Below are positions 1 to 44,474 of a stretch of 44,474 nucleotides of DNA, piece after piece. The notes under the pieces are model-generated. The model had not been told where the DNA came from, did no database searches, and saw only the letters and a program-made list of their open reading frames with translations. The stretch lies in NCBI GenBank assembly GCA_030673105.1, contig DAOVJS010000003.1, positions 1-44,474 on the forward strand, read 5' to 3'. A program made the translations under genes and the position numbers. Origin of the DNA: Spirochaetota bacterium. Lineage in GTDB: Bacteria; Spirochaetota; B62-G9; DRHN01. How positions within the stretch are numbered: position 1 is the first letter of the stretch; every line of letters begins with the position of its first letter.

Positions 1-82
1 ATCACCATATACCGAAAATATGTGTGTCGGTGCAATACACTTAGTTCCCCTCCCAGTTAACTAATTTTGTTGCGTCCGATAA

Positions 83-108
83 GACTAGCGTTACGCTAGT
101 CTTTTTTT
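83..108 (+). terminator. Rho-independent terminator of a transcript entering from the left edge
   Basis: GACTAGCG-TTA-CGCTAGTC perfect 8-bp stem followed by TTTTTTT. Confidence 0.85.
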
Positions 109-207
109 ATTGCCTGAGCCTCATGTTAATTCAATTATTACCTCTTGACTTTCAATTTTTGATTTATTAAAGTTCAATTAGGATTTAAAAATCAGGAAAT
201 GTAAAGA

Positions 208-2955
208 TTGAAGAAATTAGAACTAATACTCATATTCATCCTTTTATTTCTCTCCATAGTACTTGGAATCGGTATGGGCGTCCTGATTTCATCTTTTGAA
301 AATACCACAGATATTTCCAGCCTTGAAGACTTTAGACCGGAAATACCCTCTAAAATTTACGATAGAAACGGTATTCTTATCAGCGAAATCTTTACGGTAA
401 AACGGGAGCCGGTTACATTCGAAAAACTACCAAAGAACCTTATCAATGCCCTTCTGGCGATAGAAGACGATCAATTTTACTCCCACAGAGGTATTAATAT
501 TAAAAGGGTATTCGGAGCTTTTATAGCCAATGTAAAGTCCAAAAGGATAACCCAGGGGGCTAGCACAATAACAATGCAGCTGTCCCGAACACTTTTTACC
601 GGTAGAGAAAAAACTTATACCAGAAAAATTAAAGAAGCCTGGCTTTCTTTGAAGATAGAAAAAAAATATTCAAAAAATGAAATTCTTACTCTATACTTCA
701 ACCAGATATATTTCGGGCACGGTGCATACGGTATTGAGGCAGCATCTCAATTCTATTTTTATAAACACGTCCAGGATCTTACACTCGCCGAATGTGCGCT
801 TCTTGCCGGCCTCCCTCAATCACCTAACAGGTTATCTCCTATAAAAAATCCTCTCCTGGCTCGACATAGACAGGAGAGGGTACTTGAAAGCATGGTAAAA
901 CACAAAATGATCCCCCCAAATGATGCTTATGACTCGTTCCAGGATTTCTGGATAAACTTCAGGCTCCAGATGCGTTCGCCATCACAGTCTGTTTATAAAC
1001 TTACAGAAAACAGAGCTCCTCACTTCGTTGAATATGTAAGGCAGAAACTCGAAAGACTATACGGCTCAAAAAGAATTTACACAGACGGTCTTAAGGTATA
1101 CACATCACTTGACCTGTATCAACAGGGACTCGCGGAACAATACCTGATAGAAGGACTGGAAAGACAGAATGAAATTCATAAAAATATAACGAAAATCGTA
1201 AAAGAAAATCTTGATAAAAAAATTCTTGATTCTCTCGATATGCTCTCTCTTATTTACAATCTTGAGACCCTTGACATTGGGGCTCATAAAGACGAAGAAA
1301 GAATCCTGACTTATCTGGGTGATAATATCCTTGCCCCCCTTGATATGCTATCTTCACTTTTCAGTGCCGATCAGGTTAACCGTATTCTTCAGAGATCTTT
1401 TTCAATTAAAAAAAGCACCGGAGATTTTCAAACCGTTGAAGGTGGAATAATTGCTCTTGAACCGAAAACAGGATATATTACCGCAATGGTCGGAGGGAGC
1501 TCATTTTCAGAAGATAACCAGATTAATAGGGCGGTCCAAATAAGAAGACAAACCGGTTCTGGGTTTAAGCCTTATATTTACACGGCAGCTATCGATACAA
1601 AAATATTTACTCCTGCCACAATAATTGTGGACAGCCCCGTTATCTTTTTTGATGGTGAAAAGCAGTGGATCCCTGACAACTATGGGGGTTCCTACCGGGG
1701 AAAGGTAAGACTAAGAGAAGCGTTAAGACGATCCATAAATGTAATAACGGCAAAAATAGTTGACAGACTGGGCGTTGATGTTATTATAAAGTATGCGTCA
1801 GGCATATTAGGTATAACAGATCCCGAAAAGATACGCGAAAGATTTCCAAAAGTTCATTCAATAGCACTTGGAGTTGTAGAGCTCTCGCCTTACGAACAGG
1901 CAAAAGGTTTTGCTACCTTTGCAAATAAAGGAAAAGAAGTCACTCCTATATCGATTCTCTACGTTCTTGACAGAGATGGAAATCTCATTGATAACTTCGA
2001 GGCTGAGCTTCGAAAGGATCAGATGTCCCGGGGTGAGAAGCAGATAATCTCGGAGCAGACAAATTATATAATCATCGATATGCTTAGAGATGTTTTAAGA
2101 CCCGGAGGCACAGGGTACAGGGCAGCACAGCAGAATGAGTTTGACAAATCTGCGGCCGGTAAAACCGGAACAACTCAGAACTGGAAGGATGCGTGGTTTA
2201 CCGGTTTTACCCCGGACCTGGTCGCATCTGTCTGGATAGGCTTTGATAGAAACAGCATATCCCTTGGCAGGGGCCAGGCTGGCGGCGTGGTTGCGGCTCC
2301 TATATGGGCAAAGTTTATGAGGGATGCTCTAAAAGATATGCCTTCAACCTGGTTTTCAAGGCCCAGGGGAGTATACGCGGTCAAAATATGCAGAATATCC
2401 GGGCTTCTTCCAACTGAGATGTGCGATGATATAATGACAGAACTTTTTCTTGAAGGGACATTACCCACCGAATATTGCTATGATTGTAAAGGGGGCAAAG
2501 AGGACAAATCCTTTAACATTGATATCTTCAACAGGAAAAAGTCTTCATCAGATAGATTTCTAAACAAAAAAATAGAAAAAGACAATTTATTTGATTTTGA
2601 ATTAAACATTGAAGAATATGAATTCCCCGGTGACACAACCACACCGATCTTTCCTGAGGACTATAATTCCGAAGATATTGATTCAGGTGAAAATCGGGAA
2701 CCTTCTCTTGAATACTCACCCGAAGATCTAGAAACTGCTGAAATAAGTGAAGAAACTTTCAATGAAATTGAACCAGAAACTGCTGAAATAAGTGAAGAAA
2801 CTTTCAATGAAATTGAACCGGAAACTGCTGAAATAAGTGAAGAAACTTCTAATGAAATTGAACCGAAATTAAAAATTATTATTGACGAAAAAGAAGTTCC
2901 TGTGGAAAATACGGCTCCGGATGAAACACAATACATAGAAAGTCCACCTGAATGA
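208..2955 (+). CDS. Class A penicillin-binding protein (PBP1A-like transglycosylase/transpeptidase), TTG start
   Basis: N-terminal TM, GT51 motif AIEDDQFYSHRGI, QGASTITMQLSR, transpeptidase motif KTGTTQNWKDAWFTGFTP. Confidence 0.95.
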   Translation: MKKLELILIFILLFLSIVLGIGMGVLISSFENTTDISSLEDFRPEIPSKIYDRNGILISEIFTVKREPVTFEKLPKNLINALLAIEDDQFYSHRGINIKRVFGAFIANVKSKRITQGASTITMQLSRTLFTGREKTYTRKIKEAWLSLKIEKKYSKNEILTLYFNQIYFGHGAYGIEAASQFYFYKHVQDLTLAECALLAGLPQSPNRLSPIKNPLLARHRQERVLESMVKHKMIPPNDAYDSFQDFWINFRLQMRSPSQSVYKLTENRAPHFVEYVRQKLERLYGSKRIYTDGLKVYTSLDLYQQGLAEQYLIEGLERQNEIHKNITKIVKENLDKKILDSLDMLSLIYNLETLDIGAHKDEERILTYLGDNILAPLDMLSSLFSADQVNRILQRSFSIKKSTGDFQTVEGGIIALEPKTGYITAMVGGSSFSEDNQINRAVQIRRQTGSGFKPYIYTAAIDTKIFTPATIIVDSPVIFFDGEKQWIPDNYGGSYRGKVRLREALRRSINVITAKIVDRLGVDVIIKYASGILGITDPEKIRERFPKVHSIALGVVELSPYEQAKGFATFANKGKEVTPISILYVLDRDGNLIDNFEAELRKDQMSRGEKQIISEQTNYIIIDMLRDVLRPGGTGYRAAQQNEFDKSAAGKTGTTQNWKDAWFTGFTPDLVASVWIGFDRNSISLGRGQAGGVVAAPIWAKFMRDALKDMPSTWFSRPRGVYAVKICRISGLLPTEMCDDIMTELFLEGTLPTEYCYDCKGGKEDKSFNIDIFNRKKSSSDRFLNKKIEKDNLFDFELNIEEYEFPGDTTTPIFPEDYNSEDIDSGENREPSLEYSPEDLETAEISEETFNEIEPETAEISEETFNEIEPETAEISEETSNEIEPKLKIIIDEKEVPVENTAPDETQYIESPPE
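2731..2865 (+). repeat. Three tandem 45-bp repeats encoding ETAEISEET(F/S)NEIEP
   Basis: gaaactgctgaaataagtgaagaaactttcaatgaaattgaacc(a/g) at 2731-2775, 2776-2820, 2821-2865, nearly identical. Confidence 0.97.
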
Positions 2956-2996
2956 CCTGTTTTATCAAAAAAAATACATGAAAGGACTGGCTAATT

Positions 2997-3785
2997 GTGC
3001 CGCCCACAAAAAAAAGACCTTTTCGATTTATGTATTCCGGGGAAAACAATGGATACATAAATATGTCGATGGATGAAGCAGTAATGATGGGTTTGAAAGA
3101 TCACCATTCTACACCTGTGTTGAGAATTTACAAATGGAAACCCCCTACAATTTCTATTGGATATTTCCAGAGCGCGTCTGACATCGATTTTGAAAATATT
3201 GAAAAAGACGGAGTAGGCGTGGTTCGCAGGCTCACAGGAGGGAGAGCAGTGCTCCATGATGAAGAGCTAACCTACAGCATTCTCTTTACGGAAGAAGATT
3301 TTAGCCCTTTCAAAAAAAGGGAAATTTTCATTTTTATAGCACGATGCCTTGTGGATGCGTTGAACCTGATTGGCATTGATTCAAAAATAGTCGAGAAAAC
3401 GAAAGGTGACCTAAAATCCCCGAACTGTTTCGCTTCTCCAGCGCAGTATGAGATTGAAGCAATGAAGGAGGGAAAACTGATCGGAAGCGCCCAGATGATT
3501 AAAAATGGGGTTGTAGTCCAGCATGGGGCAATACCTCTAACCGGATCATACACTCGAATTGTCAAATATTTAAAATCAGGCTCACCAGCCTTTAAATCCG
3601 TTTCTTCCTTAGCACAGGCTTCATGTAATGATATAGGTGAAAAAGAACTTCTCAAGGCATTAAAAAAAGGATTCGGAAACCATCTTCACCTTATTGAGGG
3701 CAGGCTGAGTGACTACGAAAACAAAATAACAGAAGAACTGTCAGTAAAGAAATACTCACAAAAATATTGGATGTATAGAAAGTAA
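2997..3785 (+). CDS. Lipoate-protein ligase A / LipM-like octanoyltransferase family (GTG start)
   Basis: MSMDEAV, ISIGYFQ, VVRRLTGGRAVLHDEELTYSI motifs of the BPL/LplA fold. Confidence 0.85.
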   Translation: MPPTKKRPFRFMYSGENNGYINMSMDEAVMMGLKDHHSTPVLRIYKWKPPTISIGYFQSASDIDFENIEKDGVGVVRRLTGGRAVLHDEELTYSILFTEEDFSPFKKREIFIFIARCLVDALNLIGIDSKIVEKTKGDLKSPNCFASPAQYEIEAMKEGKLIGSAQMIKNGVVVQHGAIPLTGSYTRIVKYLKSGSPAFKSVSSLAQASCNDIGEKELLKALKKGFGNHLHLIEGRLSDYENKITEELSVKKYSQKYWMYRK

Positions 3786-3790
3786 ACTTA

Positions 3791-4441
3791 CTACTCCTGT
3801 GCTTGTGCCTGGCGTTTACTTTTAACCAGGCGGAACATTTCATACAGATTTTTCACGATGATCCTGTCTTCGTACAACTGTATTTTTCCGGTATTGGAAA
3901 AACTAACGAGGACATCTTTCACCTTATTCACCTTTTCCCCGCACCAATTGGCGATCCCCTCAGTTGTGCTGCTAAACGTCGTTGCTGAGGTTGTCTTTGG
4001 TGAAATATTTCGATTTTCGGCAAGCATCAGAAAAACATCACAAACCTTCGAAGTAATATCAGGCAGAGACAGGATCAGAAGTTTTCGTTTTGCGTCATAG
4101 ATTCTATTAGAGAAAACTCTAAGAAGTTTAACAGCCAGTTGTGGATTGCCCTGGAGAAGAAGGTTAAAATTTTCTTTATTAAATTTCAATACCTTTACCC
4201 TGTCCATTGCTATGGCCGTAGCACTTCTTGGTTGGTCTTCAAGAATTGCCATTTCTCCGAAAATATCGCCGGGATTTAAAATATCAAGTGCCTTTTCCAT
4301 ATCTGATACGATTTTTGTTACCTTGACTCTTCCTTCCTGAAGGATATAAAATTCATTGCCAGGTTCATATTCACAAAAAAGAATATCTCCCGGCTGATAC
4401 GTTACCCCGAACTTATCTATCATGTGACTATCCATTTTCAT
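3791..4441 (-). CDS. Crp/Fnr-type cyclic nucleotide-binding protein
   Basis: cNMP domain: GDILFCEYEPGNEFYILQEGRVKV, NPGDIFGEMAILEDQPRSATAIA; C-terminal winged-helix-like region. Confidence 0.85.
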   Translation of the reverse strand: MKMDSHMIDKFGVTYQPGDILFCEYEPGNEFYILQEGRVKVTKIVSDMEKALDILNPGDIFGEMAILEDQPRSATAIAMDRVKVLKFNKENFNLLLQGNPQLAVKLLRVFSNRIYDAKRKLLILSLPDITSKVCDVFLMLAENRNISPKTTSATTFSSTTEGIANWCGEKVNKVKDVLVSFSNTGKIQLYEDRIIVKNLYEMFRLVKSKRQAQAQE

Positions 4442-4480
4442 AAGCCGGTTTCATTCCTCACTTTAAATAAGATTAAAATC

Positions 4481-5509
4481 TCACATAAGCTCGGCAAGCT
4501 CCTTTTTAGCCTTCCGGTCAACCTGACTTTCCGGCGGCATTTTTATAACTTTATCGAAAAAGGAGACTGCTTTTTCTCTATTTCCCTCATGCTTATAAAT
4601 CAGGCCAATATTAAAGAGAGCATCCTTTACATTATCATCCTTTGGATACCTTTTTATCATGTTCGTAAAAATTAAAACAGCTTCTTTATAGTTTTTTAAA
4701 GCTATGAGGCACCTTCCCATTTCAAATTCAATTTTGGGGATATATTCTTTGGCATTTTCATCGAGCGATCCTGACGTATGAAGGGTTTTGAAAAGTTTAT
4801 AAGCATCTTCATACCTCTCCTGTGAAAATAGACTGATAGCATCATAATATTTTGTCGCTATATCGATATCTTCTTTTATTTCAGATTCCTTATTTTCCTC
4901 CTGGGGCTGTAAATCACTATCTGTTTCCCCCGCCTCCTGTAATATACTTGTATAAGTGCCGGAACCTTTACCCTCGAGCGCGTCCTTTACACTGGCAAGC
5001 CGCTCTTTTGCCTGAGAAGCATAACTTCCATTTTGATAGTGTTTCAGATAAGTCTCATATACATATTGAGCCTGTTTGTACTTATGTTTCTTTAAATAAT
5101 ATTCACCGATTTTAAAGAGTTCAATCTGGCTATCTCCAGCCTCGTCATGGTCCAGGAAACTGCGTGCTATTTTACCGGCTCTTCTCAATTGATTGCTGAA
5201 GACTCTAAGAAAGTTAGTTATGATTTTAATATTCTTTGTAATGAGGTTTTCAAACTCCTCATTTGTCAGAACCAGGGCTATTGCGTCTTTGATAACCAGT
5301 ACAGTCTCCTCCCGCGGTCTTTTCGCAAGCGCTGATTTAACCCCAAAGAATTCTCCATTCTTGAGAGTATCTCTTACCTCTTCACCTGTTTCAATCGAAA
5401 GGTGAACGAGACTGACTACACCCGACTTTAAAATATAGATATTATCCCCTAGATCCCCACGGAAATAGATAACAGAACCTGTTTTATATTTTCTTTGAAT
5501 TCCTGGCAC
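4481..5509 (-). CDS. Cyclic nucleotide-binding domain protein with C-terminal TPR repeats
   Basis: GSVIYFRGDLGDNIYILKSGVV...FFGVKSALAKRPREETVLV followed by TPRs (YEDAYKLF, CLIALKNYKEAVLIFTNMIKRYP). Confidence 0.85.
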   Translation of the reverse strand: MPGIQRKYKTGSVIYFRGDLGDNIYILKSGVVSLVHLSIETGEEVRDTLKNGEFFGVKSALAKRPREETVLVIKDAIALVLTNEEFENLITKNIKIITNFLRVFSNQLRRAGKIARSFLDHDEAGDSQIELFKIGEYYLKKHKYKQAQYVYETYLKHYQNGSYASQAKERLASVKDALEGKGSGTYTSILQEAGETDSDLQPQEENKESEIKEDIDIATKYYDAISLFSQERYEDAYKLFKTLHTSGSLDENAKEYIPKIEFEMGRCLIALKNYKEAVLIFTNMIKRYPKDDNVKDALFNIGLIYKHEGNREKAVSFFDKVIKMPPESQVDRKAKKELAELM

Positions 5510-5534
5510 GATTCCTTCCTAAATCGATTCCTTC

Positions 5535-6752
5535 CTAAATCGGTAAAAACGGCAGCTCTTTATGGAAACCAACAATTTCTCTCATCTTTTCCATAAGGCT
5601 CCCCGGATCCCCTATGATAATTTTGTCTTTCCCTTCAATGTTTATCCTGGTGCAATTCAGACCGAAATCATTAAATATATTTTCAAATTTATCATCACCA
5701 TAAATGGGGGTCCCTTCCATAAAAACAAGGGAAATGTCTTTCAGGTGAGCGTTCACAAGAGATGAATAAGGGTTGTTTTGATCTCCGGAGATGATCAATA
5801 AATCACCAAGTTTACCCTTTGCCAATGATCCTAACTTATCCTGAATCCTGAATGCTTTCACGGGATTTTCAGTAATCATCCGTACAATAATCTCATCATC
5901 AAGTTCTTCATTATACATCTCTTTGTACACTTTTTTTGCAAATCTTATTTCATCCAGTATATTCAATTCACCGGTCGCAGGTGAATCCGTACCGATAGAG
6001 ACATTGACACCTGCATCAAGTAATTCTCTTATTTTTGCGGTTCTCCCAAACATATATACATTGGAACCTGGGCACCAGACAAAATGAGCCTTTTTCCTGG
6101 CAACTTTTTTTATATCTTTTTTTGAAAAACCTATGCCATGTACAAGAACAGAATGTTCACCAAGTGCATGGTGCCCTTCAAGAATTTCTATCCCTCTCAT
6201 GGACTCAACATCAAATCCTTCTTCAATATGAGTAACAAAAGGGATGTTATTCTCAACAGCCTTTTTATATTCTACGTCAATCCCATCTCCCCATTTAAGA
6301 TCATAAACAGAAACCTCATGAGCAAGTGAATAATCTTTTAATACTCTTATTGGAAGCTTATCAATAAATGGATTATTTATATGGTGAGGCATATGGTCAT
6401 GTACTGTTGTTATACCGGAGATAAGATTTTTATAAGTACCTACCAGATAAAGATCGAATGGCTCACTTTTATTCCTTTCTTCATATATCGGAGAATTTTT
6501 AAGGTCATAATCCCACGGTAACCAGCAGATATACGGGCTGGTGCCTATCCTGGGATAATAGGTCCCAAATAGATGATCATGTGCGTTCATGAGAGCAGGA
6601 AAAAGGATGTACGAACCATCGATCTCATAATTCTTTACTTTAGATTCCGTAAAACTATCTATTTTTCCGTTTGATATCTTAATACTTGCATCATGTTTGA
6701 CCTCATCGGGTGTTACAATGGTTAAGGGACTTAATGAATATTCATCAATCAT
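5535..6752 (-). CDS. Amidohydrolase family protein (metal-dependent, deaminase-like)
   Basis: LFPALMNAHDHLFGTYYPR, THIEEG, HGIG, SIGTDSPAT, ENPVKAFRIQDKLGSLAKGKLGDLLII. Confidence 0.88.
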   Translation of the reverse strand: MIDEYSLSPLTIVTPDEVKHDASIKISNGKIDSFTESKVKNYEIDGSYILFPALMNAHDHLFGTYYPRIGTSPYICWLPWDYDLKNSPIYEERNKSEPFDLYLVGTYKNLISGITTVHDHMPHHINNPFIDKLPIRVLKDYSLAHEVSVYDLKWGDGIDVEYKKAVENNIPFVTHIEEGFDVESMRGIEILEGHHALGEHSVLVHGIGFSKKDIKKVARKKAHFVWCPGSNVYMFGRTAKIRELLDAGVNVSIGTDSPATGELNILDEIRFAKKVYKEMYNEELDDEIIVRMITENPVKAFRIQDKLGSLAKGKLGDLLIISGDQNNPYSSLVNAHLKDISLVFMEGTPIYGDDKFENIFNDFGLNCTRINIEGKDKIIIGDPGSLMEKMREIVGFHKELPFLPI

Positions 6753-7032
6753 AACATGAGATCCTTGCCATGGATTGTGAAATTATATGGGAATAAACTA
6801 TCCAGGTCAATAAAAATTTAATTCTTCTGCTACTGTGACAAACAATGAAAATTCGATAGTACACTTAATATATTATATCGTCAAATCAACTCAATAACAA
6901 AAGTTTAGATTAAAAAAGTTACATCTAAAACAAATTATAAGTGAATAATATATATAAATGCCAATAATTAACACACTTTTTAACATAAAAATATAATTAG
7001 TAATGAGATCTATCAAACAGGATAAGTAACCT

Positions 7033-7557
7033 TTATTCTTCAGAATATTTAACTATAGAGAATACAGGTTCATTTATACCTTCTCTCCCGCCTAAAAACT
7101 CCAGCTCTACCAGGAACGCTGCTTCAATAAGATTTCCTCCAAGTAATTCTACAATTTCAATCATCGCTTTTAGTGTCCCCCCTGTTGCGAGAAGATCATC
7201 GACGATGAGAACATTTTCCCCTCTATCTATCGCATCTTCGTGGACCGCCAGGGTATCGGTTCCATATTCTAATTCATAAGTCACCTCAATTTGTTTACAA
7301 GGTAGTTTTCCCTTTTTTCGAACCGGTATAAATCCCGCATTTAGAAGATATGCAAGAGGGCCCCCTACAATAAACCCCCTTGATTCCGCTCCTACAACTT
7401 TACTGATCTTTTTCCCTTTATACCTTTCATAGAGGATATTAATTGATTCTTTGAAGGCTTTACTATCCTTCCAGAGAGTCGTGATATCTTTAAATCCAAC
7501 ACCGGCTTTTGGAAAATCCGGAACATTCCTGATAAATTTTCTCAAATCCATAAACAT
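7033..7557 (-). CDS. apt: Adenine phosphoribosyltransferase
   Basis: IRNVPDFPKAGVGFKDITTL, VVGAESRGFIVG, ENVLIVDDLLATGGTLKA PRPP motif. Confidence 0.95.
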   Translation of the reverse strand: MFMDLRKFIRNVPDFPKAGVGFKDITTLWKDSKAFKESINILYERYKGKKISKVVGAESRGFIVGGPLAYLLNAGFIPVRKKGKLPCKQIEVTYELEYGTDTLAVHEDAIDRGENVLIVDDLLATGGTLKAMIEIVELLGGNLIEAAFLVELEFLGGREGINEPVFSIVKYSEE

Positions 7558-7560
7558 TCC

Positions 7561-8538
7561 TTACTCATTAAAGGTAAATTCCTTAAGGTCTTTCGAGAGT
7601 TTAAAACTCTTCAATTTTCTCAGGGCACTGTTCTGTATCTGTCTTACGCGTTCTCTTGTTATCCCGATAGCCTTTCCAGTCTCTTCAAGGGTATAGGGCC
7701 CTTCACCATCCAGACCGAATCTTAACTCTATTATCCTTTTTTCCCTGGAACTTAGCTTATTCAACACCTGCTTTAAAAGTTCCTGCAGAGCCATAAAAAA
7801 GATTACATCCTCATACATTACGCTTTCTGTATCTTCAATAAGATCAGACAGTTCCGATGAGCCGTCTATATTCACGGGAGCTTCAAGGGAACCCGGCTCC
7901 TGGGCAATGTGCAGGATTTTTACCACTTTTTCTTTCGGGATACCCAAATGTTCTGATATTTCAATTGGAGTAGGTTCCCGGCCAAGTTTTTGGGTAAGCT
8001 GCTTAGTCATATAGTAACATTTTTTAATTGTATTAAGCATATGTATCGGCAATCGAATCATCCGTCCCTTATCTGCTATCGCTTTAATAATCGACTGACG
8101 GATCCACCATGTACTGTACGTGCTAAATTTAAACCCTTTGGTATAATCAAAACGATCAATCGCCTCAATAAGACCAATATTACCCTCATCTATCAGATCA
8201 ATTAAGCTCAAGCCTCTATGCTGGTACTTTTTTGCAATACTTACCACCAGCCTTAGATTTGCCGTTACCAGTTTATTTTTTACGTCAATCAGTTTTTGTT
8301 CGTACGCTTTCCTTTCATTTTTACATGCCCGTCTATCGATCTCCTCAATCTTTAACTTATATGAAAACTTATTCAAAGTGTCCTTAAAATATCCTATTTC
8401 GATATAACACTTTTTTTCTTCTTCAGGGCGTAATAGAGGGATTTTGTTAATCTGCTTTAAATAATAGGCTATAGGGTCATCCTCATCCTTATGCAAATTG
8501 TGATCAGATTTCTGAAGTTTATAATTCTGCATTTCCAT
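7561..8538 (-). CDS. Sigma-70 family factor, RpoS-like (next to an NlpD-like gene)
   Basis: Region 2: NLRLVVSIAKKYQHRGLSLIDLIDEGNIGLIEAIDRFDYTKGFKFSTYSTWWIRQSI; region 4: TLEETGKAIGITRERVRQIQNSALRKL. Confidence 0.93.
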   Translation of the reverse strand: MEMQNYKLQKSDHNLHKDEDDPIAYYLKQINKIPLLRPEEEKKCYIEIGYFKDTLNKFSYKLKIEEIDRRACKNERKAYEQKLIDVKNKLVTANLRLVVSIAKKYQHRGLSLIDLIDEGNIGLIEAIDRFDYTKGFKFSTYSTWWIRQSIIKAIADKGRMIRLPIHMLNTIKKCYYMTKQLTQKLGREPTPIEISEHLGIPKEKVVKILHIAQEPGSLEAPVNIDGSSELSDLIEDTESVMYEDVIFFMALQELLKQVLNKLSSREKRIIELRFGLDGEGPYTLEETGKAIGITRERVRQIQNSALRKLKSFKLSKDLKEFTFNE

Positions 8539-8621
8539 ATTATAATATAAAGATAGGCAAGTAAACTTTCAATCATTATGATATTTAATTGCTCGCCTCG
8601 TTATTTGTTTTTAGCAATAAA

Positions 8622-8688
8622 GCCGGTATTAAAATACCGGAGAGAGCTGGTACAAAATACCCGCTTCCTCTGGTACGAAGTACCAGCT
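8622..8688. repeat. Three tandem imperfect palindromes, about 24-bp spacing
   Basis: CCGGTATT-AA-AATACCGG; CTGGTACAAAATACCCG; CTGGTAC-GAA-GTACCAG; also AGCTGGTAC (8645-8653) pairs with GTACCAGCT (8680-8688). Confidence 0.85.
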
Positions 8689-8714
8689 ATTAATAGATAA
8701 AACCATAAGACAAG

Positions 8715-9401
8715 CTAAGGTAAATAATAAAGAGGGTTTACAGGTTTGCCTTTATAAAAGAGCTCATAGTGTACCACTTCTTTGTCAGAGCCTTTTACAC
8801 CATTTACTCTTGCAATAACAGCATTGATTTTTACAGTTTGTCCTTCTTTGACAAGACTTGTTATATTCCTTGAATAAAGGCTGTAGAAATCATTACCATG
8901 CTCTATTATGATTGTATTTCCATATCCACGGATAGTACCCGATATTACAACAACACCCGACTGTGCAGCAACAATATCCTGGTTTCCATTTGGCTTCAGA
9001 TCAATACCATAGTTAAAATCAGTTTGATGTTTGCCATAAGATCTTATTACCTCACCTTTAAGAGGCCACACAAAATCCAACTTTTCATATTCCCGGGGGG
9101 TATCAATTTCATTCCCCTGGACAAATAGGATACTTGTTGCTTCGGGTATAAAAATCCATGTACCCTGCGATATATGCACAACATCTTCTATATCATTCAC
9201 TTTTTTTATTTCCTCTAAGGAAACCCGGTAAGTTTTTGCGATCCTCCATAGTGTTTGTCCCTCTTTAACCCTGTGCCAGACCCCTCTTTCATAAGAAGTG
9301 TCTACCTGCCGGTAGATGTTCTGAGTTGTCGTACATGAAAAGAAAAAAACTATAAAAAACAATAATAGAAATTTCAATTTTACAGGGGCACTTATATTCA
9401 T
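8715..9401 (-). CDS. LysM / M23 peptidase-domain lipoprotein (NlpD-like)
   Basis: Lipobox FFFSCTTT; LysM HRVKEGQTLWRIAKTYRVSLEEIKKVNDI; M23-type FDFNYGIDLKPN...GNTIIIEHGNDFYSLYS. Confidence 0.9.
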   Translation of the reverse strand: MNISAPVKLKFLLLFFIVFFFSCTTTQNIYRQVDTSYERGVWHRVKEGQTLWRIAKTYRVSLEEIKKVNDIEDVVHISQGTWIFIPEATSILFVQGNEIDTPREYEKLDFVWPLKGEVIRSYGKHQTDFNYGIDLKPNGNQDIVAAQSGVVVISGTIRGYGNTIIIEHGNDFYSLYSRNITSLVKEGQTVKINAVIARVNGVKGSDKEVVHYELFYKGKPVNPLYYLP

Positions 9402-9454
9402 AGTATTTCTCTTTTTACTATTAATCGGTATCTATTAACGTTTTATTAAATTTC

Positions 9455-9483
9455 TTGACAATACAACCCGGTTTCATTAGATT
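9455..9483 (+). promoter_or_regulatory. Sigma-70 promoter for the tRNA-Asp/tRNA-Pro unit
   Basis: TTGACA - 17 nt - TAGATT, 20 nt upstream of tRNA-Asp. Confidence 0.75.
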
Positions 9484-9502
9484 ACACACTGCTGACAAAG
9501 CT

Positions 9503-9576
9503 GGGAACGTGGCGAAGCTGGTTATCGCGCCGGCCTGTCAAGCCGGAGATCGCGGGTTCAAATCCCGTCGTTCCCG
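9503..9576 (+). tRNA. tRNA-Asp (GTC)
   Basis: GGGAACG/CGTTCCC acceptor, anticodon loop CTGTCAA, T-loop GGTTCAAATCC, discriminator G; no encoded CCA. Confidence 0.96.
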
Positions 9577-9616
9577 AATCAATAGTTAATTAGAATAATT
9601 AATGTCACCAGATAAA

Positions 9617-9690
9617 CGGGCTATAGCGCAGTTTGGTAGCGCGCACGGTTCGGGACCGTGAGGTCGTGAGTTCAAATCTCACTAGCCCGA
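9617..9690 (+). tRNA. tRNA-Pro (CGG)
   Basis: CGGGCTA/TAGCCCG acceptor, anticodon stem-loop CACGG-TTCGGGA-CCGTG, T-arm GAGTTCAAATCTC; no encoded CCA; followed by T-tract. Confidence 0.95.
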
Positions 9691-9750
9691 TTTTTTTCCT
9701 CTCGTTACTCCAGTGTTATTCTACCTTCATTAATAAATAAATTTTCACAA

Positions 9751-10632
9751 CTATAAGTCGCACATATCAAGCAGCTCTGGAACGTACTTTTCCCATCCCA
9801 TGGCCATTATGTGAAGGCCCTGACACATTGGCTTTACTTCTTTTATAAATTCTACCATGAGCTCAATGCTCTTTTTCGGCCTATCCTCTTTGGATGCCTC
9901 CTTGAGAGGTGTAATCATGGAATCAGGAACCTGTACCCCGGGTACAAAGTTATTCATATAGTTGGCCATTCCTGCGGATTTGATAATGACAATTCCGCAT
10001 AGGACAGGAACCTTATATTTAGAAGCTTTGTCCATGAAATTTTCAAATACTTTAGAGTCATAAATTGCCTGTGTCTGGAAAAACTGGGCTCCTTCCTCTA
10101 TTTTTCTCTCCATTTTTATAAGCTGCATCTCTATTGGATCAGCGCCTGGAGTTACAATGGCACCGCAGAAAATATCCCCGGGAACCCCTTCCAGTTCCTG
10201 CCCGGCAAGGTCTTTTCCATTTTTTAAAGAGTTCATAGCCGTGAGTATACTCACGGAATCAAGATCGAACACGGGTTTACTTTCAGGATGATCTCCGGCT
10301 GAATTATGATCGCCTGTAAGAGCAAGTATGTTCCTGATACCCAGCACATAGCCCCCTAGAATATCTCCCTGTATGGCAAGCCTGTTTCTATCCCTGGCGG
10401 TTATTTGCAGTATAGGCTCCAATCCCTGCCTGGCCAGAAGTGTACAAATACTCAATGAACTGATACGCATCACTGAGCTCTGGTTATCTGTGACATTAAT
10501 TGCAACGACACGGTCTTTTATATATGAAACCTCCTTATCCATGCAGTGTTCCAAATCTACACCTTTCGGAGGCCCTACTTCCCCGGTAATTGTGAATTTG
10601 CCCTGCTCCAAGCTTTCCTGTAATTTACTCAT
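9751..10632 (-). CDS. metF: Methylenetetrahydrofolate reductase, MetF family
   Basis: TITGEVGPPKG, NVTDNQSSVMRISS, ITARDRNRLAIQGDILGGYVLGIRNILALTGDH, GAQFFQTQAIYD. Confidence 0.93.
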   Translation of the reverse strand: MSKLQESLEQGKFTITGEVGPPKGVDLEHCMDKEVSYIKDRVVAINVTDNQSSVMRISSLSICTLLARQGLEPILQITARDRNRLAIQGDILGGYVLGIRNILALTGDHNSAGDHPESKPVFDLDSVSILTAMNSLKNGKDLAGQELEGVPGDIFCGAIVTPGADPIEMQLIKMERKIEEGAQFFQTQAIYDSKVFENFMDKASKYKVPVLCGIVIIKSAGMANYMNNFVPGVQVPDSMITPLKEASKEDRPKKSIELMVEFIKEVKPMCQGLHIMAMGWEKYVPELLDMCDL

Positions 10633-11347
10633 TCGATGCCTCCTCCTTCTCTGAATTCAGCACAGGTGCTGAATAAATTTCAGCTTTTTCCAGTGCCCAG
10701 CGCGTTGTGGTCCTCTCCTTATCAGGCACATCCATTTTTCTGTAGTCCCGTAAACGCGGGAGCTTCTTTAAATTTTCCAGTTTTCCAAGCTCGTTCAATC
10801 TTATATAAATAAGATTCCAACCACAATCCCTTTCATTTTCCACCTCGCATTTGCCATCATGCTGGCCGCCGCACATTCCATTAATCAGGCTCTTTGAGCA
10901 CATTGTTATGGGGCATATACCGCCGGTAAGTGCAAGATAACAGGTGCCGCAGCCCGCGCATCGCTCGCTGGAAGGCCATAGTCCCTGCATACCCTGGCTT
11001 GATAACGTATCGTTGGCAGGTATGACCGGAATATCTATCATATTTCCAGTAGCCTGAACACCGATGCCGCAGGATATTACGAGTACTGCCTGTGATTTTT
11101 TAAGCTTCTCAATATGGTATATAAGCTTTGATCCAACAAGGGCCTTGTTACACAGAAAGTCTATTTCAGTGCTTCCCTCAACTTCTATGCCATTCTTTGA
11201 AAGCTGCTCTGTTAGTTCATCGATTCTCGGTTTTCCGCCTGAATCACACCCTACAGGGCACCCTCCGCATGCGACAATAAACAGGCTCTTGTAACCTGAG
11301 ACCATCTCAATAAGTTCTTTACCTGGCTTTGGAACATTGACAACCAT
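10625..11347 (-). CDS. metV: MetV-like Fe-S partner of MetF (MTHFR C-terminal zinc-binding/MetV family)
   Basis: Cys-rich: VACGGCPVGCDSGG, CAGCGTCYLALTGGICPITMCSKSLINGMCGGQHDGKCEVENERDCGW; overlaps metF by 8 nt. Confidence 0.88.
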   Translation of the reverse strand: MVVNVPKPGKELIEMVSGYKSLFIVACGGCPVGCDSGGKPRIDELTEQLSKNGIEVEGSTEIDFLCNKALVGSKLIYHIEKLKKSQAVLVISCGIGVQATGNMIDIPVIPANDTLSSQGMQGLWPSSERCAGCGTCYLALTGGICPITMCSKSLINGMCGGQHDGKCEVENERDCGWNLIYIRLNELGKLENLKKLPRLRDYRKMDVPDKERTTTRWALEKAEIYSAPVLNSEKEEASNE

Positions 11348-11386
11348 TCATGTGCCTCCTTATTTAAATGCTGGTTTTTTATAGTC

Positions 11387-11848
11387 TTAACTGACTGTTT
11401 CGATGCCTTCCTTCTTTAATTCATCCAGAACTGTTGCTATGATGTAGTTCATTTTTTCTTTTATTTGCGGAGAAAGCTCCATTGAGAGTTCAATTTTATA
11501 AGGCTCGATACCGAAAAAAACGACCTCATCCGGAAATTTTCCCAAAACCCTCTCCAGTTTAATCGATTCCAGGACTCCAAAATCATGAAGAGATATCGTC
11601 ACAGGCCTTCCTGCCTCTTCAATATCGCCCGGTTTAAATCGATAAACGGTTCCCGCCTCCCGGCCTCCGTTTACAGCATCGATAATAATAACCTTTTCAA
11701 AACTTCTAAGATCGGATACGATATTGAAAAAAGAAGTTCCCGCATCTATTAACTCAATGTCCCCTGTATACGATTTCTTTTCCAGTATATTTACTACTTC
11801 TATACCGACGCCTTCGTCTCCCATCAGTATATTTCCAACTCCAACCAC
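11387..11848 (-). CDS. [NiFe]-hydrogenase maturation endopeptidase (HyaD/HycI family); real start probably upstream
   Basis: VGVGNILMGDEGVGIEVV, IDAGTSFF, VIIIDAVNGGREAGTVYRF; directly downstream of the large subunit. Confidence 0.92.
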   Translation of the reverse strand: MVGVGNILMGDEGVGIEVVNILEKKSYTGDIELIDAGTSFFNIVSDLRSFEKVIIIDAVNGGREAGTVYRFKPGDIEEAGRPVTISLHDFGVLESIKLERVLGKFPDEVVFFGIEPYKIELSMELSPQIKEKMNYIIATVLDELKKEGIETVS

Positions 11849-11884
11849 TGCTATCTTTTTCTGAGCCGTAATTGTATACCCTTT

Positions 11885-13444
11885 TTAGACAACTCTTAGA
11901 GCTCCAAGCTTCTTCCCTTTTATATTTAAAGTATGAACCGAACACGCCAGGCATGGATCAAAGGATCTGGCAATACGGACAAGCTCATAAGGATTTTCAG
12001 GATTTTTCACCTCTGTTCCAATGAGCGCCTGTTCCATTGGCCCCGATTGTTCCTTTTCATCTTTCGGAGAACCGTTCCATGTGGTAGGCACAACGAGCTG
12101 GTATCTTTCTATTTTTTTATTTTTGATCTTTATCCAGTGGCCCAGTGCCCCACGCGGCCCATCGACGATTCCCATGCCCTCTGATTCCTCCGGTATTTCA
12201 TAGGCTACGCATACAGGCTCTCCTGCCTTTAGTTCCAAAACCCAATCGGCCATACTGTCCGCGATCAGCTTGGCATCCAGAGCGCGAGCCGCATGTCTTC
12301 CGAGAACCGAGTTAAGGTCCTTTGTTTCAATATTCAATGCTTTCATGCAACCCTCAAGCGCTTCTTTTACCTGTTTCTGACCGGAAAGATACGACACTAC
12401 CCATCGAGCGAGCGGTCCGACTTCATAAACCTTTCCTTCGTACCTTGGTGACCTGATCCAGCTGTATCCTTCTTTTTTCCGTGCATTGGGTTTTGTATCT
12501 TCTTTAGTAGGATGTAAAGCATCCTCACCTTCATACCACGAGTGTTTTATACTTTCGGTAATGCTGTCGGTATTCAATTTTTTCAAGGCACTCAGGCCTT
12601 CAACAGCACCCTGAGGAATCAATCGTTTCCTGGTCGTATAATCATCTGACTTCCCATCAAGGTCAAAAACTCCGTAGCTGAGAAAGTTTCCGGGACCTGC
12701 GCCTATGTTGAAATAATCAGAGTAGGTTTTTGCTACCGCTATTACGTCCGGAATATATGTGTTATCAATAAAATATCTCAGCTTATTAAGCCTCCATAAA
12801 AACCGTGTGATTTTATCTATTGAAGGATGCTCCGTTACCCCGCCGGGAACGACCGACGCGTTATGAGGCATCTTTCCACCAAACAGGGTAAGCATTTCAT
12901 GTGAGAGCCTTCTCATTTCCAGGGCTGTCAGATAGTGTTTTGTCAGTTCCTGGTTTGTTTCTTTATCAAACCGGTAATCACCCTCATACCTTGGAACAAA
13001 AGGCGAAAGCTCACCCCTTGCTATGAAGTCTTTTAAAGAATTCAATTCAGCATCTTTACCGCTGTAGTCAGCTACGGCAGTCACATCTGCAAAATCAAGC
13101 GCCGCTAAATGGTAAAAGTGAAGAATATGTGATTGGATATAATTGGCCCCGAGGATGAGATTTCGAAGGATTCTTCCATTATCCGGAACTTTATCTGCAA
13201 TACCAAACGCACTGTCAAGATTCAGGGTCGATGCTGTTCCATGCACCGTAGGGCAGACACCACAGACTCTCTGCGTGATTCTCTGCGCGTCTCTCGGATC
13301 TCTATCCCTCAAGAAGATTTCAAAACCTCTGAAGAGTGTTCCTGAACATTGAGCATCCTTAACCACTCCATCCTCAAGATAGGCATCTATCTTCATATGA
13401 CCTTCAATTCTGGTCAATGGGTCAATTGTTATCTTGGTCGACAT
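11885..13444 (-). CDS. [NiFe]-hydrogenase large subunit
   Basis: L1 RVCGVCPTVHGTAS; L2 DPCLACSVH followed by 15-aa C-terminal peptide TLNIKGKKLGALRVV; RIEGHMKIDAYLEDG. Confidence 0.97.
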   Translation of the reverse strand: MSTKITIDPLTRIEGHMKIDAYLEDGVVKDAQCSGTLFRGFEIFLRDRDPRDAQRITQRVCGVCPTVHGTASTLNLDSAFGIADKVPDNGRILRNLILGANYIQSHILHFYHLAALDFADVTAVADYSGKDAELNSLKDFIARGELSPFVPRYEGDYRFDKETNQELTKHYLTALEMRRLSHEMLTLFGGKMPHNASVVPGGVTEHPSIDKITRFLWRLNKLRYFIDNTYIPDVIAVAKTYSDYFNIGAGPGNFLSYGVFDLDGKSDDYTTRKRLIPQGAVEGLSALKKLNTDSITESIKHSWYEGEDALHPTKEDTKPNARKKEGYSWIRSPRYEGKVYEVGPLARWVVSYLSGQKQVKEALEGCMKALNIETKDLNSVLGRHAARALDAKLIADSMADWVLELKAGEPVCVAYEIPEESEGMGIVDGPRGALGHWIKIKNKKIERYQLVVPTTWNGSPKDEKEQSGPMEQALIGTEVKNPENPYELVRIARSFDPCLACSVHTLNIKGKKLGALRVV

Positions 13445-13465
13445 GATTACCCTCCGTTTTTGAAG

Positions 13466-14350
13466 TTAACGTGTTTTAATTTTAAATCTTTCAAGCGCGT
13501 CTTCATTTAGCTTTGTAAACATGGGTGCAAGTTTATCTTGAAAGTCGGGCTCCACACATCCTATACACTGCGCACCTGCACCTATACACCAGTTTGTTCC
13601 ATTATTCCACTGCCTGCTGGGACAGTCAGCATAACTATATGGTCCTTTACAGCCGATTTCATATAGGCAGCCTGGCTCGCTGGGGTTTCGCGCGAACTGA
13701 CCTGCATCAAAAAATGCACGGCGAGGGCAGTTGTCGTGAATAAGATCTTTAAAAAACGCTTTTGGTCTTAATTTTTCGTCCAGGTCATCAGGTGACGGAA
13801 GACCATTAATAAGAACATGCGCTATTGTCCCGACTATCCAATCGGGGTGCGGCGGGCATCCCGGAATATTAATCAACGGTGTGGATATACCCTCATTTTT
13901 GAAAAAATCAGCCACAGACAGTGCTCCGGTGGGGTTTGGAGCCCCTGATGGTATACCTCCGTAGGAAGAACACGTTCCCACAGCAAGCACGGCAAGCGCG
14001 TCTCTAGCGAGCTCAGCCGTCATATCTTTCATTACAACTTCCTCTCCATCAAGTTTACCAATTGTGCAGTAGAGTCCATCCTCTGCAGTCGGAACAGACC
14101 CTTCCACCATGAGAATGTACTCATTCGGCTTTTGAGAAATAGTTTCTCTCAATATCTTTACGACAGGCTCACCCTGCCCTGCCATTAATGTGGCGTGAAA
14201 TATGAGAGATACATGCTTCCCGGGAAGAACAGGATCAACTAAAACGTTCTGGATACTCGGACTAATTGAATTTAACAGCGAAACAGAACACCCTGAACAG
14301 GCAGCCCCTGCTATCCAAATCGCTGGAAACTCTACGACTTTTGAAGACAC
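13466..14350 (-). CDS. [NiFe]-hydrogenase small subunit, no Tat signal, GTG start
   Basis: WIAGAACSGCSVSLLN, GTCSSYGGIP, NIPGCPPHPDWIVG, HDNCPRRAFFDAGQF, CPSRQWNNGTNWCIGAGAQCIGC; SD GGAGG 7 nt upstream of GTG. Confidence 0.96.
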   Translation of the reverse strand: MSSKVVEFPAIWIAGAACSGCSVSLLNSISPSIQNVLVDPVLPGKHVSLIFHATLMAGQGEPVVKILRETISQKPNEYILMVEGSVPTAEDGLYCTIGKLDGEEVVMKDMTAELARDALAVLAVGTCSSYGGIPSGAPNPTGALSVADFFKNEGISTPLINIPGCPPHPDWIVGTIAHVLINGLPSPDDLDEKLRPKAFFKDLIHDNCPRRAFFDAGQFARNPSEPGCLYEIGCKGPYSYADCPSRQWNNGTNWCIGAGAQCIGCVEPDFQDKLAPMFTKLNEDALERFKIKTR

Positions 14351-14517
14351 GATCAGCCTCCTTTGTGGTTTTAATTATTAATTTTTCCAATTTGTTTTGG
14401 CAATTAATATTCTGTCTTATTGAAAATTTACCTGATTTCAATTTTTGATGATTTATAAGACGAAGTTTAAGGAGCTCCCACATTTTTCTGTGTGTTTAAA
14501 ATTTAACAATTTAGTAA

Positions 14518-14546
14518 ATTATAGACAGGCGCGAATGTAAAGTCAA
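14518..14546 (-). promoter_or_regulatory. Near-consensus sigma-70 promoter for the hydrogenase-metVF operon
   Basis: On the minus strand: TTGACT - 17 nt (TTACATTCGCGCCTGTC) - TATAAT. Confidence 0.85.
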
Positions 14547-14585
14547 GAAAAAATTAATCATCATATTAGCCATTCATTCACGGGT

Positions 14586-15296
14586 TCATGACCCGGATGG
14601 AATTGACTTTATAAATGTAAATAGTTTCCTGTAAATGTTTAATGTATCGGTAAATGATACATCAAAATAATTAACAATCTCAACCCTTTTAAACATAAGC
14701 GCGATAATCAGGGCAAGAACAATCACAGACCAGGTAAATATAAAAATCAAGGATGAAAAATGTCCGTATCTTTTTAGATCGGGTTGATCTATTTGAATAT
14801 AATGAATGGTTGCAATTACATGAAAAGAAAGCGATATTCCAATAAAAAAATAGAAAATACCGGAAAGCAAGGCGCTCTGAAAAAATATCCATACAATTTT
14901 AAAAACACATATTATCACAAGAGTATACAGGGGCAGGGAATATGGAGCAAGAGCAATGATTATATTAACTCTTTCAGTCTTTACAAACCCTTCATTTCTC
15001 TTGAGAGACATGCTCTTTACCTTCACCCCGCTGATTAGGGCAAACAAGACATGTGACAGCTCATGTTCGAGAATATAACTTTTCGCAGGAGGGCCGAATA
15101 AAAGGAAAAGTATGAGAAAAATTACGAATCCGCCCGCAGAAGACAGCATCCCGGGAGTAAATGTATGGTAATCTGCAAATAAAACCGGCATATGCAACAC
15201 GAGAGAAACAGCAAGCGGAATAATCCCTAGAGAAATTACTAAAAGGAGTGGCTTGAGAACTACTTTGTTATTTCTTTTTTTTGTTTTTCGCCTCAA
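14586..15296 (-). CDS. Membrane protein with HExxH motif, probable M50-like metalloprotease
   Basis: Multiple TM segments; ILEHELSHVLFALISGVKVKSMSLKRNEGFV. Confidence 0.65.
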   Translation of the reverse strand: MRRKTKKRNNKVVLKPLLLVISLGIIPLAVSLVLHMPVLFADYHTFTPGMLSSAGGFVIFLILFLLFGPPAKSYILEHELSHVLFALISGVKVKSMSLKRNEGFVKTERVNIIIALAPYSLPLYTLVIICVFKIVWIFFQSALLSGIFYFFIGISLSFHVIATIHYIQIDQPDLKRYGHFSSLIFIFTWSVIVLALIIALMFKRVEIVNYFDVSFTDTLNIYRKLFTFIKSIPSGS

Positions 15297-15669
15297 CTAT
15301 CTTTGCTAACATGTCCCGGGCTAATTTTTTTGCTGCAGGTTCCTGAAACTCATTCGTAACTTTTCGAAAATATATTTCAGCTTTATCGTATTCTTCCTTT
15401 ACATAATAACAAAAGCCGATCTCATAATGGGCCCAGGTACTTGCCCTCAATTTATCCGGATAATTTGTTATTATTGCCTCGTAAGCTGTTATCGCATTAT
15501 CAAATCTGTTGTTATCAAACTCTTTCTGAGCTATTTTGTCATATTCGATTATTGTAAGTGGCTTTCCATCCTTATATAAAGCCGGCATCTTTGAAGCACA
15601 GGAAAGAAAAATATATGAAATAGTCAGTATTATTATGAGATATAGATATGTATATAAATTTTTTCTCAT
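15268..15669 (-). CDS. TPR lipoprotein (BamD/YbgF-like)
   Basis: Lipobox IFLSCAS; FDNAITAYEAIITNYPDKLRASTWAHYEIGFCYYVKEEYDKAEIYFRKV. Confidence 0.75.
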   Translation of the reverse strand: MRKNLYTYLYLIIILTISYIFLSCASKMPALYKDGKPLTIIEYDKIAQKEFDNNRFDNAITAYEAIITNYPDKLRASTWAHYEIGFCYYVKEEYDKAEIYFRKVTNEFQEPAAKKLARDMLAKIVEAKNKKKK

Positions 15670-15693
15670 TATGACCTTGTTGTATATTAAACC

Positions 15694-16068
15694 CTAAAAT
15701 GAGTAGATTTCATCTTTTATTGGAAGGCTCTTTCGTAGTTCTTTAATAAAAGATTTTTCTTCACCCATTGGATCATAAAATTCACATTCTGGAAGTGTTC
15801 GCCTGACTATGGTAAAATACTTATAAATTTTTTCTTCGCCTGATTTTTTCTTCCACAATCCGTTACTGCATTTGACCCTGAGCACATATGAACCTTTTTC
15901 ACCTACCGATTGCTTGAAAAGCACGCAGTGCCTGCAGTTAGCGCAGTAAATCTTATCAATATCCACGTTGGTGCCACCATCATGATGGTCTGATTCCATT
16001 TCAACTCCGGCATTAACGATATCTCTTTTCCGATAAAATATACCTCTATTTAAAAAAGTCAACAACAA
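15694..16068 (-). CDS. Uncharacterised Cys-rich small protein, possible zinc-binding
   Basis: IYCANCRHCVLFK...VKCSNGLWKK...LPECEFYD; true start may be the internal MESDHHDG. Confidence 0.55.
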   Translation of the reverse strand: MLLTFLNRGIFYRKRDIVNAGVEMESDHHDGGTNVDIDKIYCANCRHCVLFKQSVGEKGSYVLRVKCSNGLWKKKSGEEKIYKYFTIVRRTLPECEFYDPMGEEKSFIKELRKSLPIKDEIYSF

Positions 16069-16075
16069 ATTAAAC

Positions 16076-16106
16076 TTGACAGTATAGTTATTAATAGTTT
16101 TATTTA
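16076..16106 (+). promoter_or_regulatory. Candidate promoter for tRNA-Ala
   Basis: TTGACA then weak -10-like TTTATT/TATTTA 17-19 nt downstream. Confidence 0.4.
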
Positions 16107-16136
16107 AAAAAATTGTTAGTATGAGTATGGTTTTAA

Positions 16137-16209
16137 GGGGGTGTAGCTCAGCTGGGAGAGCACTTGAATGGCATTCAAGGGGTCAGGGGTTCGAATCCCC
16201 TCACCTCCA
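16137..16209 (+). tRNA. tRNA-Ala (GGC)
   Basis: GGGGGTG/CACCTCC acceptor, GTAGCTCAGCTGGGAGAGC D-arm, CTTGA-ATGGCAT-TCAAG, GGGGTTCGAATCCCC. Confidence 0.96.
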
Positions 16210-16246
16210 AAACATTCCATGAAGTCAAAAGGTAAAGGGGTAAGCA

Positions 16247-17818
16247 GTGGTTGAAAATGAGAAATTGGATCCGGAAATAGCTGATCTGCTGGGTATTCAA
16301 TCCGGGACAGCAGATCCGGAAATCGGTACAGCAGGACAAACCGCACCTTCAACAGATAAAATCCAAAAAACTGAAATGCGCTCACTTAACCTGCATGGTT
16401 TTTTAACCGATAAAAATCATTATTCAAAAATTATTGATATGACAGGAGAATACGGAACGAGGTTAAACGAGATATTGTCAAAGTTCTTAAAAGCGACGGA
16501 TAAAGACGAAAAGTCCATGTACCGTGAAAGACTTACCCCAGCCTACTGGAATATGTTAACACACCTTATTAACAATTTTTTTAGTAGCCTGACTGACGAA
16601 AAACAGGCCCTTTATCGTTATGGATTACTCAATAATACCTTCATCGATGCGAGCCAGAGGAACATCCTCATGAGTATAAATACCAGCACTACACAGGATG
16701 ACTTTTCTTTTGTAGATGAATGGTTATTAAAGGTTGGCAATGGAATAATATCACCAAGCTCCATAGATGAGACTGTTAAGGCAAAAAAGAAATCACCATC
16801 TGCTGTTAAAGCAAAACTGGATAGAAAAAGAGGTTCAAAAGATGCTGAACATGTAAATTTCAAGCAAAAATCAGAGCAGCATCGAATGATAGAGAAAAGT
16901 CTTAAGAGCTGCATCACGATTATTTTAAATCATGATCTTATTTCGGAATATGAGAACGTACTAGCCCCTTACAATTCTGAACAAAAAAAAGCACTCTTAC
17001 AGGTTCAAAATATTACAAAAAGTCTGATTAAATCAAATAAGGATATAGAAGCTTCCTACAGGACCCTTGTGGGTCTTGATGGGGATATAAAATCCCTTCA
17101 GAACTCAGGCATTGACCTGTCAGTGGAAGTTGACACAAAAACAGTGACAGAGGAATTCTTATCAATTCGACAGATGATCAAATTAACAGTTGGAAGGCAG
17201 GGGAACCATTTCCCTTTTCTCATTAAATACTATATGCCAAACAGTGATATTGAAGTATGTACTAAAAACAACCTTGAGAAAACCCTGAAAGAAATAGAGG
17301 CAATTGATCCGGGTGTTTTTATTAGAAAATATAAACAGGAGGAACACAGGATAGTTCCTCGTTTTATCATTGTACCCGCTTATGGTAATTATGGAATATG
17401 CTGGGAGCCTTTTGAAAGGATGAACAAGGCCACGAGCAAGGGCAGAATTGCGGTTCCCATGTTCCCCCGTGATTTAAAAATTGCAGTTTTAAATGCGCTC
17501 GGTGATTTGAGATGGCAGATTGCTAAAGAGAAGGCGCTCCATTACTGGATGGAAGAGGGGCTGACAGGGCACTACTACGAATATTCACAAAAAAATAAAT
17601 TAAAAGGCGACTTAAAGCAGGCGTTTATTCAGGATTACATTCTGTGGATCAAATTTGAATCACAGGGAATGCAAAAACTGAATCGGGAAGTCCGAACCAT
17701 TTTCTGGAGATATATCCCATTCACTCAAGAACTTAAAGAAACATTGAAAAACAGGGGCTTTTACTATTCTGAACTCTATAAAAAGGACCAAACGCGGGCA
17801 ATGTCAAGGGGTTATTAA
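16247..17818 (+). CDS. Large uncharacterised protein (523 aa)
   Basis: Long intact ORF, GTG start with upstream GGTAAAGGGG; no family recognised. Confidence 0.8.
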   Translation: MVENEKLDPEIADLLGIQSGTADPEIGTAGQTAPSTDKIQKTEMRSLNLHGFLTDKNHYSKIIDMTGEYGTRLNEILSKFLKATDKDEKSMYRERLTPAYWNMLTHLINNFFSSLTDEKQALYRYGLLNNTFIDASQRNILMSINTSTTQDDFSFVDEWLLKVGNGIISPSSIDETVKAKKKSPSAVKAKLDRKRGSKDAEHVNFKQKSEQHRMIEKSLKSCITIILNHDLISEYENVLAPYNSEQKKALLQVQNITKSLIKSNKDIEASYRTLVGLDGDIKSLQNSGIDLSVEVDTKTVTEEFLSIRQMIKLTVGRQGNHFPFLIKYYMPNSDIEVCTKNNLEKTLKEIEAIDPGVFIRKYKQEEHRIVPRFIIVPAYGNYGICWEPFERMNKATSKGRIAVPMFPRDLKIAVLNALGDLRWQIAKEKALHYWMEEGLTGHYYEYSQKNKLKGDLKQAFIQDYILWIKFESQGMQKLNREVRTIFWRYIPFTQELKETLKNRGFYYSELYKKDQTRAMSRGY

Positions 17819-17840
17819 AACTGCGGTAATAAAACAAGCC

Positions 17841-18689
17841 TCAATCCCGGAGAAATTCCTTTAAATGGCTAAAATGCTCTCGTATTTTTTTCAACGCTCT
17901 TAACTCAATCTGCCGCACAGTTTCAGGAGAGATAAAAAGCTGTTCTCCTATATCTTTCAAAGTATATTTTTCACCTTTTAAGAAAGAATAACGATAAAGA
18001 AGAACTTTCTTCTCCTTTTCCGTTAATATATCCAGCATCTCTTCGGTCTTTTCTTTTAAATAATTTTTCATTACAATATTATCAGGGTTGTATTTCGGGT
18101 CTTCAACTGTATTTTTCAATGAGAAACTATCATCATTATTCGATGATTCAATCGATAAAACTTTGTCCGGCAGGTTAAGAATTGATCTTATCTCATCCTG
18201 ATCAATTTTTGTCTCTGACGCCAGTTCAGAATTATCAGCTGTTCTCCCGAAATCTTTTGAAAGTTTCTGCTGGGCCCGTGTCACTTTCCTCAGTTTTTCT
18301 TCTTTTCTGTGAGGAAGCCTTATCAGCCTGCTTTTGTTTGAAAGCGCACGAGCTATACTCTGTTTGATCCAGAAAGAGGCGTATGTACTGAATCTCACAT
18401 TTTTCCTGAAATCAAACTTGTCAGCGGCTTTTATTAATCCCAGGTTTCCTTCCTGAATTAGATCGAGCAGATCCATTTCACGAGAAATATAACCTTTTGC
18501 AATTTTAACAACCAGACGTAGATTAGACTTAATAAGAGTCTCACGCGCCTGCCCGTCACCCTGTAATATTTTTTTTGATAGTGACTTTTCCTCATCAGCT
18601 GTTAGAAGCTTATCCTTCTTAAGCTGATAGAGATAGGCACTTAAATTGCTTTCTGATCTGGGTTCTTTTTTTATTGTCATTTCCATCAC
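17841..18689 (-). CDS. Sigma-70 family RNA polymerase factor (second in window)
   Basis: NLRLVVKIAKGYISREMDLLDLIQEGNLGLIKAADKFDFRKNVRFSTYASFWIKQSI; TLKDIGEQLFISPETVRQIELRALKKIREH. Confidence 0.93.
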   Translation of the reverse strand: MMEMTIKKEPRSESNLSAYLYQLKKDKLLTADEEKSLSKKILQGDGQARETLIKSNLRLVVKIAKGYISREMDLLDLIQEGNLGLIKAADKFDFRKNVRFSTYASFWIKQSIARALSNKSRLIRLPHRKEEKLRKVTRAQQKLSKDFGRTADNSELASETKIDQDEIRSILNLPDKVLSIESSNNDDSFSLKNTVEDPKYNPDNIVMKNYLKEKTEEMLDILTEKEKKVLLYRYSFLKGEKYTLKDIGEQLFISPETVRQIELRALKKIREHFSHLKEFLRD

Positions 18690-19086
18690 TCAACATATTA
18701 AAGCAATTTATATGCCATATTTTTTTATTTTGATGTTTTTGTAATTCCCCTATTATAATCAGTTAGAAGGATATAATATTGCCTGCATTATTAATTAACT
18801 TATTTGTATAATTTTTCATAACATAATGACCAAAATTAACAAAATCAGTGTAAATAAACCAGCCCTCCTTAATTAATTATATATCAAATGTGTTTATTCT
18901 CCAGAATTATTACCAATTTCAATGAATAAGTTCAGTAAATCAGAAAACAGCACCTGCGAATAGGGAATTTTTAATAGGAAACATAAAAACAATTGACAAT
19001 CCATAACATTAATTGCAAAAAAACTGATATTTCTGTCGTATAATCAGGGTTATGTATAAAATAGTATACATTGATTGTATGATTTT

Positions 19087-20022
19087 TTATACTACAGCTT
19101 TTACTGCTTCCAAAGCGACTTCAAGCTGGTTTTCATCAGGCTCTTTTGTTGTAATTCTCTGGAGTAAAAGGCCAGGAGCAACCAGGACTTTCATGAATAG
19201 ACTATTTCTAAATTTGTCAGATAACTTTAAAAGTTCGTAAGAGAGAGACGCGATTACAGGTAATGCAACTATAATGTGAAGGAATAAAGTAATTATTTTC
19301 CTGTATACAATGTGCATGGTAGCAAAATCCTTGTACAGTAATTGTGTGGCTACCGTGATAAGTGGAAAGACAATTATCGTAATGAAAAATACAAAGAATA
19401 GAAAAGATGTTCCGCACCTGGGATGAAGAGTATTAAAACTTTTCGCTTCCTGAATAACGAGGGGCCGGTCAGCCTCGTAACAAAAAATTGACTTATGTTC
19501 AGCCCCATGGTACTGGAAAGTTCTCTTGATATCCTTAATAAAAGAAATAAAGATGATATAAAGGAGGAATACAGCGAGTCTGATCACACCCGCTATTATA
19601 TTAAAGAAAAATGGGCTATCTTTCTCTATAATACCGAGGAAATGAGTAGAAAGATTAGGTAATACCATAAAGAGACCGATTCCTAATGCCAGGGCCGGAA
19701 TCATCCCGAAAACAATAATAAAACTCGAACTATTCTTAGATTTTTTCTTTTTATCATCCTCGGGCATGGCAATTTCTGCTGAATACAGCAGTGATTTTAT
19801 ACCAAGAACAAGATTTTCAATAAGAGCTGAAATACCTCTCACAAAAGGTGCTCGTAAAATCTTATAAGACTGAACAGGGCTCTTTATATTATTTTTTACA
19901 ACTTCAATTGACCCATCGGGTTTGCGAACTGCAATTGTGTATACGTTCTTATTCCTGATCATTACACCCTCGATAACCGCCTGCCCCCCGATGAGAGACC
20001 TTTTTGTCTCACTCTTACCCAT
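19087..20022 (-). CDS. DUF1385 family membrane protein
   Basis: IGGQAVIEGVMIRNKNVYTIAVRKPDGSI; PFVRGISALIENLVLGIKSL; FQYHGAEHKSIFCYE; LHPRCGTSFLF. Start placed at MGKSETKR instead of the longer ORF. Confidence 0.9.
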   Translation of the reverse strand: MGKSETKRSLIGGQAVIEGVMIRNKNVYTIAVRKPDGSIEVVKNNIKSPVQSYKILRAPFVRGISALIENLVLGIKSLLYSAEIAMPEDDKKKKSKNSSSFIIVFGMIPALALGIGLFMVLPNLSTHFLGIIEKDSPFFFNIIAGVIRLAVFLLYIIFISFIKDIKRTFQYHGAEHKSIFCYEADRPLVIQEAKSFNTLHPRCGTSFLFFVFFITIIVFPLITVATQLLYKDFATMHIVYRKIITLFLHIIVALPVIASLSYELLKLSDKFRNSLFMKVLVAPGLLLQRITTKEPDENQLEVALEAVKAVV

Positions 20023-20400
20023 AACTTCCACTCCAATGCACAATTCAAAAAATATTCCAGGCAAGTAAACTGTCAATCTTGATTAAAAAATATTTCTTGC
20101 CTCATGGTTTCGAATAATAACATAATAGATAACCTTATCAATGTACATAAAATTTTAATTGCCGGACCAGCTTCCAAAATATAAGGGAGGCTGTCCAACA
20201 ACCTCTAATTAGGCTGTCCCATAACTACAGATTATATATTTGATGCTATATATTACACAGGTTATTATGTTTAAATAGTCATTTTATATGTTAAGGATCA
20301 GCCTGAAGGAATTAAGATTAGTGAACGATTATATAAGGCAGGCTTTAAAAATACATAGAAAATATCATTGAAGCATTTTTAGAAATATTTATCGTATTAC

Positions 20401-20613
20401 CTATTTTACCGTTTCTTTAATATTATACTTCTTCCTGAACCTCTCAATCCTTCCTGCAGTGTCAACTAACTTCTGTTTACCGGAAAAAAATGGATGGCAT
20501 GCTGAACATATCTCTATATGCTTTATATCCACTGTCGACCTTGTCTCAATTTTATTTCCACAGGCACAGGTAATGACAACGGGTTTATAATCAGGATGAA
20601 TACCATTTTTCAT
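20401..20613 (-). CDS. rpmE: 50S ribosomal protein L31, zinc-type
   Basis: [27 protein letters not shown]...[30 protein letters not shown]. Confidence 0.97.
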
Positions 20614-20692
20614 ACGCTGCTCCAGTTTCCATGTAATTTATTAAAATATAATAATAAAAATTAATTTATACAAATTATTTGGACTGACAGTT

Positions 20693-22207
20693 TTATGCCG
20701 AATTATTCATCGAACGCAGAAAAGCCGCGTTATTCTTTGTTGCTTTCATTTTTTCAATTAATAGTTCCATTACTTCTAATTCATCCATAGGATGAAGGAC
20801 TTTTCTTAAAACCAATAATTTCTGCTGCTCTTCCCCTGTAAGCAGCAGCTCTTCTTTTCGCGTGCCGGATTTCCAGACATCGATAGCAGGAAATATCCTT
20901 CTTTCTACCAATCTTCTATCAAGATTAATTTCCATGTTGCCTGTTCCTTTAAACTCTTCAAATATCACCTCGTCCATTCTGCTCCCTGTATCAATGAGAG
21001 CCGTTGCCAGAATTGTAAGGCTGCCGCCCTCTTCAATATTTCTAGCCGCGCCAAAAAATCTCTTTGGTTTATGGAGAGCGTTTGAATCAACACCACCGGA
21101 CAGTATCTTACCTGATGTCGGGACAACCTGGTTGTATGCCCGGGCAAGCCTTGTAATGCTGTCAAGGAGGATCACAACATCTTTTTTATGCTCAACAAGT
21201 CTCTTGGCTTTTTCTATGACCATCTCCGCAACCTGAACATGTCTCGTCGCAGGTTCATCAAAGGTTGAACTGATTACCTCACCGCTCACACTTCGCTGCA
21301 TATCAGTGACCTCTTCGGGCCTTTCATCTATGAGGAGAACAATAAGAACAATATCGGGATGATTGGTTGTGACAGAGTTGGCTATCTGCTGAATAAGTAT
21401 CGTCTTGCCGGTTCTTGGAGGAGCCACGATAAGCCCCCTCTGCCCCTTTCCGATCGGAATAAATAAGTTGACGACTCTCATCGCTATATTGTCCGGGATA
21501 GTTTCGAGAGAGATTCTTCCATCTGGATACAGGGGCGTTAAATTATCGAAAAGGATTCTCTTCTGCGAAACCTCAGGGTCCTCATAATTCACAGCTTCAA
21601 CTCTTAATAGAGCAAAGAACCGCTCGTTTTCTTTTGGAGGACGTACCTGTCCGGACACGGTATCTCCGGTTTTTAATCCGAATAATCGAATTTGAGACGG
21701 TGAGACATAAATATCATCCGGACCTGGCAGGTAATTATAGCTGGGGGACCGCAGGAAACCGTACCCGTCCTGTAATATTTCAAGCACACCTGACGCAAAA
21801 ATCAGGCCATGTTTTTCAGTCTGAGCCTGAAGAATTGCAAAGATCAGGTCCTGCTTTTTCATTCTGCCGGTGCCTTCAATACTAAACTCCATTGCAAGAG
21901 AGGAAAGTCCCGAAATAGTCATGTTTGTGAGCTCATTTATATTCAACTTGGCAAAATTAATCTTTTTTTTCTCTTCTGCCTTCTTCTTCTTCTTCACCTT
22001 TCTAATAATTGCTATTTTCCCTACACCACTCTCTGTCATAGATTCTGTTTCGAAGGATGCAGACACAGATTCAGAAATGATTTCAGGTTTTGATTCGATG
22101 GCTGAATCAGCATCAGGTTCTTCTGTCTTTCCTACCGGACTCCCGGCAGGAGTCTCTTCGTTGATATAATCTTCACCCGGTTCGCTGAGATTGTCTGGTA
22201 TTCCCAT
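20693..22207 (-). CDS. rho: Transcription termination factor Rho with acidic/Lys-rich N-terminal extension
   Basis: [88 protein letters not shown]. Start assigned at MGIPDNLSE. Confidence 0.96.
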
Positions 22208-22512
22208 ATCCACTCCACCATTCAATTGTATTTTTATACAAGCTGCAATAATGCACGTATAAATTGACGGTAATAACCAGTAGGGCACACTACTCTTTGT
22301 GTAATTTATCAGGTGTCACATATCTAATAAACCATCACACTTTATTGTCTATACAGTAAAATTTAAGAAGCGTTATAAGAATAAAACCCCGTAATAGAAC
22401 AGTTACTCCTGCGGCCTTTTAAAGAGGTTTTTAAAAAGCAGATAATAGGTATGCATATTATACTGTTCAAGTTAAACGATTTTTTACTCAGTGTCAATAG
22501 AAAAATACAAAC

Positions 22513-23508
22513 TTATTTAATAAAATTATCCATTTTTTCAAATAATTCAGGGATCTGCTTAAAAAGAGGTTTTATCTCATACTCCAGTACATCTCCTACA
22601 GTGATCATATCTCCATTTTTAAAAGCGCTTTCAACGGATTTTAAACGATCAGTTATTTCATAGAATAAGTCATCGATACTCTTATCGGATATTAACATGG
22701 ACTTAAAATCAATAGTATACATAATTTTCGTAATTTTCAGGATCGATATCACCTCATCCAGAAGCTCCGTTATGTAGCAAAGATCACCTAATGCCTTTCT
22801 ATCTCTCCCGATCTGTAAATCTTTTGAAATACTATCAAATTTTTGAAATGAACTGCTGCAGACATAGGACAGGTCCTGAAAAATCTCCCCTAAAAAAGAA
22901 GATGTCTTGGTTTTATCCCAGTCCTTAAAAAATAAAATATTTTTAATAACCGCCCACTTAAAAACTATGGCAATAAAATACAGCATATTCTTCAGTAAAT
23001 CCTTCAGCTTTTTTATTCCTTCAGGGTCAATATATTTTTTTTCATAAATTAGAATAAATTCATTCATTTCTAAAAGAACGTCCTTAAGTGTAATTCCTTT
23101 CCTGTTAACTATAACAATCGAATTTACGTTTAAAATTCTCAAAGAATCAACGATTCCTGAATAAATAAGCTTCATTCCTTCCAGAATAGAATCATAGTAT
23201 GTCAGACTATCTGAGTCGTCATACTCACTCAGTATTCTGATAATATACTCACCTAAAGACACAATAGTATTTACTGCGAGCTCAATCTGTGTTAAAGTAA
23301 TTACCTTTAATTCCTTGACCAATGATATACTTCTGCTGAATTCAGAGCAGTTATAATCAAAAGGAACTGTTACGCTGTCAATTGAAATAGATTCTATCAC
23401 GTTATCGTTTTCCACAATCCAGCTTTCAAGACCTTTAATTATTTCCCCCACATTCTTTTCAGTTTCGAGTTCAAACTCAATCTTTTCCTCATTAATGAGA
23501 ATCTCCAT
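22513..23508 (-). CDS. Uncharacterised 331-aa protein next to fliD
   Basis: Intact ORF on the same strand, about 70 nt downstream of fliD; mostly helical by composition. Confidence 0.75.
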   Translation of the reverse strand: MEILINEEKIEFELETEKNVGEIIKGLESWIVENDNVIESISIDSVTVPFDYNCSEFSRSISLVKELKVITLTQIELAVNTIVSLGEYIIRILSEYDDSDSLTYYDSILEGMKLIYSGIVDSLRILNVNSIVIVNRKGITLKDVLLEMNEFILIYEKKYIDPEGIKKLKDLLKNMLYFIAIVFKWAVIKNILFFKDWDKTKTSSFLGEIFQDLSYVCSSSFQKFDSISKDLQIGRDRKALGDLCYITELLDEVISILKITKIMYTIDFKSMLISDKSIDDLFYEITDRLKSVESAFKNGDMITVGDVLEYEIKPLFKQIPELFEKMDNFIK

Positions 23509-23577
23509 TTACTCACTCCTTCAAGAATGCCGGTATAAAACTATTATTAGTAAAAACGATACAAACCATCTTATTGT

Positions 23578-25560
23578 CTATTTTTGAAACTGCCTGGAAA
23601 AATTCTCTATACTTTTCTGATTTAATTCCAGCTCATTGAGCGCCTGCTGCATAACCGTAAAATCACGTTCAAGTTTTTTCCTGTATACCTCTATATGTAC
23701 ATTCCAATTATCAATACTTTTTTCCTGCTCCTTGATTCCAGTATCGGTATTTTTTATCCTGTTGATTATTATTCCATTACGGGGACTTGTATAACCCTTT
23801 AAAGTTTTATCCATCACATACGCGGTCCCATTATCGATGGCCACATCATTATTGGTGTCCGAGCCAAAGAGCTGCTTTACTATTTCAGGAAATTTTTCAA
23901 ATGCGGTAATAAATTTATCCTCATCAACATGTAAATATCCTTCTTTTATATCACTCCAATCAGACCCGTACGCTCCCGTTGATATACCTATCTGGGCAAG
24001 CAGCGAAAGTTCTTTTCCCATATCGGTGGGATAGGGATTCATCATTATTCTCTGTAACTTGCTCTTTAATCCCATGACAGTAATATCTCCTGAAAGTATG
24101 CCTGTCTCATTTTCTTCGGAAAGTACTTCACTCACAGTCGCCCCTGTTTGCTCGTTAATATACTTAAGAAGTTCATTATACCTGGACACCATGTCCACAA
24201 TTTTACCCGTTATTTTTTCATAATCCCTGTCTATTTTTAACAACACCTCTTCTTCGGATTCTTTTCTCAATTTAATTTTCACGCCTTTAATAACATCCTC
24301 AAACTCATTTGTATCTCTGATAATCTTTACACCATCAATATACAATACGGCATCTCTCCCGGTCTGAACAGGATGTTTGGGGGATATCCCTTCTCTAACC
24401 AAGGTGTCTTCAAGAACAAGGTCCCTGTATTCTATTCGCCTGCCTGTATTCCTGTTTATAAAGAAGATTCTGTTTATCTGCTCACCCTCTTTGAGAATAT
24501 CGGTAAGCCTGTAAGTATACTCCGTGAAATTATCCGCGAGTGTGTCTACATCCAGCTTACCCACAAGGCCCGCCTCATTCCCAATGCCGATTACGTTATT
24601 GTCGATGACTACAGGCTCCACTTTCTCTTCCTCCGGTACTTCAATCTTTGAAATGGACCGGCCGCCTTCAACCCTTACCTCCCTGATGGTTACCTCTCCT
24701 ATATTTTTAAGCTCTGGCCACAGAACAGGTTCTTCCGGTTTTTCTTCTTCTTTAACTTCAACAGCTCTTATTTTAATCTTTAAATAAACATTCGGGTCAG
24801 CCGTAACACTTTCCCCCAGAATAAACTCCACACTATTTTCCGGTTCAAGGGTTAATATTTCATCATATACCCTGTATCCAGAAGATTCCTCAATGGGAAA
24901 AACTCTCTCCTGCTTAAACTCAGTATCAACCTCTAAACCTGATTCTTCTTTAAACAGGCCTATATCTTGAAAAAAATCGGAAGTTGCTCCATCATCCACG
25001 GCAATTCGATTCTTTTCACCCGTCTTATTTACTTCCAGGACGAGAACAGAAGTTTTATCTGTATCTCTGGTTATTTTAGCGGTCAGGTACGCACCCGCCT
25101 GTCTGTTAATTGCCTCAGCGAGGTCGTCAATTCTTCCTCCTCCGAACCGGACACCCACTTCTTCTTCACCGATATTAATTTTAAGATAAGTTTCTCCTAA
25201 TATTCTATTACTCTTAACCGGATCAGAAAGAATTTTTTCGTTGAGGGCAATACGCTCCACATTAACAGTGCTGGTTGAAGGCTGTGCAATCCTCGTCGCG
25301 TCGGCAATTAATGCGCCCTCATCACTTGAAACGGCAATTTTGTCTTCAAAGGGTGAGCGGAACCCGTATAAAGCCGCAGAAGCTTTCTGTAAATTATTGA
25401 TATTATTGTTGAGGGTTATCCAGGCGGTTTTTTCTTTATTTAACTCTTCTTTGACAGCTTCAAACCTGTCGATCTTTCTACTCTCTACACTGACAAGTTT
25501 ATCAATGACCCCTTTTATATCTATATTACTTGAAATCCCAGGAAGGTTGAAATCGGGCAT
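23578..25560 (-). CDS. fliD: Flagellar filament cap protein FliD
   Basis: FNLPGISSNIDIKGVIDKLVSVESRKIDRFE; MVSRYNELLKYINEQTG; SLLAQIGISTGAYGSDW; C-terminal ERDFTVMQQALNELE. Confidence 0.93.
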   Translation of the reverse strand: MPDFNLPGISSNIDIKGVIDKLVSVESRKIDRFEAVKEELNKEKTAWITLNNNINNLQKASAALYGFRSPFEDKIAVSSDEGALIADATRIAQPSTSTVNVERIALNEKILSDPVKSNRILGETYLKINIGEEEVGVRFGGGRIDDLAEAINRQAGAYLTAKITRDTDKTSVLVLEVNKTGEKNRIAVDDGATSDFFQDIGLFKEESGLEVDTEFKQERVFPIEESSGYRVYDEILTLEPENSVEFILGESVTADPNVYLKIKIRAVEVKEEEKPEEPVLWPELKNIGEVTIREVRVEGGRSISKIEVPEEEKVEPVVIDNNVIGIGNEAGLVGKLDVDTLADNFTEYTYRLTDILKEGEQINRIFFINRNTGRRIEYRDLVLEDTLVREGISPKHPVQTGRDAVLYIDGVKIIRDTNEFEDVIKGVKIKLRKESEEEVLLKIDRDYEKITGKIVDMVSRYNELLKYINEQTGATVSEVLSEENETGILSGDITVMGLKSKLQRIMMNPYPTDMGKELSLLAQIGISTGAYGSDWSDIKEGYLHVDEDKFITAFEKFPEIVKQLFGSDTNNDVAIDNGTAYVMDKTLKGYTSPRNGIIINRIKNTDTGIKEQEKSIDNWNVHIEVYRKKLERDFTVMQQALNELELNQKSIENFSRQFQK

Positions 25561-25615
25561 CTATAATCCCCGGAGTTAAAATGAATTCCCCGGGCCGCCT
25601 TAGCTTATCGCAATT

Positions 25616-26008
25616 TCACCTTTCTTCATCAACAAGAAGACCGATCATTTCCTGAATTCTTGCAGCAAGCTGTAATATTTGCTCCGGAGGAATCTCTTTT
25701 ATAACCTTATCGGTTTCGGTATCAATTACCTTTACAACTACCCTGTGGGTTTCTTCATGTATCCTGAAATCCAGTCTCCTGTTGAAAATTTCACCTGTAT
25801 GCTTTAATTTCTCTAAAGCCTCACTGATATGGGCCTTGCCTTCAAAATATCCTGTATCTTTAGCCCTGATATCATCAGAATGCAGAGAAATATTATCAGA
25901 AGTTCCTTCATTTTTAAAAATCTCTTCCCTATTGTCAAGTTTACTCCCGGGAATTCCTTTCAGGTTATACTCTCTTCCAGGGTGTCCCCTGATGATTTCT
26001 ATCCCCAT
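25616..26008 (-). CDS. flaG: FlaG family protein
   Basis: LDFRIHEETHRVVVKVIDTETDKVIKEIPPEQILQLAARIQEMIGLLVDE; ATG at 26008 has SD GGAGGTG. Confidence 0.88.
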   Translation of the reverse strand: MGIEIIRGHPGREYNLKGIPGSKLDNREEIFKNEGTSDNISLHSDDIRAKDTGYFEGKAHISEALEKLKHTGEIFNRRLDFRIHEETHRVVVKVIDTETDKVIKEIPPEQILQLAARIQEMIGLLVDEER

Positions 26009-26125
26009 TATATACACCTCCCGGCTAATTTCCGGATTTCGTCTCTGACAACAGACCCGGAAAAAAGCGTAATTTTTTAACAATACCTGCGGCAAAAGCC
26101 GCAGGTATGTGATCGGCGTGACTGC

Positions 26126-26938
26126 CTAACCCAATAACCTCATAACTGACTCCGTTTTCAGATTGGCCTGCATCAGCATAGCAACTCCTGAGTCCTTTAA
26201 GATCTTCAGACGCATGAAATTGACAATTTCCGAAGCCATTTCAGTATCTCTTATTCTTGACTCTGCCGCCTGAAGGTTCTCTGCCGCTACTGAAAGATTA
26301 GAAACAACATACTCAAGCCTGTTCTGTACTGCTCCATAGGAGGCCCTCTGTTTCGAGACAATACCGACAGCTTGATCAACCCTGTTAAGGGCTTCATTCG
26401 CAGAGTTTATAGTAGACATTGTCAATCCGGATACGCCGATAGCCGCAGCTGTCATGGTTTTCATAACCGCTGTGATATCCTGTCCCGGATTGGGGCCAAC
26501 CTGAAACTTAAAACTCAGGTTTGAACCATCCAAAATCTTAAACTTGTTAAACTCTGTAGTTTCAGCTATACGGTCTATCTCCTCTATCAACTGAGAGACC
26601 TCGACCTGAATAAGGCTTCTGTCCTCTTCAGAATATACGGCATTGGCAGACTGGACAGCAAGCTCCCTCAAACGATGAAGGATCGCGTGTACAGACTGCA
26701 AAGAGCCTTCAGCTGTCTGAATAAAAGAAATGCTGTTTAAGGCATTCTTCTGCGCCTGTTTCAGTCCTCTGATCTGGGATCTCAGTGTTTCAGATACAGC
26801 CAATCCCGAAGCGTCATCACCTGCCCTGTTTATCCGCAAACCCGACGCAAGCTTTTCAATAGACTTTGAGAGTTCCCTCTCATGCTGTGTCAGAATCCGG
26901 TTTGCGAAGATAGCAGATATATTGTGGTTAATGATCAT
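26126..26938 (-). CDS. Flagellin (divergent FlaB paralogue)
   Basis: [59 protein letters not shown]...ESRIRDTEMASEIVNFMRLKILKDSGVAMLMQANL. Confidence 0.95.
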   Translation of the reverse strand: MIINHNISAIFANRILTQHERELSKSIEKLASGLRINRAGDDASGLAVSETLRSQIRGLKQAQKNALNSISFIQTAEGSLQSVHAILHRLRELAVQSANAVYSEEDRSLIQVEVSQLIEEIDRIAETTEFNKFKILDGSNLSFKFQVGPNPGQDITAVMKTMTAAAIGVSGLTMSTINSANEALNRVDQAVGIVSKQRASYGAVQNRLEYVVSNLSVAAENLQAAESRIRDTEMASEIVNFMRLKILKDSGVAMLMQANLKTESVMRLLG

Positions 26939-27147
26939 ACTATCTCCTCCCTCCATAGAGATTCGGTGGCTGAAAATTCCATTTTCAGCCAATTACGGTC
27001 AGGTACTTGAATAATAATCTAACCGATCACCAGACCATTCTTTCCCGTACCGTAAATTTCCAAATCCTGCCGGGTTTACCGCCTTTGCATGATCAACATT
27101 ATGACGCCTGGATCAGGCCTTTCTGTACCACCCCTAAATACCGGCCT

Positions 27148-28002
27148 CTACACAAGAAGCTGCAGCACAGCCTGCGGCTTCAGGTTAGCCTGGGCAAGCA
27201 TTGCAGTGCCCGACTGGACCAGTATTGTGTTTTTTACGAACTCAACCATCTGCGCTGCCATATCCGTGTCACGAATTAACGATTCAGCGGCCTGCATATT
27301 TTCAGCCCCCACAAGGACTCCGCGTACAGCCATTTCGAACCTGTTCTGATAGGCCCCAAGATCGGCCCTTAGACTGGATACTCTTTGTAAAGCCTCGTCA
27401 ACGATACCGATCGCGGCATTAGCAACGCCTGGAGTTGAGAGACTGATAGATCTCCCCTCAGGTTTTAAAGCAAGCGCCTCCGAAGTCATGGTGCCTATAT
27501 AGGCCCTTTCCCTCTGGTCCATGTTTGCCCCAACGTGAAACCACATTGAAGCTGTGGGAGTTCCGCCTGCAGCGGGGTTCGCAAATGAGCCTGTAAGCAT
27601 ATTGTACCCGTTGAACTGAGCATGAGAAGCGACCCGGTCGATCTCATCAACAAGCTGAGATACTTCAACCTGGATCTGCATCCTATCCTCGGGGGTGTAT
27701 ATGCCGTTTGCCGCCTGAACAGAGAGTTCTCGTATCCTGTGAAGAATATCCTGGTCTTCCTGCAGATACCCCTCGGTGGTCTGGATAAAGGAAACTGCGT
27801 TTTCAATATTTCTCGCAGCCTGTTTTAATCCCCTTATCTGAGACCTCATCTTTTCAGAAACAGCAAGGCCCGATGCGTCGTCACCTGCTCTCGTAATTCT
27901 CTCACCTGATGACAGCTTGGCGATGTCTTTATCCACGTCCAGATTTTTAAACTTCAAAATCCTGTTGGCGTAGAGAGCACTCATATTGTGGTTGATGATC
28001 AT
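27148..28002 (-). CDS. flaB: Flagellin, spirochaete FlaB type
   Basis: [20 protein letters not shown]...[23 protein letters not shown]...[42 protein letters not shown]. Confidence 0.95.
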
Positions 28003-28466
28003 AAATCTACCCTCCTTGATTAGTCTCATGCCTCCCTGCATGAGGATCTTTTTACAAGGTTTTTCTCCTTGTAGCTGCGTATCCCAAAGGGACGGGCGAT
28101 TACTCCGATACGCGTTTTCGTTTCATCCCCTTCTCCGTCCTCTCCTCTCGAGCAGGAAAGGCCGGTATACCGCTTTAAAGACCAGCAACTAAAATTATGC
28201 CCCTTTGTGGAAAAACAGGCTCCTTCAAGTCAAGGGTAAAAGAGCCTCTTTCCTCAAATCAGAGCACCCTATGAAACAAAATACTATGTTTCATATTGCA
28301 GCCTCAAATACTTTAAAGCCCCGGGAGGGGCATAAAATAAGTTGCTGGAACTCCATAATCAAGGACAGGTTAAACCACTACCCGATACCGGGGTGGATTA
28401 ATTCCTATTTCAAAGATCAATTTATACAGGTGACCATAAATTACAGTCACCGGTAAATAATACTCA

Positions 28467-29327
28467 TTACCTGAAAAGCTGAAGAACACTCTGCGGCATT
28501 AAATTTGCCTGAGCCAGCATCGCAGTTCCTGTCTGCACCAGGATCTGGTTCTTCGTAAAATCTACCATCTGTTCCGCAATATCTGTATCTCTGATTCTCG
28601 ATTCAGACGCCTGGAGATTCTCATATCCCGACATCAATCCCTTCGTAGCAAATTCAAGCCTCGTTTGATACGCACCGAGATCAGCCCTTTGCTTGGCTAC
28701 TTCCGTTAACGCAGCGTCTAAGGTTCCTATTGCCCTGTTTGACAATTCAGGTGTCCCGAGTGATATTGAAGAGCCGGTTGCCGCCTGCTTTACTCTCAGC
28801 CCACGAGAAGTCATCGTCTGAATAAAAACCTGCTCTCTCTGATCCATATTCGCCCCGATTTGGAACCACATTGATGCGGTAGGCGTATTCTCTCCAATCG
28901 GCCGCGCGAACCTGCCTGTCAGCATATTCATACCGTTAAACTGGGCATGTGAGGCCACCCTGTCGATCTCATCGATAAGCTGGGAAACCTCCACCTGGAT
29001 CATCATTCTATCCTCCTCGGTATAAATACCGTTGGAAGCCTGAACAGAGAGTTCTCTTACTCTCTGAAGAATATCCTGGATTTCCTGTAAATATCCTTCC
29101 GCGGTTTGAATAAAAGAAATTCCATCTTCCGCATTCTGCGCCGCCCGTTTCAAACCCCTTATCTGGGATCTCATTTTCTCGGAAACTGCAAGACCTGACG
29201 CATCATCACCGGCACGGTTTATCTTCATACCTGATGCCAGCTTTTCAATGTTTTTGTTGATATTCCAGTTGTTAAATTTGAGAGTCCTGTTCGCAAAAAT
29301 AGCGCTGATGTTGTGATTAATAATCAT
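28467..29327 (-). CDS. flaB: Flagellin, spirochaete FlaB type
   Basis: [20 protein letters not shown]...[23 protein letters not shown]...[43 protein letters not shown]. Confidence 0.95.
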
Positions 29328-29635
29328 ATTTTCCTCCTTGAAATTTTTCTTCGGCATCCGTGCCTGCAAAAAAAATATCGTAATCAAAATTTTGCGCTAA
29401 ACAAATTTCATTTGATTACGATAAATAAAGTAATTGAAAATAAGAGCATCACCTCCTTGCGTTTATGATGCTAAAAACATCCATGTTTTTAGTGATTTTT
29501 ACCCCTGATAAACGGCAAAGGACCAGGGGGAGGGTTTACTCCCTCTTTATTTCCTCCCTAAATGGAAAAATAAGAAACGGAAAAATAAGCCGCGGTGCTT
29601 CTTTGCAGCACCTGAGCGGTATTTCCTCTTTCATT

Positions 29636-29663
29636 ATATCGGACGAATCTATACAAAACTTTA
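29636..29663 (-). promoter_or_regulatory. Candidate sigma-28 (FliA) promoter for the first flagellin gene
   Basis: Minus strand TAAAGTTT - 12 nt - TCCGATAT, against TAAAGTTT-N11-GCCGATAA consensus. Confidence 0.65.
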
Positions 29664-29672
29664 AATAATATT

Positions 29673-31376
29673 TTAGTTTGAAAATCGTTTCAAAGCCAGA
29701 ACCTCGAGGTCATCTATCCTGTCCCTGATCAAGAGATATAATTCCGGTTGATTGGCCCTGATTTTTCTTGCTCTTTCCAGCCATAAGAAAAACTTATCTT
29801 TGTACTTTTTATGCGCAAATTTCCTGATCGTGTCGGGTATCAACTTTAGGAAATATTCTTTATCACAATCCTCCCCGCCTATTTTTTTAAATAATTCCTC
29901 TAATTCCTCCTCTTTATCCTTACATAACGATTTTTCCAATTTTTCAGTCAATCTCAGTCTCTTCATGTCACTCAGACCCTCAATATCACCTGCCGGCATT
30001 AATTCAAGAAAGTCTCTCGTATTTATTTTAATATGTAAATCCTCCAATTCTAAGGTCTTATTTTTTAGATCGATCGAAAAATTCTCTTTCAATCTTATTA
30101 AAGAATATTTTTTATTAAATAATAACGCAAGTCTCTTTTTAACCAGTATATTATCCAGCTGTTTCAGCCCATATTTAGTGCTTCTTCTTGATGTATCAAT
30201 TATCATTACAAATTCGATATTCTTGTTTAATCTTTTAATGCTCTGCTTACCACCGCGGTATTTGGTATATTCATTCGTTACAATATCTATTTTACCTTTT
30301 TCCGAACATATGCCCTTCAATTCATCAAAAGGTATTATCCCTTCAGTACTGTAGCTCAATAAAATATATTTTGATTTAATATTATCAATCAAAGTATAAA
30401 AAGTGTCCCTGGCCCTGTCAGCGTAGCAGTAATCAGATTTGGTAATGACCCAATCTTTTCTGATAGCCGCCTTCTCCATTAAAATTCCCTTTTCATTTAA
30501 ATTATTATTAACCGGCAGCCTGTCCCATAAGCCGATTGTATTGAGCATATGGTAATTACTTCCGTACTGGTGCTGGTTATAGGGAGGGTCTAAATAAACC
30601 ATGTCAAAATCGGTGCCTCTTAAATCTTCCATCAAAATCAGCTTATTCGCATCTTCTCTAAATACTGTCGCATTGTGCTTTGACGTTATCAATACAGGCA
30701 TCCTGAGTCTGATGGGTGCCAGTATTCGGCTCAAAGCATCCCTGCCGTGCCCGCCGAATCCTTTATGATACGCTTTAAATACACCTGATGTGTTAGTGTG
30801 GGTTGCAGCTTCATAAAGCAGTAATGAAATAAGAAGATACTTTTCTCTTAGTTTATCAGGTGATTTATTGTTTTCTCCTGCGGGGTACAGGTCTTCGATT
30901 TTATTTCTGATTTTATCGATAATTAGACCGTTTGACCTGGTGTAAAACATCCTTTCTTTTCTGAAGTCTAAACCTTCAATTTTGCAGGTGGATGGAGAAT
31001 AATGTTTAGCGATATACTGATCATTCACGGACGGCCGTGGCAGAGAATTCAAAGTATCCAACAGCCCGGCAAGCCCTCCATATTCACGGTACATGTTTTT
31101 TAAATCTACTTCATCAATTTCCAGAAACGATTTATTTATTATGTAGGTGTAAGGTTCCCAATCATTCGAATAAACTTTAAAACCCAAATATTTTGCAAAT
31201 TTTGAAACAACGCCGCCACCCGCAAACATATCAAGGAAAGTTAAACCTTCCGGTATATCCGGATAACACTTCGTAATTGCTTCATATATGAGGGGAAGGA
31301 GCCGCCTCTTATTTCCTATGTACGCGATTATATGCTGCGTTAAATATGGATGTCTGTAATCGACTTTCTTTCCCAT
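29673..31376 (-). CDS. D12-class-like adenine-specific DNA methyltransferase
   Basis: HIIAYIGNKRRLLPLI; TFLDMFAGGGVVSKFAKYLGFKVYSNDW; DFDMVYLDPPYNQHQYGSNYHMLNTI. Confidence 0.88.
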   Translation of the reverse strand: MGKKVDYRHPYLTQHIIAYIGNKRRLLPLIYEAITKCYPDIPEGLTFLDMFAGGGVVSKFAKYLGFKVYSNDWEPYTYIINKSFLEIDEVDLKNMYREYGGLAGLLDTLNSLPRPSVNDQYIAKHYSPSTCKIEGLDFRKERMFYTRSNGLIIDKIRNKIEDLYPAGENNKSPDKLREKYLLISLLLYEAATHTNTSGVFKAYHKGFGGHGRDALSRILAPIRLRMPVLITSKHNATVFREDANKLILMEDLRGTDFDMVYLDPPYNQHQYGSNYHMLNTIGLWDRLPVNNNLNEKGILMEKAAIRKDWVITKSDYCYADRARDTFYTLIDNIKSKYILLSYSTEGIIPFDELKGICSEKGKIDIVTNEYTKYRGGKQSIKRLNKNIEFVMIIDTSRRSTKYGLKQLDNILVKKRLALLFNKKYSLIRLKENFSIDLKNKTLELEDLHIKINTRDFLELMPAGDIEGLSDMKRLRLTEKLEKSLCKDKEEELEELFKKIGGEDCDKEYFLKLIPDTIRKFAHKKYKDKFFLWLERARKIRANQPELYLLIRDRIDDLEVLALKRFSN

Positions 31377-31481
31377 GATTTATCTGCCTTTAATGCCATT
31401 AGTCGAGCTTTTTGTTAAGCAGCACATAAAGTTTGAGTTTCTACCTGGCGCATATCCCCGGGGATATTAATTTAACCGGTT

Positions 31482-33185
31482 TTACATCTCCTCCACTGCC
31501 TTCAGCCCGAGAAGTTCCAATCCCTTCTTTAACACCATTTTTACGCCATAAACGACAAGCGCACGGGACAGTGAAAGCGAGTGATCATCAGTAATGATCC
31601 TATGGGTATTGTAGAAGCTGTTAAACTGTGAGGCAAGATCAAGAAGATAACGTGAAATGATGGATGGTTCAAACTCTTTTGAGGCATGTATGACAACATT
31701 TTCAAAATTGTTTATTAGAAGCACGATCCCGTAGCCTTCAGCACCAAAAGAAAGTCCTTCCTCAAACCTCAATTCTCCGTGTATTTCTTTGAACTTTTTT
31801 AAAAGACTGTTGATACGGGCGTGTGTGTACTGTAAATATGGGCCGGTCTCGCCGTTGAAGTTCAAAACCTCATCCCAGACAAAAGCAACATCCTTAATTC
31901 TGTAATTTTTAAGACTATTGAAAATAACTGAACTAACTCCCACAGCCTCAGCGACTTCATTTTTATGATTAAGTCCCGGATTCTTTTCTTCAATGATGCT
32001 CAGTGCGAGCTCTGAAGCTTTATCAAGAACTTCTTCAAGAAAGACTATATTCCCTTTCCTAGTGCTCATGGAACCTTCAGCAAACCGTACATGTCCAAAG
32101 GGGACATGGTGGCAGTTTTCATTCCATCCGAGGCCCATTTTACCCAGGACACTGAACAGCTGCCTGAAATGAAGCGCCTGCGGGCTGCCGACCACATAAA
32201 GTGCCAGGTCAAAGTGAAATGTTCTGTGTCTGTAAAGCGCGGCTGCTATATCCCGTGTGAGATAGAGGGTCGCGTCATCACTCTTCCGGAGCAAAGCCGG
32301 CTGCATGTCATCACCAAGGGGAACAATGAGCGCTCCATCACTCTCAGAAGTAATGCCAATCTCCTTCATACTCTTTATAGTATCTTCAAGCACACTGCTG
32401 TAAAAACTCTCTCCTGTATAATAATCAAACTCAACACCGAGCCTCCCATAAATCTTTTTAAACTCTTTTACACTGAGATCTCTAAACTGCCCCCACAGCC
32501 GCCCTGCTTCTTCATCGTTATTTTCCAGCCTGGAAAACCAGCTCCGTGCTTCATCTTCCAGTTCGGGCGTATTCTCCGCTTCCGAATGGAACCTGACATA
32601 AAGGTTAAACAGGTACTTAACGGGGTCGGATTTCAGCTGTTCCGTACTCCCCCACCTTTTATATGCCGTAATAAGCTTACCGAACTGTGTGCCCCAGTCT
32701 CCCAGGTGATTTATTCCGATAACTTTATAGCCAAGAAAAGAGAATATTTTATAAAGTGAGCTCCCGATTACAGTAGAGCGAAGATGGCCGACTCCAAAGG
32801 GTTTCGCAATATTGGGGGATGAGTAGTCAATAATTACCGTCTTGCCGGTGCCGTGAAGACCAGGGAACCGGCTTTTAAAAACATGCCGGACTACTTCCCT
32901 TACGATATACACCTTATTAACGAACATATTAAGGTAAGGGCCGTTGGACTTTACTTTCTGAATCACTTCATTATTTTTAGCTTTTTTTGAGAACAGCCGT
33001 TCGAAATCCGATGCGATCTGCGCCGGATTCTTCCTGCTCTCCTTCGTGAATGCAAAACAGGGAATAGCAAAATCCCCGAAACCGGTATCAGGAGGGGTTT
33101 CTATCAGGGAATAACATTTTTCGGCAGGAATATCGAGGACCTGTGATAGATTTTCGGAAAGCCTCTTATTAATATCTATGCTCAT
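31482..33185 (-). CDS. argS: Arginyl-tRNA synthetase
   Basis: SSPNIAKPFGVGHLRSTVIGSSL; HVPFGHVRFAEGSMSTRKGNIVFLEEVLD; GETGPYLQYTHARI. Confidence 0.95.
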   Translation of the reverse strand: MSIDINKRLSENLSQVLDIPAEKCYSLIETPPDTGFGDFAIPCFAFTKESRKNPAQIASDFERLFSKKAKNNEVIQKVKSNGPYLNMFVNKVYIVREVVRHVFKSRFPGLHGTGKTVIIDYSSPNIAKPFGVGHLRSTVIGSSLYKIFSFLGYKVIGINHLGDWGTQFGKLITAYKRWGSTEQLKSDPVKYLFNLYVRFHSEAENTPELEDEARSWFSRLENNDEEAGRLWGQFRDLSVKEFKKIYGRLGVEFDYYTGESFYSSVLEDTIKSMKEIGITSESDGALIVPLGDDMQPALLRKSDDATLYLTRDIAAALYRHRTFHFDLALYVVGSPQALHFRQLFSVLGKMGLGWNENCHHVPFGHVRFAEGSMSTRKGNIVFLEEVLDKASELALSIIEEKNPGLNHKNEVAEAVGVSSVIFNSLKNYRIKDVAFVWDEVLNFNGETGPYLQYTHARINSLLKKFKEIHGELRFEEGLSFGAEGYGIVLLINNFENVVIHASKEFEPSIISRYLLDLASQFNSFYNTHRIITDDHSLSLSRALVVYGVKMVLKKGLELLGLKAVEEM

Positions 33186-33191
33186 AATTCA

Positions 33192-33830
33192 TCATAAGTC
33201 AACTTCATCGTTCCTGATGACCTTTGCTTCCCCTTTGAGCTCATCAACTAACTCATTAAGATAGTCGTTGTACTGCCTCTGAAGAAGCTGCATCTTTATC
33301 TGCTGCCGGGCGACATCAATATCAACACCGGCAAACAGCTTTTTATTCTGGTTGTAAATTGATTCTATCTGCTCATCAGGAATATCCTGCAGTTTCGGCT
33401 CTATCTTTTCGTTCAAATAAACCTGAATGATTGCTCTTCTTTCCACAGCCTTAATGAGATCCTGTACATCTTTTCTTTTATCATAACCTTTCCGGAGCGC
33501 CTTTTGATAAATAAGGTATTCATTTATGAGGTTTATTAAAAACTTCTTTTTATTAATAGTATCGTTCTGGTACAGGTCCTTCTGCTTTTCATCAATAGGT
33601 AAAGAATAAACATGCACATTAAACTCTCTTTCAAACTCATTCAATGTGATAGTCTTATTGTCTATTTTCGCGACCCAGTCACCCGGTTTTGACGTCTTTC
33701 TGGTTGTCTGTGCAATAATGAAGTAATTTTCATCCGCTGCCGCATCCTGCGCTGATATTATATAGCGGTCAATAAAAATACCCGTCAAGATCAAAAAAAT
33801 CGACACCGCAAATACTGCTAATTTCCTCAT
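33192..33830 (-). CDS. Secreted SurA-N-like chaperone without a PPIase domain
   Basis: N-terminal signal/TM; WVAKIDNKTITLNEFEREFN...KKKFLINLINEYLIYQKALRKGYDKRKDVQDLI. Confidence 0.7.
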   Translation of the reverse strand: MRKLAVFAVSIFLILTGIFIDRYIISAQDAAADENYFIIAQTTRKTSKPGDWVAKIDNKTITLNEFEREFNVHVYSLPIDEKQKDLYQNDTINKKKFLINLINEYLIYQKALRKGYDKRKDVQDLIKAVERRAIIQVYLNEKIEPKLQDIPDEQIESIYNQNKKLFAGVDIDVARQQIKMQLLQRQYNDYLNELVDELKGEAKVIRNDEVDL

Positions 33831-33928
33831 TTTACATACCTTTGTCTTTTAAGAGCTATAACCATAAAAGTAATCTAACCATTATACCCTGTAAGGACAA
33901 TATAATTTTCTTCAGCCCGCATTCGACC

Positions 33929-35107
33929 TTATAGATGCTGAATGGATTCATCGGTTTTATTGATGCTCTTTCCCCCTCTCCTTCCTATACAGTACATATT
34001 TTCATACCCCACAGTGCCGCTTTCAAAAACGAATTTCGGTTCAAAGGCAATCACCATACCCGACTTTATGCGCCCCTCAAAACGATCACTTATCACAGGA
34101 AACTCATCCAGCTCAAGGCCGACTCCATGGCCCATAAACTTCGCCTCCCCCATATACACGTCTTGAAGACCCCTCCCGGCCACAAAATCGTTTATTTCTT
34201 TACAAATGTCAGGGATGGCCAGACCCTCTTTCACCTTCTCAAGAAATATTTCATGGCAGCCCTTTGATACACTGTGAGCTTTCTCAAATATCGGGTCAAT
34301 ACTGCCTATAGCAAAAATACGGGTACAGTCCACAATATACCCCTCATGATTAAACGCAGCATCAATTAGTATCGGCTCGCCCTTCTTCAACTTTTTGTGC
34401 CCTGAACCGGAAGGAAATGCCGCATTTATCCCGTCACCACCTCCTGACGGAGAATCCATGAAGGAGTGTTTGTACGCGCTCCTCCCGCTCAAAACCTCAT
34501 TTGAATGCACCTCCATATTGAACATCCTGGTTCTCACAATGAGGACAGAATCTTCCTTTAAAAAAAGAGCTGAGAGCTTCATGCTTAATTCAAACTCTGA
34601 AATCCCCGGTTTAATCTCATCCTTTAATTTAGTAAAAATGCTGTCCAGTCTTTTTCCGCCCTCTACCAGCAGCGATATTTCATAATTTGATTTTACAGCC
34701 CGCATATTACGTATCTCAATGGAAATGTCGACAAAACGCGCATCAGGGAAATTGGATAAAATTTTTATATACAGCTTTGCAGGGAGAACATCCATTTCAA
34801 GTCCGATTACCTCCCGCTGAAGGTTATGGTCCCGGATGTAATTATAAATCTCATTTATGTTTTCATAGCCGATAACCGTATTTATTGGAGATTCTTCCCT
34901 GGCTCTTTCAAGAGTTCTCTTAATAAAAAGCACGGGCTGGCCATCCCTCCGTACCAGTAAAACACCGTCCTGAAAGGTTCCTGTATAGTAGTACCTGTCC
35001 ACGTTCTGTACTATCAGGCAGAGGTCAATTTCATTTGCATTTAGGCATCTCTTCAAAGCTGTGCATCTTGAAAATATTTCATTTTCAGGTGTTTTCTTCA
35101 TAATCAA
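33929..35107 (-). CDS. M24 family aminopeptidase P / Xaa-Pro peptidase
   Basis: YYYTGTFQDGVLLVRRDG; ILIDAAFNHEGYIVDCTRIFAIG; FMGHGVGLELDEFPVIS; GMVIAFEPKFVF. Confidence 0.92.
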   Translation of the reverse strand: MIMKKTPENEIFSRCTALKRCLNANEIDLCLIVQNVDRYYYTGTFQDGVLLVRRDGQPVLFIKRTLERAREESPINTVIGYENINEIYNYIRDHNLQREVIGLEMDVLPAKLYIKILSNFPDARFVDISIEIRNMRAVKSNYEISLLVEGGKRLDSIFTKLKDEIKPGISEFELSMKLSALFLKEDSVLIVRTRMFNMEVHSNEVLSGRSAYKHSFMDSPSGGGDGINAAFPSGSGHKKLKKGEPILIDAAFNHEGYIVDCTRIFAIGSIDPIFEKAHSVSKGCHEIFLEKVKEGLAIPDICKEINDFVAGRGLQDVYMGEAKFMGHGVGLELDEFPVISDRFEGRIKSGMVIAFEPKFVFESGTVGYENMYCIGRRGGKSINKTDESIQHL

Positions 35108-38100
35108 AAAAATCCTTTAAAAACTCTAATTTTGCTGTATTATCCTGGAACATCCGGTATACGTAGAGAGTATTGTAATCCTTCGGCGATATACTGAACA
35201 GCCTTTTATTTTTATTAACCTTCTGTACCAATTTTATAATATCAACCCTGCTTTTTTCAAAGATCAACTGAAGCTCATTCTCCTTCTCTCTCAGGCATTT
35301 GATTCCCACATTTCTACAAAGCACTCTGAGCCTGACAACGGTAAAAAGTTCCTGAAGCTGCCAGGGGATTGCTCCAAAACGGTCAAGCAGCTCAACTTTA
35401 AACTCATCCAGCTCTTCCTCTCTCTTCATACCGGCCAGCCGCTTATAGATCTCAATCCTAAGCTTCTCGCTTTCAACATAGGTCCCGGGTATAAACCCTC
35501 TATATTTTATTTCTAAAACCGGATCAATCTCCACTTCCACTGGCTGCCCGTGCTGCAGCTCCCGTATTGCTTCGTCAAGAAGCTTCACATACATTTCAAA
35601 ACCAACGGTAAGCATATCTCCGTGCTGCTCCCTTCCAAGTATGTTGCCCGCGCCTCTGATTTCAAGGTCCTTTAACGCAATCGAATATCCGGATCCCAAT
35701 TCGGTATGATCGTTTATTACTGAAAGTCTTTTCCGGGCCTGCTCTGTGATAACTTTTCCGACAGGATACAGAAGGTACGCGTATGCTTTTCGCTTGCTTC
35801 TACCGACTCTGCCTCGCAACTGGTAGAGCTGGGACAATCCAAATCTGTCAGCCCGCTCTATAATAATCGTGTTAACGTTGGGAATATCGAGTCCGGATTC
35901 AATTATGGTCGTTGTCAACAGGGTATGGAACTCCATATCAAAGAAAGCCTTCATTATTTCTTCAAGGTCACGCTCTTCCATCCGGCCGTGGGCAATTTCA
36001 AATGTCACCTCAGGCATGAGCCGCCTGAGTGATTCAGCTTTTTCCTCAATAGTTCTTACCCTGTTGTGTACATAATACACCTGTCCGCCTCTCTCGATCT
36101 CACGCCTGATCGCTCTTTTTATTATTTCTTCATTATATTCAACCACATAGGTCTCAATCGGTATCCTGTCGCGGGGAGGAGTTTCAATAATGCTCATGTC
36201 TCTGATTTTCGTCATCGACATGTAGAGTGTTCTGGGTATGGGGGTGGCCGTCATTGTAATTACATCTACCAGCTTCCTCAACTGCTTGAACCGTTCTTTA
36301 TGCTCAACACCAAACCTCTGCTCTTCATCTATTACTACGAGCCCCAGGTCCTTAAACTTCACATCTTTCTGTATCAGACGGTGAGTTCCGATCACCACAT
36401 CAATAAGCCCGTTTTTCAGGTTCTCCAGAATTATTTTCTGCTCCCCGGGGGTTCTAAAACGCGAGAGCATTTCAACATTCAAAGGGTATAGAGAAAATCT
36501 ATCACGGAAGGTGCCGAGATGCTGTTCAGCAAGAATTGTAGTAGGAACAAGAACTGCCACCTGTTTTCCATCCATTACTGCCTTAAAAGCAGCCCGTACC
36601 GCGACCTCGGTTTTTCCAAAACCAACATCACCGCATATCAGCCTGTCCATAGGTTTTGGATTTTCCATGTCATTTTTAAGCTCCTCAATTGTCCGTATCT
36701 GGTCCGGAGTTTCTTCATACCGGAACCCTGATTCAAACTCATACTGCCACTCGGTATCTCTCGAAAAAGAATATCCTTTCTGGCTCGCACGGATTGAATA
36801 TATTTCCATTAAATCCTTTGCCAGATTCTTTACCGATTTCTTTACATGATCTTTAATTTTTTTCCATGTCCCGGAGCCCAGCCTGTCAATTCTCGGGGGC
36901 CTTCCCTTATGGCCGATATACTTCTGCACCCGGTTTATCTGGTCAACCGGAATAAATATCTCATCACCATCCCTGTACTCGATTTTAATAAAATCTTTTT
37001 CCACACCGCCTGTAGACAGTTTTTCAATGCCCCTGTAAATACCAATACCGTGCTCCACATGGACAATATAATCTCCATTATTGATGTCAAGCATCCCCTC
37101 GATCCGCTCTGATCTCACATCAAGAAATTGCCTTTTATACCTTTTTTTCCTGCTGAAAATTTCCCTGTCAAGAATGACAGCAAGCTTCATCCTGCGTGAT
37201 ATAAATCCTTCGTGTATGTCCAGAGTCATGACTATCAGTTTTCCATTGACTTTCGGCAATGCTTTAAGCACTTCCCTCAAACGATTCGTCTGGCCTTCGT
37301 AGCTTGCCCCCACAATGACGGTATATCCTTCGATCAGTAGATTTTTAATGTCTTCCTTTAAATGTTTTATCTGCCCTCTGTACCCCCTTTTCTCAGTAAT
37401 ATTAAAATCAATAAAATCACACTCAGTCTCAGGCAGAACAGACATGTTCCCGTATTTTCCCGCCTCCATCAAAAGATTATTGAGCTCAGCCATTACCCTT
37501 GCAGGAGGAAGGAGAAAAGTCTTTCCTCTTTTTTCTTTATAGAGCCTTACGGCCTCATTTTTAAAGAAATCGGCCTCTTTTGTACACTCTCTTAGAGAGT
37601 CAACTATGAAAGTATATCCACGATTCGCGTAATCTAAAATAGTGCCCGGGGGCTCATAAATCATTGATATGTAATTATCTATTCCGGGAAAGACACCGAA
37701 TTCCTTTATATTCTCCACCACTTCCCTGTTCTCTTCATCTAATATGCTTTCCAGACCCTTTTTTATTAAGGGAGTAAGAATGATTTCTCGCGCCGGCAGT
37801 ACCGTAATTCCGCTCACTTCCTCTATTGATCTCTGTGTCACATATGAAAATTCACGGATTGACTCTATAGTGTCATCAAAAAACTCTACTCTGAAAGGAT
37901 ACTCGTTCCCGTATATGAATATGTCGAGGATATCTCCACGGATTGCAAAGCATCCCTGATATGATACCCTGTCTTCCCTCTCATAACCCAGGCGGATAAG
38001 GTATCCCTCCAATTCGCTAAATGAAACATCCGCGCCTTTTATCAGCCTGATACAGCTTTGCTCAAAGATACTTTTAGGTATAAAAAAGTCTGTAAAGGTT

Positions 38101-38471
38101 CTTACAGGAAGAACAAAAACACCCCTTTGCTTTTTTACCAGCGCGTTGAGAGCGATAATTCTTTTAACAATTATTTCCTTAAAGGGTTCAGCATCATCGT
38201 AGGGAAGGGTTTCTCTGGAAGGAAATAAGAAGATTTCATTCTCTTTCAAAAATAGCGACAGATCACCGTAGAAGTCTGAAGCGTCCCTGTTGCTCCTGGT
38301 AATAAGGATAATACCGCCACTCAGTCTTTGAAAGAGCGCCGAAATAAAAAGAGCCCTTGCAGAACCGTTCAATCCTGTAAACTCGGTTCTCTTTTTTTCG
38401 AGCGTTCCGGGAATGTCTCTTATATTAAATGTACGGTCAAATAACCGTAAAAAGGTTCTGAAGTCCGTCAT
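35085..38471 (-). CDS. mfd: Transcription-repair coupling factor Mfd
   Basis: DYIVHVEHGIGIYRGIEKL; RLICGDVGFGKTEVAVRAAFKAVMDGKQVAVLVPTTILAEQH; VVIDEEQRFGV; TMTATPIPRTLYMSM; LRGRVGRSKRKAYAYLLY. Confidence 0.98.
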   Translation of the reverse strand: MTDFRTFLRLFDRTFNIRDIPGTLEKKRTEFTGLNGSARALFISALFQRLSGGIILITRSNRDASDFYGDLSLFLKENEIFLFPSRETLPYDDAEPFKEIIVKRIIALNALVKKQRGVFVLPVRTFTDFFIPKSIFEQSCIRLIKGADVSFSELEGYLIRLGYEREDRVSYQGCFAIRGDILDIFIYGNEYPFRVEFFDDTIESIREFSYVTQRSIEEVSGITVLPAREIILTPLIKKGLESILDEENREVVENIKEFGVFPGIDNYISMIYEPPGTILDYANRGYTFIVDSLRECTKEADFFKNEAVRLYKEKRGKTFLLPPARVMAELNNLLMEAGKYGNMSVLPETECDFIDFNITEKRGYRGQIKHLKEDIKNLLIEGYTVIVGASYEGQTNRLREVLKALPKVNGKLIVMTLDIHEGFISRRMKLAVILDREIFSRKKRYKRQFLDVRSERIEGMLDINNGDYIVHVEHGIGIYRGIEKLSTGGVEKDFIKIEYRDGDEIFIPVDQINRVQKYIGHKGRPPRIDRLGSGTWKKIKDHVKKSVKNLAKDLMEIYSIRASQKGYSFSRDTEWQYEFESGFRYEETPDQIRTIEELKNDMENPKPMDRLICGDVGFGKTEVAVRAAFKAVMDGKQVAVLVPTTILAEQHLGTFRDRFSLYPLNVEMLSRFRTPGEQKIILENLKNGLIDVVIGTHRLIQKDVKFKDLGLVVIDEEQRFGVEHKERFKQLRKLVDVITMTATPIPRTLYMSMTKIRDMSIIETPPRDRIPIETYVVEYNEEIIKRAIRREIERGGQVYYVHNRVRTIEEKAESLRRLMPEVTFEIAHGRMEERDLEEIMKAFFDMEFHTLLTTTIIESGLDIPNVNTIIIERADRFGLSQLYQLRGRVGRSKRKAYAYLLYPVGKVITEQARKRLSVINDHTELGSGYSIALKDLEIRGAGNILGREQHGDMLTVGFEMYVKLLDEAIRELQHGQPVEVEIDPVLEIKYRGFIPGTYVESEKLRIEIYKRLAGMKREEELDEFKVELLDRFGAIPWQLQELFTVVRLRVLCRNVGIKCLREKENELQLIFEKSRVDIIKLVQKVNKNKRLFSISPKDYNTLYVYRMFQDNTAKLEFLKDFFDYEENT

Positions 38472-38571
38472 TATTTCTACATTTTAGTAATGAAATTGCT
38501 GCAAAGGTTTCACGCGTGTAATATGGTAAACATAAGCGAGATTTTGAAAAAAGTGACGGTATTTTGTAGAA

Positions 38572-38946
38572 TTAGCCCTTTTCAAGCTCCTCATCATAAA
38601 TTTCAAATATTTCTCTAGTCTTCCTTAAAAATTCAGGATTGAGCTCTACAATATTTAACCCTCTATCTTTTATCTCCCTGATAAATATTTCCGCTTTGAC
38701 CTCCACCTTCACAATAGCATTATCTTCAGCGTAGGAATCTATGATCCCGTATTTTCTTTCCTTCTTTAACTCCCTGATGATTGCTATTAAATCCTCGAAG
38801 ATTTTTATATTACGGTCAGAAGAATCATACAATTGCTGCGAAGTCCCGAATCTCTCGGCATTAACAGATGTGTCGCGAAACTTCTGTGATGTAATTTTGT
38901 AATTATAATTAAGCCGATCTCGTATATCTTCAATCATTGAGCACAT
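38572..38946 (-). CDS. Small uncharacterised protein (124 aa)
   Basis: Intact ORF on the same strand, upstream of mfd; charged helical composition. Confidence 0.6.
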   Translation of the reverse strand: MCSMIEDIRDRLNYNYKITSQKFRDTSVNAERFGTSQQLYDSSDRNIKIFEDLIAIIRELKKERKYGIIDSYAEDNAIVKVEVKAEIFIREIKDRGLNIVELNPEFLRKTREIFEIYDEELEKG

Positions 38947-39185
38947 CCCAGGTTAATGTTTTTCAAATCATCGTTAACTTCCACCTATGGTATTGATCAT
39001 TAAGTTGTAACTTATTTATTTTTATCCGATAATTATATTATAAACCAGATTACGCAATAAATTCTATCTTTTTTTGTAAAATATCTCAAATTTTCAAAGT
39101 TACCTATAAGATATACTATACTTAAAAGATTGCAAGAATAATTTCATCATTTTTAAAATAACCAAACATTAAGTCTGGAAATCTG

Positions 39186-40019
39186 TTGCTAAAAACAAAA
39201 GGAAAACACACAAAATATACAATAATTATCGTTATAATCCTTATATTTTTTCTAATCCTTTTTTTAAAAGTACCTCATGTTATAAAAAAGAAAAAAGAAC
39301 TCCCTCCGGAGCAAAAAATTGAAGAGATAAAACCTGAAATAAAAGAGAAAGAGAAATACAGAATAGCGATAATTATAGATGATGTCGGATATCCATCAAA
39401 CAACCTGAATGAGTATAAAAATTTTAAAGGCAAACTTACTTTTGCCGTACTCCCCTTTCTTAAAGAATCAAAGGAACACGCAAATATTCTATATGATCAC
39501 GGATTTGAAATATTGATACACATACCCATGGAACCTCTAAATTACCCGCAAACAGACCCCGGTCAATATGCTCTCCTCGCAAATAATACAAAACAGGAGA
39601 TTGAAAAAAAACTAATGATGATGATAGAGGACAACCCCCACGCTGTGGGCACCAACAACCATATGGGGTCACGGGCTACACAGGAGTACCAACCAATGCT
39701 CTGGACGCTGGGCTTTTTAAAGGACAAAAACCTGTTTTTCATAGATACCCTTACCACCGCCGATTCATGCGCGTATGCAGTAGCATTAAAACTAAACGTT
39801 GATACCGCGAAAAGAGACATCTTTCTGGATAACGAGGATACCTTCTCTTCTATTAACGCACAGTTTGAAAAACTAAAAGGGATGGCAAAAGCCAATGGCA
39901 CGGCTATCGGTATTGGCCATATTAATAAAAACTATACAATAAAAGTTCTTAATTATCAACTCCCTATTCTAAAAAAAGAAAATTATACTCTCATTTTTGC
40001 TTCTGATGCTGTTATGTAA
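39186..40019 (+). CDS. Divergent polysaccharide deacetylase (YibQ-like), membrane-anchored, TTG start
   Basis: N-terminal TM; RIAIIIDDVGYPSNNL; KLTFAVLPF; ILIHIPMEPLNYP; NNHMGSRAT; FFIDTLTT. Confidence 0.88.
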   Translation: MLKTKGKHTKYTIIIVIILIFFLILFLKVPHVIKKKKELPPEQKIEEIKPEIKEKEKYRIAIIIDDVGYPSNNLNEYKNFKGKLTFAVLPFLKESKEHANILYDHGFEILIHIPMEPLNYPQTDPGQYALLANNTKQEIEKKLMMMIEDNPHAVGTNNHMGSRATQEYQPMLWTLGFLKDKNLFFIDTLTTADSCAYAVALKLNVDTAKRDIFLDNEDTFSSINAQFEKLKGMAKANGTAIGIGHINKNYTIKVLNYQLPILKKENYTLIFASDAVM

Positions 40020-40075
40020 TACCGGTTTGAGTTTTTTTTTATTATATTATCCTGATTCTAAATGTAGAGTCCATT

Positions 40076-41104
40076 TTGAAAATTCTTGGTTTAGAAACAA
40101 CCTGCGACGAAACATCCGCGTCCATTGTGGTGGATGGTAAAACCATCCTCAGCAACATTGTCGCGACTCAATTTGAATTTCACAGGAAGTACGCGGGAGT
40201 AGTACCGGAAATCGCGTCCAGAAGGCACCATGAGGTGATAAACTTTGTCATTGAAGATTCTTTGAAAGAGGCAGATCTCACTTTAAAAGATATCGATGCT
40301 GTCGCGGTTGCCTATTATCCCGGCCTTATCGGCTCATTGCTCATAGGGCTGACCGTTGCTAAAACACTGAGTTTTACCCTTGGAAAACCGCTTGTCGGGA
40401 TCAATCACCTTGAAGCCCACCTCTATTCTATTCATTTCAACAATAAAGTCGTATATCCCGTTATAGGATTAATCATTTCAGGTGGTCATACTTTACTGGT
40501 GTTGTCCGATAAAATCGGGCACTACGAGATTCAAGGGAGCACCCTCGACGACGCGATAGGCGAGGCTTTTGATAAAGTTTCAAAACATCTGGGGCTTGGT
40601 TATCCGGGCGGACCCGCAATTGAGAGTACCGCAAAGAAAGGAGACGAAAAAGCCTTCAGTTTTCCCCGCGTAATTTTAAATGGAGGATATGACCGGTATA
40701 ATTTCAGCTACAGCGGTTTAAAAAATGCTGTCATCAATCAAAGAAAGCGTTTTTTAAAACAGGGCCGGATGAATTCAGTTGAAAACATAGCTTCATCCTT
40801 TCAGGCCGCGGCAACAGATGTTCTGCTGACAAAAGCGCTATGGGCATGTAAAGACTTTAAAATCAATAGAATAGCTCTCGCGGGCGGGGTCGCGAACAAT
40901 GAGCGGATCAGATACATTTTTAAAAAGGAAAAATCCCTCATTACCTATTTTCCTGAAAAGGCTTTAACACAGGACAACGCGGCAATGATCGCGGGGCTTG
41001 CCTATCACAAATATCTAAACGGAGAAATTATGAACCTGACACTTGAACCACGATCCAGGATAGAAAATATAGTAAAGGGGAAGAGGAAAAAACATGGGAA
41101 TTGA
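40076..41104 (+). CDS. tsaD: tRNA N6-adenosine threonylcarbamoyltransferase TsaD, TTG start
   Basis: ILGLETTCDETSASIV; VPEIASRRHHE; GINHLEAHLYSIHF; LIISGGHTLLVL; GEAFDKVSKHLGLGYPGGPAIE; ALAGGVANN. Confidence 0.97.
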   Translation: MKILGLETTCDETSASIVVDGKTILSNIVATQFEFHRKYAGVVPEIASRRHHEVINFVIEDSLKEADLTLKDIDAVAVAYYPGLIGSLLIGLTVAKTLSFTLGKPLVGINHLEAHLYSIHFNNKVVYPVIGLIISGGHTLLVLSDKIGHYEIQGSTLDDAIGEAFDKVSKHLGLGYPGGPAIESTAKKGDEKAFSFPRVILNGGYDRYNFSYSGLKNAVINQRKRFLKQGRMNSVENIASSFQAAATDVLLTKALWACKDFKINRIALAGGVANNERIRYIFKKEKSLITYFPEKALTQDNAAMIAGLAYHKYLNGEIMNLTLEPRSRIENIVKGKRKKHGN

Positions 41105-42557
41105 AGAGAGAGATATCAGAATCGGAAAACTTAAATTGATAAGAGAAAAGGGCGTTAATCCCTACGTTGACCGCTTTGAAAAAACCCACAGCCTTTTACA
41201 GGCAAAAAAGCTGCCGCTGAATACTGAAGATGTGCGAACGGCAGGCAGGATATTGACAGTAAGGCTCTTCGGAAGGCTAATATTTGCGACCCTCAAGGAT
41301 TTTTCAGGTAAAATGCAGATTGCACTCCAGGAAAAGGTAATCGGTAAGGAAATGTTCTCCTTTTTTAAAAAATTTGTTGACATTGGAGATTTCATCGGAG
41401 TGGAAGGATCAATATTCAAAACCAGGGCAGGAGAGATCACGCTCGATACCGGTAAGTTTGAATTACTTTCAAAAACACTCAGGCCGCTTCCGGAAAAATG
41501 GCACGGACTTACAGGTCAGGAACTCATATACAGGCAGAGATATCTTGACCTTGTAATGAATGACGGTACAATAGAAAGATTCTTGAAACGAACACGCATC
41601 ATAAAATCCATCAGAGATTTCCTCGATGCAAGCGATTTCGTCGAAGTGGAGACACCTGTGCTTCAGACCAAACCATCAGGAGCAATTGCGACACCTTTTG
41701 CAACTCATCACAACGCCCTTGACCTCGACCTCTACCTTAGAATAGCTCCGGAAACCTACTTAAAGAGATGTATCGCGGGGGGGTTTGAAAAGGTTTATGA
41801 GTTCGCGAGAAGCTTTCGCAACGAGGGATTGGACCCATCCCACCTGCAGGACTTTACCATGCTTGAGTACTACGCCGCGTACTGGAACTACGAGGACAAC
41901 ATGCGGTTTACAGAGAACCTCATAAAACATGTTCTTGAAGAGGTAAATGGTTCTCTTAACCTCGTCTTTGGTGAAAAGGGGCTGAATTTTAACAAAGAAT
42001 GGCGCAGGGTCCCGATGCGTGATATCATCAAGGAAACCACCGGAATAGATTATACACTTTTTTCAAATGCTGAAGACCTGCGAAAAGAGCTAATAAAAAG
42101 AAATATAGAGATTCAAGACGTCGAAACCATGGGGTTTGGCTCGATCATCGACAGCATCTTCAAAAAAGCAGTACGGCCTGAGATTATAGACCCGCTTTTC
42201 ATAATACATCACCCCATTGAGCTGTCCCCCCTTGCGAGAAGGAATGATTCCAATCCAATGATTACTGATCGATTTCAACTTGTCGTAAATGGATGGGAAA
42301 TAGTAAATGCCTACAGCGAGCTCATTGATCCGGTTGACCAGAGAGAGAGACTTGAAGAGCAGGCAAGACTCCACAGCAAGGGCGATGCTGAAGCAATGGT
42401 GATGGACGAAGATTTTCTAACAGCAATGGAACACGGCATGCCCCCTATATCCGGCCTCGGAATGGGCATCGACCGTTTTGTCTGCCTCCTCACAAACCAG
42501 GAAAACCTGAGGGATATCATACTCTTCCCGCTGATGAAACCAGCGGGCAATGAATGA
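41094..42557 (+). CDS. lysS: Lysyl-tRNA synthetase, class II
   Basis: RQRYLDLVMND; FVEVETPVLQTKPSGAIATPFATHHNALDLDLYLRIAPETYLKR; EFARSFRNEG; GLGMGIDRFVCLLTNQENLRDIILFPLMKP. Confidence 0.96.
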   Translation: MGIEERDIRIGKLKLIREKGVNPYVDRFEKTHSLLQAKKLPLNTEDVRTAGRILTVRLFGRLIFATLKDFSGKMQIALQEKVIGKEMFSFFKKFVDIGDFIGVEGSIFKTRAGEITLDTGKFELLSKTLRPLPEKWHGLTGQELIYRQRYLDLVMNDGTIERFLKRTRIIKSIRDFLDASDFVEVETPVLQTKPSGAIATPFATHHNALDLDLYLRIAPETYLKRCIAGGFEKVYEFARSFRNEGLDPSHLQDFTMLEYYAAYWNYEDNMRFTENLIKHVLEEVNGSLNLVFGEKGLNFNKEWRRVPMRDIIKETTGIDYTLFSNAEDLRKELIKRNIEIQDVETMGFGSIIDSIFKKAVRPEIIDPLFIIHHPIELSPLARRNDSNPMITDRFQLVVNGWEIVNAYSELIDPVDQRERLEEQARLHSKGDAEAMVMDEDFLTAMEHGMPPISGLGMGIDRFVCLLTNQENLRDIILFPLMKPAGNE

Positions 42558-42658
42558 TACATTGAACAAGCCTGTCGGTACCAGCGGATACACCGGATTC
42601 GACAAGATTAGAAGTGTATTTTTAAAATTTGCCTGTTGCTGTAAAGCAGCGTGCTCAG

Positions 42659-43972
42659 TTAGTTCGTCAATCCCGCGATCGCGGCACCTATCAAGGGCGC
42701 ATTTTCTACATTTACAAACTCATAGTACCTTTTCATGCTTTTAATAAGGAAACCTCTCAAATAATACTCCACCTTTTCTTTAAGTGTTTTTAAACCATGA
42801 AATACAGTTCCATCTGCCGTTATGCACACAGGGTAACAGGGATTTTTTCCTTTATCTGACTTGATCACCACTGAAGATAGATTTATGGCTGTTAACTTCG
42901 CCGCCCTTTCAATCAACCGGTCAATTATGTAGAATAACGCGCTCCTGTCATCATCGTTATCATCACCCAGAGAAGACGCCAGCGGATTATCTACTCCTGC
43001 CGGATACAGCATGAAATCATTTATATCCTTTGCTCCAAGACTCAAAATAGCTTTCAGCTTTTTATTTGCAGAAGTAGAAAAAAGACTGTTATCCGCAGCC
43101 GACTGTATGGTTCCGAGGCATAGTTTCCCAAAATACGCGCCGGATATCTTCTTCTCGAAAGTATACTTCCCCGGATTAATTGTGGCTTTATCAAGGGCGT
43201 CGTCGATAGCGCCCTTCGGGGCCTTTCCGAAATTTCCTGACTCAACATTTATAATCTGATTTTTATTTATATCGAGGTTTAGACCCTTTTTTATATTACT
43301 ATTCTTTTCTATATAACAGCAGTTAGTGCCTGTACCAAGTATGAAGCCCACATAACTGCCATAGACTCTCTCCAGAAAAGCTGAACGCCCGGCAAGCAGG
43401 GTCGCCACGGTATCATTCAATAATACAATATGTTTTTTATCTTTATAGCCGCGTGACCTTATCGCGGAGACAAGATTTCGCCCAACAAGCTCACCCTCTA
43501 CCTCCCTGGCCTTGATTTCCTTTGAGAAATGAATCAGCCTCCCGTCTTTATCCGGAAGAATTTCAACCGGGTAGGAAAAACAAAACCCTATTTTCCGGCT
43601 TAAATCTAAAAAATCCTCTATATATTCCGCGATAATCCTGAAAAATTCCTCTTTTGAAACTTTTCCTTCATATCCGGGCATAAAATACTTTTTAAGATTT
43701 TTTATGACCGGCTTTTTCTCTTCATTAAAATGTACCGACGCAATCCTGAAATTTGTACCGCCAGCGTCAAGCACAATAACAGGCTCATTAAGCGGAATTT
43801 CTTTATCAACGTCAATATACGTGGGAATCATCTGCAGGCTGCTTTCCCGGCCTGCCAAACCCAATTCCATTTCTTCGAGAAAAATATTTGTGTAAGTTTC
43901 AATGTCTACCTCTTCATAATCCATATGGCAACTTTTCAAGAATTCAATTACACGTTTCTCAATTTTATCCAT
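42659..43972 (-). CDS. Hexokinase-family sugar kinase
   Basis: EPVIVLDAGGTNFRIASVHF; IGFCFSYPVEI; VLLNDTVATLLAG; GFILGTGTNCCYIE; NVESGNFGK. Confidence 0.92.
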   Translation of the reverse strand: MDKIEKRVIEFLKSCHMDYEEVDIETYTNIFLEEMELGLAGRESSLQMIPTYIDVDKEIPLNEPVIVLDAGGTNFRIASVHFNEEKKPVIKNLKKYFMPGYEGKVSKEEFFRIIAEYIEDFLDLSRKIGFCFSYPVEILPDKDGRLIHFSKEIKAREVEGELVGRNLVSAIRSRGYKDKKHIVLLNDTVATLLAGRSAFLERVYGSYVGFILGTGTNCCYIEKNSNIKKGLNLDINKNQIINVESGNFGKAPKGAIDDALDKATINPGKYTFEKKISGAYFGKLCLGTIQSAADNSLFSTSANKKLKAILSLGAKDINDFMLYPAGVDNPLASSLGDDNDDDRSALFYIIDRLIERAAKLTAINLSSVVIKSDKGKNPCYPVCITADGTVFHGLKTLKEKVEYYLRGFLIKSMKRYYEFVNVENAPLIGAAIAGLTN

Positions 43973-44069
43973 GGCATTTTTCTCCTCTTAATTTCTCTCT
44001 GAAAAAAACAGAAGGCGCCTGCCGGCTGAATTCTATTTACAAAATTGATTTTGGCTATTAAATTCTAAA

Positions 44070-44257
44070 TACCTGCTGTGTTCGTGATGCCGGTTTACCT
44101 ATTTTTGAGCCAACACCTACAAAAATGGGATGTCAAAATTTACCTGCGTAATGCGCTCGCCCAAGAGGTTTTAGAGCACAGGAAACAGGTGTGAGACGGC
44201 CCACCTGATATTCAGGTTCAAAATGGCCCCGGCACACGGCACAAGCGGGTTTTTTTA
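44070..44257 (+). ncRNA. ssrS: Probable 6S RNA
   Basis: Closing stem CCTGCTGTGTTCGTGATGCCGG with CCGGCACACGGCACAAGCGGG plus T7; internal TTTGAGCCAACACCT...AGGTGTGAGACGGC and CACCTGATATTCAGGTTCAA resemble the 6S central-bubble architecture. Confidence 0.72.
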
Positions 44258-44261
44258 TCAG

Positions 44262-44474
44262 TCATCCCCATTTTTCATAAAATACAACCTGCTCCGGATC
44301 AAGCCTTTTTTTTGGCCTTTGAGTAACACTCTCCGGATATCCAAGGGTAAGCAGTTCCACAACCTTGATCTTTTCAGGTATATTGAGGATCTTCTTTACT
44401 TCTTCTTCGTGAAATGCGCCTAGCGAGCATGTACCAAGACCGGGCTCGACAGCCCTGGGTGTGGTGTGATCAAT
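44262..44474 (-). CDS. Nitroreductase family protein, C-terminal part (truncated by window edge; missing from ORF track)
   Basis: Minus-strand reading IDHTTPRAVEPGLGTCSLGAFHEEEVKKILNIPEKIKVVELLTLGYPESVTQRPKKRLDPEQVVFYEKWG*. Confidence 0.85.
   Translation of the reverse strand: MDHTTPRAVEPGLGTCSLGAFHEEEVKKILNIPEKIKVVELLTLGYPESVTQRPKKRLDPEQVVFYEKWG

Follow-up and report, generated by a model that had tools for sequence, protein, structure and literature searches.

A predicted [NiFe] hydrogenase-MetV-MetF operon recurring in at least nine bacterial phyla: a candidate H2-dependent methylene-THF reductase

Genes and features of the operon

The locus lies in a 44,474-nucleotide contig from a Spirochaetota bacterium (GCA_030673105.1, DAOVJS010000003.1; referred to here as the window), one of 240 contigs of a 61%-complete MAG. 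Five genes follow each other on the minus strand: hydS (14350-13466, 294 aa), hydL (13444-11885, 519 aa), a maturation protease gene (11848-11387, 153 aa), metV (11347-10625, 240 aa) and metF (10632-9751, 293 aa). Gaps of 21, 36 and 39 nt separate the first four, and metV and metF overlap by 8 nt. The sequence-only reading had proposed this arrangement, and it was confirmed exactly. Upstream of hydS, TTGACT-N17-TATAAT (14546-14518, minus strand) is the best sigma-70-like site of the region, with 11 of 12 matching positions. However, as the region contains 19 such sites against 12.3 expected, this remains evidence of consensus only. No adaptor, diaphorase or cytochrome gene lies in the operon.

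Pfam and NCBIfam assign the products to the [NiFe] hydrogenase small subunit (NiFe_hyd_SSU_C and Oxidored_q6), the large subunit (NiFeSe_Hases, 1.4e-156), a HycI/HyaD-type protease, MetV (DUF5981, the MetV C-terminal domain, PF12225, 9e-30) and MetF (MTHFR, PF02219, 2.8e-40). HydS and HydL are closest to group 1 [NiFeSe]/[NiFe] enzymes in the PDB, the best relatives of HydS being NiFeSe small subunits (1cc1_S, 6.5e-84). A selenocysteine-type enzyme is nevertheless rejected, since the C-terminal motif of HydL reads DPCLACSVH with Cys codons and without in-frame TGA. HydL keeps the NiFe-site cysteines C61/C64 and C498/C501, and its C-terminal extension after His504 fits the presence of the protease. 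HydS keeps all twelve cluster ligands, assigned by homology to the proximal (C18/C21/C127/C165), distal (H205/C208/C228/C234) and medial (C243/C255/C262/C265) clusters. These include the fourth medial cysteine that gives NiFeSe enzymes three [4Fe-4S] clusters, although not every HydS of such operons keeps Cys255, Bipolaricaulota having A or P. HydS starts at the equivalent of the mature protein, behind a good ribosome-binding site, with no Tat signal.

For the protease, initiation at the GTG at 11848 would cut off the conserved KKIAVVGVGN start. An ATT codon at 11872, with AAAGGG six bases upstream, is a likelier start and would reduce the gap to hydL to about 12 nt. MetV, an Fe-S/Zn subunit, carries an N-terminal Cys set (C27/C30/C66/C93), a C-terminal Cys-rich domain and a tryptophan at position 124, discussed below; its Cys positions are conserved as in other MetVs. 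It has no sequence relative in the PDB. Its AlphaFold2 model (pLDDT 72, parts of the C-terminal Cys-rich half under 50) gave only generic Rossmann-like Foldseek hits, and no cluster geometry was derived from it. MetF, the TIM-barrel subunit, aligns with T. thermophilus MetF over the flavin/folate motifs.

Conservation of the hydrogenase-MetV association

Within the Spirochaetota sample, five further genomes of the same order carry the operon, that of G028 being cut by a contig end. HydL is 70-88%, MetV 66-81% and MetF 81-89% identical to the window. The apparent absence of metF in another of these genomes, G003, was rejected, as a 100-N assembly gap begins at the end of metV. The flanks, which include two ORFs that look like sigma factors, a TPR protein and a membrane protein, are shared within this order. 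Two same-family genomes without the operon (G062 and G055) have MetVF beside an RnfC2-like protein (Complex1_51K/NADH_4Fe-4S), and G003 has a second MetVF beside an HdrA-FlpD fusion. Thus, MetVF with different electron-input modules exists side by side in one family.

Beyond this order, a scan of named genomes with HydL returned 53 loci. Thirty of them, and the window, have HydS-HydL-(protease)-MetV and normally MetF on one strand. They come from Spirochaetota, Latescibacterota, Armatimonadota, Chloroflexota, Desulfobacteraceae, a Planctomycetota bin, Nitrospirota, Bipolaricaulota and one unnamed bacterium, that is at least eight named phyla. Most are MAGs, so that single phylum labels may be wrong, but the spread is not in doubt and a chance neighbourhood is excluded. 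Since the scan used only two peptide patterns, prevalence is underestimated. The labelling of one locus, L041, as 'alone' reflects a contig end, the protease being still upstream.

Every linked HydS with an intact N-terminus lacks a Tat signal, including those of additional loci found from MetV; the calls obtained for two loci were artefacts of an over-long and a truncated ORF. By contrast, the unlinked relatives, mostly in HydL-protease-HydS or HydS-HydL arrangements, have a twin-arginine-like N-terminal extension, and many also a C-terminal hydrophobic extension (three were scored by eye because the strict motif missed them). Linkage to MetVF and a predicted cytosolic location therefore go together, and the hydrogenase is probably cytosolic, like MetVF.

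In phylogenetic trees, linked MetVs form one clade (support 100/99). Linked HydLs as one clade are not rejected (p-AU 0.17), whereas linked MetFs as one clade are rejected (p-AU 4e-96) and come from several lineages. Groups were defined by synteny and not by the trees, but one contig-end locus and four second MetV copies were relabelled after the trees had been seen. Our reading is that HydS, HydL and MetV travel together while MetF is replaced, which suggests that MetV is the docking adaptor. Correlation of distance matrices (HydL-MetV 0.79, HydL-MetF 0.68, all permutation-significant) is consistent with MetV as the partner but too confounded by ancestry to count.

We then started from MetV alone, searching an alignment of linked MetVs in samples of Chloroflexota, Desulfobacterota and Bacillota (349, 398 and 399 genomes). 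Scores were bimodal. All 22 MetVs above 300 bits (3, 17 and 2, respectively) have HydL immediately upstream; these include two genomes already represented in the alignment and one whose contig had been found by the HydL scan. Among the lower-scoring MetVs (below 267 bits), of which only the best-scoring loci were fetched in each phylum, none of 68 has one within about 1.5 kb. As the score uses MetV sequence only, this association was not built in. The two Bacillota genomes bring the distribution to at least nine phyla. Position 124 of MetV, just before the Cys-rich domain, is Trp in 24/24 linked MetVs and Gly (65), Thr or Ser in 68/68 unlinked ones, although four to six of the 24 come from genomes used to find the signature. 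In part of the Dehalococcoidia the N-terminal cysteine C93 is Asp, with a Cys at column 112.

Metabolic context and proposed function

All five sister genomes with the operon hold acetyl-CoA synthase (CdhC), whereas the two same-family genomes without it gave none. FTHFS was found in three of these five operon genomes, and HypD in all except the window genome. CdhC, FTHFS and HypD were not found in the incomplete MAG of the window, which does carry AcsD, the AcsE-like methyltransferase and, by appearance, an AcsV-like end and CooC, syntenic with the acs cluster of another genome (G016) and cut by a contig end. In Dehalococcoidia the operon stands between acsB-acsC-nuoEF-cooC and a formate dehydrogenase-like gene, and in Armatimonadota and Nitrospirota folD is its neighbour.

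We consider it likely that the operon encodes a soluble, cytosolic H2:methylene-THF oxidoreductase. In this model, HydL, matured by the protease, splits H2 at its NiFe site and HydS carries the electrons through the proximal, medial and distal clusters. In periplasmic relatives the distal cluster passes them to a cytochrome; here it would pass them to the Fe-S clusters of the dedicated MetV, then to the flavin of MetF, where methylene-THF becomes methyl-THF. Complex formation, the electron path, its direction and the absence of energy coupling are inferred from sequence, without a multimer model or biochemistry. The sequence-only reading, which had suggested direct transfer from the hydrogenase Fe-S chain to MetV/MetF, is supported: synteny is conserved, and the MetV clade is consistently paired with the hydrogenase and not with another donor. 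With E0' values of -414 and -200 mV (PMC9430772, PMC8760232), the step yields about -41 kJ/mol at 1 bar H2 and -18.5 at 10 Pa. No coupling device is encoded in the operon, so that this energy is probably not conserved, as in the type III enzyme. Somewhat less securely, HydSL-MetV would be a module inherited as a unit across at least nine phyla and combined with interchangeable MetF subunits, using H2 directly without NADH, ferredoxin or a membrane.

Alternatively, the hydrogenase could reduce ferredoxin, or another small carrier, from which MetVF would take its electrons, the operon reflecting co-regulation only. Known MetVF enzymes accept reduced ferredoxin in vitro, and S. ovata MetVF binds its Hdr partners only weakly (PMC8760232, PMC9430772). 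Operon genomes also hold Rnf and NuoF-like proteins, showing that a ferredoxin pool exists, and in Dehalococcoidia the NuoE/NuoF pair lies just upstream. This possibility, although the most serious alternative, seems unlikely to us: it does not explain why one MetV clade with its own signature residue, and not MetF, is tied to this hydrogenase in nine phyla, no ferredoxin gene recurs in the neighbourhood, and reducing low-potential ferredoxin with H2 in a soluble, non-bifurcating enzyme is uphill at low H2.

Other readings appear more remote. The complex could work backwards, making H2 during syntrophic acetate or methyl-group oxidation; all three HydS clusters have four ligands, as in NiFeSe enzymes, which are apparently H2 producers, and many hosts are from sediments where syntrophy is common. 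Yet the reverse reaction would need H2 below about 6e-8 bar at equal substrate and product, far below normal syntrophic levels. Electron bifurcation towards ferredoxin is just as doubtful: the step releases enough energy and bifurcation has been proposed for the type IV enzyme (PMC8760232), but no HdrA-like bifurcating flavin subunit is in the operon, where only MetF is expected to bind a flavin. Least likely of all, the operon would be a mere neighbourhood of Wood-Ljungdahl genes with the hydrogenase feeding something else, as its position inside a larger acs/fdh cluster in Dehalococcoidia could suggest. In Spirochaetota, however, the flanks are unrelated genes and yet the five genes stay together, and the association is with one MetV clade only.

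Relation to known methylene-THF reductases and hydrogenases

What reduces MetVF-type enzymes, and whether the step conserves energy, is a long-debated point of acetogen bioenergetics (PMC8760232). Here the genes point to H2 itself, in the cytosol and apparently without energy coupling. MetV Trp124 together with a Tat-less HydS offers a sequence marker for such organisms, and the enzyme, if confirmed, would be a self-contained one of interest for H2-driven C1 chemistry. Published methylene-THF reductases of acetogens fall into four types, MetF, MetVF, MetVF-RnfC2 and MetVF-HdrCBA-MvhD (PMC8760232). We found no description of a hydrogenase-MetVF operon in the open-licence papers searched, although an earlier mention remains possible, and propose it as a fifth type.

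The type II enzyme of Clostridium ljungdahlii shares the same MetV and MetF families but has no linked hydrogenase. In the type III enzyme of Acetobacterium woodii, also soluble, MetV and MetF are likewise encoded beside one electron-input module that sets the donor, there an NADH-oxidising RnfC2 and here a [NiFe] hydrogenase; no Complex1_51K gene lies in or beside the window operon. In the type IV enzyme of Moorella and Sporomusa, MetVF is also fed by an Fe-S partner complex, with electrons from NADH or the quinone/cytochrome chain. H2-dependent methylene-THF reduction has been shown in Sporomusa membranes through a periplasmic hydrogenase and a chain (PMC9430772), not in a soluble complex. 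No Hdr, MvhD, cytochrome or membrane gene is in the present operon, and hdr and mvhD genes do not recur beside linked operons, apart from an HdrA-FlpD protein preceding a second, separate MetVF at one locus (L079).

HydS and HydL are sequence relatives of the group 1 periplasmic [NiFe]/[NiFeSe] uptake hydrogenases, with the same cofactor ligands. They differ by the missing Tat signal, by Cys instead of Sec at the active site and by their fixed link to MetV; no cytochrome-like gene is in the operon and no unlabelled neighbour family recurs across phyla, although a cytochrome encoded elsewhere was not searched for. Finally, the hydrogen-dependent CO2 reductase (HDCR) appears to follow the same idea of a hydrogenase wired directly to a C1 reductase of the Wood-Ljungdahl pathway, reducing CO2 to formate with an [FeFe] hydrogenase and a formate dehydrogenase. 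If our interpretation is correct, the operon described here would be a second such link, working in principle like HDCR but without shared subunits.

The maturation protease gene and the flanks of the operon

In the window, the protease ORF seems to start upstream of its first common start codon (11848-11884). An in-frame ATT at 11872, preceded six bases before by AAAGGG, restores the conserved KKIAVVGVGN start. In the closest sister genome, the protease gene is split between two frames (locus L036, 4254-4704; also locus L051, 8553-9030), reflecting either a frameshift or an assembly error, while the other four genes are intact.

Three tRNA genes are carried by the plus strand of the window, tRNA-Asp (9502-9577), tRNA-Pro (9617-9690) and tRNA-Ala (16137-16209), the first two of which face the 3' end of the operon. 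Moreover, a DUF3786 protein of unknown role recurs next to the operon in Dehalococcoidia and in Armatimonadota (loci L073, 10688-11335, and L056, 6200-6844).

Variation among MetV proteins

Some Dehalococcoidia have a second, divergent MetV within or beside the operon, and these additional proteins form their own clade (loci L066, 3701-4564; L072, 4535-5266; L076, 9767-10498; L078, 4976-5707). In a MetV subclade comprising those of loci L064, L066-L071, L073, L076, L077 and L095, one otherwise invariant N-terminal cluster cysteine, C93 in the window, is replaced by Asp, whereas a Cys is found at the column of window N112, which could correspond to a change of a cluster ligand. In addition, PF12225 matches lie in ORFs of 538-559 aa at three positions (genome:contig:position G246:C2:20273, G164:C10:168868 and G148:C115:9409), and these could be MetV fusions.

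Related hydrogenases and electron-input modules

A related hydrogenase lineage (loci L060, L062, L063, L074, L075 and L080-L082) mostly displays the order HydL-protease-HydS, although in L063 HydS lies on the other strand. It exhibits Tat-like small subunits with C-terminal extensions and has no MetVF nearby; among these genomes, the three that were searched whole (those of L060, L074 and L081) have no MetV.

The window's genome carries two Rnf-like clusters (loci L127, 4505-9530, and L128, 196-5357), one of them beside NuoE/NuoF-like genes. These assignments are based on sequence appearance, the family search having confirmed only the Complex1_51K members. Genomes of the same family carry MetVF beside an RnfC2-like protein or an HdrA-FlpD fusion (loci L032, 1925-3112, in genome G062; L040, 4847-6040, in genome G055; L033, 8307-10412, in genome G003), several electron-input modules for MetVF paralogues being present in one family.
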